DNA of 64,000 nt. It comes from an uncultured Alphaproteobacteria bacterium (GTDB lineage: Bacteria; Pseudomonadota; Alphaproteobacteria; MPNO01; UBA2964). Location: assembly GCA_951812775.1 (NCBI GenBank), contig OX638326.1, positions 2,429,391 through 2,493,390 of the forward strand, read 5' to 3'. The notes under the pieces are model-generated. The model did no database searches. It was not told the DNA's origin and worked only from the letters and a program-made list of their open reading frames with translations. This document shows, one piece after another, positions 1 to 64,000 of this stretch. The number at the start of each line of letters is the position of its first letter. The stretch's first letter is position 1. Position numbers and translations under genes: made by a program.

Positions 1-299
1 CCCACCCGTCTGTGGTGGATACCTTTGTCGATCGGGTTCAGGGAATCGAAGGCGGTGACAACAATATGAACTGCCTGACCTGTATCTACCGCGAACAGGT
101 TGTTGGTTTCGAAGCTTCTGTCGGCCAACCGCAACAGGGGCACCACTATCATGTCCAAGGGGTTGGCACCGGCGATGCGACGTCCCACACACATGAACAC
201 GACAATGAGACCGGGAATTCTCACGACCATACCCACGCGCCACATCCGCATGCTGACCATCCCCATGGTCCCGGCAAACGCGATCCCAACGCCGCCTAA
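1..299 (+). CDS. cbiX: Sirohydrochlorin cobaltochelatase CbiX, C-terminal part (partial)
   Basis: The open frame enters from the left edge (first full codon at 3) and ends with TAA at 297-299. About 98 residues are visible. The segment MNCLTCIYR and the following region resemble the C-terminal end of CbiX-type chelatases, and the tail is very rich in His (several HxH and HDHTHAPHPH-like stretches), as is common in CbiX metal-handling tails. CbiX inserts Co(II) into sirohydrochlorin at the start of the cobalt-early corrin pathway. It lies just upstream of cobH and is probably in the same transcript. The catalytic N-terminal half is outside the window, so identity rests on the tail and on the neighbours. 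Confidence 0.75.
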   Translation, partial: HPSVVDTFVDRVQGIEGGDNNMNCLTCIYREQVVGFEASVGQPQQGHHYHVQGVGTGDATSHTHEHDNETGNSHDHTHAPHPHADHPHGPGKRDPNAA

Positions 300-317
300 A
301 AAACAATGGGAAACGGT

Positions 318-947
318 ATGTCATATCTCAAGGATCCGGACGCAATATACGCGGCGTCGTTTGCGGCAATCGCGAAAGCCGTCAATCTTGATGACGTACC
401 TAAACCCCTGCACGCGATAGCAACACGTCTGGTCCATAGTTGCGGCATGCCGGAAATCCTGCCCAACCTGCATTGGGCGGGCGATCCGGTATCATCTGCT
501 CGCGAAGCGCTGCAATCGGGCGCCTCAATACCGGTTGATGCCTCCATGGTTGCCGCTGGCATCACCGAACGCTTTCTACCCGCAAAAAACGACGTCGTCT
601 GCACGCTCAATGCCTCGGACACGCGCGAGATAGCACAGCAAAACAGCACAACACGGTCCGCCGCGGCTGTTGACTTGTGGCTGCCGCATCTTGCTGGTGC
701 GGTGATCGCAATTGGCAATGCCCCAACGGCTTTGTTTCGGTTACTGGAACTTCTTCAAGATCCAACAACACCACGGCCTGCCGCCATTTTCGCCTTTCCG
801 GTCGGTTTTGTCGGCGCACCGGAATCCAAAGAAGCACTCATCGACGCCGCTCTAAATATCCCTTATCTCACTCTTAGAGGCCGCCAGGGCGGTAGTGCCT
901 TTGCCGCCGCAGCTATCAACGCGGTCGCTCTGGGGGATAACCAATGA
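318..947 (+). CDS. cobH: Precorrin-8X methylmutase CobH/CbiC
   Basis: Moves the C11 methyl group to C12, turning precorrin-8 into (cobalt-)hydrogenobyrinate/cobyrinate. The protein is about 209 residues, normal for the family. The segment RLVHSCGMPEI near residue 38 carries the His expected to be the proton donor in CobH. The start at 318 (MSYLKDPDAIY) is preferred because family members begin there. An in-frame ATG at 306 would add four residues. The end overlaps the start of cobL by 4 nt, so the two are translationally coupled. Cytosolic enzyme in the corrin operon. Confidence 0.93.
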   Translation: MSYLKDPDAIYAASFAAIAKAVNLDDVPKPLHAIATRLVHSCGMPEILPNLHWAGDPVSSAREALQSGASIPVDASMVAAGITERFLPAKNDVVCTLNASDTREIAQQNSTTRSAAAVDLWLPHLAGAVIAIGNAPTALFRLLELLQDPTTPRPAAIFAFPVGFVGAPESKEALIDAALNIPYLTLRGRQGGSAFAAAAINAVALGDNQ

Positions 948-2158
948 GCGATCAAACGCCCTGGCTTAGCGTCATTGGAATTGGCGATGGTGGGCTCGAC
1001 AGCCTGACCCCAATCGCCAGGTCAGCACTTGATACTGCCGAAGTAATTTTCGGTGGTAAACGACATCTGAAATTTCTCGGAAACGACCCACGAGATTTGC
1101 AAAACTGGTCCTCGCCATTTGCTGAGTCGATTGAGCGGATACTCGCCTACAGGAACCAGGCCGTTGCCGTTCTCGCGACGGGCAATCCCCTCTGGTATGG
1201 CGCGGGGTCAACATTATGCAAAACCATTTCCCCAGAAGAGATTCGGTTTTATCCGTCACCCTCCGCCTACGCCTTGGCGGCGGCACGTATGGGTTGGGCG
1301 ATTGAAAATACAGCCTGCCTTACCGTGCACGGGCGCAAGCTTGAGAATCTCATCCCCTCTATTACACCGCAGGCTAAAGTTTTTATTCTGTGCCATAACG
1401 GCGACACGGCAGCGGAGGTCGCCGCGATGCTGACCAGCCGCGGCTTTGGCGATAGTGAAATGACGATTCTTTCTCATCTCGGTGGTGCGGATGAAAAGAT
1501 CCGCAGCAACATTGCCAACAAGTGGAAAGACCGTGATCTTCCAAACCTGACCACGCTGGCTGTCCGGTGCGTTGCCGAACCTAAAGCACAGATTCTATCA
1601 ACGACACCTGGGTTGCCCGATAACGTTTTTGAACATGACGGCAAGCTAACCAAACGCGAAATCCGGGCGACAACCATGGCGGCATTGGTGCCCCTGCCCG
1701 ATCAACATCTTTGGGATGTCGGTGCAGGCTGTGGCTCAATCGCGATTGAATGGTGCCGTGCCGTTTCCCGAGCAACGGCCTGTGCCGTTGAGATGAATCA
1801 CGACCGACAATCGACAATCCGGTCAAATGCCCTGGCGCTTGGTGTTCCGGACCTTGAGATGATCGCTGGCCGCGCACCTGAAGCCCTTAATTCCTTAACC
1901 CAGCCCGACGCGATCTTTATCGGTGGCGGGTTATCAACAAAGGGGGTCGTCGACATCTGTTGGAATGCTTTGAATGCCCGCGGAAGGCTGGTTGCCAATG
2001 CCGTAACCATCGAAGGCGAAACACGCCTGATACAGGCGCAGGAAAGTTACGGGGGCGAGTTGGTTCGCTTCGCAATTTCGCGTGCTGAAGCCGTCGGCTC
2101 GTTCCAGGGCTGGCGACCCATGATGCCGGTCACCCAATGGCGGGCCCTCAAACCATGA
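944..2158 (+). CDS. cobL: Precorrin-6Y C5,15-methyltransferase (decarboxylating) CobL/CbiET
   Basis: A fused two-domain enzyme of 404 residues. The N-terminal half is a tetrapyrrole methylase (CbiE-like, beginning WLSVIGIGDGG). The C-terminal half is a Rossmann-fold SAM methyltransferase (CbiT-like) with the SAM-binding loop LWDVGAGCGSIAIEW around residues 256-270. It methylates C5 and C15 of the corrin ring and decarboxylates the C12 acetate side chain. It overlaps cobH by 4 nt upstream and cobI downstream (ATGA). The length and domain order fit the full-length fusion, with no sign of damage. Confidence 0.95.
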   Translation: MSDQTPWLSVIGIGDGGLDSLTPIARSALDTAEVIFGGKRHLKFLGNDPRDLQNWSSPFAESIERILAYRNQAVAVLATGNPLWYGAGSTLCKTISPEEIRFYPSPSAYALAAARMGWAIENTACLTVHGRKLENLIPSITPQAKVFILCHNGDTAAEVAAMLTSRGFGDSEMTILSHLGGADEKIRSNIANKWKDRDLPNLTTLAVRCVAEPKAQILSTTPGLPDNVFEHDGKLTKREIRATTMAALVPLPDQHLWDVGAGCGSIAIEWCRAVSRATACAVEMNHDRQSTIRSNALALGVPDLEMIAGRAPEALNSLTQPDAIFIGGGLSTKGVVDICWNALNARGRLVANAVTIEGETRLIQAQESYGGELVRFAISRAEAVGSFQGWRPMMPVTQWRALKP

Positions 2159-2862
2159 CGGAATCAGCGAAAATCTGGGGCGTCGGTGTGGGACCTGGCG
2201 ACCCTGAACTCCTCACACTCAAAGCCCACCGGATTATTACCAGCGCAGATGTTATCGCCTACCCCGCCCCCAGCCACGGCGATAGCCTCGCCCGGTCGAT
2301 TATCGCCCCGCACCTCACCGGCACACAGGAAGAGTTTGCCATCCGTATCTCGATGGACCCTGCGAGTTTTCCACCCAGAGATGTTTATCAGCAGGCCGTG
2401 AATGAAGTCAGCGCCTATGCTGAGAGTGGAAGCTCCGTTGCGATATTGTGCGAAGGCGATCCGTTTTTTTATGGATCCTTTATGTACATGTTTGAAAAAC
2501 TGGCACAGCGCGGACCCGTAGAAGTTATCCCCGGTGTCAGCTCGCTGATGGCAAGTGCCGCAGCGTTACAGACACCATTGGCGTCGCGAAATGATGTGGT
2601 CTGCATCATCCCGGCAATGCTCGAAGCCGCAGATATTCACGCTCGGCTTAAAGCTGCCGACATGGCAGTGTTCATTAAAGTCGGACGGCATCTCGCAAAA
2701 GTCAGATCAGTCCTGCAGGAAGCTGATCTGTTGGATCAAGCGCACTATATCGAACGCGCAACGATGTCTTCTGAACAGCGTTTCCTGCTATCTGAGATAA
2801 AAGAAGATACAGCCCCCTATTTCTCGATGATCCTGGTACACCGGCGGGGTAAGGCGCTGTGA
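2155..2862 (+). CDS. cobI: Precorrin-2 C20-methyltransferase CobI/CbiL
   Basis: SAM-dependent tetrapyrrole methylase of 235 residues. The N-terminal glycine motif GVGPGDPELLTLKA and the central EGDPFFYGSFMYM segment are typical of this family. The start at 2155 is chosen because ATG overlaps the cobL stop (ATGA). A longer frame from 2137 would only add residues inside cobL. It methylates (cobalt-)precorrin-2 at C20, the first step specific to cobalamin. CobI (oxygen-dependent route) and CbiL (cobalt-early route) are not separable by eye, but the CbiX, CbiG and CbiD neighbours suggest a cobalt-containing substrate here. Confidence 0.94.
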   Translation: MTESAKIWGVGVGPGDPELLTLKAHRIITSADVIAYPAPSHGDSLARSIIAPHLTGTQEEFAIRISMDPASFPPRDVYQQAVNEVSAYAESGSSVAILCEGDPFFYGSFMYMFEKLAQRGPVEVIPGVSSLMASAAALQTPLASRNDVVCIIPAMLEAADIHARLKAADMAVFIKVGRHLAKVRSVLQEADLLDQAHYIERATMSSEQRFLLSEIKEDTAPYFSMILVHRRGKAL

Positions 2863-4676
2863 CCAACACCAAATCCCCCGTATTTGTTGCCATTACCGCC
2901 GATGGCGCAGTCCTGGGCAATCGACTTGCGGGTAAAATCCCAGGCGCTCAACTTCATGGGCTGGAGGGGCGCGTCGCCGACGCAGATCTGACCTTTCAAT
3001 CCGTGAAAGACCATTTGCATCAGCTTTACAAAAACAATCAGACGATTATCGGTATGTTCGCAACGGGTATCATGATCAGGATGCTCGCAGACTGTCTGAC
3101 AGACAAACTGGAAGCACCTGCTGTGCTCTGCATTGCGGAAGATGGCAGCGCTGTCATCCCTCTCCTTGGTGGACATCATGGGGCTAACGATCTCGCGCGC
3201 AACCTGGCGGATCACCTTGGCGTTGTGCCATCGATTACAACCAGCGGCGACGCACATTTTGGCATCGCTCTCGATAATCCTCCGAAGGGTTGGAAATGCA
3301 ATGACCCTTCGTTAGCAAAGTCTGCAATGGCAGCAATGTTGGCCGGCGACCCTGTATCTCTGCAAAACGACCTCACTGCCACTATTGATGTTAATTGGCT
3401 AACGGAATCAGGCGCAAAATTTTCGGAGGTAGGAAATCCAGCCATCCGGCTATCAGAAGCTCCCTGTAACAGCGATTTCACCCTTCACCCGGGGACATTG
3501 GTTATGGGTATTGGCTGCGAACGCGGTGCAACCGCGAGTGAAATAGCGGAATTGGCACGCAGTATCTTGACGCAAGCAAATCTCAGCGAGAACGCTATCG
3601 CTTGCATTGCGACCATTGATCTCAAAGAAGACGAAACCGGTATTCTCGAACTGGCATCGGCCCTCGACGTGTCCTGTCGGCTGTTCACCGCGGAACAACT
3701 CGAAACACAAACGCCACGGCTCGCGAACCCGTCTGACATCGTGTTTAACGCCGTCGGGTGTCACGGCGTTGCCGAGGGGGCAGCACTGGCTGCAGCTGGT
3801 GCAAAGGGTGAGCTTGTTGTCGCCAAACAGAAATCCGCGCGCGCCACCTGTGCGATCGCCAAAGCGCCAACCATCATCAATGCGGCCGGTTCCGGACGCG
3901 CTGTCGGCTCTCTTACGATTGTCGGCATTGGTCCGGGAGATGCCGCGTGGCGCGCGCCAGATGCCACGAACGCCATTTCGGCAGCAAGTGATTTGGTGGG
4001 GTACCGCCTCTATCTCGACCTACTGGGTGATCTCACCCGTTCTTCCGAATTGCATCCCTACGATCTGGGGCAAGAGCGAGATCGGTGCGCTGAAGCCCTC
4101 GCTTTAGCCGGTACGGGGAAGCAGGTGGCCCTGATTTCAAGCGGCGACGCCGGAATTTATGCGATGGCCAGTCTCGTTTATGAGCTGATCGACCGAAGCG
4201 ACCGCCCTGAATGGCAGCGATTGAGCATTCGCGTTATTCCAGGCATTTCTGCACTGCAGGCCGCAGCGGCCCGCAGCGGTGCGCCATTAGGTCATGATTT
4301 TTGCGCAATATCCCTGTCCGATCTTTTGACACCGTGGGAGACCATTGAGCAAAGATTGAAGGCGGCAGCGCAAGGCGATTTCGTCGTTGCCCTGTACAAC
4401 CCGGTTTCGAAAAAGCGGACTGGGCAATTGATGTCCGCCCGCAGCATCCTTTTAAAAGATCGAGAGCCGGACACACCCGTCATCATCGCCCGCAATTTGG
4501 GCCGGGAAAACGAAGCCGTTACCTTTACCACGCTTCAAGATCTTCACAGCGATCAGGTTGACATGTTGACGCTGGTTATGATCGGGAGTTCCCAAACCAG
4601 AATGATCGGTACAACCGGCCAGCGTCGATGGGTCTATACACCGCGCGGCTATGAAAAAAAGGAACAAACAACGTGA
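2859..4676 (+). CDS. cbiG/cobJ: CbiG-CobJ fusion: cobalt-precorrin-5A hydrolase / precorrin-3B C17-methyltransferase
   Basis: A 605-residue fusion. Residues 1 to about 345 are CbiG-like (MGIGCERGATASEI and the NAVGCHGVAEGAAL segment). The rest, from SLTIVGIGPGDAAW near residue 349, is a complete tetrapyrrole methylase of the CobJ/CbiH type. CbiG opens the ring-A lactone and releases C20 as acetaldehyde in the cobalt-early route. CobJ/CbiH contracts the ring and methylates C17. The GTG start overlaps the cobI stop (GTGA) and the end overlaps cobM in the same way. The fusion would put two successive ring-contraction steps on one chain. Confidence 0.93.
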   Translation: MTNTKSPVFVAITADGAVLGNRLAGKIPGAQLHGLEGRVADADLTFQSVKDHLHQLYKNNQTIIGMFATGIMIRMLADCLTDKLEAPAVLCIAEDGSAVIPLLGGHHGANDLARNLADHLGVVPSITTSGDAHFGIALDNPPKGWKCNDPSLAKSAMAAMLAGDPVSLQNDLTATIDVNWLTESGAKFSEVGNPAIRLSEAPCNSDFTLHPGTLVMGIGCERGATASEIAELARSILTQANLSENAIACIATIDLKEDETGILELASALDVSCRLFTAEQLETQTPRLANPSDIVFNAVGCHGVAEGAALAAAGAKGELVVAKQKSARATCAIAKAPTIINAAGSGRAVGSLTIVGIGPGDAAWRAPDATNAISAASDLVGYRLYLDLLGDLTRSSELHPYDLGQERDRCAEALALAGTGKQVALISSGDAGIYAMASLVYELIDRSDRPEWQRLSIRVIPGISALQAAAARSGAPLGHDFCAISLSDLLTPWETIEQRLKAAAQGDFVVALYNPVSKKRTGQLMSARSILLKDREPDTPVIIARNLGRENEAVTFTTLQDLHSDQVDMLTLVMIGSSQTRMIGTTGQRRWVYTPRGYEKKEQTT

Positions 4677-5428
4677 CTGTTCATTTTATCGGTGCAGGGC
4701 CCGGCGCAGCCGATCTGATCACCGTTCGTGGGTTGCGACTGATCGAGAAATGTCCGATCTGTCTCTATGCCGGATCGCTGGTTCCAATCGAGATTATTGA
4801 GGCTGCACCTGATGACGCCCTAGTGATCGACACCGCCCCCATGCATCTTGATGAAATACTCAAAGAGATCGACACCGCCCACGTCGACGGGAAGGATGTC
4901 GCCCGCGTACATTCAGGTGATCCCTCACTTTATGGCGCGATTGCCGAACAAATGCGCCGCCTTGACGCGTTGGGTATCCCGTATGACGTAACCCCGGGTG
5001 TTCCAGCCTTCGCGGCAGCAGCAGCATTACTGCAACAAGAGCTGACTTTGCCCGGAATTGCCCAGACGGTAATTGTTACCCGTACCGATGGCAAAGCCAG
5101 TCCAATGCCTGAGGGTGAGGATTTAGATACGCTTGGGAAAAGCGGCGCGACGCTGGCGATACATCTGTCTGTCCGAAATCTTTCCAGGGTGACAGCGGAG
5201 CTGACGCCACATTATGGCGAAGATTGTCCGGTCATCGTGGTTTATCGGGCAACCTGGCCGGACGAGAAAGTCATTCGTGGAACTCTCAGCGATATTCGTC
5301 AAAAGGTTCGAGAGGAGAAGATAACCCGGACAGCGCTCATTCTGGTCGGGCCGGTTTTTGCCGACCGTGAGTTCGAAGACAGTCGTCTCTATGCCCCAGA
5401 CCATCGGCACATTTTGCGGCCGCGTTAA
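4673..5428 (+). CDS. cobM: Precorrin-4 C11-methyltransferase CobM/CbiF
   Basis: Tetrapyrrole methylase of 251 residues with the N-terminal IGAGPGAADLITVRG motif, SGDPSLYGAI in the middle and TPGVPAFAAAAA following it, all typical of CobM/CbiF. It methylates (cobalt-)precorrin-4 at C11 using SAM. The GTG start overlaps the stop of the CbiG-CobJ gene by 4 nt. It is the last gene of the rightward operon. The next gene, cobK, is convergent and its stop overlaps this one at 5425-5428. Confidence 0.95.
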   Translation: MTVHFIGAGPGAADLITVRGLRLIEKCPICLYAGSLVPIEIIEAAPDDALVIDTAPMHLDEILKEIDTAHVDGKDVARVHSGDPSLYGAIAEQMRRLDALGIPYDVTPGVPAFAAAAALLQQELTLPGIAQTVIVTRTDGKASPMPEGEDLDTLGKSGATLAIHLSVRNLSRVTAELTPHYGEDCPVIVVYRATWPDEKVIRGTLSDIRQKVREEKITRTALILVGPVFADREFEDSRLYAPDHRHILRPR

Positions 5429-6165
5429 ATATCTCGCCGCAACTGCTCCAACAGCGCCAAAGGGTCATCAAACACGACACCACCCACGATCGGTGGCCGG
5501 TCGATCATGATAACCGGGATTGAAAGTGATTTTGCGGCGTGTAACTTCGCAATTGTCGCTGATCCGCCGCTATTTTTGCTGACCAGCGCATCGATTTTAG
5601 GATCCCGCAGCAATGCACGTTCATCAGCCTCGTTAAACGGACCACGTGCTTTGATATGGCTAAAGTTACCAAGTGGGATCGGGGCCTCGGGTTCTTCGAT
5701 TGAACGGATGAGAAACCAAACGTCGGTCAAATTTGAAAAATCGGCGACATCGTTTAATCCACCACTGAGAAACACACGTTTAAAATTATCATGAATCCTT
5801 TCCGCTGCCTCCTTCGAAGAAGACGCATGTATCCACAAACCATCATCTGGTTCGGGCCAGGCGGGTCGCAGAAATTTATAATGCGCCAATGATGTTTCCG
5901 TCGTGGCCAGTCGGGCATTCTCGGCCATTTGCGCAGCGTAGGGGTGTGTTGCATCCATGACAGCAACAATCTCATTTTGCTGTAGATAGCGTACTAACCC
6001 TGTTGCGCCGCCAAACCCGCCCCGACGAAGGTCACAATCAGGCAGGTTTGGTGACCGGGTTCGTCCCGCCAGCGAATAGATAACGGAAAGATCGGTCTGT
6101 TCCTTAAGCGCCCCTGCAAGATAAACCGCTTCTGCGGTACCGCCAAGAATCAGAATCTTCTTCAT
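5425..6165 (-). CDS. cobK: Precorrin-6A reductase CobK/CbiJ
   Basis: NADPH-dependent reductase of 246 residues that reduces the macrocycle of (cobalt-)precorrin-6A. It begins MKKILILGGTAEAVYLAGAL, the nucleotide-binding start typical of CobK, and contains MDATHPYAAQMAENA, a conserved family segment. Its start overlaps the stop of cbiD by 4 nt, so cbiD-cobK form a two-gene leftward operon. Its 3' end overlaps cobM on the other strand by 4 nt. Length is normal and no defects are seen. Confidence 0.94.
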   Translation of the reverse strand: MKKILILGGTAEAVYLAGALKEQTDLSVIYSLAGRTRSPNLPDCDLRRGGFGGATGLVRYLQQNEIVAVMDATHPYAAQMAENARLATTETSLAHYKFLRPAWPEPDDGLWIHASSSKEAAERIHDNFKRVFLSGGLNDVADFSNLTDVWFLIRSIEEPEAPIPLGNFSHIKARGPFNEADERALLRDPKIDALVSKNSGGSATIAKLHAAKSLSIPVIMIDRPPIVGGVVFDDPLALLEQLRRDI

Positions 6166-7265
6166 GGCCCGTCGAATCCTGCATGACCGACTTCTTTTCC
6201 AAAACGGTCATAAAGAATAATTTCGACATCGAAGGTGCCCTCAGCGAGTTTCGCCGCCTCTCTCCGTGCTGTAATGGCGACGACATTCCCCAATGCGAGA
6301 TTATTATTCTGGGCAATTTGCAGAATAGCCCCTGCGGAACCACCCGCCTCAATTTCAGCAATCAGCCTTTCATTTGCGCCAGCCCGTTTCGCCAGCCCGC
6401 CCAAAAATACAGGATCGACCTGAGACCGTTTCGAATGCAAATCAAGATGGCCGGCCGCGAGTTTTGAAAGTTTGCCAAAGCCGCCCGCAATCGTCAGACG
6501 GGGCACCGGGTGGCTTCTAAGATATTTCATCAAGCCACCAACGAAATCACCCATATCGAGAAACGCGATCAAGGGCAGGTCATAGCGTTCCATTACGGCT
6601 TTCTCGGAGGTCGACCCTGTTGATCCGACGACGTGATTAAGGCCAGCCGCTTTCGCAACATCAATGCCCCGATGAATCGAATAGATCCAGGCTGAACAAG
6701 AATACGGGACGACAATCCCGGTCGTGCCCAGGATCGACAGCCCACCAATAATTCCCAGCCGTTCATTCCAGGTTTTTCTGGCAAGGGCTTCACCATCCTC
6801 AACAGAAACCGTGATCTCCAGATCGAGCGGTCCATCGTCAGCACTTCGAATTGCCTCGATGTTGTCTGTGATCATTTTTCGCGGTGCTGGATTGATCGCA
6901 GGTTCCCCGACCGCAAGCGGCAATCCTTTGCGAGTCACCATTCCCACACCATCACCAGCCTTAAAAATCAGACCATCACCCTTGGAAAGAATCCGCAGCT
7001 GACATTCTATCAAGGCGCCATGGGTTACATCAGGGTCATCACCGGCATCTTTGACAACAGAGGCCCTCGCGACGCCTTTTCCCAATTTAGTCCGTTCGAG
7101 GGCAAAAATCGGCTTTTGTCCCTTGGGCAAAGTGATCTCCACGACGTCAGGAAAGTGACCATCAACCAGTGCCATAAAGGCCGCTTTCGCCGCCGCTGTC
7201 GCACAGGCACCAGTCGTCCAGCCATATTTCAGGCGACGATCATCCTCTGGTTCAATATCTGACAT
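6162..7265 (-). CDS. cbiD: Cobalt-precorrin-5B C1-methyltransferase CbiD
   Basis: A 367-residue protein. The N-terminal LKYGWTTGACATAAAKAA segment is diagnostic for CbiD. CbiD methylates C1 of cobalt-precorrin-5B in the cobalt-early pathway and replaces CobF of the oxygen-dependent route. No cobF, cobG/cobZ or cobN is visible in this window, which supports the cobalt-early assignment. The gene is first in a leftward cbiD-cobK operon. The 73-nt gap to cobA (7266-7338) must hold divergent promoters, but I could not identify firm -35/-10 boxes there. Confidence 0.94.
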   Translation of the reverse strand: MSDIEPEDDRRLKYGWTTGACATAAAKAAFMALVDGHFPDVVEITLPKGQKPIFALERTKLGKGVARASVVKDAGDDPDVTHGALIECQLRILSKGDGLIFKAGDGVGMVTRKGLPLAVGEPAINPAPRKMITDNIEAIRSADDGPLDLEITVSVEDGEALARKTWNERLGIIGGLSILGTTGIVVPYSCSAWIYSIHRGIDVAKAAGLNHVVGSTGSTSEKAVMERYDLPLIAFLDMGDFVGGLMKYLRSHPVPRLTIAGGFGKLSKLAAGHLDLHSKRSQVDPVFLGGLAKRAGANERLIAEIEAGGSAGAILQIAQNNNLALGNVVAITARREAAKLAEGTFDVEIILYDRFGKEVGHAGFDGP

Positions 7266-7338
7266 TTCCGTAGCGGCGTTTTTATATTACCTAAGTGTCT
7301 TCTATAGAAATTATCGTAACCGGCGCAAAAGGCCACAC

Positions 7339-8118
7339 ATGAATACGCCCGATCTTTCCTTCCCTGACTTCGCACCTGGGTCCGTGTGGCTGGCTGGCGC
7401 GGGACCAGGTGACCCGGCCTTGTTAACGCTGGCTGTATATCACGGTTTGCAAGAGGCCGATGTCGTCGTCTATGACGCGCTGGTGGATCAACGCATTCTC
7501 GAGCTGGCGTCTCCCGATGCCATATGGGAGTATGCCGGGAAACGCGGCGGGCGACCATCAGCAGATCAAAACGATATTTCTGATAAACTCGTCGATCTGG
7601 CTCAGAAAAAGAAACGCGTCTTGCGGCTCAAAGGCGGTGACCCCATGGTATTTGGTCGTGGCCCGCAGGAGTGTGAGACATTGATTGCTGCTGGGATTCC
7701 GTTCCGCATTCTACCGGGAATCACGGCGGGAATTGGCGGGCTAGCGTATGCGGGGATCCCTCTCACCAGCCGCGACACCAATGCGGCGGTCACCTTTATC
7801 ACCGGCCATACAGCGGGCGGTGACATTCCTGACGATGTTGATTGGGAATGCCTATCCAAAGGGTCTCCAACTCTCGTCATCTATATGGGCAGCAAGCATC
7901 TCGACAAAATACGTGACCGGTTATTGGAATCAGGACGTTCCGAAAATGAACCTGTTGCCATGATCAGCAAGGCGACCACAGATCAACAGCAGACCGTCAC
8001 AACAACACTCAAACACTGTACCGATGTCATGGCTGCCAGCGAGATCGTCACCCCAATGATTATCGTGATTGGCCCAACGGTCTGCTATCATGAAGCATTT
8101 AGTTGGTTTCACCCGTGA
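7339..8118 (+). CDS. cobA: Uroporphyrinogen-III C-methyltransferase CobA (SUMT)
   Basis: A 259-residue single-domain SAM uroporphyrinogen-III methyltransferase that makes precorrin-2, the branch point between siroheme and cobalamin. Diagnostic motifs are WLAGAGPGDPALLTL near the N-terminus, LRLKGGDPMVFGRGPQE in the middle, and the downstream proline- and glycine-rich PGITAGIGG. It has no siroheme-synthase (CysG) dehydrogenase/chelatase domain. It starts a rightward pair with cobB (overlap GTGA at 8115-8118) and is divergent from cbiD. Confidence 0.96.
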   Translation: MNTPDLSFPDFAPGSVWLAGAGPGDPALLTLAVYHGLQEADVVVYDALVDQRILELASPDAIWEYAGKRGGRPSADQNDISDKLVDLAQKKKRVLRLKGGDPMVFGRGPQECETLIAAGIPFRILPGITAGIGGLAYAGIPLTSRDTNAAVTFITGHTAGGDIPDDVDWECLSKGSPTLVIYMGSKHLDKIRDRLLESGRSENEPVAMISKATTDQQQTVTTTLKHCTDVMAASEIVTPMIIVIGPTVCYHEAFSWFHP

Positions 8119-9419
8119 CCCAGGGTGTTCTCATTGCCGCGCCGTCTTCGGGCAGCGGTAAAACCGTTATCACGCTCGCCCTGCTGCGGGCGCTCAAACG
8201 TGCTGGCCGAGCTGTCTGTTCGCTAAAAATCGGGCCGGATTATATCGATCCGGGCTTTCATACACTGGCCTCTGGTCGAGCTTGCTTAAATCTCGATGGC
8301 TGGGCCATGCGCCCTTCCACACGGACCGATCAGACGACCCGCGCGGCGGAGGGATCCGAATTTGTCATCGCTGAAGGAGTAATGGGACTGTATGATGGCG
8401 CCGCAGATGGCACAGGCAGTTCTGCGGACCTCGCTGCTGAACTGAACTTTCCGGTTATCCTTATTGTTGATGTTTCAGGACAATCAACGTCAGCGGCTGC
8501 AATTGTTTCAGGCCTTAAAAATTTTCGCGACGATATTGATGTTACCGGGGTGATATTCAATCGCGTCGGCAGCGACCGCCACGAACAGATGCTGCGCGAC
8601 GCGATGACAGGTGTTCCCATAAACATTCTTGGCTGCCTTCCACGTGATGATTCCTTGACCCTCGATAGTCGTCACCTTGGACTGGTGCAAGCGGAGGAAT
8701 TATCAGAAATCGAGACCAGGATTGATGCCGCTGCGAGTTTGGCCGAACGGCATATTGACCTGGATGCCCTTGTATCATGCGGGCAAACGAAAAACTTTGC
8801 AGAAGCTGAACCAACGGCGGCATTACCCCCTATTGGCCAAGAAATTGCCGTCGCTGCCGACAAGGCGTTTTCGTTTTGCTACCCGCATATTTTGAATGGG
8901 TGGCAGAATTCAGGCGCAACGATTTCCACTTTCTCTCCCCTCGCCGATGAAATGCCACCCAAAGATTGTGACGCGATCTATTTGCCGGGCGGTTATCCTG
9001 AATTGCATGCGGAACAAATTGCCGCAAACCGAACATTTTTGAACGGCCTGCGGCAGGCCGCCGAGCCAGGTGCAGTAATTTATGGAGAATGCGGTGGTTT
9101 TATGGTTCTGGGAGAATCCCTAACCGACAGAGATAACAAAACATTCGCTATGGCCGGATTGCTTCCGGTAAGGACAGATTTTTCAAAACCAAGGCTCCAT
9201 CTCGGCTATCGCAAAATACAGCTTCTCGCGGATGGTCCGCTGGGAAAATCAGGAGCAGGATATCGAGGCCACGAGTTTCATTATTCTACACAGACGACAA
9301 AATCCGGCGACTCACTGTTCGTAGCCCACGATGCCCTCGATAAAGAAATTGGGCCCCTTGGCTGCCGTGCCGGTTCGGTCATGGGGTCCTATATCCACCT
9401 TATCGATCGGGTGGATTAG
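8115..9419 (+). CDS. cobB: Cobyrinic acid a,c-diamide synthase CobB/CbiA
   Basis: Glutamine-dependent amidotransferase of 434 residues that amidates the a and c carboxylates of (hydrogeno)cobyrinate. The N-terminal P-loop-like APSSGSGKTV motif binds ATP. The C-terminal class I-like glutaminase domain has YLPGGYPELHA and the nucleophile segment YGECGGFMVLGE, followed by GHEFHYS. The start is placed at GTG 8115 because it overlaps the cobA stop; an upstream TTG at 8103 lies inside cobA. The gene converges with cobC with a 4-nt overlap at 9416-9419. Confidence 0.95.
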   Translation: MTQGVLIAAPSSGSGKTVITLALLRALKRAGRAVCSLKIGPDYIDPGFHTLASGRACLNLDGWAMRPSTRTDQTTRAAEGSEFVIAEGVMGLYDGAADGTGSSADLAAELNFPVILIVDVSGQSTSAAAIVSGLKNFRDDIDVTGVIFNRVGSDRHEQMLRDAMTGVPINILGCLPRDDSLTLDSRHLGLVQAEELSEIETRIDAAASLAERHIDLDALVSCGQTKNFAEAEPTAALPPIGQEIAVAADKAFSFCYPHILNGWQNSGATISTFSPLADEMPPKDCDAIYLPGGYPELHAEQIAANRTFLNGLRQAAEPGAVIYGECGGFMVLGESLTDRDNKTFAMAGLLPVRTDFSKPRLHLGYRKIQLLADGPLGKSGAGYRGHEFHYSTQTTKSGDSLFVAHDALDKEIGPLGCRAGSVMGSYIHLIDRVD

Positions 9420-10429
9420 TCCTGTAGCACTTTCTCGAGTCGCTCAAATTCAGCTTCATTTCCGGGCAGGCCAAACCGTAACCATTCCGGTCTATCTTCA
9501 AACGCCCGAACCAAGACGCCGGCGCAACCCAATTTTTCATAAAGAAACGCGGCATCCTTGGTCCGTGTCAGAACATACAAATCAGTACCACCGACAATCT
9601 CCAACCCCGCTGACAGCAAGATTTTATCCAACCTGGCCCGCAATAATGCCAATGACTGCCGCGTCTGATCTATCCAATTTTTATCACGGAGGGCCCTGGT
9701 ACCGATCTCGATTGCAGGACCTGAGACCGCCCAAGGACCCAACTGGGAAGCCAGGCGTTTAGTCATGTCGTCCTGCCCCACAGCGAATCCCAATCGCAAT
9801 CCTGCCAAACCAAAAAACTTGCCAAAGGAACGCAGAATCAACAGCCCATCCATTTCGGCTTGAGATGTCATGCTGATCTCTGGAGTCACATCCGCAAAAG
9901 CTTCGTCAATGATCAATAGTCCCCCCAAGGCTGCTAATTTTCTTCGGGCCGCCTCGAGAATTGTTGGATCATGGCGCCGCCCGTCAGGGTTATTGGGATT
10001 CACGACGACAACCACAGCGGCAGCGTCGAAATCTTCAAATTGCTCGATTTCAATAACGGGGTGACCGTTAACGCGCCAAAGATGCGCGTGCTCGCTATAG
10101 GTCGGCGACATCACCGCGACGGGCCCTTTCGGAACGAAGATTTCGGGCAATATCTGTAATAAAGCCTGTGTGCCAGGCGCCGCGCAGAGAGCCGTACTGT
10201 CTACCAGGTCATAGGCGCTACGCGCCGCATCCAGTAAACCATTCAAAGATTCCGTTGTCGGGAGACTGGTCCAGGCAGCGTTTGCAAGTTCAAGATTTGA
10301 ATAGGGCACCGGGTTAATGCCGGTCGAAAGATCAAGCCACCCGTTCGCCAGCCTTCCAAAGCGCTGCGCCGCGACAGATATATCACCACCGTGATTTGGC
10401 GCAGAATTATCCCGTTCAACCATCCTCAT
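9416..10429 (-). CDS. cobC: L-threonine-O-3-phosphate decarboxylase-like aminotransferase CobC/CobD
   Basis: PLP-dependent class I/II aminotransferase-fold protein of about 337 residues. NHGGDISVAAQRFG near the start and LDLSTGINPVPY are typical of CobC/CobD. VVVNPNNPDGR and LIIDEAFAD line the PLP pocket, and ILRSFGKFFGLAGLRLGF contains the Schiff-base lysine. It supplies (R)-1-amino-2-propanol O-2-phosphate for the nucleotide loop. The frame is open to 10540, but family members start near MVERDNSAPNHGGD. ATGs at 10429 and 10423 are both possible. I saw no cobalamin riboswitch upstream. Confidence 0.88.
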   Translation of the reverse strand: MRMVERDNSAPNHGGDISVAAQRFGRLANGWLDLSTGINPVPYSNLELANAAWTSLPTTESLNGLLDAARSAYDLVDSTALCAAPGTQALLQILPEIFVPKGPVAVMSPTYSEHAHLWRVNGHPVIEIEQFEDFDAAAVVVVVNPNNPDGRRHDPTILEAARRKLAALGGLLIIDEAFADVTPEISMTSQAEMDGLLILRSFGKFFGLAGLRLGFAVGQDDMTKRLASQLGPWAVSGPAIEIGTRALRDKNWIDQTRQSLALLRARLDKILLSAGLEIVGGTDLYVLTRTKDAAFLYEKLGCAGVLVRAFEDRPEWLRFGLPGNEAEFERLEKVLQD

Positions 10430-10697
10430 TTCAAAATCATAGTCGGAGTAAGGCTCGCAAACCAGCGTGATAGACCCCCCGACCGATCCGCCGCTATTTA
10501 CCGAATTTTTAATAAAATGCCCTGGTTTTCGGCGCTGCATCGTTTCGTTATGCGGGTGGGATGTCAGACAAGCAAGACAGGCAACAGTGAACCAAAACTG
10601 CGCTCATAAAGGAATTCTCGTCGGTATAGTCAGTACTATGCTGTTTGGCTGTGCTGTGGAACCACTGGTTTTCAACTTGGGATGAATTTATTCGAGC

Positions 10698-11215
10698 TTT
10701 TCGCTGGCAGCAGCAAAATGGGAAAGCAAAGGATCCGATCTCGAAACACCGCTCGATCTGCTGGTAAATGCAATGCTAAAAAATGGCGACGGGCCTTCCA
10801 AGAGACCGGGGAGTAAGAACAGAACATTCGAAGTCAAGCTTACCCCTAAATCACCACCGCCAGTTCAAAAAGCCACTGATTTGAACAACATCCTACCCGC
10901 CGCCGGACCGGCGAAAAAGGAATCCAAATCTGATCAGGTAGCCGCGATCAAGCCTAAAACGTCAAAGCCCGCCGTAACGTCCGGGCCAACACATGTTGTG
11001 CAGCCAGGTGCCTTTCGGAGTGCTCCCAAAGCGAAAACCCTGCACCGCGTTTTGACGGAATCAACGGAGTCAACGTTCGTATTGTTGAACGGTCATCCAA
11101 CGGCGGTACTGCGCTTCACTATGTTGAGACTGCTTCAATACCCGACAGAACATCGGCTATTGAGTTGTGCCAAACCCTGAAAGGGCTGGGTCATGACTGT
11201 ATTGCGCCGGCTGTC
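10698..11215 (+). pseudogene. Frameshifted SPOR-domain protein remnant
   Basis: In one frame the sequence reads a Pro/Lys/Ala-rich linker ending HVVQPGAFRSAPKAKTL, which resembles the first strand of a SPOR (peptidoglycan-binding) domain (usual form VQVGAF). A different frame from about 11048 gives GINGVNVRIVERSSNGG, then YVETASIPDRTSAIELCQ and LKGLGHDCIA, the typical second half of a SPOR domain. The two halves are in different frames, so at least one indel separates them. No clear start or N-terminal enzyme domain is present. It is probably the 3' remnant of a cell-wall protein such as a carboxypeptidase or lytic transglycosylase, left at the edge of the accessory region. Confidence 0.6.
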
Positions 11216-11556
11216 ATCAACGGAGTAGGTGTGGCTGTCGTCGGCATCTGGCACAACCGGTTCCGATGGAGCTACTGGCGCAGGGTTACCTGCATCATGG
11301 CTGACCTCATCCACAGTAGCCGGCTTTTCTTCAGCTGCGGCAGCTTTGTCCGCTTGCTTGTCATGCCCATTCGCCAGCCCCTTGCCGTTCGCATTACCCG
11401 GGATGGCCGTCTCGGGTTGCGGATATACGACCCTCAAATTGTCGCGAAGAATGATGGTCGGAACAGGTAACCAGCACGTGAAGAAATATGCTTAACGCGA
11501 TGCCTTTCGTTCCAATATTGATGCAATTATCTCTAAAATTTTCGATAAATTTTTTC
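11216..11556. other. Gap between the SPOR remnant and the transposon; possible minus-strand gene fragment
   Basis: No intact gene lies here. On the minus strand, from about 11470 to 11216, an open frame reads LPVPTIILRDNLRVVYPQPE followed by an Ala/Asp/Pro-rich stretch (EEKPATVDEVSHDAGNPAPV). This could be the linker of a truncated exported protein, but it lacks a start and a recognisable domain. The last 90 nt before the transposon are AT-rich with no feature I can name. Confidence 0.25.
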
Positions 11557-11580
11557 CGCAGTTATAAGTTATAGGCTTGA
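11557..11580 (+). repeat. Left terminal inverted repeat of the IS1595-type element
   Basis: Starts CGCAGTTATAAGTTATAGG and matches the reverse complement of 13942-13965 at all 24 positions. Confidence 0.9.
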
Positions 11581-11624
11581 TGCTGTGGCTTGATCTCTTT
11601 ATCTTGTTCATAAGGAGATTGAGC

Positions 11625-12523
11625 ATGAACCTTTTGAATATCTTCACACGCTATCCAGATCAAGAAGCCTGTATTGAGCATTTTGAAGGGGTGCGGTGGG
11701 GCGATGACCCGCATTGCCCTCACTGTGGAAGTACGCACGTTGCCCGCAAGAGCGAAGGGCGCAAGATTGGTCGATGGAATTGTCATGGCTGCAAGTCCAG
11801 CTTCAACGTATTGTCGGGTACGATTTTTGAAAAGACAAGAGTTCCCCTTCAAAAATGGTTCATGGCCATCGGCCTGATTGTGAATGCGAAGAAAAGTCTG
11901 TCAAGCTGTCAGCTTGCTCGCGATCTTGACCTGACGCAGCCCACTGCATGGTATATGCAGTAGCGGATACGCGCCCAAATGGCGACCAAACAAGGCGAAA
12001 TTCTGCTTCAAGGTATCGTCGAAGCAGATGAAACCTATGTCGGCGGAAAGCCTCGTAAGCGGAATAAACGCAAAGAAAACAAATCGTTACCCCCCCCCCC
12101 CCCCCCGCATAATCCAAGAGGCAGAGGCACACGCAAAACACCGGTTATCGGCGCGGTAGAACGTGGAGGTAAAGTTGTTGCGAGGGTCGCAAGCGACCTA
12201 ACTGGAAAAGGTGTTCTCAAATTCATTCGTGACAGCGTTGATCCTGAAGGCTCATTGCTCATCACCGATGAATTCAAAGCATACAACGCCGTCCGTTCAA
12301 CTATTGCACATGCCACGGTCAACCACAGCCGCGGGGAATATGTTGATGGTGAGGCGCACACCAATAGTTTTGGTCGCTTCTCAAACGGGCCTGGTACGGC
12401 TCGCACCACCACTACCGTAAATGCTACACGCCGCTCTACGTGGCCGAAACCTGCTGGAAATACAATCAGCGCAAGTCCGACAACGCTTTTGGGGCTTTCA
12501 TGCGGGGGGGGGGGTTCGCATGA
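11625..12523 (+). pseudogene. IS1595-family transposase, disrupted by an amber stop and a frameshift
   Basis: Begins MNLLNIFTRYPDQEACIEHF with a zinc ribbon (CPHCGS and later WNCHGCKSSF), the usual IS1595 N-terminus. The frame ends at a TAG (11961-11963, after TAWYMQ) but resumes in the same frame with the DDE part (GIVEADETYVGGKPRKRNKR; later LLITDEFKAYNAV and NHSRGEYVDGEAHTN). Near 12370 the frame shifts again. The true C-terminus (LLKRAWYGSHHHYRKCYTPL, then VAETCWKYNQRKSDNAFGAF) lies in another frame and ends at TGA 12521-12523. A run of 17 C at 12090-12106 inserts a polyproline stretch. It is very unlikely to give active transposase. Confidence 0.85.
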
Positions 12524-13960
12524 ACCGGCTCTATTACGGCGACTGCCTGACCATTATGCAGGACATGCCGCTCGGCAGTGTGGATCTGATCTATCTGGAC
12601 CCGCCATTCAATTCCAACCAGGATTACAACGCAATTTACAAGGACGAGACGGGGCGCCCCTTGCCTGATCAAATAGAGGCGTTCTGCGACCTATGGACCT
12701 TGGATGCAGAACGGGAACGTGCGATCCGCTCCATGCCGGTTCTCATGCGCGAGGCTGGGGTAGATGACGGAATTGCCGAGTCTTGGAAAATCTGGATGAA
12801 CGCGCTTAGAAAGACGCAACCGCGCCTGTTGGCTTATCTCAGCTACATGACTGAGCGACTGTTGCCCATGCGCGGCATTCTGAAGCCGACAGGCTCTATC
12901 TATTTGCACTGCGACCCAACTGCTTCACACTGCATCAAGGTGATGATGGATGGGATATTCGGACATCGTAATTTCAGGAATGAAATCGTTTGGCAGAGAC
13001 AGTGACAGAATTCTTTTCTATGGTAAATCAAACGAAGTAACATGGAACCAGCTTAGCCAGCCACTGAAAGAGGATTATGTAGAGCGCACCTATCGCTATG
13101 ATGATGGCGGCAGGCGTTACCGTCTGAACCCGCTCCATGCAGAGGGACTTAGTGGCGGCGGCTATGAGTACGAATGGAATGGGCATAATAGAGTATGGCG
13201 ATACCCGATAGATGGAATGCGGGATATGGAAAGTCGAAATCGCTTGCATTATTCGAAGACCGGTCTGGCCAATAGAAAATTCTACCTTGATGAGAGCAAG
13301 GGGACACCCTTACAGGCCACATGGGTAGACATTAAGCATCCACATGGCAAGGAACGCCTCGGTTACGCCACGCAGAAGCCATTGGCTCTGCTTGATCGCA
13401 TAATTCGAGCCAGCAGCAACGAGGGTGATGTTGTGTTCGATCCTTTCTGTAGCTGCGCAACAACTATTGAGGCCGCACACAAGCTGGGTCGGCGGTGGGT
13501 TGGGTCGATATTGCGATTCATGCGATCAAACGCATTGCAAAGGTCCGCCTTCAGGACCGGCTTGGCCTGGTCGAAGGAGAGGACTTTACCGTTACTGGAT
13601 TTCCTCGCACGCTGGAAGGTGCGAAAGACCTTTGGGAGCGGGACAAGTATCACTTCCAGAAATGGGCCGTGGAGGAGGTTGACGGGTTCGTTACGTCCCG
13701 CAAAACTGGCGATGGTGGGATTGATGGCCAGTTTAATTGTGCTGGAAGATTTGGGAGAACGTAAGATTAGGAATTTCAGGCAGGAAATGGCTTCGGCAGG
13801 TGACATTGAAGTCAATGGCATTCCTTATGCACGTATGCAGATGTTGACAGTTTCAGAAGTTCTCAATGGAAAGCGGTTTATTACGCCCGGTGCGGTAGGA
13901 CGTGGGTTGGCGCAACCGAGTCTCCCATTAGGCCAGGAGGTTCAAGCCTATAACTTATAA
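12520..13960 (+). pseudogene. Site-specific DNA methyltransferase (N6-A/N4-C, DPPF type), transposon passenger, multiply frameshifted
   Basis: Starts MNRLYYGDCLTIMQDMPLGS with the catalytic DLIYLDPPFNSNQDYNAIY motif. It ends the first frame at VWQRQ (stop before 13006) and continues in another frame with DRILFYGKSNEVTWN, TQKPLALLDRII and the SAM-binding VFDPFCSCATTIEAAHKLGR. That last motif has Ser where Gly is normal (FCGCAT). A second shift near 13500 moves GVDIAIHAIKRIAKVRLQDR-like coding to yet another frame, and the C-terminal part is reduced. DPPF before the FxGxA-type motif marks a beta-class amino-methyltransferase. Its ATG overlaps the transposase stop. Confidence 0.8.
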
Positions 13961-13965
13961 CTGCG
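13942..13965 (-). repeat. Right terminal inverted repeat of the IS1595-type element
   Basis: Perfect inverted copy of 11557-11580. The repeat also supplies the last codons (TQL) and the stop codon of the minus-strand gene fragment at 13955-14254. Confidence 0.9.
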
Positions 13966-14254
13966 TTACTTTAAAACGCGTGTTACCCCGGTCGTCTTTG
14001 ATCTCGAGGCGCGCAACTGGTTCAAAGTGATCGACCGCACCATGAACCGTAATAGAGAGTTCGTCGATGCGCGGCTGAACAATGACATACCAGAAGTTGT
14101 CCGGTGTCTCGCTGAAATTACGGGACTTGCCACGTTTCAAGTCACCAGGAGATTTCTGCCGAACCCCCGAGAGCAGTTGCCTCCGAAAGCTCTGATTTTG
14201 CGAGTCGTAGAAATTCCCGGTCGCCTGGACCAAAAGACATTGAATCAGGGGCAT
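13955..14254 (-). pseudogene. Unknown protein fragment truncated by the IS1595-type element
   Basis: About 99 residues with a plausible coding pattern: FYDSQNQSFRRQLLSGVRQK, then NFWYVIVQPRIDELSITVHG and VARLEIKDDRGNTRFKV. The alternation of strand-forming residues suggests a beta-rich C-terminal domain. The last three residues and the stop come from the transposon's right inverted repeat, so the native C-terminus is lost. The N-terminus is also unclear: stops lie just upstream of the first ATG. I do not recognise the family. It lies downstream of the retron-like reverse transcriptase on the same strand, but a terminator-like hairpin separates them. Confidence 0.4.
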
Positions 14255-14359
14255 CTATCATCTACGCCCTTCTCGCATGGCCCTATCGCTATCCCTATGG
14301 CTTTCGAGGTCGTTCCAACATTGATTGGCGATACATCTCCAGATAAACTTCTAACTGCG

Positions 14360-14388
14360 CAGATAGTCTGTCAGATAGAAACTGTCAA
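14360..14388 (-). promoter_or_regulatory. Possible sigma70-type promoter facing the truncated gene
   Basis: On the minus strand TTGACA is followed by 17 nt and TATCTG. The -35 box is perfect and the -10 is weak. It lies about 100 nt upstream of the fragment at 13955-14254. Confidence 0.3.
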
Positions 14389-14482
14389 GGAAGTACCAAG
14401 TGCCCCTGAAGCGTCGGGAGTGCCTAAAACGGTCGTTTTTGTCCTCGTGCCCTGCCCTACGGCAGATCAATCGCTTAGGTTT

Positions 14483-14526
14483 GACAAAAACCCCCGGCAA
14501 AACTACCGAGGTTCTGACAGGTTTTT
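14483..14526 (-). terminator. Terminator-like hairpin after the reverse transcriptase
   Basis: On the minus strand AAAAACC pairs with GGTTTTT around an inner CGG...CCG stem. The 3' arm provides a short T-run. It lies 20-60 nt after the reverse transcriptase stop and would end the retron-like transcript. Confidence 0.35.
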
Positions 14527-14543
14527 GGCGGAACACGACAGAA

Positions 14544-15498
14544 CTATCTTGAGCGTTTCGCGATCTGCCGTTCCGTCTCTTCATGACCTGCTACAGCAGC
14601 TTCGACCCTAAGCCGGTCTGGCCCCTCCGGCATTCGTTCGAGCTTCTTCCGCAATTGATGTCGCTTTTGATGCTGAATGTTGGGCAGCAGGAGCGCGCCG
14701 TCTCGCAGAATGACCCCTGTTACCGCCACAGGGGTTCCACGCCGAGATTCCTCTTTATTGGCCTTTGTTTTGTGCCCGTGTTTCTGAAGGGCCTGTTTGA
14801 TATCCCAGAGTGTCCGCCCCAGAACCACTTCACCAGAGAGCGTCACATCATCGACGTAGACTGTCAGCTGATTACCTCCCCGCGCAGCAATGGCGGCGAT
14901 TTCATCCCACATGTCACGATAGGCGAGAAACGCGAGGATCGGGCTTGCCGGGCTGCCTTGGGGTAAAGTGCCGTCCCGTGTCGTCAGCCAGGTCAAAATT
15001 GCCACGACATCTTGCTTATTGTCTGGGTCTTCCTTGGTCCGGTCAGCCCCGTGTCGTCAGCCAGGTCAAAATTGCCACGACATCCGGGGGACAGCCCAGA
15101 ACCTTTCCAAAAAACCATGCTACCTTGGCGGCGGTACAACTTGGATAAAAATCTTCAATGTCAATCTGTCGATGCGCTGGTGCGTCCCGATGAACCGCAG
15201 CGTTGTCGATATTTGAACGCCCTCGGACAGGTGACATTAGATAGTCAGGGGCCTCCACCCGCATGAGCAGTTCGCTCAACCGCGCCTGGATGCGCTTGAG
15301 ATCATAACGCGGTGCGTAGACCACGCGCACGCCGCTATTCTTCTTGGGCTTCTCCATCCGGTAATAGAGGGCATCAGCTGCCTTCAGCTCGGCAAGTTTG
15401 GTTGGGGTGGTCTGAAGAAGGCGAAGAAGTTTCTTCTTGCTGCCGCAACGATACAGTGCGCATTGGTCAAGGGCGTAGCTCTTGTCGCGACGGGGCAT
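14544..15498 (-). pseudogene. Retron-type reverse transcriptase, split by a 73-bp repeat insertion
   Basis: Starts MPRRDKSYALDQCALYRCGS at ATG 15496-15498, one base after the stop of the XRE gene. The first part carries NIDNAAVHRDAP, fitting the NAxxH retron signature, and DIEDFYPS (catalytic Asp block). After the insertion the second part (another frame) reads LPQGSPASPILAFLAY, the catalytic box LTVYVDDVTLSG and TPVAVTGVIL, which contains the VTG triplet typical of retron enzymes. Together about 290 residues form a compact RT. The split comes from a 36-bp direct repeat spaced 73 bp apart at 14975-15083; removing 73 bp restores one frame (VVAILTWLTTRDGTLPQGSP). As it stands, no full-length RT is made. 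Confidence 0.85.
14975..15083. repeat. Direct repeat (36 bp, period 73 bp) inside the reverse transcriptase gene
   Basis: The segment at 14975-15010 (CCCGTGTCGTCAGCCAGG...) recurs exactly at 15048-15083, with a unique 37-bp stretch between. The net addition of 73 bp is not a multiple of three and breaks the RT frame just before its QGSP motif. Confidence 0.95.
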
Positions 15499-15499
15499 T

Positions 15500-15814
15500 T
15501 CAGGACGTTTCCCGGCGGCGTTCAACGATACGAAGAAAATCGAGAACCTTGTCAGCAATCACACCACGGGCGCGATCAATCGCTTTGATGTTAGTACCAG
15601 AGGACAGTTGTTCATCAAAGAACCAGATCGAGCTGACCGGTAGATCAAACACCTGAGCATACTTTGCAACGAGTTCTTGGCTTGGCGTCTTCATGCCTCG
15701 CTCAATGTCGGACAGGTGGGACTGCGAGACGTCCAGTTCTTCCGCTAGAGCGACCTGCTTCCGATCGTGGAAGACGCGGATCAGTCTGAGAGCTTCACCA
15801 AGCATTACGTTCAT
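15500..15814 (-). CDS. XRE-family helix-turn-helix regulator of the retron-like operon
   Basis: About 104 residues. The N-terminal two thirds form a Cro/C1-type helix-turn-helix (KQVALAEELDVSQSHLSDIE around residues 19-38, then RGMKTPSQELVAKYAQVFDL). A C-terminal tail ends LDFLRIVERRRETS. The start at 15814 (MNVMLGEALRLIRVF) is chosen because GAGGAG lies a few bases upstream. The next gene, the RT, starts one base past this stop, so the two are coupled. Likely represses its own operon or acts as the retron's accessory protein. Some known retron classes carry an HTH partner; I infer the same role here. Confidence 0.8.
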   Translation of the reverse strand: MNVMLGEALRLIRVFHDRKQVALAEELDVSQSHLSDIERGMKTPSQELVAKYAQVFDLPVSSIWFFDEQLSSGTNIKAIDRARGVIADKVLDFLRIVERRRETS

Positions 15815-15848
15815 GTCTCCTCTTTTCTCAAGCATTCAGGACGCGCGG

Positions 15849-16022
15849 TTAGCTAGTAGGCCTCCCGGTCAGCCAGGCAATCAGGCGGAACGCCTTTTCG
15901 ATTACCCAGACAGCCCAGAGCACTGCCTTTAGCAGGCGCGGCCCCCATACCTTCATGGCGGAAGGCTTCTTTGGGTTAGCGCGTGTCCCACGCGGATCGG
16001 TCTCGTTAATATCATAGGACAT
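15849..16022 (-). CDS. Small hydrophobic/amphipathic peptide (57 aa) at the head of the retron-like operon
   Basis: ATG at 16020-16022 follows a strong ribosome-binding site (AAGGAGGACACT). The stop is TAA at 15849-15851. The first 22 residues are polar (MSYDINETDPRGTRANPKKP). Residues 27-53 are a continuous hydrophobic or amphipathic helix rich in Trp and Leu (LLKAVLWAVWVIEKAFRLIA), followed by a short polar tail. It could be a membrane-active toxin or effector. The gap to the XRE start is only 34 nt. I do not recognise it from any family. Its Shine-Dalgarno overlaps the 3' inverted repeat of the structured RNA, so RNA folding or reverse transcription could control its translation. Confidence 0.6.
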   Translation of the reverse strand: MSYDINETDPRGTRANPKKPSAMKVWGPRLLKAVLWAVWVIEKAFRLIAWLTGRPTS

Positions 16023-16032
16023 AGTGTCCTCC

Positions 16033-16281
16033 TTCTGTTGGCCTCGAACGCAGGATTGCGACGAGGGCCTTCCCCAACATCAGGTTCGGAGAGACCTCTC
16101 CTTTATCCATCATGCGGCCCCCCCGGGGGCCTTCCCGGGGGGGCCGCCCCCTCCCGGCGACACAGGGGCCGTCTGGGGGGTAGGCGGTAGAGGGGCGAAC
16201 CCCTCCGCGAGCCAGCAAGCTGACTCAAAATATGAAGGCGTTGTTCCGAGCCGAGGCCGAAGCCCCGGTGTTCCAACAAAA
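16033..16281 (-). ncRNA. Candidate retron msr-msd RNA
   Basis: Read on the minus strand. A 9-nt segment TTTTGTTGG (16281-16273) can pair with CCAACAGAA (16041-16033, one G-U pair), giving an a1/a2-like closing stem. Between them lie three strong hairpins. CCGGGGC-TTCG-GCCTCGG (16268-16251) and GAGGGG-TTCG-CCCCTC (16205-16190) have UUCG loops. The third is a perfect 14-bp GC stem (16147-16134 with 16127-16114, loop AAGGCC). Short inverted repeats enclosing small loops (msr) and one long stem (msd), directly upstream of a retron-signature RT operon, match the retron ncRNA layout. The branching G cannot be fixed by eye. Confidence 0.55.
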
Positions 16282-16382
16282 GAGATATAGGAACGCTTCT
16301 GTTGAGATATAATATCGCCTACAGCGATTTTTTGAATTTTTCTCAGCTGGACAAAACCCTACGTTTCTGACCAGAATCTTAC

Positions 16383-16922
16383 ATGATTATAGGATATGCC
16401 CGCGTAAGCACTGACGACCAAAGCCTTGATGCCCAGACCGACGCGCTGACAACGGCAGGAGCTGACAAGCTGTTCGCCGACAAGATCAGCGGATCGAAGC
16501 GCGAGCGGCCAGAGCTGGACAAAATGCTGGACCAACTCCGCGACGGTGACGTTGTGACTGTCACCAAATACGACCGCCTGGCCCGGTCGCTCAAAGACCT
16601 TCTGGAGATCGTAGAGACGATCCGAGCGCGTGGTGCCGGCTTTCGATCCTTGGCCGAGGACATCGACACAACGACGCCGGCAGGCCGTCTTGTGTTCCAT
16701 GTCTTCGCATCTATCGCCCAGTTTGAGCGGGAGAGGATTTCTGAGCGGACTCGGGAAGGCTTGGCGTCGGCTCGCAAGCGCGGGCGGGTCGGCGGGAGGC
16801 CCCCTGCCCTTTCAACGGTCCAGAAGGACGAGGTGCGGCGCATGCGGGACGACGAACACCGCCCGGTCCCTGAGATCGCGCGGCTGTTCAAGGTCAGCGA
16901 GCGCACGGTGCGTAGAGCGTAA
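16383..16922 (+). CDS. Small serine recombinase (resolvase/invertase family)
   Basis: 179 residues, normal for a resolvase. The N-terminus MIIGYARVSTDDQSLDAQ holds the catalytic Ser (in ARVST). It is followed by a conserved Arg block (KYDRLARSLKDLLE) and AGRLVFHVFASIAQFERERI. The C-terminal 40 residues are a Hin-type helix-turn-helix (VPEIARLFKVSERTVRRA). It would act on DNA crossover sites by 2-bp staggered cuts. It is divergent from the retron-like operon and sits before the GHKL operon, so it may belong to the mobile unit that brought either system. No res sites were identified. Confidence 0.93.
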   Translation: MIIGYARVSTDDQSLDAQTDALTTAGADKLFADKISGSKRERPELDKMLDQLRDGDVVTVTKYDRLARSLKDLLEIVETIRARGAGFRSLAEDIDTTTPAGRLVFHVFASIAQFERERISERTREGLASARKRGRVGGRPPALSTVQKDEVRRMRDDEHRPVPEIARLFKVSERTVRRA

Positions 16923-16989
16923 ATTACAGCCTACACTTGACACATTTCACAAATATTACCATCTAAGGGAAAATATCTGGTGAAATGTG

Positions 16990-17211
16990 ATGCGAGACAA
17001 GCGGGAAAAATTTAAAAAGCTGGCCGAAGCGCGCGTGAATCGGGCGATCAAAGACCTGCGATTGATCGGAAACCTCTCCAATACGAGCGGCTATGCGTAT
17101 GAGGATGACGACATCCGCAAGATTTTCAGGGCACTCCAAAAAGAGCTTGAAGAGGCTAAGGGTCGTTTTGGCGGCACCCGCAACGTCAAAGATGAGGATT
17201 TTCGTCTGTAA
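16990..17211 (+). CDS. Small helical protein (73 aa), first gene of the MutL-like operon
   Basis: Sequence MRDKREKFKKLAEARVNRAI then KDLRLIGNLSNTSGYAYEDD and a helical, Lys/Glu-rich end. It appears largely alpha-helical and charged. The stop overlaps the ATG of the GHKL ATPase (TAATG), so it is co-translated with it. Either GTG 16987 or ATG 16990 could be the start. I recall similar short proteins beside ATPases and methyltransferases of restriction-like clusters, but cannot name a family with certainty. A structural adaptor or specificity role is only a guess. Confidence 0.65.
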   Translation: MRDKREKFKKLAEARVNRAIKDLRLIGNLSNTSGYAYEDDDIRKIFRALQKELEEAKGRFGGTRNVKDEDFRL

Positions 17212-19052
17212 TGAATATTGCCAGCACTCAAACCTGGAACTGGATTTGGCCACACGTAGGAGCCACACCGATCAATCAGGGGTTGGATTCGGAGATGTTC
17301 GACCGAACAGACTATCCGTATTCCGAAACCTTTGTGCGGGAAGCCATACAAAATAGTCTTGATGCACGGCTGGACCCTACAAAGCCGGTGATAACGAATT
17401 TCACGTTTCATTCTGAGGGGATAGGCCCGAGACGTGCTTTTCTTGAACCTGTCATGGCCCATCGCAAGAAGGCAGAGCTGGAGATTCCCGAAGAGTGGGC
17501 CAATGGCCATGTCAGGTGGCTTGTTGTGGAGGACTTCAACTCGAAAGGCCTCAGCGGAAGCCTTACCAGTCGCACGAGTGATTTCTGGAACTATTGGCTC
17601 AATTTCGGGATTTCCAACAAGGACGGTTCGGGTCGCGGAGGGCGCGGCATCGGCCGTGTTACGTTCCTTATAGCCTCCAGACTTCAGTCAGTCATTGGCT
17701 ACACCCGCCGCAGCGCGGATGGGACAAGCGCTATCTGTGGCATGTCCGTCCTGAGAGCGAAGGAAGACGGAGACGATTTTCTGTCAACGCACGCATATCT
17801 GGCTGAGGAGATCAGCGGGAATATCTACAATCTTCATAGTTCACCGGAATTCCAGATGCGGACTCGTAGCGCCTTTGGTTTCACCGGCTACGATGGGGAG
17901 TTCACAAGCGGGCTGGGTCTGGCGATACCTTACCCGCATAAAGAACTCGTTCCCGATGGCATCTTGGCCGCTGCCATTGAGAATTTTGCCCCGGCGATCA
18001 TGAGTGGCACGTTGCAGTTGAATGTAGATGGCCGGGTACTGGATGCTTGCTCTATCAAGGAAATCGCTTTGGACGTTTCTGAGCGATTCAATGACGAGGC
18101 TATCCGAAATGATGTAGGGCGTTATCTGAACCTCATCCAGAGCGCCCTGAACGGGACAGAGCCTCACAAGATCGCTCTGGCCAGAGCGCACAAAGGCGAC
18201 CTCGAAGCGTTGCGAACGACAGCGCCAGTCGAAGCCATGAGGAAAAGGTTGGCCTCCGAGAAAACCGTCGTTCTTCAGGTTGAATTTCCGCTGGAGCGGA
18301 AAGGGAAAGAGGCAAATGTAAGTCTGCGGGCCGTTATCTCGACCACCCCGTCCGGTGGCAAGCCAATTGACCGGTTGTTCAGGGAAGGCATGAGTTTGCC
18401 CGATGTGCGTTCCAAGAACCCGGGCGAGCTGGACATGCTGCTACTGGTCAGTGATGGGCTTCTTGCGACATATCTGAACTTCTGTGAAGGCAAGGCTCAC
18501 CTTGACCTGCTGGAATCAAAAGACATTCGTCTGAAACTGGAAGACAATGGGTTCAGCAGGGGGCCGCGTGCGAAGCGCTTCATAAAGGCTCTTCCAACAG
18601 AGCTGAGGCTTCTGCTCACTCCGGATATTACTGTGCCTGACTCACACGTCTTCAACAGCTTCTTTTCCAAGCCGACCGACAAACCCGGAAAGAAAAGTCC
18701 GGACGACGGTATTGATCCGCCCCCACCGCCGCCCAAACCGCCCGTATTCAAGGTGGAGACCCTGAGCGACGGATTGCGGATAAAAGCGAACCCTGCGTTC
18801 ACCGACTGGCCGGTAAACGTCACCATCGGATTGGCGTATGCAGATGGCTCGCGCAGACCATCATGGAGCCCATTCGATTTCAAACTGGATACCTTGAGCA
18901 TCAAGCACTCGGATTGTGACTTCACTACCGAAAAGAACAAAGTCCGGGTGGTGAACTGCGGACCCGAAGCCGAGATTGCAATTACCGGTTTCGATACAAA
19001 CCGCGAACTTGATACATCCATAAGGCCCTGGAAACATGCGCAAACGAATTAG
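17211..19052 (+). CDS. MutL/MORC-like GHKL ATPase of a restriction-modification-type operon
   Basis: 613 residues. The N-terminal half is a GHKL ATPase: TFVREAIQNSLDARLDP around residues 40-56 is the N-box (Asn 48). VRWLVVEDFNSKGLSG around 101-116 stands where the DxGxG box lies, and GRGGRGIGRVTF around 141-152 is the glycine lid. The C-terminal half is beta-rich with a proline hinge (PPPPPPKPPVFKVE). MutL/MORC-type ATPases occur in restriction-modification clusters with Dcm- and Vsr-type genes (described by Iyer, Abhiman and Aravind), and this operon has both. It probably senses or clamps DNA using ATP. No nuclease motif was seen in the chain itself. Confidence 0.8.
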   Translation: MNIASTQTWNWIWPHVGATPINQGLDSEMFDRTDYPYSETFVREAIQNSLDARLDPTKPVITNFTFHSEGIGPRRAFLEPVMAHRKKAELEIPEEWANGHVRWLVVEDFNSKGLSGSLTSRTSDFWNYWLNFGISNKDGSGRGGRGIGRVTFLIASRLQSVIGYTRRSADGTSAICGMSVLRAKEDGDDFLSTHAYLAEEISGNIYNLHSSPEFQMRTRSAFGFTGYDGEFTSGLGLAIPYPHKELVPDGILAAAIENFAPAIMSGTLQLNVDGRVLDACSIKEIALDVSERFNDEAIRNDVGRYLNLIQSALNGTEPHKIALARAHKGDLEALRTTAPVEAMRKRLASEKTVVLQVEFPLERKGKEANVSLRAVISTTPSGGKPIDRLFREGMSLPDVRSKNPGELDMLLLVSDGLLATYLNFCEGKAHLDLLESKDIRLKLEDNGFSRGPRAKRFIKALPTELRLLLTPDITVPDSHVFNSFFSKPTDKPGKKSPDDGIDPPPPPPKPPVFKVETLSDGLRIKANPAFTDWPVNVTIGLAYADGSRRPSWSPFDFKLDTLSIKHSDCDFTTEKNKVRVVNCGPEAEIAITGFDTNRELDTSIRPWKHAQTN

Positions 19053-19800
19053 ACTAACCGGGCGAAAGCAGTTACCGCGCTCAGCCGTTGAGGCGAAGGT
19101 TGTAGAGATCGGTTCGAAGAAGCTTGTCTCCATGACGATTGCGAATCCGCAGGCTTTCAAAAAGCTTCCGGATACGGCCCGAGTGAAGCTGAGGCTATTC
19201 GAGAACAAGTTCTCCGAGACGCTGGAGTTTGGGACGCTCGGGTCAATGCAGACTACGGCTGAAATGAGCAACAAGGCGTTCTCCGCCCCATCTTGCCAGC
19301 TCCGGGTGGTCGCGTCAGAGGGGGAACACCGGGGATTTCTTCTGGGCAGCACAGATACCTGGACGATGCGTGCCAACAACGATGAAGAGGAGAGCACGGC
19401 AAACGAAGGCATACTGATGTTCCAGCCGCACGAAATCGCTCCGCGTAGTTGGAAGCTCGAAATTCGCGACGATGATTATCCCATCGTCTACATCGACAAG
19501 AAGATACCGGATTCATGCACCTGGGTGCGTAATGATCCGATTTTCATCAGCTGTGTGCTACCAGCGATCATTCGGGAGGTGTTCGAAGACATCCTCGTTT
19601 CTGTCACTCCACCTGATCAAAATTGGGCGAAGGACTGGTTGGGCTGGGCAGATACGCTGATGCCCGGAAAAGCGCCACCTTGGACAGATGGACGCCAGCA
19701 AAAATATGAGTGGATCAATGATCTTCTTGATGGCTTCTGCCTGCGGCACGGCACGTTGGATATGCTGGTTGGGAAATTGCAGCAGGAGGTGGGCGCGTGA
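19036..19800 (+). CDS. Unknown protein (254 aa) in the MutL-like operon
   Basis: Not recognised. It overlaps the ATPase gene by 17 nt and the next gene by 4 nt (GTGA). The first 100 residues look beta-rich (LVSMTIANPQAFKKLPDTAR, then VKLRLFENKFSETLEFGTLG). The second half is mixed, with a Trp-rich WAKDWLGWADTL stretch and a helical end. There are no membrane segments, signal peptide or obvious catalytic motif. Tight overlap with both neighbours suggests a stoichiometric subunit of the same complex, perhaps a DNA- or partner-binding part. Confidence 0.6.
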   Translation: MRKRIRLTGRKQLPRSAVEAKVVEIGSKKLVSMTIANPQAFKKLPDTARVKLRLFENKFSETLEFGTLGSMQTTAEMSNKAFSAPSCQLRVVASEGEHRGFLLGSTDTWTMRANNDEEESTANEGILMFQPHEIAPRSWKLEIRDDDYPIVYIDKKIPDSCTWVRNDPIFISCVLPAIIREVFEDILVSVTPPDQNWAKDWLGWADTLMPGKAPPWTDGRQQKYEWINDLLDGFCLRHGTLDMLVGKLQQEVGA

Positions 19801-20522
19801 CATTCTTCAATGCACTCTATGAATTCACCGAAACTGGGGTCGATGCCTATAATCGTGTGTTTACGGGCCAACTGGATGCGGCGGCCATTGATCTGAAAGA
19901 TAGCGATCTTGTTTCCCGCATCGCCGGGACCAATGGGATCAAGATTGCTGAATTCGACACGACCAAGGAAATGGCGATGGCGGTCCTGGACGGCCTCGGC
20001 AGCGCTGATCTCTATGAACTTCTGCCCCGCACCGGGCTTTGGGCGTGGCTGACGTTTGTTCTCAGGGACCAGCTTTTCAAACACGACAAAACCGGTAACT
20101 GGAAGGTTGGAGAAATCCATCGTTGGTATCCAAGTGATCCGAACGATTGGCAAAAAGGACAAAGGCATCTGGTTCGGATACCGGTTTTGCTGGCGCATAC
20201 CCTTGGTGACGATGCCGACCACCTTCTGTGTGGCGCTCTGTCGGTCTTGCCCGAAATCCGAGAGCAGCTGACAAGCCAGCAGGACATGTTCAACGATACT
20301 TTCCAGCAGGTAGCGCGGGCACTCTATTTCGATGACTCCAAGGGCCGCCTGAAGCGAGGCGCAGGCGGAAAGACCGGTGGCACACCGCGCCGGTTGGCGA
20401 AAGTCCGTCAACAGCTTGATGTAACCTGGGACCTTGAAGACCTTCAGGTCGAAAAGATCATTGCGAGGCTTCCCGCAGAATTTGAACGTTTCAAAGAAGC
20501 CGCTGGTTCAGCCACAGCATAA
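19797..20522 (+). CDS. Unknown protein (241 aa) in the MutL-like operon
   Basis: Not recognised. GTG start overlapping the upstream stop. The N-terminal third is helical (MTFFNALYEFTETGVDAYNR). The middle has a Trp-rich LWAWLTFVLRDQLFKHDKTG and GEIHRWYPSDPNDWQKGQRH segment. The C-terminal third carries a basic loop (GRLKRGAGGKTGGTPRRLAK) and a helical tail (LDVTWDLEDLQVEKIIARLP). The basic loop could contact DNA. The sequence has no classical nuclease or ATPase motif that I can see. It is the last gene before a 236-nt gap leading to the methyltransferase frame. Confidence 0.6.
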   Translation: MTFFNALYEFTETGVDAYNRVFTGQLDAAAIDLKDSDLVSRIAGTNGIKIAEFDTTKEMAMAVLDGLGSADLYELLPRTGLWAWLTFVLRDQLFKHDKTGNWKVGEIHRWYPSDPNDWQKGQRHLVRIPVLLAHTLGDDADHLLCGALSVLPEIREQLTSQQDMFNDTFQQVARALYFDDSKGRLKRGAGGKTGGTPRRLAKVRQQLDVTWDLEDLQVEKIIARLPAEFERFKEAAGSATA

Positions 20523-20633
20523 CGTAGTTTGAGAGGTGACGTTCCGTTTCTTCTGGGCCGCAGTTAATCTATCTTTAGAACAAACATGAACAAATGGCAG
20601 AAACAGGGTTCCCAAACCCTCTGGGACAGATTA

Positions 20634-20646
20634 TGACATGTTGTCA
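20634..20646. promoter_or_regulatory. Dyad TGACA-TGT-TGTCA upstream of the cytosine methyltransferase
   Basis: A perfect 5-bp inverted repeat with a 3-nt spacer, 29 nt before the ATG at 20675. It could be an operator for the methyltransferase's own N-terminal HTH-like region (compare autoregulating M.EcoRII-type enzymes), but the dyad is short. Confidence 0.3.
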
Positions 20647-20758
20647 ATAATAGACACAGAGCAGGGGCAGGCACATGAACGCGCATCCACGAACAGAATT
20701 TGCAGAATTGATGTAACGTGCCGGTCTCGACATCGACACGGCGGCAGAGCTTCTGGAC

Positions 20759-21889
20759 GTGAACGCCCGGCTCAGGCTGGAGAAGCTGCGCCAGACTGTA
20801 GACGTGCGCTGCACCGGTGCCCGGCCCGGGGGCTTCCGGTTCATTGACCTCTTTGCCGGAATCGGCGGCTTTCGTATTCCGTTTGAGGGTATTGGCAGGC
20901 AGTGTGTATTCACGGCAGAACGGGACCGGTTCTGCCGGGAGACCTACAGCGCCAATTTCCCCGAACCCGCCAACAGCGAACATATCTTTGCCGAAGACAT
21001 GCGCCCTTGGGCGGACGCGCCCGAGAAAATACCGGCCCATGAAGTGCTTCTGGCCGGGTTTCCATGCCAGCCGTTCTCGATTGCAGGCGTGAGCAAGAAG
21101 AACGCCCTTGGCCGTCCGCACGGGTTCCTGTGCGACACGCAAGGGACGTTGTTCTACGATCTGGCCAGGATCATCGACCATCACCAACCTCCGGCCTTCC
21201 TGCTGGAGAACGTGAAGAACCTTGAGCGCCATGACGGTGGCAAGACCTTTGCCACGATCATCCATGTGCTGGAGAACGAGCTGGGCTACCGGGTTTTCCA
21301 CAGGGTCATCAGCTCGACACCCTGGGTGCCCCAGAAACGGGAGCGCATCTTCATCGTCGGGTTCAGGGATCACGGCATCGGGTTTGATTTCGATCAGCTT
21401 GCCGTGCCTGAAGGAGACGGCCCGAAACTCGGCTCCATTCTCGACAGGAAGGTCGATCCGAAATACACCCTCACCGAAAACATGTGGACCTACCTTCAGG
21501 GCTACAGGGAAAAGCACCGCAAAGCCGGGAACGGCTTTGGCTTTGCGCTCTTTGACCCCAATGACGTGGCCCGCACCCTGTCCGCACGCTACTGCAAGGA
21601 TGGCTCCGAAATCCTGATTGCGCAGAAGGGAAACAGGCCGCGCCGCCTGACGCCGCGCGAGTGCGCCCGCCTGATGGGGTTCGAGAAGCCGGGACAGACA
21701 GACTGGAAAATCCCTGTGTCCGACACGCAGGGCTATCGCCAGTTCGGCAATGCTGTTGTCGTGCCTGTCGTCAAGGCGATTGCGCAGCTTATGCAGCCGC
21801 GCATCATCGAGGCGATGAACGGGCGCGAAGTTCCCCAGACCGTGCAGGTTCCGCTTCCCCTGCCCGAGCCGGGCATCGCTGCAGAGTAA
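20759..21889 (+). CDS. dcm: DNA (cytosine-5) methyltransferase, Dcm type, with a broken N-terminal extension
   Basis: All main C5-methyltransferase motifs are present in order: FIDLFAGIGGFRIPFEG (I), LAGFPCQPFSIAG with the catalytic PCQ (IV), LLENVKNL (VI), PQKRERIFIVGF (VIII), RRLTPRECARLMGF (IX) and YRQFGNAVVVPVV (X). Upstream in the same frame, from ATG 20675, lies MNAHPRTEFAELM, a TAA at 20714-20716, then RAGLDIDTAAELLDV, which resembles an N-terminal HTH. A premature stop has therefore cut off the regulatory extension, and translation would have to restart at an internal codon such as GTG 20759. It probably methylates the site recognised by the Vsr/EcoRII-type neighbours (CCWGG by inference). 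Confidence 0.9.
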   Translation: MNARLRLEKLRQTVDVRCTGARPGGFRFIDLFAGIGGFRIPFEGIGRQCVFTAERDRFCRETYSANFPEPANSEHIFAEDMRPWADAPEKIPAHEVLLAGFPCQPFSIAGVSKKNALGRPHGFLCDTQGTLFYDLARIIDHHQPPAFLLENVKNLERHDGGKTFATIIHVLENELGYRVFHRVISSTPWVPQKRERIFIVGFRDHGIGFDFDQLAVPEGDGPKLGSILDRKVDPKYTLTENMWTYLQGYREKHRKAGNGFGFALFDPNDVARTLSARYCKDGSEILIAQKGNRPRRLTPRECARLMGFEKPGQTDWKIPVSDTQGYRQFGNAVVVPVVKAIAQLMQPRIIEAMNGREVPQTVQVPLPLPEPGIAAE

Positions 21890-22362
21890 TGCCTGCGGAC
21901 AGCATTACAGCCGCAACCCGAAGCCGGATGATGGCGGGTATCAAAGGCAAGAACACCAAACCCGAGCTGGCAATTCGATCCGCGCTTCACAAGCGCGGAT
22001 TCCGTTTTCGGCTGCACCGCAAAGACCTGCCTGGAAAACCCGATCTTGTGTTCACAGGCCGGAACGCCGTGATTTTCGTGCATGGCTGTTTCTGGCATGG
22101 CCACGACTGCCACCTGTTTCGCTGGCCAAAGAGCCGGGGGGCATTCTGGCGCGACAAGATTGGCAGGAACATTGAGCGCGACCGGCAGCAGTATCAGACT
22201 CTAGCCGAGACGGGCTGGCGCATCGGAACGGTCTGGGAGTGCGCCCTGAAGGGCAAGACACGCCTGTCCTTCGATGGCGTTGTCGATCAGTGCGCCATAT
22301 GGTTGAAATCAGATATAAAAACACTGGAGGTAAGCGGAGATGAAGCGCGGGCAGCTATCTGA
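21889..22362 (+). CDS. vsr: Very short patch repair endonuclease Vsr
   Basis: 157 residues, normal for Vsr. It starts at ATG 21889, which overlaps the methyltransferase stop (TAATG). MMAGIKGKNTKPELAIRSAL is the typical N-terminus. LPGKPDLVFTGRNAVIFVHG carries the catalytic Asp, and CFWHGHDCHLF the zinc- and metal-binding His/Cys. It nicks T:G mismatches made when 5-methylcytosine deaminates, so it normally accompanies a Dcm-type methyltransferase, as here. The stop overlaps the start of the EcoRII-like gene. Confidence 0.95.
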   Translation: MPADSITAATRSRMMAGIKGKNTKPELAIRSALHKRGFRFRLHRKDLPGKPDLVFTGRNAVIFVHGCFWHGHDCHLFRWPKSRGAFWRDKIGRNIERDRQQYQTLAETGWRIGTVWECALKGKTRLSFDGVVDQCAIWLKSDIKTLEVSGDEARAAI

Positions 22363-22582
22363 CTATTTCGAGGGCGTCGGGGTCAAGCGCCTGTCCGCCG
22401 TCGATGCCGAGCCGAAAACATCGAACCAGCATGAAGTCGGAACGACCGTGAACATGCGGGCTGATTTTCTGGGCGAAACGCATCAGGAGAAGTTTCCGGC
22501 GATCTATATCTGGTTGGGTGGCGTTCTGTGGTTTATTGCGGCCCCCGAGGGGTCCACCAGCGAGCAGCACCTATTGTTATAA
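22340..22582 (+). pseudogene. EcoRII-type restriction endonuclease, N-terminal fragment only
   Basis: Starts MKRGQLSDYFEGVGVKRLSA inside the end of vsr (23-nt overlap). VKRLSAVDAEPKTSNQHEVG fits the EcoRII N-terminal effector-binding fold (RLSAND...HQVG in EcoRII). After about FPAIYIWLG (near 22520) similarity to such proteins stops and an unrelated tail (GVLWFIAAPEGSTSEQHLLL) follows to a stop. The catalytic domain is missing, so the restriction partner of this Dcm/Vsr set has been lost by a deletion or insertion whose other side is a truncated TRAP gene. Confidence 0.6.
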
Positions 22583-23339
22583 GACTGCCTGCCACGTGGC
22601 TATTTACTCTAGCCCCATAAGATGAACGTTCGAAGGCTTTTTGATAAGCAGCAGCGCTAAAAGATGTGCTGACCATATCAATTTGACCAGCCTGCATCGC
22701 CTTATAGGCATTCGGAAATTTCATTTGTATTGGAATAGGGCCAAACTGCTTCATTATCTGCGTCGCTACACCCGAAGAAGCTTGTCGAATTTTGATTCCC
22801 TTTAGATCATCTAAACGTCTAATTGGCCGACGGCCGAATAGCTGGAACTGGCCTTGCGGTATTATTCCTAGGATCTTTATTTTGAGTTTTTCTTCCGTAT
22901 CCCGAAGCACTTTCTCCATAGCTTGACTAGAAACAAAATTTGAATAATCCGCCAAACCGTTAAGCAAAAATGGGGTGTTTAAAGCATGTAGACCTTTCGA
23001 ATATTTACCGGCGATACTAATTGGAATTGTTCCGAGCTCTAATGTGCCTTTTCTTAAAGAACTCAATATCTTATTGCCCCCGCCAAGTTTACCTTCGGGA
23101 ACAATTTTTACATGCAAGCTTTGCCCACTTTTTCTTGAGACGATTTGGCCAAAATATCTGGCTGACTGGCCGACAACACTTGCTGGAAGCGATGGATGTG
23201 CGAAATTTAGGTTATTCTGCGCCAGAGAATAACAAGGGTATCCAAAAGCTATAGTGGTGAGAGGTATTTGTAGACCCAGAGATTTTAAGAGCCGCCTCAA
23301 TGAAACACTATTTATTTGGTTGCCTTTCTTCCAATTCAT
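22533..23339 (-). pseudogene. TRAP transporter solute-binding protein (DctP family), C-terminally truncated
   Basis: About 270 residues. A signal peptide (LLKSLGLQIPLTTIAFGYPC) leads into LNFAHPSLPASVVGQSARYF and VKIVPEGKLGGGNKILSSLR. The strongly conserved PIRRLDDLKGIKIRQASSGV and QMKFPNAYKAMQAGQIDMVS of DctP proteins follow. After AAAYQKAFERS the family sequence stops and an unrelated tail runs into the EcoRII-like fragment, so the last ~60-80 residues are missing. The gene is AT-richer than its neighbours. No DctQ or DctM permease genes are present, so it is an orphan remnant. Confidence 0.75.
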
Positions 23340-23512
23340 ATAGCTTGCTCTCGCTCGGATTTTTTACACACAGTTTTACTATTGTTATTTTTTGGATTTC
23401 GAATACTGCTAAATATGAGATTTCCCGGAATTTTGTTACATAAAGTATTAATAAATAACAATTTATTAATATCTCGTTCACAGAAAATAACAACTGAGCA
23501 ACAGTGAGAAAT
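23340..23512. other. AT-rich gap before the tRNA
   Basis: No gene or RNA could be recognised here. It is strongly AT-rich and may hold the promoter of the truncated DctP gene. Confidence 0.5.
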
Positions 23513-23589
23513 TGGTGCACCCGACAGGATTCGAACCTGTGACCCCAGGATTAGGAATCCTGTGCTCTATCCTACTGAGCTACGGATGC
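23513..23589 (-). tRNA. tRNA-Arg (anticodon CCT), CCA encoded
   Basis: On the minus strand the acceptor GCATCCG pairs with CGGGTGC (one G-T). The D arm is GCTC-AGTAGGATA-GAGC, the anticodon arm CAGGA-TTCCTAA-TCCTG and the T arm ACAGG-TTCGAAT-CCTGT. The loop gives anticodon CCT, reading AGG. The 3' CCA is encoded at 23513-23515. It lies at the right border of the accessory region. tRNA genes often serve as integration sites, but no duplicated 3' end was found elsewhere in the window. Confidence 0.95.
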
Positions 23590-23666
23590 CCGCGTAGCAC
23601 TATAGCATACCACGTTAAACGGGGCGATCATTTTGACTAGCGAACCTGCCAGATTCGATATCGGCA

Positions 23667-24140
23667 TCAGGCGTCGCTCGCCCGTTTAAGTAGATCGGTC
23701 AAAGCCCCGTGCAGATAGTCAGATTCAGGAAAAAGCGCTTTGGAGTACAACCAGTTGCGCCGAGGTCCAAGGGAAAATGTGCCGCTCCGTGCTTTATAAC
23801 CGGCATTTACGGTGTAGTTGCCGCTGTCGAGAATCTGTGTGCACATCGCAGGATCAAGCGTCCACTGATGTTTTTCCTGCCCTGACTCCTTATTCAGCAG
23901 ATGACATTCCAGCCCGGCGGCGGAAACGGTCAGGCGTGTTTCCTGCCTTGAGGTCCTAAAAACAAGCGTATCCGGCGATGGCTCAGCGGCGGTGACATCC
24001 TGTGGCGTGTCAGGATCTGCTTCCTGCTTCGGCGGCTGCAAGTATTGCTTATAGGCAAGGTACGCTGTAACGGCTGCGATCAACGTCGCAGCGACGGAAG
24101 ATGCCGCGCCAATCCAATCGGTAATGCTCGGATCACTCAA
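23667..24140 (-). CDS. Unknown membrane-anchored protein (157 aa)
   Basis: One N-terminal membrane segment (ITDWIGAASSVAATLIAAVT, then AYLAYKQY) is followed by a Pro/Asp-rich linker (PPKQEADPDTPQ) and a soluble domain of about 90 residues. That domain looks beta-rich (RLTVSAAGLECHLLNKESG, TLDPAMCTQILDSGNYTVNA). I do not recognise the family. The two Cys residues in the soluble domain could bond if it is periplasmic. It stands alone between tRNA-Arg and the sulfatase. Ordinary base composition and a well-placed start support a real gene. Confidence 0.6.
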   Translation of the reverse strand: MSDPSITDWIGAASSVAATLIAAVTAYLAYKQYLQPPKQEADPDTPQDVTAAEPSPDTLVFRTSRQETRLTVSAAGLECHLLNKESGQEKHQWTLDPAMCTQILDSGNYTVNAGYKARSGTFSLGPRRNWLYSKALFPESDYLHGALTDLLKRASDA

Positions 24141-24168
24141 AATTACCTCCTTATGAGATTAAGCGGGA

Positions 24169-25626
24169 TTATACCTCAGGTGCCGGCGTGTAGGCCTGCG
24201 TCCCCATCTTATCGGCGAGGATTTTTTCACGTCCGCCGTAGAACTCAACGATCGCGTTCTGATCGTCCTTGGCCTGGCGGTCGGCGATCTCCGGATCGAC
24301 GATCTCGCGCAGCATCGCCTCATATTCTTTACATATGTCCGCATAGGCCGGATCACCGGCGAGATCATTTTCCTCTTCGGGATCTGCGTCGAGATCAAAC
24401 AGCTCCGACGGGAAATCAACATAATAATTAAATTTGAATTTGCCTTTGCGCAGCATAAAGCCGCCCGTTGGAGAGGCGCTGGCGTGATACTGGCTAAAGG
24501 CGACACGTTCCGTATCAGAGCCTTCCGCGGCAATATCAAATAACGAGCGGCCAGGCAGGTCAGCCTCTTCCGCCGTCGACGCAACACCCGTTGCCTGCGT
24601 AATCGTTGGATAGAGATCGACCAGCGTGACGGGTGTATCGCACACCTGCCCCGCCGCGACATCGGGTCCGGCAATCATCATCGGAACACCGGTGCTTTCC
24701 TCATACATCACCGACTTGCCCCACAATCCGCGAGCACCAGCGTTCTCGCCGTGATCGCTGGTATAAACAATGCGAGTGTTTTCGCTAAGCCCTGCCGCTT
24801 CAAGAGCATCCAAAACCCGGCCAATCTGGTGATCAATAAAAGAGCAGAGTCCGAGATAGGCAGCCATCGCCGCGCGTGACTTCTCCGGGGTCAGACAATT
24901 GGCATGGGGTTGGCGCAACGCTACGACATCCACCCACGGATGGCGTTCATATCCGCCTTCAGGGTCGAGTTTAGGATCCGGCATATCAGCAGGATCGTAC
25001 ATACTGTAGAACGGTTCAGGTACGGTCAGGGGGTAATGGGGCGACAGAAAGCTGACATAAAGACACCAGGGCTGTTCACCATTTGCGGCGACCTCACCAG
25101 ACAGCCACTCGCAGGCAAGATCGGCTACCTTGAGATCATATTTCGTATAGTTGGATTCGCCTTCGCAGGCTTTGGCCGCGAAACCTGGCTTCTTTTTAGA
25201 CTCAGGGTCAAATGGCGGCATGGGATCGCGTAGCGCTGCTGTGATTGAGCCAACCCCATCCTTGATATACATCGGCACCTGGCGGGCATCGAGGCCAAGC
25301 AGATCGTCGTCTTTGCGATAATGCAACTTGCCAATAGACTCGACAGGAATGCCGGCATCCTGCAGGCGATGGCCCCAACCGGGCACACGCCCATCATACG
25401 CCGTCGCATTGTCCCAATAACGGATTTCATGATTATAGCGCCCGGTCGCTACCGACGCCCGCGCCGGTACACAGATCGGGCAGTTCGTATATGCGTTCGT
25501 AAAGCGCGTACCACGTGCCGCCAGCGCATCCAGGTTTGGTGTCTTCACCAACGGATGGCCGCTGCAACTCATCATCGCCCGGTTATGCTCATCGGCCATT
25601 ATGAAGAGCAGGTTAGTTGGTTTCAT
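24169..25626 (-). CDS. Sulfatase family hydrolase (choline-sulfatase-like)
   Basis: About 485 residues with the sulfatase fold. NLLFIMADEHNRAMMS supplies metal-binding Asp12, CPICVPARASVATGRY holds the C-x-P-x-R motif (Cys52, converted to formylglycine), and RIVYTSDHGENAGARGLWGK the second metal site. SPHYPLTVPEPFYSMYD is another conserved sulfatase stretch. Start taken at 25626 (MKPTNLLF). No signal peptide is visible, so it is probably cytosolic, as choline sulfatases are. The substrate could be choline-O-sulfate or another sulfate ester. No betaine genes are adjacent to decide. Confidence 0.85.
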   Translation of the reverse strand: MKPTNLLFIMADEHNRAMMSCSGHPLVKTPNLDALAARGTRFTNAYTNCPICVPARASVATGRYNHEIRYWDNATAYDGRVPGWGHRLQDAGIPVESIGKLHYRKDDDLLGLDARQVPMYIKDGVGSITAALRDPMPPFDPESKKKPGFAAKACEGESNYTKYDLKVADLACEWLSGEVAANGEQPWCLYVSFLSPHYPLTVPEPFYSMYDPADMPDPKLDPEGGYERHPWVDVVALRQPHANCLTPEKSRAAMAAYLGLCSFIDHQIGRVLDALEAAGLSENTRIVYTSDHGENAGARGLWGKSVMYEESTGVPMMIAGPDVAAGQVCDTPVTLVDLYPTITQATGVASTAEEADLPGRSLFDIAAEGSDTERVAFSQYHASASPTGGFMLRKGKFKFNYYVDFPSELFDLDADPEEENDLAGDPAYADICKEYEAMLREIVDPEIADRQAKDDQNAIVEFYGGREKILADKMGTQAYTPAPEV

Positions 25627-25724
25627 TGAAATCATCCGTCTGTTGGTGCGTTATTTGTATAAGCCCAACAATACGATACCTGCCTTATAAATAAACCCGC
25701 GGCAGCACCTTATTTGACGAGGAA

Positions 25725-26306
25725 CTACTTACAAAAAAGGCGGGCGATATCTTCACGTCCTTTGCGTCTGGCAACCAGACAGGCACGTCGTTCCTGTACC
25801 GTCTTGTGATACGCCTGTTTGCGCATTTTCTGCAACTTCGCCCGGCAATGGTGGGCCGCTCGGGTTAACCGCTTTAACGCCGTGCTGTACATCCGCGCCG
25901 ATTGTGAAGGCAGCTGGGCGTGATGTTTGCCGGGCTGATAGCGTCCTTTACGTCCGGCACAGGCGATAAGATCAAACTTGTCGCGGGGGCGGCATCGGCC
26001 AGCCGCCGGATCCCAACGGCTATAGGGCATATAACGTTTCTTGCCCGGCAGACACATGCGGGTTTTGGGATCGAGGCGATCATCTGCGATGCAGGGTTTG
26101 ATCTCCATCTTACGAAGCCTGGCCGCGATCAGCGCACAATGCTTGGTTTGTTGCCCAATAATGCGGGCGCGCGTCGCATTCCGCTTTTGCTGCAGGGTCT
26201 GGGGCTTCTGTGAATTGGCTATACTTAGTTGATAGGGAGACGCGGCAAAAGCGCTCTCAGTGAGAAGGAAGAACCCGCAAACTATTGCTACACATAGCTG
26301 CCGCAT
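25725..26306 (-). CDS. Unknown secreted protein (193 aa), basic and Cys-rich
   Basis: A signal peptide (MRQLCVAIVCGFFLLTESAF, cut after AFAAS-like Ala residues) precedes a strongly basic mature part. Cys residues are spaced through it (TKHCALIAARLRKMEIKPCI, KTRMCLPGKKRYMPYSRWDP, CRPRDKFDLIACAGRKGRYQ), which would suit disulfide bonds in the periplasm. The C-terminal part repeats short helical Arg/Lys-rich stretches. I do not recognise a family. It is a single gene, separated from the sulfatase by about 100 nt. Confidence 0.65.
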   Translation of the reverse strand: MRQLCVAIVCGFFLLTESAFAASPYQLSIANSQKPQTLQQKRNATRARIIGQQTKHCALIAARLRKMEIKPCIADDRLDPKTRMCLPGKKRYMPYSRWDPAAGRCRPRDKFDLIACAGRKGRYQPGKHHAQLPSQSARMYSTALKRLTRAAHHCRAKLQKMRKQAYHKTVQERRACLVARRKGREDIARLFCK

Positions 26307-26397
26307 CGAATGGATAACCGTTTCATTTCACCAAGTCAGTCAAAACGGTCGCACAGAAAGATGACGACAGGCTTAACGCGCGTTAAAGCGCCAGATA

Positions 26398-27273
26398 TCA
26401 ATCAAACGGAATGGAATATCCCAGGCTGAGCACTTCAGTGCCCGGATTGCTATCGCCTAGGCTGGCATTCGACAGATGATAAATGCTTAGACCCAAACGA
26501 TGATTATTCTGGAATCGGTATGCCACCTCGAGCATCGACCGAAACTCAACGGCATGGCCGAGATCCTTCCCATCGCCATCACGATAGGCGCCGGCAGCAA
26601 AAGAGGGCGTAATCACCCAGCTTTTTCCAAGGAACCAGTCCAGGGCGAGGCCAGCATAGCCATAAACGGCTGAGTCACTCGTTCCCATCAAACCGACAAA
26701 GGGATGAATTCTCCAAAAAAGTCTCTTGAACCGCCATTCCGCCCGAAACTCGACCGCATCCTGATTGTCGTTGATGTCGTAATAACCAACGCCAAATGTC
26801 AGTAAGCTGTGGTTGTCAGATCGCAGATTGACCTGGCTCACCTGAACGGGTGGTTGCTTTGCTGGCGCTCTGATGATTGACGAGGGCTGGGCCGATTTTG
26901 ATGCGGGAATCGATTTTGGCATCGGAAACGCCAGAGGCGGCGGTAAAGCTCTAGGAACTGTAGACACACCCGAGTTACTTCTCGCTGCCGGTTGTTCGAA
27001 CGCCCCCCGGTTCGATGAACCGATTGCATATGGCTGCCCTTGCCGAACAACGCCTGTCGCCGTCCCTGGGGAAGAAATCGTCGCAGGACCCGTTTGTTGC
27101 AACGTTACGATTGGCGGCGGCACCTGCGCGGAAGCCGTGGCTGCAAACGGATGAGGTTCGTCGATTAGACGCGACATATCATAGGCCGTCGTTCCCGCAT
27201 AAACCGCGGGCGCGAGAATTAACGTGGCCAAGGGGGCAGACAGAGTAACTAGGAAACGCCGATTGTTTTTCAC
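26398..27273 (-). CDS. Acyloxyacyl hydrolase / PagL-like outer-membrane lipid A deacylase with a long linker
   Basis: 291 residues with a signal peptide (LVTLSAPLATLILAPAVYAG). About 110 residues of Pro/Ser/Ala-rich linker follow, then a beta-barrel-like C-terminal domain (LTFGVGYYDINDNQDAVEFR; IHPFVGLMGTSDSAVYGYAG). The segment LSIYHLSNASLGDSNPGTE holds the His-x-Ser-Asn motif of PagL, whose His and Ser are catalytic. PagL removes the 3-O-acyl chain of lipid A. Known PagL proteins lack such a long N-terminal linker, which may bind peptidoglycan or a partner. Confidence 0.75.
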   Translation of the reverse strand: MKNNRRFLVTLSAPLATLILAPAVYAGTTAYDMSRLIDEPHPFAATASAQVPPPIVTLQQTGPATISSPGTATGVVRQGQPYAIGSSNRGAFEQPAARSNSGVSTVPRALPPPLAFPMPKSIPASKSAQPSSIIRAPAKQPPVQVSQVNLRSDNHSLLTFGVGYYDINDNQDAVEFRAEWRFKRLFWRIHPFVGLMGTSDSAVYGYAGLALDWFLGKSWVITPSFAAGAYRDGDGKDLGHAVEFRSMLEVAYRFQNNHRLGLSIYHLSNASLGDSNPGTEVLSLGYSIPFD

Positions 27274-27374
27274 GTCAGATCACTGAGTGACAAATTAGGA
27301 ATATTTTTGTGATCTTACGGATTGGTCCCCGCAGCGCAACCAAGAAGCTGTTTAGGAAAATCAGAATCGACGCG

Positions 27375-28325
27375 TTAACGGCGATGTTTCATTCGCTCTG
27401 AGGCGCGGATCAGCGCCGCGCGAATACCAGGCTCCATCGCCGAATGGCCCGCGTCAGATACAACGACATACTCAGCTTCAGGCCACGCCTCATGCAATGC
27501 GTTTGCCGTCGTAACCGGGCAGACCATGTCATAACGGCCCTGAACAATGACACCCGGAATATCGCGAAGACGATCAATGCCCTTTAAAAGGGCGTCCTCT
27601 TCCATAAAGAGGTCATTCACGAAGTAATGGGTTTCAATCCGCGCCAGAGCATAGGCGAGCGCATCACTGCTGAAGGCCGCCACAGTTTCGGGACTCGGCA
27701 GCAAGGTGGAACAGGCACCTTCAAAAGCGCTCCAGGCTCGGGCCGCCAGCAGATGTACACGCGGATCGGTATTCATCAGCCGTTGATGGTAGGAGGTCAA
27801 AATATCCTTCCGTTCGTCGCCGGAAAGCTGTTCAACGAGGCGATTCCAGTTTTCGGGGAATACTGTCTTCATGCCGTAGAGAAACCAGTCGAGTTCCTGC
27901 TGTCTACCGAGAAAAATGCCGCGTAGCACAAATCCGATGCAGCGATCCGGGTGGGCCTGGCCATAGGCTAACGCAAGGGTGCTTCCCCATGAGCCGCCAA
28001 AAACCATCCATCGATCAATACCAAGGTGGACGCGGAGTGCTTCGATGTCGTCTATCAAGTCCTGTGTGGTATTATTTGTGAGCTCGCCTTGAGGTTCCGA
28101 CCTCCCGGCGCCGCGCTGATCAAATATAATCACCCGATAAGCAGCGGGGTCGAAAAACCGGCGATGCACCGGTGTCGCGCCTGCCCCCGGCCCGCCATGC
28201 AAAAAAACCACCGGCACGCCGTGCGGATTTCCTGACTGCTCCCAATACATAATATGGGTGCCGTCCAAGGCTAAACGGCTTGTTTCATAGGGATTTATCG
28301 GAGGGAAAAGCTGTTCGCGGGTCAT
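27375..28325 (-). CDS. pip: Proline iminopeptidase
   Basis: 316 residues of the alpha/beta hydrolase family S33. VVFLHGGPGAGATP forms the oxyanion region, IIFDQRGAGRSEP follows, VFGGSWGSTLALAY holds the nucleophile Ser, and VVSDAGHSAMEPG the catalytic His. It removes N-terminal proline from peptides in the cytosol. Start taken at 28325 (MTREQLFPPINPYE), the usual beginning. A longer frame begins two residues earlier. It faces divergently from the nuclease-like gene, and the ~145-nt gap holds both promoters. Confidence 0.92.
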   Translation of the reverse strand: MTREQLFPPINPYETSRLALDGTHIMYWEQSGNPHGVPVVFLHGGPGAGATPVHRRFFDPAAYRVIIFDQRGAGRSEPQGELTNNTTQDLIDDIEALRVHLGIDRWMVFGGSWGSTLALAYGQAHPDRCIGFVLRGIFLGRQQELDWFLYGMKTVFPENWNRLVEQLSGDERKDILTSYHQRLMNTDPRVHLLAARAWSAFEGACSTLLPSPETVAAFSSDALAYALARIETHYFVNDLFMEEDALLKGIDRLRDIPGVIVQGRYDMVCPVTTANALHEAWPEAEYVVVSDAGHSAMEPGIRAALIRASERMKHRR

Positions 28326-28471
28326 TAACAAAGACTCTGGCCTCTACTGCACCAAGCGCAACCACCCTATATCAGGACATTGGGTAATTGATAGGATTGG
28401 CGCTATTCTATAGCGGACGAATTATGCCTTGGAAAGACAACCTGCAGGAAACCGGAGAAAAAAGCCTGTCC

Positions 28472-29275
28472 ATGCGTCTCATGCATTGTTGTGCCCTGCT
28501 CTGGCTTGTTCCTGTTCTAATTGCCGGCACAGCTGATCAAGCCGTCGCCCGCAAGCCAATAGCGCAATGGCCTGAGCCTGTCTTAAAGGGAACAGTCAAA
28601 TCCGTTACCGATGGGGACACGCTGGTTTTACAAAATGGTATGGAAATTCGTCTCGTCGGTATTCAGGCACCCAAGCTGCCTCTGGGTCGAAAAAATTTCC
28701 CGACCTGGCCACTGGCACCGGAAGCCAAGGCGTTGCTGGCCAAACTCTCAGCGGGAAAGATGCTTACCTTGCAGTATGGCGGTCGCAAAATTGACCGCCA
28801 CGGTCGATTACTGGCCCATCTATATCTTAAAGATGGGAAGTGGATTCAGGGGATGTTGCTGAAGGCAGGTATGGCGCGAGTCTATAGTTTTTCGGATAAC
28901 CGATCACTAGTCGCGGAAATGCTAAAACTGGAGGCCGGAGCCCGTCGCGCAAAACGTGGCATTTGGGCTCACCCTTATTACCGCATAGTCGATCAACGCC
29001 AAGCGGCACGACATTTACGGACATTCCAGCTGGTCGAAGGGAAAGTCCTAAAGGCGGTTATCGTTCGCGGCCGTGCCTATCTCAATTTTGGTAATAACTG
29101 GCGTAAAGATTTTACGGTTACTATATCCCCAAGGACAATGCGGCGATTTTGGCGAAACGGACCTAATATTAAAGTTTACCAAGGTAAAACAATCCGAGTT
29201 CGGGGCTGGCTAAAAAAATTCAACGGCCCCATGATTGAAGCATCTCATCCAGAACAGATAGAGATTTTAGAGTGA
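28472..29275 (+). CDS. Thermonuclease-like (SNase-domain) secreted protein
   Basis: About 267 residues. A signal peptide (MRLMHCCALLWLVPVLIAGT) leads into a staphylococcal-nuclease-type domain: LKGTVKSVTDGDTLVLQNGM and MEIRLVGIQAPKLP (the metal-site Asp and Arg region), then RKIDRHGRLLAHLYLKDGKW with the second Arg. The C-terminal third (GKVLKAVIVRGRAYLNFGNN) is an extra OB-like domain often seen in alphaproteobacterial homologues. An earlier ATG at 28388 is in frame, but the signal peptide favours 28472. It overlaps the M48 gene by 4 nt, so the two are co-expressed in the envelope. Confidence 0.85.
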   Translation: MRLMHCCALLWLVPVLIAGTADQAVARKPIAQWPEPVLKGTVKSVTDGDTLVLQNGMEIRLVGIQAPKLPLGRKNFPTWPLAPEAKALLAKLSAGKMLTLQYGGRKIDRHGRLLAHLYLKDGKWIQGMLLKAGMARVYSFSDNRSLVAEMLKLEAGARRAKRGIWAHPYYRIVDQRQAARHLRTFQLVEGKVLKAVIVRGRAYLNFGNNWRKDFTVTISPRTMRRFWRNGPNIKVYQGKTIRVRGWLKKFNGPMIEASHPEQIEILE

Positions 29276-30732
29276 AGAAATCCCAATGTTTTATATCTCT
29301 GAGCCTGGCAGCCTTCCTGCTCCTTCCCAGCCTGTCAGGTTGCACAACCAACCCTGCGACCGGCGAACGTGTTTTCACGGGCATGTCCAGTGATGCTCAG
29401 GAATTGCGGGTTGGGCGCGAACAACATCCTCAAATCATCAAAGCCTTTGGCGGGGAATTTGGGTCCCCTGAGCTACGCCGGTATGTTGATAGTATTGGCC
29501 AGCTCCTGGCCCAAACAGTCGAACGCAAAACCTTCAAATACACCTTCACCATCCTCAACTCGGAAATCGTCAACGCCTTCGCCCTGCCCGGCGGCTACAT
29601 CTATATCAGCCGCGGCCTGCTGGCTCTCGCCGAGAACGAAGCCGAAGTCGCTGGTGTTCTCGCCCATGAACTTGGTCATATTAATGCCCTGCATCATGGC
29701 CGGCGCGAGGGACAGGGCCTGCTTGCCAATATTCTCCTGACGGGCGTTGGCATAGCAGTTGGCGGTGCCGCGGCAGATCTTGGCGGTCTCGTTGTCGGGG
29801 GTGCCCTGCGCGCCTATTCACGAGAGCACGAGCTTGAATCTGACAGCCTGGCGCTGCGCTATATGTCGCGCGCCGGATACGACCCCCAGGCAATGGTCAA
29901 CTTCCTGCGTAAAATGCGAGCCTCTTCGCGGCTCGAAGCCAAGCGCCTCGGCAAGTCACCAGATAAGATCGACGAATTTAATTATCTCGCAACGCATCCC
30001 GCCCCCGCCGAACGCGTGCGGCGGGCCAGCCAACAGGCCATCAATTACAAAGTCAAAAAACCGATGCGGGCGCGCGACATTTATCTGCGAAAAATTAATG
30101 GCATGTTATTCGGCGATGATCCGGATCAGGGCTTTATAAGAGGTCGCGTTTTCGCCCACCCGAAATTGAAGTTTCGATTTGAGGTCCCCAAAGGTTTTCG
30201 CCTGTTCAACACACCTAAAGCGGTGTTCGCCAAAGGCCCAAACGATGCGACGATCATATTCGATTCTGCCCGCAAACCGGCGGATGGTCCGATCACCTAT
30301 TATTTGCAGGAAGTCTGGGGTCGAAATGCCGGTTTACGAAATGTCGAACGATTGAATGTCAACGGGCTGGATGCCGCCACTGGTGTCATCCATCGCCGCG
30401 GTCAAACCATACGGGTGATCGCCATTCGCAAGGATTTGCACACCATCTATCGATTTATGTTCCGAACAAAATCCCGCGATACCAACCGGCTCTCAAAATC
30501 ATTCCGGCGAACGACCCATAGCTTCCGGCTTCTGACCAAGCGCGAAATCAGGGATCTCAAACCATTGCGAATTCGGGTGGTCCGCACGCGCCGCAACGAT
30601 ACTGTGGCGTCAATGGCGCGACGCATGGCGGGCGATGATGGTTTTTCGGAAGAACGTTTCAGAGTCCTGAACGGGCTACACGACAATGCGCGAGTGCAAC
30701 CGGGACAACGGGTTAAAATTATTACTGACTGA
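29272..30732 (+). CDS. M48-family metalloprotease lipoprotein (BepA/LoiP-like) with a C-terminal domain
   Basis: 486 residues. A lipoprotein signal with lipobox LSGC (Cys24) precedes the peptidase domain, which has VLAHELGHINALHHG with the zinc-binding HELGH at residues 132-136 and RAYSREHELESDSLALRYMS with the third ligand Glu. A second domain of about 150 residues follows (KFRFEVPKGFRLFNTPKAVF). The C-terminus ends in a LysM-like segment (DNARVQPGQRVKII). Such proteins act in outer-membrane protein quality control at the periplasmic face. The GTG start overlaps the upstream nuclease gene. Confidence 0.88.
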   Translation: MKKSQCFISLSLAAFLLLPSLSGCTTNPATGERVFTGMSSDAQELRVGREQHPQIIKAFGGEFGSPELRRYVDSIGQLLAQTVERKTFKYTFTILNSEIVNAFALPGGYIYISRGLLALAENEAEVAGVLAHELGHINALHHGRREGQGLLANILLTGVGIAVGGAAADLGGLVVGGALRAYSREHELESDSLALRYMSRAGYDPQAMVNFLRKMRASSRLEAKRLGKSPDKIDEFNYLATHPAPAERVRRASQQAINYKVKKPMRARDIYLRKINGMLFGDDPDQGFIRGRVFAHPKLKFRFEVPKGFRLFNTPKAVFAKGPNDATIIFDSARKPADGPITYYLQEVWGRNAGLRNVERLNVNGLDAATGVIHRRGQTIRVIAIRKDLHTIYRFMFRTKSRDTNRLSKSFRRTTHSFRLLTKREIRDLKPLRIRVVRTRRNDTVASMARRMAGDDGFSEERFRVLNGLHDNARVQPGQRVKIITD

Positions 30733-30773
30733 CGATTGCCTATTGCGCAACGTCCAAATCACAGGCGATATCA

Positions 30774-32625
30774 ATGACTGTGCCAATCGAAGATGATATC
30801 CGCCGGGAAACTGCGCAGCAGCCACGTTTCCGAATGTCAATTTCCACAGCCCTCATGCTTGGATTTGGTCTACTGGTCTTTACTGCAGCCGCCAGCGTCC
30901 TCGGGATTGGGTTGTGGAGTGCCAGCATCAATACCATTCAATTGGTTCGTGATCGCGACCAGCTTTCCATCGATTTGATGGAGCAGCAGCTTCGCGGCCA
31001 TATTGAATCGATGATGGAAGCGAATAAATTTGTTGCGCGTTTAATCGCTGCTGGAAACATTGACCCCAACGATAAAGAGGCCTTGGGCGAGCAAATTCGG
31101 ATTAGTCTGGCGGCAACCCCACAAGTCATCAGTGCTGTGCTCATCGCATCAAATTTTCAGGCAACTCTCGTGAGTCGTGTTGGAGAGAATTTAACCTGGA
31201 CGACCGAAGACTGGCGGCAGCAGAAGGGCATTCAGGAAGCGATTATAGAAGGTCAGGCTGAAAGACAACCTTTTGGGGGGAGCTTGATTTGGGCTGACCG
31301 GATTAAAGCAACATTGTTGAACCGGCGCGCACCGATTTTCCGGAGTGGCAAGTTTTTAGGCGCTTTTGCCACCAGCGTCGCAATTTCTGATTTGTCCCGA
31401 TATTTGACGACACTCGACACCTCTTCGGAGAATTCCCGCAGCTTTTTGTTGTATGGCGACAATTACGTGCTGGCCCACCCCAATATGGCGAGTGGGAGCT
31501 ATTCGCGCGACAAAAACGAACCTATCCCTCATTTGACAAAGATCGGCGATCCGGTTCTTGAAAATATTTGGAATAAAGGCCTGCAGCGTCGTGGTATTGG
31601 CTCGGCAGGGAGAACGCAGGGGTCACTTGCTTGATTTTCAGGATGACACCTACGCTTTCATTTATCGCCGGGAGGAGGGTTTGGCAGCACTCCCTATTTA
31701 TGTCGGGCGTTATATAAAACTTGAGCGAGCAATAGGACCGGCGTTTATCCGTCTTTGGCGTTCAGGCGTAGCAGGTCTAGTCGTTGTCATCATCGCGGTT
31801 GTCGCCGCTCTTTGGTTGGGTCGAAAAATGGCCAATCCGGTCCGTAATCTGGCAAAAGCGGCAGATCAGATACGAACGCTGAACCTTGAGCCACCACTAC
31901 AGCTCAATAGAAGCCGGTTAAAAGAACTGGACGATGCATCTACCGCCTTTAATTCCATGACCACCGGCTTGAAATGGTTTGAGACCTATGTCCCCAAGAC
32001 GCTTGTCCACCAGCTGCTGAGCGATGACAGCACGTCCAAGCGTTTAGAGTCAGCTGAACGGGAGGTCACTGTTCTGTTTACCGATATCAGAAGTTTTACG
32101 ACGCTGTCGGAATCGTTAGCCGCGACAGAAGTAGCGACTCTGCTCAATGACCATTTTGCGTTGATCGCCGAATGTGTCGAAGAGACAGATGGCACCATCG
32201 ATAAATATATCGGCGATTCGGTTATGGCCTTCTGGGGCGCCCCGACAGAAATGTCGGGCCATGCCAAACGTGCCTGTAAAGCAGCTCTTGCCGTTCGAAG
32301 GGCAATCGACGATGAAAATGGTCGGCGAATAAAAGCTGGTTTGCCTGCCGTTAAAATGGGGATCGGCATCCATACCGGAAATGCCATCGCCGACAATATT
32401 GGCGCACCCAGTCGAGTTAACTATACGCTGGTTGGCGATACCGTAAATCTAGCACAGCGAATCGAGCAACTCTGCAAACCGATGGCCGAGACCAAAAGTG
32501 ATGTAACCATATTAGTAAGCGACACCGTCGCAAAGGAGATCTCAGGGAATTTCAATCTCGAAGATCTAGGGTCGCAGCCGATAAGAGGTCGCAATAATCC
32601 GATTAATGTGTTCAGATTAAAATAA
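30774..32625 (+). pseudogene. Class III adenylate/guanylate cyclase with an N-terminal sensor domain, single-base frameshift
   Basis: The first frame (to 31634) encodes a membrane segment (ISTALMLGFGLLVFTAAASV) and a periplasmic Cache-like sensor of about 240 residues. The second (visible from about 31600) gives the end of the sensor (HLLDFQDDTYAFIYRREEGL), a second membrane segment (GLVVVIIAVVAALWLGRK), a HAMP-like region and a full cyclase domain. That domain has VTVLFTDIRSFTTLSESL (metal Asp), DKYIGDSVMAFWGAPTEMSG and VNYTLVGDTVNLAQRIE. Removing one G from the run GGGG at 31619-31622 joins the frames (TQGHLLDF). It may be a sequencing error or a recent mutation. Otherwise the gene is intact. 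Confidence 0.85.
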
Positions 32626-32654
32626 AACGCCGCCTGATTTCTCAGACGGGTTTT
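32626..32654 (+). terminator. Intrinsic terminator after the cyclase
   Basis: CCGCCTGA (32630-32637) pairs with TCAGACGG (32642-32649, one mismatch), followed by GTTTT. An A-run on the left side makes it possibly bidirectional, serving the convergent carD gene too. Confidence 0.55.
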
Positions 32655-32673
32655 AAATCAATATTTAGAAAAC

Positions 32674-33345
32674 TTAGCTCGCAGGCGCTGCTTCCGGTGC
32701 CAGCGCTGGAGCGGTCTTGATCAGCATGGTTTCAAGCTTAGCCGTCGCGGCATCAAGTTCAATTTTCTCAACCAGCGAAAGTTCCAGAGCAAGGCGGTTT
32801 ATCGCCGCTTCATACATTTGCCGTTCACTATATGACTGGTCAGGCTGATCGGGTGGCCGATGTAAATCCCGTACCACTTCAGCAATTGCGATTGGATCAC
32901 CACTATTGATCTTCGCCTCATACTCTTGGGCGCGGCGGCTCCACATTGTTCGCTTGGCACGGGCGCGGCCTTTCAAAGTGCCAACCGCCGTTTGCATCTT
33001 ATCCTTACTACTAATTTTGCGCAGCCCTGCCTCCTGTGCTTTACCAACCGGCACTCGCAAGGTCATTTTTTCAGCAGCAAAATTAATCACATAAAGTTGT
33101 AATTCAAACCCTGCGACCTCTTCTGTCACAACGTCCGTTACCTGCCCGACACCATGGGTTGGGTACACCACATAGTCTTTGACCACATAGGGCAGTTTCT
33201 TTGCCTTGGCCTTAGGTTTAGCCTTCGCCGTCGTCTTTGCCTTAGGGGCCGCCTTAGCCTTGGGTGTCGTTTTAGCTTTGGGCGCCGCCTTCGCTTTGGT
33301 GGCTTTAGCCTTAGGTATGGCTTTAGGTTTAGCTTTAGTCACCAT
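32674..33345 (-). CDS. carD: CarD-family transcriptional regulator with a Lys/Ala/Pro-rich N-terminal tail
   Basis: 223 residues. The CarD core starts near residue 50 (YVVKDYVVYPTHGVGQVTDV, the RNA-polymerase-interacting Tudor-like part), followed by FELQLYVINFAAEKMTLRVP and the helical DNA-binding half. CarD stabilises the open promoter complex. The first ~50 residues are repeats of KAK and PKAK units (AKAAPKAKTTPKAKAAPKAK), like histone-H1-type tails. Most CarD proteins of this group lack them or have shorter ones, so the tail probably adds nonspecific DNA binding. The repeat may also be unstable in length. Confidence 0.92.
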   Translation of the reverse strand: MVTKAKPKAIPKAKATKAKAAPKAKTTPKAKAAPKAKTTAKAKPKAKAKKLPYVVKDYVVYPTHGVGQVTDVVTEEVAGFELQLYVINFAAEKMTLRVPVGKAQEAGLRKISSKDKMQTAVGTLKGRARAKRTMWSRRAQEYEAKINSGDPIAIAEVVRDLHRPPDQPDQSYSERQMYEAAINRLALELSLVEKIELDAATAKLETMLIKTAPALAPEAAPAS

Positions 33346-33637
33346 TAATCTCTCTCATTTGACACGCAGGTGCGATCAAAAACTTCGCTGGTTCCACGAA
33401 TTCACTGATTCCCGTTCTTAGGTTCAGTTCCTGAATTCTACCGGCTGCTAGCGGACATAGGTCCGATATAGGATACGTTGCCTGTATTTCCAACCCGCCG
33501 CACTTCAGATGATACTCGCACATGTACCGTTAATGTACGGGACAATAACACAAAATCCACCTAAAGGACAGGACTTCTTACCGAATCGCCCAATGGCCCG
33601 GAAATTCCGGAATGCGCCACATGTTCAGGAAACTAAA
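33346..33637. other. Gap between carD and fdxA
   Basis: 292 nt without a gene. It must hold the carD promoter (minus strand) and the 3' region of fdxA. I saw no convincing promoter boxes or terminator. Confidence 0.4.
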
Positions 33638-33973
33638 TCAACCGCCAGCGGGCTTATCGCTGAAATGGTCTTCGAACTTGTTGGCGACGTCTTTCCAGTC
33701 GTCGGCGTCCACCGGGGCATCGCCTTTTCGGGTAATATTAGGCCATTCCTCAGCATACTTTGCGTTTACTTCAAGGAATTTCTCGGCGCCGGTTTCAGTA
33801 TCAGGCTGAATGGCTTCCGCCGGGCATTCCGGCTCACATACGCCGCAATCTATGCATTCATCTGGATGAATGACCAACATGTTTTCACCCTCGTAGAAGC
33901 AGTCTACCGGGCATACCTCAACGCAATCCATAAATTTGCACTTAATGCAGTTTTCCGTGACGACGTATGTCAT
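33638..33973 (-). CDS. fdxA: 7Fe ferredoxin FdxA ([3Fe-4S][4Fe-4S])
   Basis: 111 residues, normal for alphaproteobacterial Fdx[21 protein letters not shown] carries the first cluster Cys set (residues 9, 12, 17, 21) and [18 protein letters not shown] the second (residues 40, 43, 46, 50). The C-terminal 55 residues form the usual helical extension. It is a low-potential electron carrier in the cytosol. Its place between carD and terB/S4/helicase genes matches a block common in Alphaproteobacteria. Confidence 0.96.
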
Positions 33974-34061
33974 ACTTGTCTCCGATTAATCCCCGCTGCC
34001 AAAACCTAACGCGACAGCCTTTATGCCCCCAAAGAGGCACTCAACTTCAATTTCTGTACTA

Positions 34062-34094
34062 TTTCAGAGCGGCCTGTGCAACGCCGTTCTGAAA
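34062..34094. repeat. Hairpin between fdxA and terB
   Basis: TTTCAGAGCGGC (34062-34073) pairs with GCCGTTCTGAAA (34083-34094), 12 bp with one G-T, loop CTGTGCAAC. No clear T-run follows on either strand. It lies just after the terB stop, so it may end that transcript by a Rho-dependent or weak mechanism. Confidence 0.5.
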
Positions 34095-34155
34095 CAATTT
34101 TACGTTTCAGGCCTTATCTCGGCGTTTTCGAGACTTTTCTGCATAAAATACTAGT

Positions 34156-34614
34156 TCAGTCTTCTGTTTTCTGAGCAATCGCCTTTTTTCTGGTCTCGCC
34201 GCGATCCCGATCTGTTACATAGATGAGTTCGCCAATTCGACGCATAAGTTGGTCCTCGAACGGGTCAGCCTCACCATCGGCATATGCAACGTGCCACAGG
34301 CATTCCATCAACTCGACGCGATCTTCATAGGAAAGACCCTGTCGGATCGCTGAGGTGAAGGCGTAGAGTTGAATAGAACCCTTAACTTCCGCTTCCGCCT
34401 TAGCGAGGAGCTGCCTGGCGATATCCTCCGCGAGCGAAAACCTGTCCTGAACAAACGCCAGAATCCTGGCGCGCTCGGCGTCGTCGAAATCTCTGTCGAC
34501 CGTCGCGACCTCCACCAAAAGAGCGGCCGCCGCCAACTGCACATCGTCAACTTCCTCACCAGCTGCTGCCTCACTGGTCAATCCCAGCATTTCTTGAATC
34601 TTTTTAATCACCAT
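34156..34614 (-). CDS. TerB-family (tellurite-resistance-like) protein
   Basis: 152 residues, all-helical. VQLAAAALLVEVATVDRDFD then ERARILAFVQDRFSL and VELMECLWHVAYADGEADPF contain the paired acidic helices that define TerB-like folds. Family members bind metal ions and are often found in envelope- or stress-linked operons, but this stand-alone form has no known reaction. It overlaps the S4 gene start region by 7 nt, so it is the last gene of the helicase-S4-TerB operon. Confidence 0.8.
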   Translation of the reverse strand: MVIKKIQEMLGLTSEAAAGEEVDDVQLAAAALLVEVATVDRDFDDAERARILAFVQDRFSLAEDIARQLLAKAEAEVKGSIQLYAFTSAIRQGLSYEDRVELMECLWHVAYADGEADPFEDQLMRRIGELIYVTDRDRGETRKKAIAQKTED

Positions 34615-34967
34615 ACATCCTTGTTTCGATCTCGTTTATCCCACCGCGCAACGGGTACTGGCCGGACACCGGGTACACGGGGAACACGCGGTGTTTCAAC
34701 TGACAAATCTTCATAGAGGAGCCTTGCTTCCGGGGCTGGTCCGCGCCGTGTCCCCAAACCCAATACCTTAACCACGCGGATACGATGCGCCTGGGGGAAT
34801 GTCACGACCTGCCCCACCCGTACGCCATAATGAGATTTTTCAACCGCCGTCCCATCCACCCGAATGCGACCTGAACCGCAAATTTTGCCCGCCAGGGATC
34901 GTGATTTAAAGAACCGCGCATGCCAAAGCCATTTATCGAGGCGGATTGATGGCTCCGGAGTTGTCAA
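34608..34967 (-). CDS. S4-domain RNA-binding protein (Hsp15-like)
   Basis: 119 residues. IRLDKWLWHARFFKSRSLAG, KICGSGRIRVDGTAVEKSHY and GVRVGQVVTFP form a complete S4 RNA-binding fold. The C-terminal part is Arg/Pro-rich (RVPRVPGVRPVPVARWDKRD) and probably adds RNA contacts. Hsp15-like proteins recycle stalled 50S subunits carrying peptidyl-tRNA. It overlaps the helicase gene by 4 nt (ATGA), and the pairing with an RNA helicase supports a role in RNA or ribosome metabolism. Confidence 0.9.
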   Translation of the reverse strand: MTTPEPSIRLDKWLWHARFFKSRSLAGKICGSGRIRVDGTAVEKSHYGVRVGQVVTFPQAHRIRVVKVLGLGTRRGPAPEARLLYEDLSVETPRVPRVPGVRPVPVARWDKRDRNKDVW

Positions 34968-37474
34968 AGGCTCAGTTCCGAAAGCTTGGCAAAAGGAGAA
35001 TCTGTTGCCGGTTTACTCGTTTGGCGCTGTTGCCCATTGTTCTGTGACGCCGCTTGTTTTTGCTTCTTGCTTCTCTTGGAACGGCCTTTTCGGGGCTTTC
35101 GCACAACATCGCCATTCGGACGAACGACATATCCTAACTGACGCACAAGCGTTTGCGTATCGGTAATGTTGAGGCCGAGTAAAGACGGGACGTCTTCCGG
35201 CAGTGCAAACGGGCCAGATCGTGCCAACCGCAAAATTTTAGTCGCAACTCGATCTAGAATGTCAGCCCGGACTAGACGATCACCCACCGAAACGAATCCG
35301 ATAGCTTCATAAAATCCGGGTGACCCCGGGCCTTTTGCAGGCAACGTCGTCAGCCCCGGCGGCGGCAATTCGGGAAGGCTTTTCTCGTGCCACACCGCCC
35401 AAAGCAGAGAGCGAAGTGCCACGCTACGAGGTTTCAGCAGGGAAGCGATATAGATCGTCTGCGGACCAATACGGACACGGCTAGATATAAATACCTTTCT
35501 ATCCTGAGAGTTGAGCGCCGCCACCTGTGCCTGTGCGGCGGGTCGTGCAATGGAGCCCAACCCTTCCCGCAACTGAAAGGCTATTCCCCGCGCCGGACCA
35601 GACAGCTTTGCTGTGGGAATTGTCAGCAAGGGCATGAAAGCCCTGCGCACAATCTCATCGAACCATCGCGCAAGCCTGGTTTCAACGCGATCCCGCAAAG
35701 CCGTCGGTAAAATTGTGCTGGTCGCAACCTGGGGCCGGGGCGACAGGATGTCTGCGCCCCGCACCATCTTGCCCAACGACTGATCGTTCCACCGAATGAT
35801 GCCAGCACCCGCCAGGGTAAAGTCAGTGTCTTTGGCGTTTTCCAGCGCCGCCACGCGCCGTCCTATCTCTCGCTGGAGCCCGCGATGAACCGCCGTCGTT
35901 AACAGCCGACGATCTCCGGACGTCGAAGACATGTCGGTAATAAAGCGCAGCCCTTCAAGCCGTCCAACGAGCATTCCTTCAACAAAGACGTCGTTTTCTT
36001 CGTTTACGTCAGCTTCAACATCCTTGCCGCGAGAGCGCGTTAGAATAGCGCTCCGACGATCGACAAAACGTTGCATCAACCGCTCATGCAAAGCATCAGA
36101 CAACCGGTCTTCAATAAGCCGGGCGCGCGCCTGCCAGCTCTCAGCATCGTCAATCCAGTCTGTGCGGTGGGAAATATAAGTCCAGGTCCGGGTATGGGCG
36201 ATCCGCGCCATCAACGTATCAATATCGCCATCGAACCGTTCAAGACGCACCAGCTGGCTGGCAACCCAGTCCGTCGGCAAGCGTCTTTCCGACGCTGCCA
36301 GGTGCTGATAAATCGTCCCGAGCAAACGAACATGCACGTCCGGCATCGTTTTGCGAAAATCCGGTATCTGACAGACTTCCCACAGCAGGCTGACCATATC
36401 GCGATTGCCGGCAAGATCGGCAATCGCCTTGTCCTGTGACAGACGCCGCAACGCACCATGATCCTCCGCCTCACGTACCCGGCGGAGAACCCGCGACGGC
36501 GGCGATGCGTCGAGACTCCGGAGCAACGATGTCAGGTTTTTGAATTCTAGATCGCTGCTGCGCCACCAAATGCCGCGAATATTCTGGAAACGGTGATTCT
36601 CAATCGCTTCTACGGTCTCCGGATCCAGTGCCCCCAATTCAGGGAGCGTGCCGAATGTGCCATCTTGCATATAACGCCCGGCGCGCCCGGCAATTTGCGC
36701 TATCTCATCAACAGCCAAAGGCCGACGGCGCAAGCCATCAAACTTGTGAAGCCGCCAAAACGCGACGTGATCGATATTCATGTTGAGGCCCATCCCGATT
36801 GCATCGGTAGCCACCAGATAATCAACCTCCCCTTCCTGATACATTTGCACCTGGGCATTGCGCGTCCTCGGGCTCAGGGCACCGAGGACCACAGCAGCAC
36901 CGCCGGAGGTTCGTCTGATCTGCTCCGCCAGCGCGTACACATCGCTTGCTGAGAACGCGACAATGGCGCTGCGCCGTTTCACGCGCGTTAGCTTTTTGGG
37001 TCCGCTATAACTCAGCTTCGAGAAACGTGGCCGTGATACAAACTCAGCATCCGGTACGAGCTTGCGCAGAACCGGTTTGATGGTTTCCGAGCCGAGAAAC
37101 ATGGTTTCCGACTGACCGCGCGCCCGCAACAACCGATCCGTAAAGAGATGCCCGCGTTCAGGATCAGCGCAGAGCTGGATTTCATCAACCGCCAGAAAAT
37201 CAACCAGCCGCGCCACCGGCATGGATTCGACCGTACAGAGAAAATATCGCGCTGTCGGCGGGACAATCTTTTCCTCACCGGTTACCAGCGCGACGTGTCG
37301 TTCCCCGACAAGGCTCACGACCCGATCATAATTCTCTCGGGCCAGCAAACGCAGTGGAAAGCCCATCATGCCGGTCCGGTGACCCAGCATGCGTTCGATC
37401 GCGAGATAGGTTTTCCCGGTATTGGTCGGGCCCAGAACAGCCGTAATTTTCGGAGAGGTTACCAGCGTGGACAT
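34964..37474 (-). CDS. Suv3-like superfamily II RNA helicase
   Basis: 836 residues. The Walker A motif is AVLGPTNTGKTYLAIERML (residues 13-31) and the DExH box is DEIQ at 97-100 (LAVDEIQLC). VATDAIGMGLNMNIDHV and EIAQIAGRAGRYMQDGT are motifs V and VI. The C-terminal half has the helical Suv3-like domains and a basic tail (VRKPRKGRSKRSKKQKQAA). Mitochondrial Suv3 unwinds RNA for degradation; the alphaproteobacterial homologue probably does the same in the cytosol. First gene of an operon with S4 and TerB proteins. Confidence 0.92.
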   Translation of the reverse strand: MSTLVTSPKITAVLGPTNTGKTYLAIERMLGHRTGMMGFPLRLLARENYDRVVSLVGERHVALVTGEEKIVPPTARYFLCTVESMPVARLVDFLAVDEIQLCADPERGHLFTDRLLRARGQSETMFLGSETIKPVLRKLVPDAEFVSRPRFSKLSYSGPKKLTRVKRRSAIVAFSASDVYALAEQIRRTSGGAAVVLGALSPRTRNAQVQMYQEGEVDYLVATDAIGMGLNMNIDHVAFWRLHKFDGLRRRPLAVDEIAQIAGRAGRYMQDGTFGTLPELGALDPETVEAIENHRFQNIRGIWWRSSDLEFKNLTSLLRSLDASPPSRVLRRVREAEDHGALRRLSQDKAIADLAGNRDMVSLLWEVCQIPDFRKTMPDVHVRLLGTIYQHLAASERRLPTDWVASQLVRLERFDGDIDTLMARIAHTRTWTYISHRTDWIDDAESWQARARLIEDRLSDALHERLMQRFVDRRSAILTRSRGKDVEADVNEENDVFVEGMLVGRLEGLRFITDMSSTSGDRRLLTTAVHRGLQREIGRRVAALENAKDTDFTLAGAGIIRWNDQSLGKMVRGADILSPRPQVATSTILPTALRDRVETRLARWFDEIVRRAFMPLLTIPTAKLSGPARGIAFQLREGLGSIARPAAQAQVAALNSQDRKVFISSRVRIGPQTIYIASLLKPRSVALRSLLWAVWHEKSLPELPPPGLTTLPAKGPGSPGFYEAIGFVSVGDRLVRADILDRVATKILRLARSGPFALPEDVPSLLGLNITDTQTLVRQLGYVVRPNGDVVRKPRKGRSKRSKKQKQAASQNNGQQRQTSKPATDSPFAKLSELSL

Positions 37475-37545
37475 GGATAAAGTGTGGCGATTTCAGCTGC
37501 CGGAAACAAGGGCTGATTAAGACTCAAGGGCAACTACAAAGGGCA

Positions 37546-37574
37546 CTTGCAGAGACGGGCCTGAAGCCACATAT
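37546..37574 (+). promoter_or_regulatory. Heat-shock (RpoH)-type promoter for htpG
   Basis: CTTG (37546-37549), 17 nt, then CCACATAT, close to the alphaproteobacterial RpoH pattern CTTG-N17-CyTATnT. It lies about 45 nt before the htpG ATG. Spacing equals that of the small-RNA promoter at 53116. Confidence 0.5.
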
Positions 37575-37618
37575 TCTGCCCCACAAATCCATCTAATCTA
37601 AAAGAGAGATTGCTTAGC

Positions 37619-39502
37619 ATGACTGCAGAAACCCTTAACTTTCAAACCGAAGTCGGTAAAATTCTAAAGATAGTGGCCAACTCGCTCTATAGCGACCGGC
37701 AGATATTCCTGCGTGAGTTGATTTCAAATGCGTCAGACGCCTGTGATCGCTTGCGTTATCTCGCGATTACCGAGCCATCGCTGACCGCCGATGCCCCCGA
37801 ATTCCGGGTCGAGCTATCAGTCGACAACAAAGCCAAGACGCTGACCATTTCAGACAATGGTATTGGGATGAATCGTGAAGCCTTGATCGAGGATCTCGGG
37901 ACCATCGCACGCTCCGGCTCATCGGCCTTTATCGATGCGCTCAATAACGAAAAAGACGACAACGTCGCGCTTATCGGACAATTCGGTGTTGGGTTCTATT
38001 CCTGCTTCATGATCGCCGACACTGTGGAAGTTACCAGCCGTCGGGCCGGCGAAGATCAGGCATGGAAATGGACATCTGATGGTGAAGGCGAATTCACCAT
38101 CGAGGAGGCTGAACGCGACAACCGCGGCACCTCGATCGTGATGAAACTCAAAAAAGATGCCAAAGAGTTTATGGAACCCACCCGGTTGCGCCATATCGTC
38201 TCGACCTATTCGGATCATATCTCCTTGCCGATCATGATGGAGATCGAGGGCAACAAGGAGACTCTCAACCAGGCCTCAGCTCTTTGGACCCGCCAGAAGA
38301 AAGACATCAAGGCGGAACAATATACCGAGTTTTACCGTCATATCGGCCACGCCTTTGACGAACCATCAATGACCATTCATTGGCGGGCTGAGGGCCGGGT
38401 TCAATATACCGGTCTCCTGTTCATGCCCTCGATGCGGCCGATGGATATTTTCGCGCCGGAGCGCAAGCACGGCGTAAAGCTCTACGTTAAACGCGTGTTC
38501 ATCACTGATGACTGCGAAGGACTCTGTCCCCTTTGGTTACGATTTATGAAAGGGCTGATTGATTCAGAAGATTTGCCCCTCAATGTCAGCCGCGAAATGT
38601 TGCAAAACAATCCGGCCCTGACCCGGATTAAGTCGGCCTTGGTAAAACGCGTTCTCAGCGAACTTAAAAAGCAGGCAGATAAAAAGCCGGAAGAGTACGC
38701 AACCTTTTGGGACAATTTTGGCGCCGTCCTCAAAGAGGGCATCTATGAAGACCAGGAAAACCGCGACGCGGTCCTCAAACTTGCCCGGTTTAAGAGCACG
38801 CATAGCGACGAGCTGACCAGTCTTGATGGCTATATCGAACGTATGAAAGAGGGTCAGGAAGCCATTTATTACATCTCTGGTGAGGATGTCGAAGCACTGG
38901 CCAAAAGCCCGCAACTGGAAGGTTTCAAATCGCGCGGCATCGAAGTGCTGTTTATGACCGATCCGGTGGATGAGTTCTGGCTGCCCGCCATTGGCGATTA
39001 CGAGGAGAAACCGCTCCGCTCTGCCACCCGTGCGGGTACCGACCTCGACAATATTTCGGCTGATGACACCAAGGATGCTGACAAGGACGATAGCAAAAAA
39101 GAGGATGGCGGCGACACGCCCGGCCTTGATGCGCTGGTTGCCATGGTAAAGCTGGAACTTGGCGACAAGGTCAAGGATGTCCGGCTGTCAAATCGCCTCA
39201 CAGACAGCCCTGTCTGCCTCAGTGCCGATGAAGGCGATATGGATATTCGCATGGAACAACTCTTGCGACAGCATAACCAGCTGAATGAACAGATCAGCCG
39301 CGTGTTGGAGATCAACGGCAAACATCCACTGATCACGGCCCTCGCCGGGATTGCCGGTTCCGATGGTGCGGGCAGCAAAGTCAGTGATGCAGCCTGGCTA
39401 CTCCTCGATCAGGCGCGTATCCTGGAAGGCGAACCCCTGCCGGACCCGACCGCCTTCGTCCGCCGCATGGCAGATTTGATGGCAAAAGGAGTGGCGGCCT
39501 GA
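37619..39502 (+). CDS. htpG: Chaperone HtpG (Hsp90)
   Basis: 627 residues with the full three-domain layout. The N-terminal GHKL ATPase has LRELISNASDACDRLRY, ISDNGIGMNREAL and LIGQFGVGFYSCFM. The middle domain has LYVKRVFITDDCEGLCPLW and LPLNVSREMLQNNPAL. The C-terminal dimerisation domain follows an acidic linker (DDTKDADKDDSKKEDGGDTP). ATG 37619 is preferred over TTG 37610, with AGAGAG upstream. It folds stress-damaged and client proteins in the cytosol. Its stop overlaps the metallo-hydrolase start. Confidence 0.97.
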   Translation: MTAETLNFQTEVGKILKIVANSLYSDRQIFLRELISNASDACDRLRYLAITEPSLTADAPEFRVELSVDNKAKTLTISDNGIGMNREALIEDLGTIARSGSSAFIDALNNEKDDNVALIGQFGVGFYSCFMIADTVEVTSRRAGEDQAWKWTSDGEGEFTIEEAERDNRGTSIVMKLKKDAKEFMEPTRLRHIVSTYSDHISLPIMMEIEGNKETLNQASALWTRQKKDIKAEQYTEFYRHIGHAFDEPSMTIHWRAEGRVQYTGLLFMPSMRPMDIFAPERKHGVKLYVKRVFITDDCEGLCPLWLRFMKGLIDSEDLPLNVSREMLQNNPALTRIKSALVKRVLSELKKQADKKPEEYATFWDNFGAVLKEGIYEDQENRDAVLKLARFKSTHSDELTSLDGYIERMKEGQEAIYYISGEDVEALAKSPQLEGFKSRGIEVLFMTDPVDEFWLPAIGDYEEKPLRSATRAGTDLDNISADDTKDADKDDSKKEDGGDTPGLDALVAMVKLELGDKVKDVRLSNRLTDSPVCLSADEGDMDIRMEQLLRQHNQLNEQISRVLEINGKHPLITALAGIAGSDGAGSKVSDAAWLLLDQARILEGEPLPDPTAFVRRMADLMAKGVAA

Positions 39503-40413
39503 TGACAAGCTGGAACCACGAGACCGATAGCTGTTCGTTTGGCGACATCGAAATCGGCCGCGTGGTGGATATGGCGGATGGTGGGTTTGCCGCCTCCATG
39601 CTGTACCCGGACGCAACCGAAGCGGAAATCCGCGCATTGAGCCAGCGTTTCGGGCCGATGCATATTAACCCGGAGTCGCTGGAGCTCTATCTGAGCTTCC
39701 ACGCCTATGTCGTCAAAACCGAAAATCACACGATTTTGGTCGATGCCTGCGTTGGAAACGGCAAAGATCGTCCGGGCCGCGATATGTGGAGCAATCGTTC
39801 GGGTCCTTTTCTCGACAACCTCGCCCGGCAGGGCGTCACGCCGGACGATATTGATTTTGTCATGTGCACTCATCTGCACGCTGACCATGTCGGCTGGAAC
39901 ACCCAGCAGGTAAATGGCGAATGGGTCCCGACCTTTGCCAACGCCCAGTATCTGTTTGCTGAACGCGAATATAAATTCTGGGAAGAGTGTCAGGCCAAGA
40001 GCGATGATCCGATCATGTATGGGTCACATGCCGATAGCGTATTGCCGGTCATGGACTCCGGGCAGGCGTTGCTGGTTGACGGCAACCATGAAATTGTGAC
40101 GGGGATCAATACGGAACCAGCCTACGGCCACACCCCGGGCAACATGGTGCTGCATGTGGGCGAAGCAGCAAAAACCCACGCCGTGATCTGTGGCGACGTC
40201 ATGCACCACCCGGTACAGCTCGCCCATCCCGAATGGTCGACCTGTTTTTGCGAAGATGCCCAGATGTCGCGGGAGACACGCACCGGCTTGCTTGACCGTT
40301 TTGCCGGCAGCGACACATTCATCCTGCCAGCGCATTTTCAATCACCGGGCCATGGGCCAGTCGAAAAAGACGGGAGCGGATTCCGAATGAAAGACGGCAT
40401 CGGCGAGAAATAA
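39502..40413 (+). CDS. MBL-fold metallo-hydrolase
   Basis: 303 residues of the metallo-beta-lactamase fold. VMCTHLHADHVGWN is the HxHxDH zinc motif, YGHTPGNMVLHV and ICGDVMHHPVQ carry the further His and Asp ligands, and LPAHFQSPGHGPV the last His. Such proteins include lactonases and other ester or thioester hydrolases; the exact substrate is unknown. It overlaps htpG by one base and probably shares its promoter, which would make it stress-induced by inference. Confidence 0.85.
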   Translation: MTSWNHETDSCSFGDIEIGRVVDMADGGFAASMLYPDATEAEIRALSQRFGPMHINPESLELYLSFHAYVVKTENHTILVDACVGNGKDRPGRDMWSNRSGPFLDNLARQGVTPDDIDFVMCTHLHADHVGWNTQQVNGEWVPTFANAQYLFAEREYKFWEECQAKSDDPIMYGSHADSVLPVMDSGQALLVDGNHEIVTGINTEPAYGHTPGNMVLHVGEAAKTHAVICGDVMHHPVQLAHPEWSTCFCEDAQMSRETRTGLLDRFAGSDTFILPAHFQSPGHGPVEKDGSGFRMKDGIGEK

Positions 40414-40438
40414 AAACGGCGGGAGTATCCTCCCGCCG
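40412..40438 (-). terminator. Bidirectional intrinsic terminator (htpG operon / binding-protein gene)
   Basis: Perfect 9-bp stem CGGCGGGAG (40417-40425) with CTCCCGCCG (40430-40438), loop TATC. On the minus strand it is followed by five T. It ends the minus-strand substrate-binding gene. Confidence 0.8.
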
Positions 40439-40463
40439 CTCGTCTATATCGTGAGAACCCGCG

Positions 40464-41648
40464 TTATTTCTTACAGGGCAAGGCTGGGTGCGTGTCCAGC
40501 AATTCCCATTTGCGGTTTTTCATTGTCATGACATAGGCCGGCAACTGCGCATCACCGGTCTTCTCAAAACAGACATTCCCCTGAACCAGATCAAACGTCG
40601 TGGTCAGCAGCGCATCCCGAATGGCGGTCCGTTCCGCGTTGAGCTTCTTGGGATCACCCGTAACCTTTGCGACTTCCATGGCCTTTTTGAACACATACAC
40701 AATGTCATAGGCGGAAGCGTCTACATGATGCGGCCATGGTTTATGGATGCCACGCTTTTTTACTTCCGCTGCATATTTACGGCTGAAAGCACGTGTTCGT
40801 TCATTCAAATCATAATAAAAGGACGCCGCGAAAACGGCACCATCCGCGTCGGTTCCCATCTTGTCGACAATGTCAGGGTCTGCCCAAATCTGTGCACCCA
40901 AAATCGGCACATTGATTTTCTGGCGTTTCATTTCCTTGACCACACGAATAGCGATCGGTGCGATACCGGCAAGACCGACATAATCGATCTTCTTGCCTTT
41001 GAGCTGAGATACTTGCGGGGAAACATCAAACGCCTTGGTGGCAAAGCTGATGGGGCCGGTAATCTTGACTTTCTCTTTCGTCAGGATCGGTTTCATGATG
41101 AACAAACCAACCGCTTTGGAAACGACATCGTCTGAGCCGTACAGAATCGCCACCGACTTCTTCATCGCGCCGCGCTTTTTCATCGTTTTTACGACGCGGG
41201 CGAATTGCAGAAATTCGCTTTCTGTCAGCCGGTAGGCATATGAGTATTTGTCGGCCAGTTTTGGCGCCGACGACGCATTTGGAATTTGCACGATTTTCTC
41301 GCGCTCACCGGCCGCAAACGCAACCCGCGCTTCACTGGAAGAAAAGGGTCCGATAACACCAAGCGCTTTGTCGTCGCGCGCAAACTTTCGAACCGCCACA
41401 ACGGCCTGCTTTGGGTCTCCCGCCGTATCGAACTTAACGATACGAATCTTTTTTCCATTTACCCCGCCAGCAGCATTAATTTCCGCCACCGCAATATCGA
41501 CCGCAATTTCCGTCGTTTTGTTGGTTGTCGAATAAAGCCCGGTTTTACCGAAACTCAGCCCCAATACGAGCTCATTTGCCAACAAACCCGTACTGCCAAC
41601 AGCCAAACCTGCAACAAATGCTGCGGGTGCCAGTGCCGGTATTTTCAT
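40464..41648 (-). CDS. Branched-chain-amino-acid-type ABC transporter substrate-binding protein (copy 1)
   Basis: 394 residues with a signal peptide (MKIPALAPAAFVAGLAVGST). The mature part is a type I periplasmic binding protein (Peripla_BP_6): LVLGLSFGKTGLYSTTNKTT, INAAGGVNGKKIRIVKFDTA, LGVIGPFSSSEARVAFAAGE and VGLAGIAPIAIRVVKEMKRQ. It differs from the next protein mainly in the signal peptide and scattered substitutions, so the pair arose by tandem duplication. It probably feeds the LivHMGF permease encoded upstream; the ligand is unknown. Both copies contain the same small set of Cys, including VCFEKTGDAQLPAYVMT near the C-terminus. Confidence 0.9.
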   Translation of the reverse strand: MKIPALAPAAFVAGLAVGSTGLLANELVLGLSFGKTGLYSTTNKTTEIAVDIAVAEINAAGGVNGKKIRIVKFDTAGDPKQAVVAVRKFARDDKALGVIGPFSSSEARVAFAAGEREKIVQIPNASSAPKLADKYSYAYRLTESEFLQFARVVKTMKKRGAMKKSVAILYGSDDVVSKAVGLFIMKPILTKEKVKITGPISFATKAFDVSPQVSQLKGKKIDYVGLAGIAPIAIRVVKEMKRQKINVPILGAQIWADPDIVDKMGTDADGAVFAASFYYDLNERTRAFSRKYAAEVKKRGIHKPWPHHVDASAYDIVYVFKKAMEVAKVTGDPKKLNAERTAIRDALLTTTFDLVQGNVCFEKTGDAQLPAYVMTMKNRKWELLDTHPALPCKK

Positions 41649-41744
41649 CGTTCACTCCTGATCTTCATTGCGTTGTAATAACGAGCAAAAAATTTCTCTA
41701 GAGCCCAAAGTAAACAGATTCAGATTGCGAATCCAGCGATAGAT

Positions 41745-41771
41745 AAAAAAACGGTGGGGTTTCCCCCGCCG
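41745..41771 (-). terminator. Intrinsic terminator after the second binding-protein gene
   Basis: On the minus strand CGGCGGGG-GAAA-CCCCACCG (one G-T) is followed by seven T (A-run 41745-41751 on the plus strand). It separates the two paralogous genes and would give copy 1 its own promoter need. Confidence 0.8.
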
Positions 41772-41795
41772 CTCATCTCATAGAATAAGAACCGC

Positions 41796-43013
41796 CTATT
41801 TTTTACAGGGCAGCGCCGGATATGAATCCAGCAAATTCCACTTCTTGTCTTTCATTGTCATGATATATGCCGGCAACTGTGCGTCGCCGTTCTTTTCAAA
41901 GCAGACTTTACCTTCGACGAGGTCGTAGGTAATCGTGCCCAGAACATCCCGAATAGCCGTCCGCTCAGCTTTGACTTTCTTCGGGTCGCCGGTAATTTTG
42001 GCAACTTCCATAGCCTTTTTAAAGACATATACGATATCATACGCTGCGGCATCCACGTGATGGGGCCAGTGCTTTTTAATGCCCTGTTTTGCAGCGGCAG
42101 CAACGAATTTTTTCGTAAAGCTGCGAGTCCGCTCATTCAGATTGTAGTAGAAAGGTGCTGCAAATACGGCACCATCAGCATCGGTGCCCATCCCATTCAC
42201 AATTTCAGGATCAGCCCAAATTTGCGCCCCGATGATCGGCACCGTAATTTTCTGCCGACGCATTTCCTTCAGCACACGAATAGCAATCGGCGTAATACCG
42301 GCAAGACCGACATAGTCGATATCTTTGCCCTTGAGTTGAGACACCTGAGGAGACACGTCAAACGCTTTTGTGGCAAAGCTGATCGGACCGTTAATCTTGA
42401 CTTTCTCTTTCGTCAGGATCGGTTTCATGATGAACAGGCCAACCGCCTTGGAAACGACATCGTCTGAACCATACATAATGGCAACAGACTTCTTCATCGA
42501 ACCGCGTTTTTTCATGGTCTTTACGACACGAGAGAATTGCAGGAATTCACTTTCCGTCAGGCGATAGGCGTAGGAGAACTTATCCGCCAGCTTTGGTGCA
42601 GATGACGCGTTCGGGATCTGGACAATTTTTTCGCGTTCGCCAGCGGCAAAAGCAACCCGAGCCTCACTGGAAGAAAACGGGCCAATCACGCCAAGGGCGT
42701 TGTCATCGCGGGCAAACTTACGCACCGCCACAACAGCCTGTTTAGGATCACCCGCCGTATCAAACTTAACGATACGAAGCTTTTTACCGTTGATACCCCC
42801 TGCTGCGTTAATTTCCGCGACAGCGATATCAACCGCGACTTCCGTGGTCTTGTTAATCGTCGAGTAGAGCCCTGTCTTGCCAAAGCTAAGACCCAGGACA
42901 ATATCTGCGGCCTGAACTGGTGCAGCAAATGCTACACCTGCCAAAACCGCAGCGGTAATTCCTCTCCCTGTTTTAGGTGTTTGAGACGGTAACCTAGTCC
43001 CACTTAGAGTCAA
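41796..43013 (-). CDS. Branched-chain-amino-acid-type ABC transporter substrate-binding protein (copy 2)
   Basis: 405 residues, Peripla_BP_6 family, with signal peptide GRGITAAVLAGVAFAAPVQA. The mature region is near-identical to copy 1 (IVLGLSFGKTGLYSTINKTT; VGLAGITPIAIRVLKEMRRQ). It directly follows livF with a 4-nt overlap, so it is the original Liv operon member, and copy 1 is a downstream duplicate behind a terminator. Ligand unknown: related genes here (deacetylase/PuuE-like, amidohydrolase remnant) suggest an amide or ureide rather than leucine, but that is a weak inference. Confidence 0.9.
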   Translation of the reverse strand: MTLSGTRLPSQTPKTGRGITAAVLAGVAFAAPVQAADIVLGLSFGKTGLYSTINKTTEVAVDIAVAEINAAGGINGKKLRIVKFDTAGDPKQAVVAVRKFARDDNALGVIGPFSSSEARVAFAAGEREKIVQIPNASSAPKLADKFSYAYRLTESEFLQFSRVVKTMKKRGSMKKSVAIMYGSDDVVSKAVGLFIMKPILTKEKVKINGPISFATKAFDVSPQVSQLKGKDIDYVGLAGITPIAIRVLKEMRRQKITVPIIGAQIWADPEIVNGMGTDADGAVFAAPFYYNLNERTRSFTKKFVAAAAKQGIKKHWPHHVDAAAYDIVYVFKKAMEVAKITGDPKKVKAERTAIRDVLGTITYDLVEGKVCFEKNGDAQLPAYIMTMKDKKWNLLDSYPALPCKK

Positions 43014-43711
43014 TGCGTACCAAGATAGGCTTCGCCAAGCCGGCTGTCTTCTTGAAGTGTCTTGGCATCGCCCGATAGAACGACATCACCAAGTTCCAGC
43101 ACGTAACCCCGATCAGCACTTTGCAGCGCCATATGAGTATTTTGCTCAATGAGTAAAATGGTCAATCCGTCACGATTGAGATCTTCGATCAGGGCAAAAA
43201 GCTGTTTGACCATGATCGGGCTCAGACCGAGAGACGGCTCGTCCAGCATCATCAGACGTGGCTTCGCAAGCATTGCCCGGCTAATCGCCAGCATTTGTTG
43301 TTCGCCACCCGAAAGGATCGAGGCCAGCATCTCCCGCCGCGCGGCAAGATTGGGAAACCGGTCATAGATCGCATCGATCTCGGCGCCCACATCGTCACTT
43401 CGGCAATAGGCCCCCATCTGTAAATTTTCATGGACAGTCAGGCTGACAAAAATCTGGCGAGCCTCCGGGACCATCACCAGCCCGGCATTTACCCGTCGGG
43501 GCGCAGACCACCCGCTGATATCGACACCATCGAAAAAAACCGTTCCGGTAGATTTCTCGCTGCCCAGAATGGCTTTGAGTAACGAGCTTTTTCCAGCCCC
43601 GTTGGCACCAAGGACGGTGACGATTTCACGTTCATCCAGCGTCAGGTCCACCGATTTGACAGCGTGATTACGGCCATAGCGAACGTCGATACCCTGAACA
43701 TCAAGAAACAT
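43010..43711 (-). CDS. livF: ABC transporter ATP-binding protein LivF
   Basis: About 233 residues. The Walker A is TVLGANGAGKSSLLKAILGS, the signature LSGGEQQMLAISRAM and the Walker B PRLMMLDEPSLGLSP, with H-loop LLIEQNTHMAL. The start at 43711 (MFLDVQGIDVRYG) is chosen from family alignment in mind. It overlaps livG by 11 nt, and the longer frame from 43813 lies inside livG. Cytosolic ATPase that pairs with LivG to drive import through LivH and LivM. Confidence 0.94.
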   Translation of the reverse strand: MFLDVQGIDVRYGRNHAVKSVDLTLDEREIVTVLGANGAGKSSLLKAILGSEKSTGTVFFDGVDISGWSAPRRVNAGLVMVPEARQIFVSLTVHENLQMGAYCRSDDVGAEIDAIYDRFPNLAARREMLASILSGGEQQMLAISRAMLAKPRLMMLDEPSLGLSPIMVKQLFALIEDLNRDGLTILLIEQNTHMALQSADRGYVLELGDVVLSGDAKTLQEDSRLGEAYLGTH

Positions 43712-44486
43712 CTGCGGCCTCCGCTGTATCATCGTCTGTCCCGAGATAGGCCTCGAGCACTGCGGGGTCCTGATGAACTTCTTCCGGCGTGCCCTCAAAT
43801 ATCTTGCGGCCAAAATTCAGAACAACGATGTGATCACACAAATCGCGCACAAACTGCATATCATGTTCAACAACCAAAATCGTAACGCCTTGGTCGGAAA
43901 CATTTTCCAAAAGCGCCTGTAGCTGATTGGTTTCCGTTTTATTGAGACCCGCCGCTGGTTCGTCGAGGAGCAATAGCTTGGGTTCGGAGACCATCGCCCG
44001 AACCACTTCAATACGTTTCTGGACACCATAAGGCAGGTTCGCGACAACTTCGCCGGGATAGGTGCCAACACCGGCCCGCTCAAGCGCTTCCTCTGCTGCG
44101 GTACGCCAATTGTTCCGTGGCATCATACCGAGCGGAAACATCAGATTGCCCAGATTACGGGCGCGGGCGTGCTGACCCAGCATGACGTTCTCAACCGTGC
44201 TGAGATGCGGCATCAGGCGAATATTCTGAAAGCTTCGAGACATGCCGACCGTAACGCGATCCTGGGCGGGAACATCCGTGATGTCCTCCCCGTCAACGGA
44301 AATAGTGCCCGCGTCAATCTCATAGACACCGGTCAGCAAATTAAAGATCGTTGTCTTCCCGGCGCCATTGGGGCCAATCAGCGCCGTCCGGCTGCTGCGG
44401 CGAACATCGAAGGAAACATCATCAATCACCTTGAGCCCACCAAAGCTCTTATGCATCCCGGAGATTTCAAGCAGATGGTCGCTCAT
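43701..44486 (-). CDS. livG: ABC transporter ATP-binding protein LivG
   Basis: 261 residues. ALIGPNGAGKTTIFNLLTGV is the Walker A, GVQKRIEVVRAMVSEPKLLL spans signature and Walker B, and LLLDEPAAGLNKTETNQLQA follows; LVVEHDMQFVRDLCD is the H-loop. The insert after Walker A and the SRSFQNIRLMPHLSTVENVM stretch are typical of LivG-type subunits. Overlaps livM by 4 nt. Confidence 0.94.
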   Translation of the reverse strand: MSDHLLEISGMHKSFGGLKVIDDVSFDVRRSSRTALIGPNGAGKTTIFNLLTGVYEIDAGTISVDGEDITDVPAQDRVTVGMSRSFQNIRLMPHLSTVENVMLGQHARARNLGNLMFPLGMMPRNNWRTAAEEALERAGVGTYPGEVVANLPYGVQKRIEVVRAMVSEPKLLLLDEPAAGLNKTETNQLQALLENVSDQGVTILVVEHDMQFVRDLCDHIVVLNFGRKIFEGTPEEVHQDPAVLEAYLGTDDDTAEAADVS

Positions 44487-45388
44487 GAGCCACCTCCCGC
44501 GTCATCCGAGACGACTTTCTTTTGGCGGAATAAACCGCTCCCAAGTCTGTTCTGCAGCGTCCGGGTCATCACACCTTCCGGGCGGAAAACCATCAAAAGG
44601 ACGATAAAGGCGCCAAACATCATGAAGCGGCCTTCCGCCAACCATTTAAGTCCGGCAGATTCTGCAATTTCGCGCAGCGTCTCGGGTACGATCGCGAAGA
44701 AAGCGGCCCCGATCAGCGGCCCCCAGGCGGTTTGCGTACCACCCATCAAAACATAAAGCAGAATATAGATACTCAGCAGCACATTAAAGGTCTGTGCTTC
44801 AATATAGTTGTAATGATGGCCGTACAACGAACCGCCGAGGCTCATCAGCATGGCACCAACCGTAAAGGCAACCACCTTGGCCGTCCTGACATTTACGCCG
44901 AATAACGTCGCGACACTTTCATCATCATGGATCGACCGCAACGCAAGACCGAGGCGCGTCGACATAAAGTAGAAGCTGAACAGAATGACTAAAATAGTCA
45001 CCGGCACGATCACTGTGACGTCAGCATGGTCATCGACCGGGAAACCGGACGCCCCGCCGACAAATTCAAGATTGATGGCAATACCCGAAACCACCTCCGC
45101 GAAGGCAAAGGTCGCCAACACCATATAAACGCCGCGGGTTCGTAAAATCGGAAAGGAAATTGCAAAGGCAATCACACCGGTAAAAACCATCGCCAGCATG
45201 ATGCTCAGCCACATCGGCAATTCGGCCCCGGTCCCGGCATTGAACCAGGCACTAGCATAAGCCCCCAGCGTAATGAATCCCGCCGCACCGAGATTGAGCT
45301 GGCCGGAGGCCGCCGGCAAAAAGATGCCGTAGGCATAAATGATGCTCAGGCACAGGATAATCAGCTGTGCTTCCATATAACCACTCAT
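44483..45388 (-). CDS. livM: Branched-chain-amino-acid-type ABC permease LivM
   Basis: 301 residues with 8-9 hydrophobic segments (for example LIILCLSIIYAYGIFLPAAS, MWLSIMLAMVFTGVIAFAIS, MVLATFAFAEVVSGIA). The cytoplasmic loop TRLGLALRSIHDDESVATLF is the conserved EAA-type coupling region that contacts the ATPases. ends with VFRPEGVMTRTLQNRLGSGL and a basic tail. Overlaps livH by one base. Confidence 0.93.
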   Translation of the reverse strand: MSGYMEAQLIILCLSIIYAYGIFLPAASGQLNLGAAGFITLGAYASAWFNAGTGAELPMWLSIMLAMVFTGVIAFAISFPILRTRGVYMVLATFAFAEVVSGIAINLEFVGGASGFPVDDHADVTVIVPVTILVILFSFYFMSTRLGLALRSIHDDESVATLFGVNVRTAKVVAFTVGAMLMSLGGSLYGHHYNYIEAQTFNVLLSIYILLYVLMGGTQTAWGPLIGAAFFAIVPETLREIAESAGLKWLAEGRFMMFGAFIVLLMVFRPEGVMTRTLQNRLGSGLFRQKKVVSDDAGGGS

Positions 45389-46326
45389 CAGAACTTGCCC
45401 TTTCCGATAAGCGTATGACCAAACAGCCCTGTCGGTTTGAAGGCCAGCAGAAGTAAGAGCAGCCCCCAGATCGGTACCTTGGCAAACTCAGCGCCAACGA
45501 TGTAAATCGACATCACTTCGAGCATGCCGATAAACAGCCCGCCGATAATCGCACCCCAGACATTCCCCAGACCACCAAGAACCATACCGGCAATCGCCAC
45601 CGTCGCCACAGAGTCACCGACATAGGCATCTACGGTGGCATAGTTAATCGTAAACAAAATGCCGGAAACAGCGCATAGCAGCCCGGTAATGACATAGACA
45701 ACCGGGACAATGCGACCGACCTCTACCCCCATCAGGGTGGCCGTATCCGGCCGTTCCGCAATGGCCCGTAAGGCACGGCCCAGCTTGGTCGCCTTGAGCA
45801 TCACGCTCAACATGATGACGACGACCAGTGACAGCAAGAGACTCACTATTTGCGGGACACTGAAAATAATCGTGTCGATGCTAAAGGTTCCCTGGCCGAA
45901 CGGCGATACCGCCGTGAGAGGATCAGAACCCCAGGTACTCACCACGAAATGTTCGAATATGATCAGGAAGCCCAGCGAGCTTACCAGCGGCAGCGCATGT
46001 TCCGTCGCATCCCCGTACTTGGCCTTCATATAACGATAGGTGAAGCGCTCGATCACCAACGAAGCCAGTGCAATCACCACGAGCGCAACAATAATGCCAG
46101 CGACCCAGCGATATTCCATGCCAAAAATCGACAGGATAAGATCATTGCCGAAAGGCAATTGCCCCATCATTGTTGCGTACATCAAAACGGCGGCAAACAT
46201 GAACAGCGCCGGAATGGTGAAGTTCAGGAAGTTCAGCATGCCGATGATCAAGGTGAAGGCGACAGCAACCATCACGTAGACGCCGCCCAGCATCAGGCCA
46301 TTTACGAGTTGCTGTATTACCAACAT
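45388..46326 (-). CDS. livH: Branched-chain-amino-acid-type ABC permease LivH
   Basis: 312 residues, starting QQLVNGLMLGGVYVMVAVAF, the usual LivH N-terminus, with eight membrane segments. The coupling loop TKLGRALRAIAERPDTATLM contacts the ATP-binding subunits. GMVLGGLGNVWGAIIGGLFI is a strongly conserved LivH stretch. First permease gene of the order livH-livM-livG-livF-binding protein. The deacetylase-like gene stops only 6 nt upstream, so it likely leads the same transcript. Confidence 0.93.
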   Translation of the reverse strand: MLVIQQLVNGLMLGGVYVMVAVAFTLIIGMLNFLNFTIPALFMFAAVLMYATMMGQLPFGNDLILSIFGMEYRWVAGIIVALVVIALASLVIERFTYRYMKAKYGDATEHALPLVSSLGFLIIFEHFVVSTWGSDPLTAVSPFGQGTFSIDTIIFSVPQIVSLLLSLVVVIMLSVMLKATKLGRALRAIAERPDTATLMGVEVGRIVPVVYVITGLLCAVSGILFTINYATVDAYVGDSVATVAIAGMVLGGLGNVWGAIIGGLFIGMLEVMSIYIVGAEFAKVPIWGLLLLLLAFKPTGLFGHTLIGKGKF

Positions 46327-46332
46327 TGCTGT

Positions 46333-47259
46333 CTAGCCTTGTGCCGGAATGTGAGAGTCGTGATTTTCGAGATACCAATCAGCTATCTCTTCACGGGTTG
46401 CCCACCACACATCATCAAAACTCTTGGCATAGGCAAGAAATTCGCGAATTGCCCGAATCCGGAAAGGATGTCCCGATACATGGGGATGTAAACCGACGCT
46501 CATGATTTTGCCGGTCTCTGCACTTTCCAGATAAAGCTGATCGAACTGTTCCTTCAGCATCTCAATCGTCTGCGACGTCGTGAAATTTCGCCGCAGAAAA
46601 AATCCAAAATCATTGACTTCAATCGAATACGGGATCGCCACGATCGGACCATGACCGGTTTGCATCAGATAGGGCTGTTCGTCATTCATGTAATCGCAAA
46701 TGAACTTCATGCCCTTCTTGGCGATGATCTCGGGTGTGTTCGGGGTACTGCGCAATGACGATGACAACCAGCCGGGTGATTTCCGCCCTACAACCTTTTC
46801 ATAAACCTCAAGGGCGCTATCGATCAGCGCTTCTTCGGCCGCCGGGTCAGATTGATAATTAGTCAACAGATCGCCCTGCTCATAATTATGGCAAACCAGT
46901 TCCCAGCCACGTTCCTTGGCAGCCTCGACAATATCGCCGCGTTCAAGACCAAGCTTCGCGTTGAGGGTACAGCTCGACGGCACACCGACTTCATCAAACG
47001 TATCAAACAACCGCCAGATACCCGCACGCTGACCATATTCGCGCCAGCTGAAATTCGGAACATCGAGCACATTGCCAGGCATGGGATCAGGCAGTGCCGG
47101 CGGACCTCCCGCATAATACGGTTGATTGCTTTCCTTCATCATGTCCCAGTATTCGAGATTCAGAGTCACTTGAACGGCGAGCCTCTTACCGTTTGGCCAC
47201 TTCAGCGGCTTGCGCTTTGGCAGCGGTACAAAATCGTACTGCATCGAAGAATTTCCCAT
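46333..47259 (-). CDS. Polysaccharide deacetylase / PuuE-allantoinase-like protein
   Basis: About 308 residues. Features are WPNGKRLAVQVTLNLEYWDM near the start, IWRLFDTFDEVGVPSSCTLN, ELVCHNYEQGDLLTNYQSDP and LGLHPHVSGHPFRIRAIREF. This is the polysaccharide-deacetylase fold, closest in feel to the PuuE-type allantoinase-like group that acts on small amides. The usual His pair seen in this group (HPHVSGHP) is present. The start is put at 47259 (MGNSSMQYDFV). Being first in the Liv operon suggests the imported compound is its substrate. Confidence 0.8.
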   Translation of the reverse strand: MGNSSMQYDFVPLPKRKPLKWPNGKRLAVQVTLNLEYWDMMKESNQPYYAGGPPALPDPMPGNVLDVPNFSWREYGQRAGIWRLFDTFDEVGVPSSCTLNAKLGLERGDIVEAAKERGWELVCHNYEQGDLLTNYQSDPAAEEALIDSALEVYEKVVGRKSPGWLSSSLRSTPNTPEIIAKKGMKFICDYMNDEQPYLMQTGHGPIVAIPYSIEVNDFGFFLRRNFTTSQTIEMLKEQFDQLYLESAETGKIMSVGLHPHVSGHPFRIRAIREFLAYAKSFDDVWWATREEIADWYLENHDSHIPAQG

Positions 47260-47390
47260 GACTCTTTTTTCTTGATGCTGCACTCTATAGACCGAATGCA
47301 CGGGGTCAATCAGTGTTACAGATTGATATCCACAGCCCGGTGCGACCCGGGTTAGAATCAATTGCTGAAGTGGGATGAAGGGAAGGTTTC

Positions 47391-47954
47391 ATGCGGTACT
47401 CAATCATATTGTTCTTGATCATAGTGTTTGGTGCGACTACCGCCCGCGCCGAGCCCGTTTTCCTCAAAGCCTTTTACCCGCTCGATGAACCACGATTTCA
47501 CTGTGTCGATATTCCCGGTCACAAGTCGTGGGTAAACACGTCGCGTAAACTCAACGTTCACACCTGTAAGGAAGGTATCTGGCACAGGGATGAGCTGTTT
47601 GAGTACAAAGCCGTAAGAAAGGGCCAGCTTAAAATGCCGGAATATGATCTCTGCATTGAAGCGGATGATTCACTGGATGGCGCGGAGCTAAGCCCAAAAC
47701 CCTGCAGTAAATCCGCACTGCAAAACTGGATTTACAAAAACTACCAGCTGACCCTTAAAGCTCACCCTGACAAATGTCTGACCATCGGGCCCGAACCATC
47801 ACGGCTGACCCGCGGTGGCAAACGCCTTCCCTCAAAGCACAAAGCTCGATCTCTGGCGCTCAACACTTGTTCTGACAAGGCGTTCGCGCGTCAGCTCTGG
47901 CGTTTTGAAAAACCACAACAACGCAGCGGCGCCGTGATGCCGTTCAAAAAATAG
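47391..47954 (+). CDS. Secreted ricin-type beta-trefoil-like protein
   Basis: 187 residues with a signal peptide (MRYSIILFLIIVFGATTARA). The mature part repeats units with Cys and an aromatic end: EYDLCIEADDSLDGAELSPK followed by ALQNWIYKN, DKCLTIGPEPSRLTRGG, and ARQLWRFEKP. The spaced Cys and the QxW-like ends (QNW, QLW) are typical of ricin-B/beta-trefoil lectin folds. It probably binds a sugar or polymer outside the cytoplasm. Single gene divergent from the deacetylase operon. Confidence 0.65.
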   Translation: MRYSIILFLIIVFGATTARAEPVFLKAFYPLDEPRFHCVDIPGHKSWVNTSRKLNVHTCKEGIWHRDELFEYKAVRKGQLKMPEYDLCIEADDSLDGAELSPKPCSKSALQNWIYKNYQLTLKAHPDKCLTIGPEPSRLTRGGKRLPSKHKARSLALNTCSDKAFARQLWRFEKPQQRSGAVMPFKK

Positions 47955-47966
47955 AAAGACTTCGCG

Positions 47967-48545
47967 ATGACACGCCCCTGCCCGGGACCTGACTACAACG
48001 TTAAGGTGCCAAAGATTAAGCCTCCGCCAAACGCCTGCTGCACGCAGGCGCACGTCTTTGGCCCCGCGGACCAGTGCCCATATGCCGAAGGCCGCGGCTA
48101 TACACCGCCCGATGCGCCGATCAAGGCCTATTTGAAACTACTCGATACGCTCGGACTGGATCGCGGCGTCATCGTCCATGGCAGTGCGCACGGGTCAGAA
48201 AATGCTGTCAGCTTGCGTGGCATTGCGGTCGTCGACCCGGACATCACTGATAAAGAGTTGGAAGAAATGGCCGAGGGCGGCATTCGCGGCATCCGGTTAT
48301 CGACCATGCTCAAGGGCGCATTCGGCACAGATCTGTTAGAGCCAATGGCGGATCGAATAAATGGTCTCGGCTGGCATATCGTAATTCATCTCGATTCTGT
48401 TGCGGAGATTGCCGAGCTGGAACTGCGATTGCGAAAACTGCCTGTAGATGTGGTCGTCGATCATCTGGGTCGGGTACGCCTGGCATGCCTTGTGATCGCG
48501 CAATCGTGCTGCTGGCACCGCGCGCCGCAAAATAGCCATCAGTGA
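47967..48545 (+). pseudogene. Amidohydrolase (2-pyrone-4,6-dicarboxylate hydrolase-like), C-terminally truncated
   Basis: The first ~165 residues look right for a LigI-like metal-dependent hydrolase: PPPNACCTQAHVFGPADQCP (a variant of the DxHxHxF start, with Gln-Ala-His here), YLKLLDTLGLDRGVIVHGSA, GGIRGIRLSTMLKGAFGTD and VDVVVDHLGRV. After HLGRV, near 48475, the family sequence ends and an unrelated tail follows. About 100 residues are missing. The start lies 13 nt after the ricin-like gene, so they may have shared a transcript. The broken end abuts another broken gene on the opposite strand. Confidence 0.75.
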
Positions 48546-49263
48546 CGCTAAAGACCGGTTGGCGAGTCCAGGGATCAGTCTCCCCGGGGGGCAATTCGCT
48601 GCGCCGTGAGCGGTAAAAACGAAATGCCAGATCTTCTACGAGTTCCGGTGCCCGCTCTAACATCATGTTGTGGACAGTCACCGAGCTGCACATACGATGC
48701 TGCCCGCCGGACATTGCAGTTCTGATAACGCTCAAACCAAAGATGTCGCAGCTATCGGCATGGAATCCGAGCGGTGATGCGGAGTTGTAACCGCGTCCCG
48801 TTGCGGAAGTAATCTCTGCCCCAAGGTCTTTGACATGACCCAGCAGATGCCCCTTGCCATTCTGCGAGACCGCACGGCCAAAATAACAGCCAACGCTCCA
48901 GAACGCTGCCGCCATTTGATAGAGCGAGCGCCCCGCAGTCGGCATACCGCGCAAAAAGACAAATCCGCGTCCGTTAATCACTTCTTCGCGTAAATCCTTC
49001 AGGACCGGGCCAAATACCGGCAAGTCGAAGTCGTCTTTTTTGATCTGATGTAGCTCAGGAGATAACTTCTCGAGTCGTGTAACGGCATCAAGAATATCGC
49101 CTATCTCCTTATCCGACAGCCGATAGAGATAGGCCCGGCTCACTTCAAGCTCTTCACGCGTCCAAGCTGAAGGATCGGTAATCGGCTCCATCAGCGATGC
49201 CGGCGTGTGGGTCCGACTAGTTCGCTGCCAGGGGTTCGCGGTCAAAATCTCTCTCCCGTTCAT
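48310..49263 (-). pseudogene. TauD/TfdA-family 2-oxoglutarate dioxygenase-like protein, C-terminally truncated
   Basis: The first ~240 residues fit the family: LYRLSDKEIGDILDAVTRLE, VINGRGFVFLRGMPTAGRSL, SPLGFHADSCDIFGLSVIRT (Fe-binding His-x-Asp) and PWTRQPVFSVTDGYFAARGA. After DGYF, near 48530, the expected distal His/Arg region is absent and the frame continues through the neighbouring amidohydrolase remnant. The enzyme lacks the last third with the second Fe-binding His, so it should be inactive. Its break point lies about 50 nt from that of the amidohydrolase, pointing to one deletion that joined two genes tail to tail. Confidence 0.75.
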
Positions 49264-49347
49264 CGTGATACGATCACGTTCCAGGTGAGTTTAACCAGAT
49301 AGGCGTATGGCGGGTAGAGGGGAGAAAATGGGTTTTACAGACATCCC

Positions 49348-49404
49348 TCGTCATTGCGGGACTTGATCCAGCAACCCAGAAACTGGATACCCGGATCCTG
49401 GCCG
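49348..49404. repeat. Degenerate dispersed palindromic repeat
   Basis: TCGTCATTGCGGGACTTGAT, then CTGGATACCCGGATC, resembles a family of intergenic palindromes frequent in alphaproteobacterial chromosomes (cgtcattgcgggcttgac type). Only one copy is visible here, so the match rests on memory of the family. Confidence 0.4.
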
Positions 49405-49430
49405 CGCCGTCAGGGAGAAGGCGGTGAAAC

Positions 49431-50180
49431 CTACTTCGTTGTCAGATTAAAGGCGGTGGCGCCATAGATCGGGCCACCGAGCTCATTCTGCACGATAATC
49501 GCGCAGCCATCCTGCTTGTCGAGACCCATCATCTTCACCGGCAGTTTGATCTTAAGTTCCTTGCCATTCCATTCGCCAATGCGCCGATGTGCCCTCACAA
49601 CATTGGAATAGGCGATTTTGCGGCCTTCATTTTCGCCACGGCGGATGTCGGTCACATGCTCTTTATCATAGGAGAACAGCCAGATGGTGGCCGGGCTCGC
49701 GGGTTTCGGGCCAGCCGCCACTGTCACCAGCGCGGTATCCTTGTCAGGATGTGAAATCGAAACCGGGACACGCTTTTGTTTGCGCACGCGGTCAATGGCA
49801 TTCAGGATTTTGCCCCGGCCGGAACCAACACTTTGATGCGTGCCACTGACAACCATCTGCGGTGTGTAGATATAGCGCAGCTTGAACGCCCCGCCATAAT
49901 TGCGCTGGCGCCTGGTAGATTCAGTACCGGAGAATGGGTCCTTCCAGCCGAGATAGTTCCAGTAATCAACATGGAACGACAAGGCCAAAACATCATCGCG
50001 TTTTGCCAGCTCGCCAAGGAAGCGATCTGCCGGTGGACAGGAGGAACAGCCTTGCGAGGTAAACAGTTCAACAACAACCTTGTCACCGGCGGCTTGCGCC
50101 GCACCGGCAAACAGGGTTCCAAGACCCGTGACGACCGCTAAGGCCGCGACGATGGAAATGCGTCTAAATCTATCAGTCAT
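49431..50180 (-). CDS. DUF1223-like secreted thioredoxin-fold protein
   Basis: About 249 residues with a signal peptide (ISIVAALAVVTGLGTLFAGA). VVVELFTSQGCSSCPPADRF holds a CSSC motif on a thioredoxin-like fold, and ALSFHVDYWNYLGWKDPFSG is diagnostic of the DUF1223 family. The second half is beta-rich. It may act in disulfide or metal handling in the periplasm, but no reaction is established. Start at 50180 (MTDRFRRISI); the frame extends 24 residues further up without family support. It lies 92 nt downstream of acnA. Confidence 0.85.
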   Translation of the reverse strand: MTDRFRRISIVAALAVVTGLGTLFAGAAQAAGDKVVVELFTSQGCSSCPPADRFLGELAKRDDVLALSFHVDYWNYLGWKDPFSGTESTRRQRNYGGAFKLRYIYTPQMVVSGTHQSVGSGRGKILNAIDRVRKQKRVPVSISHPDKDTALVTVAAGPKPASPATIWLFSYDKEHVTDIRRGENEGRKIAYSNVVRAHRRIGEWNGKELKIKLPVKMMGLDKQDGCAIIVQNELGGPIYGATAFNLTTK

Positions 50181-50272
50181 GCCCGGTAAAGTAGGGGTCA
50201 GTCGTTCTTTGCGCGAATCAACAATCAGTGATGTTGCCGTTAACGCCGCCACGAAAACCTGACCCCAACGCC

Positions 50273-52957
50273 TTATGCCGCTTCTTCTGCAATGTTGCGC
50301 AGCACATATTGCAGGATGCCGCCATGGCGGTAATATTCGACTTCATCCAGCGTATCAATCCGGCATCTGGTCGTAATATCTTCACTTGAGCCATCCGCGC
50401 GGGTGATCTTCACGGCAACATCCATGCCCGGTGTAATACCGCCCGCGACACCCGTAATATCGAAGATTTCCGTACCATCGAGATTCAACGACTGACGGCT
50501 TTGCCCGTCTTTAAACTCAAGCGGCAGTACGCCCATGCCAATCAGATTAGATCGATGGATACGCTCAAAGCTCTCCACGATCACAGCCTTGATCCCCAGC
50601 AGGTTTGGCCCTTTGGCCGCCCAGTCACGGGATGAGCCCATGCCATAATCCTTACCCGCGATGACCACCAACGGAATACCATCCTGTTGATAGAGCATCG
50701 AAGCTTCATAGACGGACATCTCCTTGCCGTCGGGCAGATGCTTGGTGAAACCACCTTCCGTGCCCGGTACCATCTCGTTGCGGATCCGGATATTGGCAAA
50801 GGTGCCGCGAGACATAACCTCGAAATTACCACGCCGGGCGCCGTAGGAGTTGAAATCCTCGGGCCGTATCTGGCGTTCCAGCAGGAAACCACCTGCCGGG
50901 CTGGTTTTTGGGAACCCACCGGCTGGCGAGATATGATCCGTCGTAACGGAGTCACCCATTTTAAGCAGAACCCGAGCGCCTTTGATATCTTCCAGCGCTG
51001 ACGGCTCGGGGCCCATCCCTTCAAAGAAGGGGGGGTACTGCACATAGGTGGAACCGTCATTCCAGGCATAGGTCTCACCCTGAGGTACCGCCATATTATT
51101 CCACTCATCGGAACCATCACCCACGGCGTCATAACGTGTACGGAACATTTCCGGCGTGATACAGGCACGGATCGTGTCCTGAATTTCCTGATTGGTCGGC
51201 CAGATATCCTTGAGATACACCGGATTGCCATCGGCATCCTCGCCCAACGCATCCGTCGTCAGATTGACATTTAGCGAACCGGGAAGGGCATAGGCGACAA
51301 CCAGTGGCGGCGAGGCCAGATAGTTGGCTTTGACCTGCTGGTGAACGCGGCCCTCAAAGTTACGGTTGCCTGACAAGACTGCACCCGCGACAAGATTACC
51401 GTCATCAATGGCATCAGCAACCGGGCCAATCAGCGGTCCGGAGTTTCCGATACAGGTCGTGCAACCATAGCCGACAACATTAAAGCCGAGCGCGTTGAGA
51501 TCGTCCTGCAGCTCAGCCGCTTCGAGATAGTCGGAGACCACCTGGCTGCCGGGTGCCAGTGATGTCTTCACCCAGGGTTTGACCTTCATACCCTTGGCAA
51601 CAGCGTTGCGCGCCAAGAGCCCAGCCGCCATCAAGACAGACGGATTTGATGTATTGGTGCAGCTGGTAATCGCCGCGATAGCGACATGGCCATCCTTCAT
51701 CGTGTAATCTTCGCCTTCAACCGCCGCTTCGCCCTTGCTGGCATCCCAGCTTGGCAGTTCGCTGGCGAAATTCTCCGGCATCTGCGACAAGGCGACACGA
51801 TCCTGTGGCCGCCGCGGCCCTGCAAGGCTGGGCTCTACCGTCGAAATATCCAGTTCCAGCGTGTCGGTGAAGATCGGGTCAGGGGAATTGGCATCGCGCC
51901 ACATACCCTGTTCTTTGGCATAAGCTTCAACCAAGGCAACCTGATCGGCATCGCGACCGGTCGCGTTGAGGAAGTTAATCGTTTCCGAATCAATCGGGAA
52001 AAAGCCGCAGGTCGCGCCATATTCCGGTGCCATATTGCTGATCGTTGCGCGGTCCGGCAGGCTGAGATTGTCGACACCCGGGCCATAGAACTCAACGAAC
52101 TTCGAAACCACGCCCTTGGCCCGCAGCATCTGGGTCACCGTAAGCACCAGATCGGTTGCCGTTGTACCTTCGGTTAGGGCACCGGTCAGCTTAAAGCCGA
52201 TGACCTGAGGCAAAAGCATTGAGATAGGCTGGCCAAGCATCGCCGCTTCCGCCTCAATGCCACCGCAACCCCAGCCCAGAACGGCGAGCCCATTGACCAT
52301 CGTGGTATGGCTATCAGTGCCCACCAGCGTATCGGGGTAAGCAACCGTCGCGCCGTCTTCTTCTGTCGTCCAGACCGTCTTGGCGAGATATTCCAGATTT
52401 ACCTGATGGCAAATGCCCATGCCCGGTGGCACAACGCGGAAGTTTGAAAAAGCACTCTGCCCCCAACGCAGGAACTCATAGCGTTCCTGGTTGCGCGAAT
52501 ATTCAAGTTGGACGTTTTTCTCAAACGCGTCGGGCGTGCCGAAATTATCGATCATAACCGAATGGTCGATCACCAGATCAACGGGGCAAAGCGGGTTGAT
52601 CTTCTGGACGTCGCCGCCAATCTTAACCATTGCTTCGCGCATTGCCGCCAGATCGACGACAGCCGGGACACCGGTCAAATCCTGTAGCAACACGCGGGCC
52701 GGACGAAAGGCAATCTCGTCATCAGCGCTTGGCGTGCCATCCCAGGATGCCGCTGCCTTAACATCATCGGCCGTGACGGAGCGGCCGTCTTCATACCGGA
52801 GGAGATTTTCCAGCAGCACCTTCATTGAATATGGCAGGCGGGCAATGCTGCCAACACCCTTCTTTTCAGCAGCCTTCAGGCTGAAATAGTCGAAATTCTT
52901 GCCATTTACAGAAAGCGTACGACGTACGCCTAAGCTATCATTGCCGGTAACACCCAC
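50273..52957 (-). CDS. acnA: Aconitate hydratase AcnA
   Basis: 894 residues, normal for the AcnA/IRP type. The [4Fe-4S] ligands are in [20 protein letters not shown] and [40 protein letters not shown] and [20 protein letters not shown] are further active-site segments. It interconverts citrate and isocitrate in the TCA cycle. AcnA-type proteins can bind RNA when the cluster is lost. The gene is divergent from the small RNA and ccm operon, a gene order common in Alphaproteobacteria. Confidence 0.97.
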
Positions 52958-53115
52958 GGCTATCTCCTCATTTTATTAGGTTTTTGGACCTGATTTTCAA
53001 ACGTGGCGCGAAAATAACGCCTAAACGCAGTATTTCTCAAGATAAACGTTACCCGCAGGCTACGCAAATCTCCCAAAAATAGGGTGAATTACCACAATAT
53101 TGCCTTATTTCAGCC
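52958..53115. promoter_or_regulatory. Divergent control region of acnA and the small RNA
   Basis: AT-rich gap upstream of acnA. It must hold the acnA promoter on the minus strand. No clear binding site was recognised, apart from the heat-shock-type promoter at its right end. Confidence 0.4.
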
Positions 53116-53143
53116 CTTGGTTCTGCGAAATAACATCCCATCT
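53116..53143 (+). promoter_or_regulatory. Strong heat-shock (RpoH)-type promoter of a small RNA
   Basis: CTTG (53116-53119), 17 nt, CCCATCT (53137-53143), preceded by CC. This fits both the enterobacterial sigma32 pattern (CCCTTGAA...CCCCATnT) and the alphaproteobacterial one. Start of transcription expected near 53150. Confidence 0.65.
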
Positions 53144-53149
53144 TAATAG

Positions 53150-53256
53150 TCCTAGCCCCCACCGGGGCACCCTCCCCCCCCGGTGTCCCACCAGCCCACC
53201 CATTGGGCTGGTCTCCCCTTAAGGCCGTCGGGTACCCCCCGGCGGCCCTTTTTTTT
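53150..53256 (+). ncRNA. Candidate trans-acting small RNA with a C-rich (anti-Shine-Dalgarno) loop
   Basis: About 107 nt with three hairpins. The first is CACCGGGG (53160-53167) with CCCCGGTG (53178-53185), presenting the loop CACCCTCCCC. The second is CCAGCCCA (53191-53198) with TGGGCTGG (53204-53211), loop CCCAT. The third is a terminator. The C-rich loop could pair with GGAGG ribosome-binding sites, like the CUCCUCCC-loop (cuckoo/CcsR-type) RNAs of Rhodobacter, which are also controlled by RpoH. No open frame of note lies within. Promoter, modular stems and terminator together make a convincing sRNA; its targets are unknown. Confidence 0.65.
53223..53256 (+). terminator. Intrinsic terminator of the small RNA
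   Basis: GGCCGTCGGG (53223-53232) pairs with CCCGGCGGCC (53238-53247, one G-T), loop TACCC, followed by C and eight T (53249-53256). Confidence 0.9.
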
Positions 53257-53343
53257 CGCCTCGCCAGAACGGGCTGGCTTTATTAAGGTGTCGCGCGGCC
53301 GCTTATGGTTAAGAGCCGCCAATTGGGGCAAGTTGCGGTGACA

Positions 53344-53991
53344 ATGCGTTTTTTCGGGGAAAATCTGTCCTGTATCCGGGGCGAGCGGCTGGTCTTTAGC
53401 GAGCTGGATTTCGCCATTGAACCAGGTGCCGCTTTGGTGCTTACCGGCAGCAATGGATCAGGCAAAACCAGTCTTTTACGCGTGATGGCCGGGCTGACAC
53501 GCCCGAGCGCCGGACAGCTCGGCTGGCAAGACGGGCCAATCACCGACGACCCCGAAACACATCACAGCCGACTGCATTATGTCGGGCATCTTGATGCCCT
53601 CAAGCCGGTTTTGTCAGTTCGGGAAAATCTGGCCACATGGTCACACCTCCATGGCGGCCCAGATAAAAAAATCACGTCAGCCTTAAAAAAACTGAGGCTG
53701 GAGGGATTTGAAAATATCCCTGGCCGCTATTTGTCAGCTGGTCAAAGACGACGACTTTCCCTCGCCCGATTGGTCGCCAGTGACGCACCGCTCTGGCTCC
53801 TTGATGAGCCGACCATCGCGCTTGACGCGCCGTCGGTCGATGCGGTCCGAAGCCTGATTGCCGAGCATCGTCGCAATGGTGGCATGGCGGTGATCGCGAC
53901 CAATGTGGATTTGGGTATAGCCGATACCAGTGAGCTTAACCTGCTAGATTTCGCCGCCGCCAATGAAGACATCTGGGAGGGCGTTACGTGA
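53344..53991 (+). CDS. ccmA: Heme exporter ATP-binding protein CcmA
   Basis: 215 residues. The Walker A is LVLTGSNGSGKTSLLRVMAG, the signature LSAGQRRRLSLARLVASDAP and the Walker B LWLLDEPTIALD. Start at ATG 53344 (MRFFGENLSCIRG), matching family length; an ORF from 53305 would add 13 residues. CcmA powers release of holo-CcmE from the CcmABCD complex at the inner membrane. First gene of the cytochrome c maturation operon; it overlaps ccmB by 4 nt. Confidence 0.94.
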   Translation: MRFFGENLSCIRGERLVFSELDFAIEPGAALVLTGSNGSGKTSLLRVMAGLTRPSAGQLGWQDGPITDDPETHHSRLHYVGHLDALKPVLSVRENLATWSHLHGGPDKKITSALKKLRLEGFENIPGRYLSAGQRRRLSLARLVASDAPLWLLDEPTIALDAPSVDAVRSLIAEHRRNGGMAVIATNVDLGIADTSELNLLDFAAANEDIWEGVT

Positions 53992-54653
53992 AGGCGCTCA
54001 CTCTCATACTTGGACGGGAAATTCGTTTGGCGCTGCGCCAGATCGGCGACAGCGCGATAATCGTGCTGTTTTTCGTTTTGGCCGCCGTCCTGTTTCCGTT
54101 TGGTGTTGGCCCGGAACCCAACATGTTGGCACGCATGGCCCCCGGCGGCGTCTGGGTGACTGCCCTGCTCGCCGCGATGCTCTCCTTCGAACGATTATTC
54201 ACCCCGGATTATGAAGATGGCAGCTTGGAGCAACTCGCCCTGGGACCCGCCCCATTGGAAATGGTCGCCCTGGCGAAAGCAGCAGCGCACTGGCTGACCA
54301 CCGGATTGCCGCTGATGATCGCCGCACCGCTGATCGCGGTGCTTTACCGCCTGCCGGACGCCGGCTATGGTGCGCTACTCATCACGATGGCGCTGGGTAC
54401 CCCAACGATTAGTCTTATCGGAACCATCGGCGCGGCGCTGACGCTTGGGTCCCGGCGTGGCGGTGTTTTGTTGTCCCTGCTGGTAATTCCACTCATCGTT
54501 CCAGTGCTGATCTTCGGTACAGCGGCAATAGATGCCGCCATCGGCGGATTCCCGGTACGTCAGCACCTTATGTTAATGGGTGGTTTTCTGCTGGGGGCCC
54601 TGGTTTTGACACCACTTGCAACTGCCGCGGCGCTTTGCCAGGCCCTCGAATAA
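53988..54653 (+). CDS. ccmB: Heme exporter membrane protein CcmB
   Basis: 221 residues with six hydrophobic segments. It begins LILGREIRLALRQIGDSAII, the usual cytosolic start. The acidic loop LSFERLFTPDYEDGSLEQLA is strongly conserved, and GGFLLGALVLTPLATAAALC ends the chain. Forms the membrane channel with CcmA. GTG start overlapping the ccmA stop. A 171-nt gap follows before ccmC, in which I see no gene. Confidence 0.94.
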   Translation: MKALTLILGREIRLALRQIGDSAIIVLFFVLAAVLFPFGVGPEPNMLARMAPGGVWVTALLAAMLSFERLFTPDYEDGSLEQLALGPAPLEMVALAKAAAHWLTTGLPLMIAAPLIAVLYRLPDAGYGALLITMALGTPTISLIGTIGAALTLGSRRGGVLLSLLVIPLIVPVLIFGTAAIDAAIGGFPVRQHLMLMGGFLLGALVLTPLATAAALCQALE

Positions 54654-54824
54654 GCCAAAAATTCAATTTGTTTGTATAAATACCCGGAAATCTCGGAATA
54701 TTATGGTTAACGAAACGTTCAACTCTATGTGTAACCAATTGTTTTTAACTTCACTTGATGTCACCAGCTCTCCATATATTCGGGAACCGGGCAAAAGTTA
54801 AGGCAAACTTGCCAACAGGGAATA

Positions 54825-55559
54825 ATGATACAGCAATACGCCAATCCAGCCCGGTTTAACCGCCTCGCCAAAACTCTAATGCCCTGGTTTGCCTGGCCTG
54901 CCGGCATCCTGATCGTGACGGGACTGTACTTTGCGCTGTTCAATTCACCGCCGGATTATCAACAGGGCGACACCGTCCGGATCATGTATGTCCATGTCCC
55001 CGCAGCCTGGATGGCACTCTTTGTGTATACCTCAATGGCGATATCAAGCGCTGTCGGGTTGATCTGGAAACATCCCCTGGCCCATCTGTCAGCACAGGCC
55101 GCCGCCCCAATTGGCGCCTGCTTTACCTTTATCTGTCTGTTGACCGGATCGCTCTGGGGCAAGCCCATGTGGGGAACCTGGTGGGTTTGGGACGCCAGAC
55201 TGACGTCAGTCTTGATCCTGTTCTTTCTCTATCTCGGTTTTATGGCGCTGCACAATGCGTTCGATGATCCGGCACGTGGTGAACGCTCCGCGGCTATCCT
55301 TGCGATTATCGGTTTTATCAACGTCCCGATTATCAAATTCTCTGTCGATTGGTGGAACACGCTGCACCAACCGGCCAGCGTCGTGAAAATGTCCGGCCCA
55401 GCGATTCATTCATCAATGCTGTACCCGCTCTTTATGATGGCAATAGGCTTTACGCTCTATTTCGGCGCCCTGCTCCTGCTCCGCATGAAGACATTAATGT
55501 TGGTGCGCCGAGCGTGCGGTATGAGCATGGCGCAACTTCATCAACAAGCGGCGGAATAG
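54825..55559 (+). CDS. ccmC: Heme exporter/handling protein CcmC
   Basis: 244 residues with six membrane segments. WGTWWVWDARLTSVLILFF is the tryptophan-rich WWD motif on the periplasmic side that binds heme. Conserved His residues flank it (VHVPAAWMALF, and NTLHQPASVVKMSGPAIHSS). CcmC loads heme onto CcmE. The ATG at 54825 follows a GGGAATAATG-type context. Confidence 0.95.
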   Translation: MIQQYANPARFNRLAKTLMPWFAWPAGILIVTGLYFALFNSPPDYQQGDTVRIMYVHVPAAWMALFVYTSMAISSAVGLIWKHPLAHLSAQAAAPIGACFTFICLLTGSLWGKPMWGTWWVWDARLTSVLILFFLYLGFMALHNAFDDPARGERSAAILAIIGFINVPIIKFSVDWWNTLHQPASVVKMSGPAIHSSMLYPLFMMAIGFTLYFGALLLLRMKTLMLVRRACGMSMAQLHQQAAE

Positions 55560-55569
55560 GAGGTCAGCA

Positions 55570-55776
55570 ATGCAAATGATTTCCGATTTTATCGCAATGG
55601 GCGGCTATGGCAGATTTATCTGGACCGCCTATGGCACTGCAGCAATTGTTCTCATCGGCCTGCTGATCATCTCGCTCCGCGAGTTGCGTACCACCACGGC
55701 TGAAGTGGAAGCCCTTGAAGCCAACTCACCGCGGCGACGGCGCACTCATACCGGCGATGAGGATGCGGCAACGTGA
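55570..55776 (+). CDS. ccmD: Heme exporter protein CcmD
   Basis: 68 residues with one membrane segment (GRFIWTAYGTAAIVLIGLLI) and a basic cytosolic tail (LEANSPRRRRTHTGDEDAAT). CcmD holds CcmC and CcmE together and helps release holo-CcmE. The position between ccmC and ccmE and the YGRFIWTAY start are typical. The stop overlaps ccmE by 4 nt. Confidence 0.9.
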   Translation: MQMISDFIAMGGYGRFIWTAYGTAAIVLIGLLIISLRELRTTTAEVEALEANSPRRRRTHTGDEDAAT

Positions 55777-56225
55777 CCCGTAAACAGCGCCGGATGAATT
55801 TTATAATTTTGGGGTTGCTGACACTTGGTGTCGCGGTGGCTCTGGTGCTGACCGCACTCAAGGACAAGATCGTTTTCTTTTACAGCCCGACGGATGTCGC
55901 AACGAAAAAAGAAATCCCCACAAACCAGCAGGTCCGGGTCGGCGGTTTGGTCAAGCAGGGCACCTGGAAAAAGCCAACCAATGGTCTGGTTCACAAATTC
56001 ACCGTCACCGATCTTCGGCACGATATTTCGATCTCCTATAAAGGAATCATTCCCGATATTTTTCGCGAAGGCCAAGGTGTTGTCGTTCTCGGTAAATTGC
56101 AGGCCGATGGAAATTTTCAGACCGATGAGGTTCTCGCCAAACATGATGAGAAATATATGCCGCCCGAGGTTGCCGAGGCTTTGAAGAAATCCGGCAAATG
56201 GAAACACACGGAAGACGCTAAATGA
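55773..56225 (+). CDS. ccmE: Periplasmic heme chaperone CcmE
   Basis: 150 residues. It starts with a basic cytosolic stub and one membrane anchor (NFIILGLLTLGVAVALVLTA). An OB-fold domain follows (VRVGGLVKQGTWKKPTNGLV). The heme-binding His lies in DEVLAKHDEKYMPPEVAEAL, the standard motif. Carries heme from CcmC to CcmF/CcmH in the periplasm. GTG start overlapping ccmD. Confidence 0.95.
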   Translation: MTRKQRRMNFIILGLLTLGVAVALVLTALKDKIVFFYSPTDVATKKEIPTNQQVRVGGLVKQGTWKKPTNGLVHKFTVTDLRHDISISYKGIIPDIFREGQGVVVLGKLQADGNFQTDEVLAKHDEKYMPPEVAEALKKSGKWKHTEDAK

Positions 56226-58231
56226 TCGCGGAAATCGGACAGTTCGCCCTTATTCTCGCTCTGGTCATCGGGATTGTTCAGGGCACCCTGCCACTGGCCG
56301 GTGCAGCCCTTAACCGGGCACAGTGGGTAGCCGTTGCCCGCCCCGCCGCACGCGGCCAGTCCCTGTTCGTGATTATCGCCTTCTTCTGTCTGATGCATGC
56401 CTATGTGACATCGGATTTTTCGGTCGCCAATGTCGCCCAGAATTCGCACACGCTGAAACCTATGCTCTATAAAGTTTCCGGTGTCTGGGGAAATCATGAA
56501 GGCTCAATGGTGCTCTGGGTTGCGATCCTCGCCTTATTTGGGCTTGCGGTGGCGGAGTTCGGAACCGGCCTGCCGCCCACACTCCGGGCAAGAGTGCTGG
56601 CGATCCAGGGTTTGATTGGCGTCGCGTTTCTGGCCTTTATCCTTTTCACCTCCAACCCGTTTCTGCGTCTTGATCCGGCGCCTCTGGAGGGCAACGGTCT
56701 CAACCCAATTCTGCAAGATCCCGGCCTCGCCTTTCACCCGCCCTTTCTCTATCTCGGTTATGTCGGGTTTTCGATGGCGTTTTCCTTCGCCGTTGCCGCC
56801 CTGATCGAAGGACGTGTCGACCCTGCCTGGGCACGTTGGGTACGGCCCTGGACATTAGCCGCTTGGTGCGCCCTGACGGTCGGTATCGCGCTGGGCAGCT
56901 GGTGGGCCTATTACGAACTCGGCTGGGGCGGCTGGTGGTTCTGGGACCCGGTTGAGAATGCCTCCTTTATTCCCTGGCTGGTCGGTACCGCATTGCTGCA
57001 TTCAGCGATCGTTGTCGAAAAACGTGACGCGCTAAAAAGCTGGACCATCCTGCTGGCGATCCTTGCCTTCTCTATGTCACTGCTCGGAACATTCCTCGTG
57101 CGCTCGGGCGTTCTGACCTCGGTCCATGCCTTTGCCAGTGACCCCGAACGTGGGGTCTTTATTCTCGGACTTCTGGTTTTCGTCATCGGCGGCTCACTAA
57201 CGCTCTACGCCATCCGCGCGCCGGGACTTAAAGGCGGTGGGTTGTTTGCGCCGATTTCCCGTGAAGGCGCACTGGTGCTCAACAACCTGCTCCTGACAAC
57301 GGGAGCTGCGGTCGTCCTGCTGGGCACGCTTTATCCTTTGATCCTCGATGCCTTTGGCGGCGGCAAGGTATCTGTTGGCCCGCCTTTCTTTAATGCGACC
57401 TTCGTCCCCTTGATGGTACCAGTCATGTTAGCAGCCGTCGTCGGCGCCATGCTGAGCTGGAAGCGCGCTGATATCGGCGCCGTCCTGAGCCGACTGAAAA
57501 TCGCTTTTTATGTTGCGCTGATAGGAGTTGGCGTCACCGGTTGGTTCGCTGGCAGTCTGCATGATATGCTTGCTGCTGGTGGAATTGGGATCGCTGCCTG
57601 GTTGATAGTCGGGAGCGCTGTCGAAATCGCTGAACGTACGGCCCTGTTTAAGGGACCCCTTTCCAATAGCCTGCGTCGCGCCGCGGGACTGCCACGGTCC
57701 GCCTGGGGAATGGCCATCGCGCATGGCGCGCTGGGTATTATGGTCGCGGGTGTCACAGCATCTTCAGCCTGGCGGGTCGAAAAAATTCAATTGATGGCAC
57801 CCGGCGATACGATCACCGTATCTGGATACTCGCTGAAGTTTGAGGGCGCCAAACAGATCAAAGGCCCCAACTATCATGGCGAACGCGGCATCTTTACGGT
57901 CACCAGAGACGGTAAAACGATCACCGCGCTGACCCCTGAGAAACGCGAATATCCCGCCGAACGAAGCCAAACCACGGAAGCCGGCATCCTGACAATGGTA
58001 AGTGGCGATTTATATGCGGTGCTCGGTGACAAAAGCACAAAACAATCCAAGGGAGGTGCCGCCTGGAGTACACGCATTTATTTTAACCCACTGGTCGCCT
58101 GGATATGGGTTGGCGCGATTTTGATGGCGGGCGGCGGCCTCGTGTCTCTTACGGACCGGCGTCATCGCATTGGCGCCCCAAAAACCGCCAGCAAGCACAA
58201 CAGCACCCAACCCGCTGAAGTCGGTGCCTGA
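56222..58231 (+). CDS. ccmF: Cytochrome c heme lyase subunit CcmF
   Basis: 669 residues with many membrane segments. The WWD motif GWGGWWFWDPVENASFIPWL binds heme, and the early VSGVWGNHEGSMVLWV is conserved. His residues before and after these motifs serve as heme ligands. CcmF ligates heme to apocytochrome c with CcmH and CcmI. Overlaps ccmE by 4 nt, and the ccmG start follows its stop by one base. Confidence 0.96.
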   Translation: MIAEIGQFALILALVIGIVQGTLPLAGAALNRAQWVAVARPAARGQSLFVIIAFFCLMHAYVTSDFSVANVAQNSHTLKPMLYKVSGVWGNHEGSMVLWVAILALFGLAVAEFGTGLPPTLRARVLAIQGLIGVAFLAFILFTSNPFLRLDPAPLEGNGLNPILQDPGLAFHPPFLYLGYVGFSMAFSFAVAALIEGRVDPAWARWVRPWTLAAWCALTVGIALGSWWAYYELGWGGWWFWDPVENASFIPWLVGTALLHSAIVVEKRDALKSWTILLAILAFSMSLLGTFLVRSGVLTSVHAFASDPERGVFILGLLVFVIGGSLTLYAIRAPGLKGGGLFAPISREGALVLNNLLLTTGAAVVLLGTLYPLILDAFGGGKVSVGPPFFNATFVPLMVPVMLAAVVGAMLSWKRADIGAVLSRLKIAFYVALIGVGVTGWFAGSLHDMLAAGGIGIAAWLIVGSAVEIAERTALFKGPLSNSLRRAAGLPRSAWGMAIAHGALGIMVAGVTASSAWRVEKIQLMAPGDTITVSGYSLKFEGAKQIKGPNYHGERGIFTVTRDGKTITALTPEKREYPAERSQTTEAGILTMVSGDLYAVLGDKSTKQSKGGAAWSTRIYFNPLVAWIWVGAILMAGGGLVSLTDRRHRIGAPKTASKHNSTQPAEVGA

Positions 58232-58232
58232 G

Positions 58233-58784
58233 ATGACCGCGAATTTACGTCTCGGCTATTTTCTGCCGGTTGTTATCGTTCTAGCACTCGCGGTGATCTT
58301 CTGGTCGTATCTCGGCGAAATAAGAGACGGTAAATCCATTCAGGACCTACCCTCCGCTCTCATCGACAAGCCGGCGCCCACCTTTAAGCTCCCCGGTATC
58401 GTTCCGAATGATAAAGGTTTCGATAGCGCCAGCCTCAAAGGCAAAGTCTCGCTCGTTAATGTCTGGGCAAGCTGGTGTTTGCCCTGCCGCATCGAACATC
58501 CAAGAATTATGCAGCTTGCGCGTGAAGGGGTGCCAATTTACGGCATCAACTATAAGGACAAGGTAGAAGCCGCGAAGGGGTTCCTCTCTGAACTCGGCAA
58601 TCCCTATAAAGCGATCGGTGCTGACCGGACTGGAAAGGTTGCCATCGACTGGGGAGTCTATGGCTATCCTGAGACCTTTGTGGTCGACACGAAAGGCCAC
58701 ATCCGATACCGCCATGTAGGCCCGATCATGGCGGATGATCTTGCCAACAAAATTCGTCCGCTGATCAAGGCCCTCAGCAAATGA
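58233..58784 (+). CDS. ccmG: Thiol:disulfide interchange protein CcmG/DsbE
   Basis: About 183 residues. One membrane anchor (LGYFLPVVIVLALAVIFWSY) precedes a thioredoxin domain with the active-site CxxC in NVWASWCLPCRIEHPRIMQL. GVYGYPETFVVDTKGHIRYR contains the cis-proline region. It reduces apocytochrome c and CcmH thiols. Start 58233 (MTANLRLGYF) chosen because it follows the ccmF stop. A longer frame begins inside ccmF. Confidence 0.94.
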   Translation: MTANLRLGYFLPVVIVLALAVIFWSYLGEIRDGKSIQDLPSALIDKPAPTFKLPGIVPNDKGFDSASLKGKVSLVNVWASWCLPCRIEHPRIMQLAREGVPIYGINYKDKVEAAKGFLSELGNPYKAIGADRTGKVAIDWGVYGYPETFVVDTKGHIRYRHVGPIMADDLANKIRPLIKALSK

Positions 58785-59263
58785 GGAATGGTTTTTTCTC
58801 CATTGCGATACTTGCCGCCTTTATGGCGACGTTCTCGGCGCGCACCGTGGAGCCAAGCGAAGTTCTTAAAGACCCGATATTGGAACAACGCGCGCGGGCC
58901 TTGAGCCAAAATCTGCGTTGCCTGGTTTGTCAAAACCAGTCGATTGATGATTCAAATGCCGATCTCGCCCGTGACCTCCGGGTCGTCGTCCGCGAACGGC
59001 TGACCGCCGGCGATACTGATGACCAGATCATCGACTTCGTGGTCGCGCGTTATGGTGAGTTTGTTCTGCTGAAACCACCGGTAAATGCCCGCACCATGCT
59101 GTTATGGGGTGGCCCCGCCCTGGTTCTGCTGTTTGGTGCGCTGGGTCTGGTCTTATGGTTCCGTCGCCGCACAACCACCTCTACAGAAGGGTTGAGCGCG
59201 GAAGAAGAGAAACGGCTGGCTGCCTTGGTCGACGATACAGCCGTTAAGGGAGAATCCGACTGA
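58781..59263 (+). CDS. ccmH: Cytochrome c-type biogenesis protein CcmH
   Basis: 160 residues with a signal peptide, a periplasmic helical domain holding the redox pair in QNLRCLVCQNQSIDDSNADL (LRCxxC) and one C-terminal membrane segment (LLWGGPALVLLFGALGLVLW). It reduces or presents apocytochrome c for the CcmF lyase. It overlaps ccmG by 4 nt and ccmI by one base. Confidence 0.95.
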   Translation: MRNGFFSIAILAAFMATFSARTVEPSEVLKDPILEQRARALSQNLRCLVCQNQSIDDSNADLARDLRVVVRERLTAGDTDDQIIDFVVARYGEFVLLKPPVNARTMLLWGGPALVLLFGALGLVLWFRRRTTTSTEGLSAEEEKRLAALVDDTAVKGESD

Positions 59264-60711
59264 TGGTGTGGATGATCCTTACCGCAATGGCCGCCCTTGC
59301 GCTGGTGCTTATTCTGCGACCCCTTCTCCGCCGCGAAAAAGAGGGTCCAAACCGTGCAGAATATGACACACGCATTTACAAGGATCAGCTGGCCGAGCTT
59401 GAGCGCGACACCGCCCGGGGGGTCATTACGAAAGACGCCGCCAGCGCCGCCAGAACGGAAATCGCCCGACGGCTGCTGGCCGCAGATGAAGAAGTCAAGG
59501 CAACTTCCGCCGCCTCTCAACAGTCTTCCGGCAAGGTTGTTGCCGCCATCGTCGGCTGTGCCATTCCGGTTCTGGCCCTCGGAACATACGCCATGCTGGG
59601 GTCACCCCAACTCCCCGGCCAAACTGGTGCTGAGTTGCAGGCCAAGGCCAAAGCCCTGCAAGACAGTAAATCTGCGAACGCCGCCCCTGACCTGAATACG
59701 ATCGTAGCTCAACTCGCCGCCCGGCTGGAGCGGCGCCCGGATGACCTTGAAGGGTGGCGGCTTTATGCCCGTTCTCTCGTCGGCATGCGGCGTTTTGCGG
59801 ATGCGGTCGCCGCCTATCAGCGGGCCACAACTCTGGCGCCCAAGAATGCTGACTTGTGGTCGCAAATGGCGGAAGCACAGATCACGGCTGCGGGAGGCAG
59901 CGTGACACCGGCGGCGCGACAAACCCTTGAAAAGGCACTGCTGGTTGACCCTGCAGAACCGCGCGCGCGTTACTATGTCGGGTTGGCAGCACGCCAGGCC
60001 GGAGCGATCAAGCAGGCGCTGAAAATCTGGCTCGATCTTGAAGCAGATTCGGCCCCCAGCGCCCCCTGGTGCAAGATTCTCGGAGAACGTATTGCGAAGA
60101 CCGCCAAGGACAACGGCATATCTGCCGACCAGCTTGCATCTATGCGCAAGAGCGCTGGAACAAATACGGCCAGCAGCAATAATCAGGTTGCGGAGAACAC
60201 CCGACCACCCGGCCCGACAGCAGAGGATGTCAAAGCCGCCCAGCAAATGTCAGCGAAAGACCGCCTGACCATGATCCGCGGCATGGTCGGACGGCTGGCA
60301 GAAAAAATGGAGGACGACCCGAAAAATGCCGAGGGCTGGCTGCGTCTCGGACGATCCTATGAAGTCCTCAACGATCCCGCTAAATCTCGCGATGCCTACG
60401 CCAAAGCTGCAGCGCTAAAACCCAAAGACCTGTCCGTGCTCACTGCCTATGCCGGCGCAATCGCAAAAGCAGCAGAACAAAATGCGCCGATGCCAAAGGT
60501 CTTGGCCGATGTTTCAGAACGTATCCTCGCCCTGCAGCCGACACATGGTGGCGCGCTGTGGTTTAGCGGTATTGCCAAAATGAAGGTCGGCGATAAGCTC
60601 GGCGCCCGCGAACGGTGGACCCGGCTGCTCGCTATCCTCGACCCCAAAGGAGCGCAACACGCACAGGTCCTGGAACGGATTAAGGCATTGGGGCTACCGC
60701 CCAAACCATGA
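59263..60711 (+). CDS. ccmI: Cytochrome c-type biogenesis protein CcmI
   Basis: 482 residues. Two N-terminal membrane segments (VWMILTAMAALALVLILRPL, then VVAAIVGCAIPVLALGTYAM) flank a cytosolic zipper-like loop. The C-terminal 350 residues are TPR repeats in the periplasm (EGWRLYARSLVGMRRFADAV; EGWLRLGRSYEVLNDPAKSR). CcmI captures the C-terminal helix of apocytochrome c. End of the intact operon. Its stop overlaps the start of the broken Sel1 gene. Confidence 0.92.
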   Translation: MVWMILTAMAALALVLILRPLLRREKEGPNRAEYDTRIYKDQLAELERDTARGVITKDAASAARTEIARRLLAADEEVKATSAASQQSSGKVVAAIVGCAIPVLALGTYAMLGSPQLPGQTGAELQAKAKALQDSKSANAAPDLNTIVAQLAARLERRPDDLEGWRLYARSLVGMRRFADAVAAYQRATTLAPKNADLWSQMAEAQITAAGGSVTPAARQTLEKALLVDPAEPRARYYVGLAARQAGAIKQALKIWLDLEADSAPSAPWCKILGERIAKTAKDNGISADQLASMRKSAGTNTASSNNQVAENTRPPGPTAEDVKAAQQMSAKDRLTMIRGMVGRLAEKMEDDPKNAEGWLRLGRSYEVLNDPAKSRDAYAKAAALKPKDLSVLTAYAGAIAKAAEQNAPMPKVLADVSERILALQPTHGGALWFSGIAKMKVGDKLGARERWTRLLAILDPKGAQHAQVLERIKALGLPPKP

Positions 60712-60960
60712 TCCGGCAATTTGTCCGTCTATTGCCGATCGGGCTTTTAGCGACAAGTTTCAACGCACAGCTGTCATTGGCCGATTTTGCCGCCGGGGCG
60801 CAGGCCTATGACAGCGGTGATTATAAGACCGCCTATACCGAATGACAGACCGCGGCGCGATGGTTGCCCTGGCCGATCTCTATCAGCGGGGAATTGACGG
60901 TATTTCCGATATCGCGAAAGCTTTTCACTGGTACAAACGCGCTGCGCTTAAGAGAAATGC
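60708..60960 (+). pseudogene. Sel1/TPR-repeat secreted protein, 5' remnant with nonsense and frame change
   Basis: ATG at 60708 overlaps the ccmI stop. A signal peptide (VRLLPIGLLATSFNAQLSLA) leads into FAAGAQAYDSGDYKTAYTE, then a TGA at 60843-60845 where Trp (TEWQ) would be expected. In another frame it continues with GAMVALADLYQRG and IAKAFHWYKRAALKRNA, a typical Sel1 repeat. So the gene has a nonsense change and a deletion of a few codons, and its 3' part is replaced by the phage-like segment. Envelope Sel1 proteins at this position follow ccm genes in some relatives, by recollection. Confidence 0.75.
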
Positions 60961-61975
60961 AATGGGAATTATATCGCAAAGTAACATAGCTAATCTGCGT
61001 CCGGCTTGGGCTTTCAAGATTGGCGATGGGGATGTGTTTATCGCAAACTCGAATGAGGTCCACGGTGTTACTCCAGCCGAAACAGACGGGACCCGATACT
61101 CAATCGTCTCTTACGTTCAGCCTAACCTAGCTTCTAAAGCAAATTTCAATAGTGCTTATCCGCCTAAATCAGCGAGACCGAAGTTCCGTACTGACCGATA
61201 TCAGATCGCAATTCCATCCTATCGGCGAGATAAGACTATCGCGCATAAGACGCTGGCATTTCTAGAACGTCATCGGATTAATCCTAAAAGGGTCACCATT
61301 TTCGTTGCAGACGATAGCGAGGGTGCCAAATACAAGAGGGCACTGGTCAATAATCCATACCAAAACATCGTGGTCGCTCGTCCGGGCATAAAAGAGGTTC
61401 GCAACTTTATGTGGGAGTATTACCCCGAGGGGACACCTGTTGTTTTTATGGATGACGATATAGGTGATATTAAAATCCTCGACACAATACAGTCGCTGAA
61501 ACCCGTCGATGACCTTTACGCAGATATTGTCTCAGCAGGTTTTAACGCGATGCGCGAGAACCATGCTTACCTCTGGGGACTATATTCTGTCGCTAACGCC
61601 GGATTTATGTCTGGGTCGATAAACAAAGAATATGATGAAGAGACCGTTCAGGAACGCATTGCCGTCGGTAACTGCTTCATAGCAGGAGTTTTCTATGGGG
61701 CGATTATACGACACGCCCCAAAACTGCTCGTCCACAATGCCGATAAGGAAGATTACGAGAGATCAGTTCTTCATTTCATTAAAGATGGAAGAGTTGTCCG
61801 GCTTGAATTCGCAACTACAGATACAAAGGCATATCAGGGTAAAGGAGGTCTGGTCGATCAGAGAACTTCGGAGAGTTCGCATCAATCGGCAGAATATATG
61901 CTTCAGACCTATCCCAAATATGTGCGTGATATGGGTACTCGAAAATCCGGTCAGCGTGAAATTAGGTTGGTTTAA
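60842..61975 (+). CDS. Chimeric ORF: Sel1 remnant fused to a TET/JBP-like dioxygenase tail and a TET-associated glycosyltransferase (TAGT)-like domain
   Basis: 377 residues in one open frame. Residues 1-40 are Sel1 sequence. From about residue 44 a new origin starts. AWAFKIGDGDVFIANSNEVH then GVTPAETDGTRYSIVSYVQ looks like the end of a 2OG-Fe(II) oxygenase fold of TET/JBP type (distal His, then Arg). From about 117, YQIAIPSYRRDKTIAHKTLA, KRVTIFVADDSEGAKYKRAL and GTPVVFMDDDIGDIKILD form a GT-A-like nucleotide-sugar fold with DDD, resembling the TAGT domain. In phages such pairs hydroxylate and then glycosylate modified pyrimidines in DNA. The ribosome start is uncertain. Confidence 0.6.
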   Translation: MTDRGAMVALADLYQRGIDGISDIAKAFHWYKRAALKRNAMGIISQSNIANLRPAWAFKIGDGDVFIANSNEVHGVTPAETDGTRYSIVSYVQPNLASKANFNSAYPPKSARPKFRTDRYQIAIPSYRRDKTIAHKTLAFLERHRINPKRVTIFVADDSEGAKYKRALVNNPYQNIVVARPGIKEVRNFMWEYYPEGTPVVFMDDDIGDIKILDTIQSLKPVDDLYADIVSAGFNAMRENHAYLWGLYSVANAGFMSGSINKEYDEETVQERIAVGNCFIAGVFYGAIIRHAPKLLVHNADKEDYERSVLHFIKDGRVVRLEFATTDTKAYQGKGGLVDQRTSESSHQSAEYMLQTYPKYVRDMGTRKSGQREIRLV

Positions 61976-62215
61976 AACACTTTACGAAACTTGGGCAATG
62001 AGAGCTTCAGAAACCTTGATAAATTTGTAGAAGTGGGTACCAATTCAGGTACCGAAAAATTCCCTCACCGTTACCCATAAAACAAAAAGGTGGCTCTAGC
62101 CAAATGGAAAAGCAGGGTAAAATTGTGCTTAAAAAAATAGGATAAGTATATGATATAATTAGTAGAATCCGTCTGACTCCGCTATAATGAAGTCATAGAA
62201 ATATGGGGTGTTCAA
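61976..62215. other. AT-rich intergenic stretch
   Basis: No gene or RNA recognised. It is markedly AT-rich, including a run of seven A near 62131 and a TATAAT at 62184-62188 region that could serve the downstream interrupted gene. Confidence 0.4.
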
Positions 62216-62306
62216 ATGCTAAATTCTACTGCGGTTTGTTACTATGATGATGCTGAAAAGCTGGCTGAATTAGCCGAGATTGCTCGTTCAATGGGAATAA
62301 CCATTT

Positions 62307-63593
62307 GGGCGCCTCTAAAAACCTCGTCATTTTGGCCATGATCTGCTTCACTTCTCTCATCGGCTTGATGGAGGATGGAATGTCGGATCAGCCCGGTTTT
62401 TTCGATCTTGATGAGCGTTACGCGGCACTGTCGGCGGCGGGTGATCCGTTGCTTCGGCTTGGTGAGTTGGTCGATTTCGAGTTGTTTCGCCGGCCCTTGA
62501 TCCGGGCGCTACGTCGCTCGGACCGGCGCCAGGGTGGCCGGCCTCCCTATGACCCCGTTCTGATGTTCAAGATCCTGGTGTTGCAGGCACTATACAATCT
62601 CTCGGATGATCAAACCGAGTTCCAGATCCGCGACCGGCTGTCTTTCATGCGGTTCCTGGGCCTGGGGCTTCACGCCCGGGTGCCGGACGCCAAGACGATC
62701 TGGCTGTTCCGTGAGTTGCTGGTGCAGGCCAAGGCGATCGAGGCGTTGTTCGATCGCTTCGACGAACACCTGCGCGGCCATGGCTACCTGGCGCTGTCGG
62801 GCCAGATCGTCGATGCCACGATCGTCGCGGCGCCCAGGCAGCGCAACAGCGTTCCGGAGAAGGTGGCGTTGAAGGCCGGCAAGGTGCCAGAGGAGTGGAA
62901 GGACAAGCCGGCCAAGCTGGCCCAGAAAGACCGGGATGCGCGCTGGACCATGAAGCGTGGCCGAGTGAAGCGTCTGGAGGATGGGCACCCCAAGGGGCCG
63001 GAGATCATGGTGCCGGCGTTTGGCTACAAGAACCACATCTCCACGGACCGGCGGCACGGGTTGATCCGCAAGTGGCGCGTCACCGATGCCGCCGCCAATG
63101 ACGGCCGCCAGCTCGCCGGTCTGATCGATCCGGAGAACACGGCGAGCCCGGTCTGGGCGGATACCGCCTATCGGTCCAAGCGTAACGAGAAGATGCTGGC
63201 GCGCCAAGGCAAGCGCTCCCAGATCCACTTCCGCAAGCCGCGCGGCAAGCCGATGCCGGCGACCCTGGCCAAGGCCAACGCGGCGCGCTCGGCGGTACGC
63301 TCCGCCGTCGAGCATGTCTTCGCCCATCAGAAAGGCTTGATGGCGCTCTCGGTTCGGACCATCGGCATCGCCCGGGCCGAGGCCAAGATCGGCATGACCA
63401 ATCTGGCGTATAACATGCGCCGTTTCCTCTGGCTCCAGGGGCGAAGTGCGCCCACATGACGCCGGAACGGCCGGTTCGACCGGCTAAACCGATCAAATCG
63501 ACGCAAAACGGCTCGAAAAAACCGACACTCAGACGCGCCCACCCGGTCAAATCACGCCGCAAGCGGCCAAACCGAACGTTCTTCGAGGTGTCC
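62307..63593 (+). mobile_element. IS5-family insertion sequence
   Basis: 1287 bp. The ends match as imperfect inverted repeats: left GGGCGCCTCTAAAAACC, right (reverse complement) GGACACCTCGAAGAACG, with further matches inward. The target duplication is ATTT (62303-62306 and 63594-63597). One transposase gene fills it. It is GC-richer than its flanks, so it is a recent arrival from another background. The intact gene, matching ends and target duplication suggest a young, possibly active copy. Confidence 0.85.
62380..63459 (+). CDS. IS5-family transposase
   Basis: About 359 residues, intact. MSDQPGFFDLDERYAALSAA is the usual start. Conserved blocks are GRPPYDPVLMFKILVLQALY, LSDDQTEFQIRDRLSFMRFL, GQIVDATIVAAPRQRNSVPE (first Asp of the DDE triad), VWADTAYRSKRNEKML (second Asp) and SAVEHVFAHQKGLMALSVRT with the Glu. 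The start at 62380 is preferred; the frame is open to 62305 but the extra residues are not family-like. It moves the element by cut-and-paste or copy-out. Confidence 0.93.
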   Translation: MSDQPGFFDLDERYAALSAAGDPLLRLGELVDFELFRRPLIRALRRSDRRQGGRPPYDPVLMFKILVLQALYNLSDDQTEFQIRDRLSFMRFLGLGLHARVPDAKTIWLFRELLVQAKAIEALFDRFDEHLRGHGYLALSGQIVDATIVAAPRQRNSVPEKVALKAGKVPEEWKDKPAKLAQKDRDARWTMKRGRVKRLEDGHPKGPEIMVPAFGYKNHISTDRRHGLIRKWRVTDAAANDGRQLAGLIDPENTASPVWADTAYRSKRNEKMLARQGKRSQIHFRKPRGKPMPATLAKANAARSAVRSAVEHVFAHQKGLMALSVRTIGIARAEAKIGMTNLAYNMRRFLWLQGRSAPT

Positions 63594-63631
63594 ATTTCCC
63601 TACCTAATAACGATTTCCCTACCTAATAACG
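63594..63631 (+). repeat. 19-bp tandem repeat (two copies) at the right flank of the IS5-family element
   Basis: ATTTCCCTACCTAATAACG occurs twice in a row (63594-63612 and 63613-63631), directly after the IS. Its first four bases are the target duplication. It breaks the frame of the interrupted gene independently of the IS. Confidence 0.9.
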
Positions 63632-63847
63632 ATGAACCTACGCACTCCGAGCGAATAAAAACTGGCTTGGAAATTGCCAAAAGAGAGGGCAAAGCGTTGG
63701 GTAGAAAAACGAATGTCACTGAGCGCACCAAAGCTACGGTATTAGAACTTAGAAAACATGGATACGGGATAAAGAAGATAGCCCGCACTTTGAGGATAGG
63801 TGTCGGTACAACCTCAGCAATCCTAAAAGCGGCTTGAGCTGATTAAT

Positions 63848-64000
63848 CTATTTCTTTTTCGCTACAGCCCAAGATAGCGCACCCAACGCGGTAGTCTTCG
63901 TATTTAGAGCGGCGAGGGCGGAATGCCGCAGCAATAAAGCTGCGGCACCACCAAGCGTTAATGTACGGATAGTACTCTCTGACAGGCTTATCGAGGAGTT
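63848..64000 (-). CDS. Partial hydrophobic protein (C-terminal 50 residues)
   Basis: An open frame enters from the right edge on the minus strand and ends with TAG at 63848-63850: SLSESTIRTLTLGGAAALLL, then ALAALNTKTTALGALSWAVA and KKK. One or two membrane-spanning helices and a basic C-terminus are visible. It could be a holin-like or other small phage membrane protein, in keeping with the phage-like surroundings, but the N-terminus is missing. Confidence 0.45.
   Translation of the reverse strand, partial: NSSISLSESTIRTLTLGGAAALLLRHSALAALNTKTTALGALSWAVAKKK

Follow-up and report, generated by a model that had tools for sequence, protein, structure and literature searches.

Does the intergenic stretch between acnA and ccmA hold a small RNA gene of its own and, if so, what would drive its transcription and on what would the RNA act? 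The locus lies in a 64,000-nucleotide stretch of DNA, analysed as a whole and referred to here as the window, from an alphaproteobacterial genome assembled as a single contig of 4.15 Mb; most of its close relatives available in the public collection are MAGs from uncultured organisms. On one side, the small RNA gene is flanked by acnA (50273-52957, minus strand, start at 52957), and on the other by ccmA (plus strand), for which the ATG at 53344 is the conserved start; a start at 53305, which would give a longer open reading frame, was rejected. A promoter for acnA, TTGAGA-N18-TATTTT, is predicted at 53011-53040 on the minus strand, and its TTCTCAAG box is seen again in front of acnA in relatives. 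A previous, sequence-only reading of this locus had proposed a heat-shock-promoted small RNA with a C-rich loop and had considered stress control of the two neighbours conceivable. Comparison of sequences across the class indicates that the unit is a real small-RNA gene common to many alphaproteobacteria, in which the shapes of the hairpins are kept while their letters change. We consider it probable that its product is a stand-alone, trans-acting small RNA with its own promoter, a probable activator, and C-rich segments that would pair with Shine-Dalgarno regions.

The gene occupies 53147..53256 on the plus strand and would give an RNA of ~105-110 nt, with an inferred 5' end expected near the tail word CUAGCCCC or GACCUCCCC. 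The components previously assigned to a complete unit (promoter, three hairpins, and a terminator with eight T) are all where they had been placed, and the predicted fold is much more stable than that of shuffled sequences (minimum free energy of -53.2 kcal/mol versus -35.6 ± 3.0 kcal/mol; z = -5.8; 0 of 200 as good). The RNA opens with an unpaired, C-rich 5' tail, UAGUCCUAGCCCCCACC (53147..53163), which is CUAGCCCC throughout the order, with GACCUCCCCUC in its place in many families elsewhere. The three hairpins had been predicted at 53160-53185, 53190-53212, and 53223-53247, and the register of the first was later corrected. The register of hairpin 1 that covaries in relatives is GGGGCACC/GGUGUCCC (53164..53189), in which 53164-53171 pair with 53182-53189 around a C-run loop, and all eight of these pairs are compensated among 22 copies. 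The register of the sequence-only reading, CACCGGGG/CCCCGGUG (53160-53185), lies four bases off the conserved one, and only in the window copy is it a close alternative by energy (-14.3 versus -15.1, a gap of 0.8 kcal/mol). Because the conserved hairpin is shifted by these four bases, the loop exposed would be the C-rich CUCCCCCCCC and not CACCCUCCCC; the loop sequence given previously, CACCCTCCCC, was thus not borne out, as the conserved register exposes a C-run.

Hairpin 2, ACCAGCCC/GGGCUGGU (53190..53212), is likewise compensated at 8/8 pairs, with 89% of cells paired in the 22 copies, and is followed by an unpaired, anti-Shine-Dalgarno-like linker, CUCCCCUUAA (53213..53222), which reads CCCUCCUA in relatives. 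The terminator hairpin, GGCCGUCGGG/CCCGGCGGCC, with a C and eight U behind it (53223..53256), has 10/10 pairs compensated and 100% of cells paired; a terminator scan also recovered this third hairpin (53223-53247), and the T8 run lies at 53249-53256. In one relative (G015), tandem, near-identical GC-rich hairpins with T-runs stand after the small RNA (L105 1565-1640) and make up a double terminator. While the stems vary freely among copies, the unpaired segments remain C-rich, in agreement with the C-rich character noticed in the window copy: over the 22 copies, C accounts for 44% of the tail, 69% of loop 1, 52% of the linker, and 59% of loop 3 (a range of 0.44-0.69 from which only the small loop 2 is excepted), compared with 36% of the paired positions.

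In a DNA search, four further genomes of the genus proved to carry the unit, the matched part being 87-93% identical. A covariance model built from the five genus copies only (R1) extended the set to additional genera of the order (E of 1e-6 to 1e-11), with copies whose identity is too low for detection by BLAST and which stand between acnA and ccmA wherever both genes are visible. The covariance of stems in relatives that had been called for was found: in an 11-copy alignment, 18 of 26 pairs had changed on both sides and 97% of cells paired, which none of 500 shuffles equalled, and with 22 copies, compensatory changes were present at 26/26 pairs, with 96.1% of cells paired. Since MAFFT mis-set hairpin 1 across genera, structural alignments made with the covariance model were used instead, and because such alignments lean towards the model, we quote two controls for the 22 copies, namely shuffles (67.7 ± 1.3% paired) and alignments in which the partner was slid (27-47%). 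For the class, the survey covered 80 genomes drawn from many families and, in each, the 600 bases that precede ccmA, where model R2 detected the unit at E < 0.001 in eight, four of them from one genus (G393, G316, G113, and G225) and the others G033, G324, G330, and G139. Model R3, with which the window copy scores 81 bits (E of 7e-13), found copies outside its training set among the candidates scored, both directly upstream of ccmA (G097 and G405) and not adjoining ccmA (G235, G130, and G401); only ten candidates per genome were scored in this class-wide genome scan, and absence from it therefore says little. An R3 match in G207 (L229) was rejected, since it lies inside a protein-coding gene, as judged from sequence. 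The host genome carries a single copy of the small RNA. Being conserved and covarying in the order as well as in other families, the unit is more than a lucky fold.

The predicted promoter, CTTG-N17-CCCATCT (53117..53144, plus strand; CTTG at 53117-53120 and CCCATCT at 53138-53144), is RpoH-like and overlaps the alphaproteobacterial sigma-70 form. All five genus copies carrying the unit have CTTG-N17-[CA]CCAT, G017 and L035 have CTTG-N17-CCCCATAT, G019 has CTTG-N17-CACAATAT, and near forms occur in G330, G209, and G010. No CTTG box was seen in G009, G022, G015, or the f91 family, and conservation of the box extends over no more than part of the order. In the host genome, groES and dnaK carry CTTG-N17-GCCTATAT and hsp20 carries CTTG-N17-CCCCATAT, an overall layout of CTTG-N17-nCCnATAT relative to which the spacer of the small RNA promoter is one base shorter. 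RpoH control of the small RNA is plausible because these three genes share its promoter layout. However, sigma-70 is a candidate as well: its alphaproteobacterial consensus, as given for NfeR1, has the same form (PMC10746234), and the exact pattern occurs at background level genome-wide (24 sites versus 18 for a reversed control). The RpoH control proposed in the sequence-only reading is thus partly supported. Elsewhere in the host genome, another RpoH-like site, CTTGACATAAGGCCGTAAAAACCCCATCT (L213; G000:C1:3352826-3352854, minus strand), is not within any long open frame, and the 250 bases downstream contain no start of an ORF of at least 70 aa; it could precede another small RNA.

The strongest regulatory signal is a conserved 24-bp element upstream of the gene, CCACAATATTGCCTTATTTCAGCC (53092..53115, plus strand), which the sequence-only reading did not contain. 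An unsupervised EM motif search of 23 upstream regions returned [TC]CACAATATTGCCAYAATTCGGCC, with a log-likelihood of 270 compared with 71-80 in ten shuffled controls. The element is present in 23/23 copies. For 22 of them, the distance from its start down to the modelled start of the RNA is 54-63 nt; in the remaining one (G017), the site chosen by the program is at -40, and the sequence also has one at the usual place. The window contains only one match, with 0.01 expected for a pattern derived partly from the window copy itself. Because the element is kept where the small RNA adjoins other genes (G235, G401, and G130), it belongs to the small RNA, for which it is probably the binding site of an activator. 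In several copies, the element takes the form of a direct repeat of 11 bp, CACA-N7-CACA, a layout like that bound by OmpR/PhoB-type regulators. In addition, GCC-N8-GCC occurs in the window copy (GCCTTATTTCAGCC) and in G002, G015, G017, and G019, with a near form in other copies, and PMC9731502 cites N-GCC-N8-GCC as the ChvI box of S. meliloti. An OmpR/PhoB-type or ChvI-type regulator may be regarded as a candidate for the element, and as a lead only.

The unit lies on the ccmA strand and directly upstream of ccmA in most copies, which would suit a cis-acting leader or attenuator in which terminator read-through into the ccm genes is tuned by the hairpins. We think this improbable, as the terminator is strong, with its T8, and an alternative anti-terminator pairing is not apparent in the predicted folds, and also in view of the copies that stand elsewhere. 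In G015, the unit remains 5' of acnA, with ccmA 2 kb further away. In G316 and its relatives, it stands before ccmA, and the flanking sequence examined gave no match to acnA; the loci at which it adjoins ccmA without acnA in the examined flanks are L111, L217, and L218. Neither gene is present in the flanks examined of G235, G130, and G401, where other genes adjoin the unit. Found without ccmA, without acnA, and without either, the unit is, on the evidence of these gene orders, a free-standing small RNA gene independent of both neighbours rather than a ccm leader. Its distribution also includes losses, mostly in smaller genomes. The unit is missing in the order members G005, G008, G011, G012, G014, and G021 and is degenerate in G026; within the genus, the stems and promoter are kept in the five copies, but G006 (L070), with acnA and ccmA intact, has lost the promoter and hairpins 1-2 and retains a remnant of the terminator. 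Because several order members lack it (G005, G006, G008, G011, G012, G014, and G021), the small RNA is dispensable, and such losses would also be expected of a functionless structured remnant or cluster of terminators. Neutral sequence, however, would keep neither the pairing, which survives changes on both sides at 26/26 pairs, nor the upstream element, which is conserved across families, and we therefore regard a remnant as very improbable indeed.

The RNA showed no special pairing with acnA or ccmA. When the C-rich segments were set against the start regions of the 62 window genes, the mean pairing energy was -11.0 kcal/mol versus -10.4 kcal/mol for random stretches, which is hardly better than random, and thus no specific target emerges among these genes. 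The target prediction suggested earlier gave no specific signal for either neighbour: by pairing energy, acnA ranks 18th of 62 and ccmA is ordinary, and given also that the unit survives away from either gene, the idea that it places its neighbours under stress control found no support. A trans-acting role is therefore likely, by analogy with NfeR1 and GsrN, and the RNA most likely works as an anti-Shine-Dalgarno small RNA in the manner of NfeR1/ar14. NfeR1 has three hairpins and redundant anti-Shine-Dalgarno motifs and silences mRNAs by base pairing (PMC10746234). By this analogy, transcription of the window RNA would begin at a stress-type promoter of its own, CTTG-N17-CCCAT, probably aided by an activator protein bound to the 24-bp element, and would stop at its own intrinsic terminator. 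Three rigid hairpins would keep the C-rich tail, loop 1, linker, and loop 3 single-stranded, and these segments could pair with the G-rich Shine-Dalgarno regions of several mRNAs and reduce their translation, as with NfeR1 (ar14). The same single strands might alternatively titrate a C-preferring protein, e.g., Rho, with no pairing to mRNA, and both the unspecific start-region pairing and the dominance of C in every unpaired segment but loop 2, while the exact base order drifts, are consistent with such a decoy. Nevertheless, linkers and tails retain the anti-Shine-Dalgarno-like words CCUCCCCUC and CCCUCCUA, beyond mere C-runs, and the similar alphaproteobacterial RNAs NfeR1 and GsrN act by pairing, so a protein decoy appears unlikely. 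Pairing with mRNAs, the mechanism we favour, might also be part of a larger scheme, which is bolder and at present doubtful: a widespread small RNA, ancestrally located by acnA-ccmA, could be the core output of one conserved activator (OmpR/ChvI-type or LysR-type) that reads the 24-bp element and could control a large set of mRNAs through its C-rich segments. If true, the small RNA would couple respiration and iron-using metabolism to redox or envelope stress.

No Rfam family reached its gathering score in the window or in six class members, and permissive scans gave only weak matches. Searches of mostly open-access papers, in their main text, gave no description of a small RNA between acnA and ccmA, and neither gene is mentioned in the main text of three S. 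meliloti small RNA surveys; the family is apparently undescribed. The S. meliloti RNA SmelC706/smrC45 ("SpeF"), which we take to be the speF leader, is listed with an RpoH1/2 promoter and was rejected as a syntenic relative, as nothing ties it to acnA-ccmA. The name SpeF is the one given to it in a review table. That the stems vary freely, whereas the C-rich segments and the promoter element are kept, directs attention to the binder of the element and to the messages touched by the RNA, and the alignments and model supply curators with material for an Rfam entry.

Among known systems, CcsR of Rhodobacter (RF02791, CcsR1) resembles the window RNA as a stress-induced alphaproteobacterial RNA with a C-rich motif in unpaired parts; no window match to it was reported at E up to 10, and one relative (L144) gave 22.3 bits against a cut-off of 65.3. 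The Caulobacter RNA GsrN has a C-rich loop that pairs with the G-tract of an mRNA leader (PMC5869019), although it activates katG and its BLAST homologues are confined to Caulobacteraceae. ChvR, also from Caulobacter, is activated by a response regulator and folds into three or more stem-loops, of which two base-pair with its target (PMC6237742), but it is specific to C. crescentus and lies upstream of recF/gyrB, and it is set beside the window RNA by description. The suhB/MmgR family (RF00519) shares a hairpin, a CUCCC linker, and a GC-rich terminator, while MmgR is 77 nt long and the window RNA scores 22.2 bits with the suhB model, below the 41-bit cut-off. Five other places in the host genome score 21-27 bits with this model and were rejected as copies of the small RNA, which is single copy. 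One suhB-like place (L022; G000:C1:1518163-1518248; 27.3 bits, below cut-off) has a strong terminator hairpin and a T-run and is possibly another small RNA or a gene terminator. Like the window RNA, ar14/NfeR1 (RF02344) has three hairpins with hypervariable stems, anti-Shine-Dalgarno-like unpaired segments, its own promoter, a conserved upstream activator element, and an intrinsic terminator (PMC10746234, PMC7143759). It differs in carrying CCUCCUCCC in each loop, where the window RNA has C-runs or CCUCCCCUC/CCCUCCUA, in occupying six loci in S. meliloti rather than one, and in having an LsrB box, TGCA-N6-GCAT, unlike the 24-bp element; its model gave no window match at E up to 10 and at best 33.7 bits among relatives (L164), below the 58.8 cut-off. 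Because the window RNA would act like the C-rich alphaproteobacterial small RNAs and yet is not recognized as ar14, suhB, or CcsR, it appears to represent a new family among RNAs of an already known type, adding an apparently undescribed, strongly covarying RNA family to a class known mostly from rhizobia, Rhodobacter, and Caulobacter.
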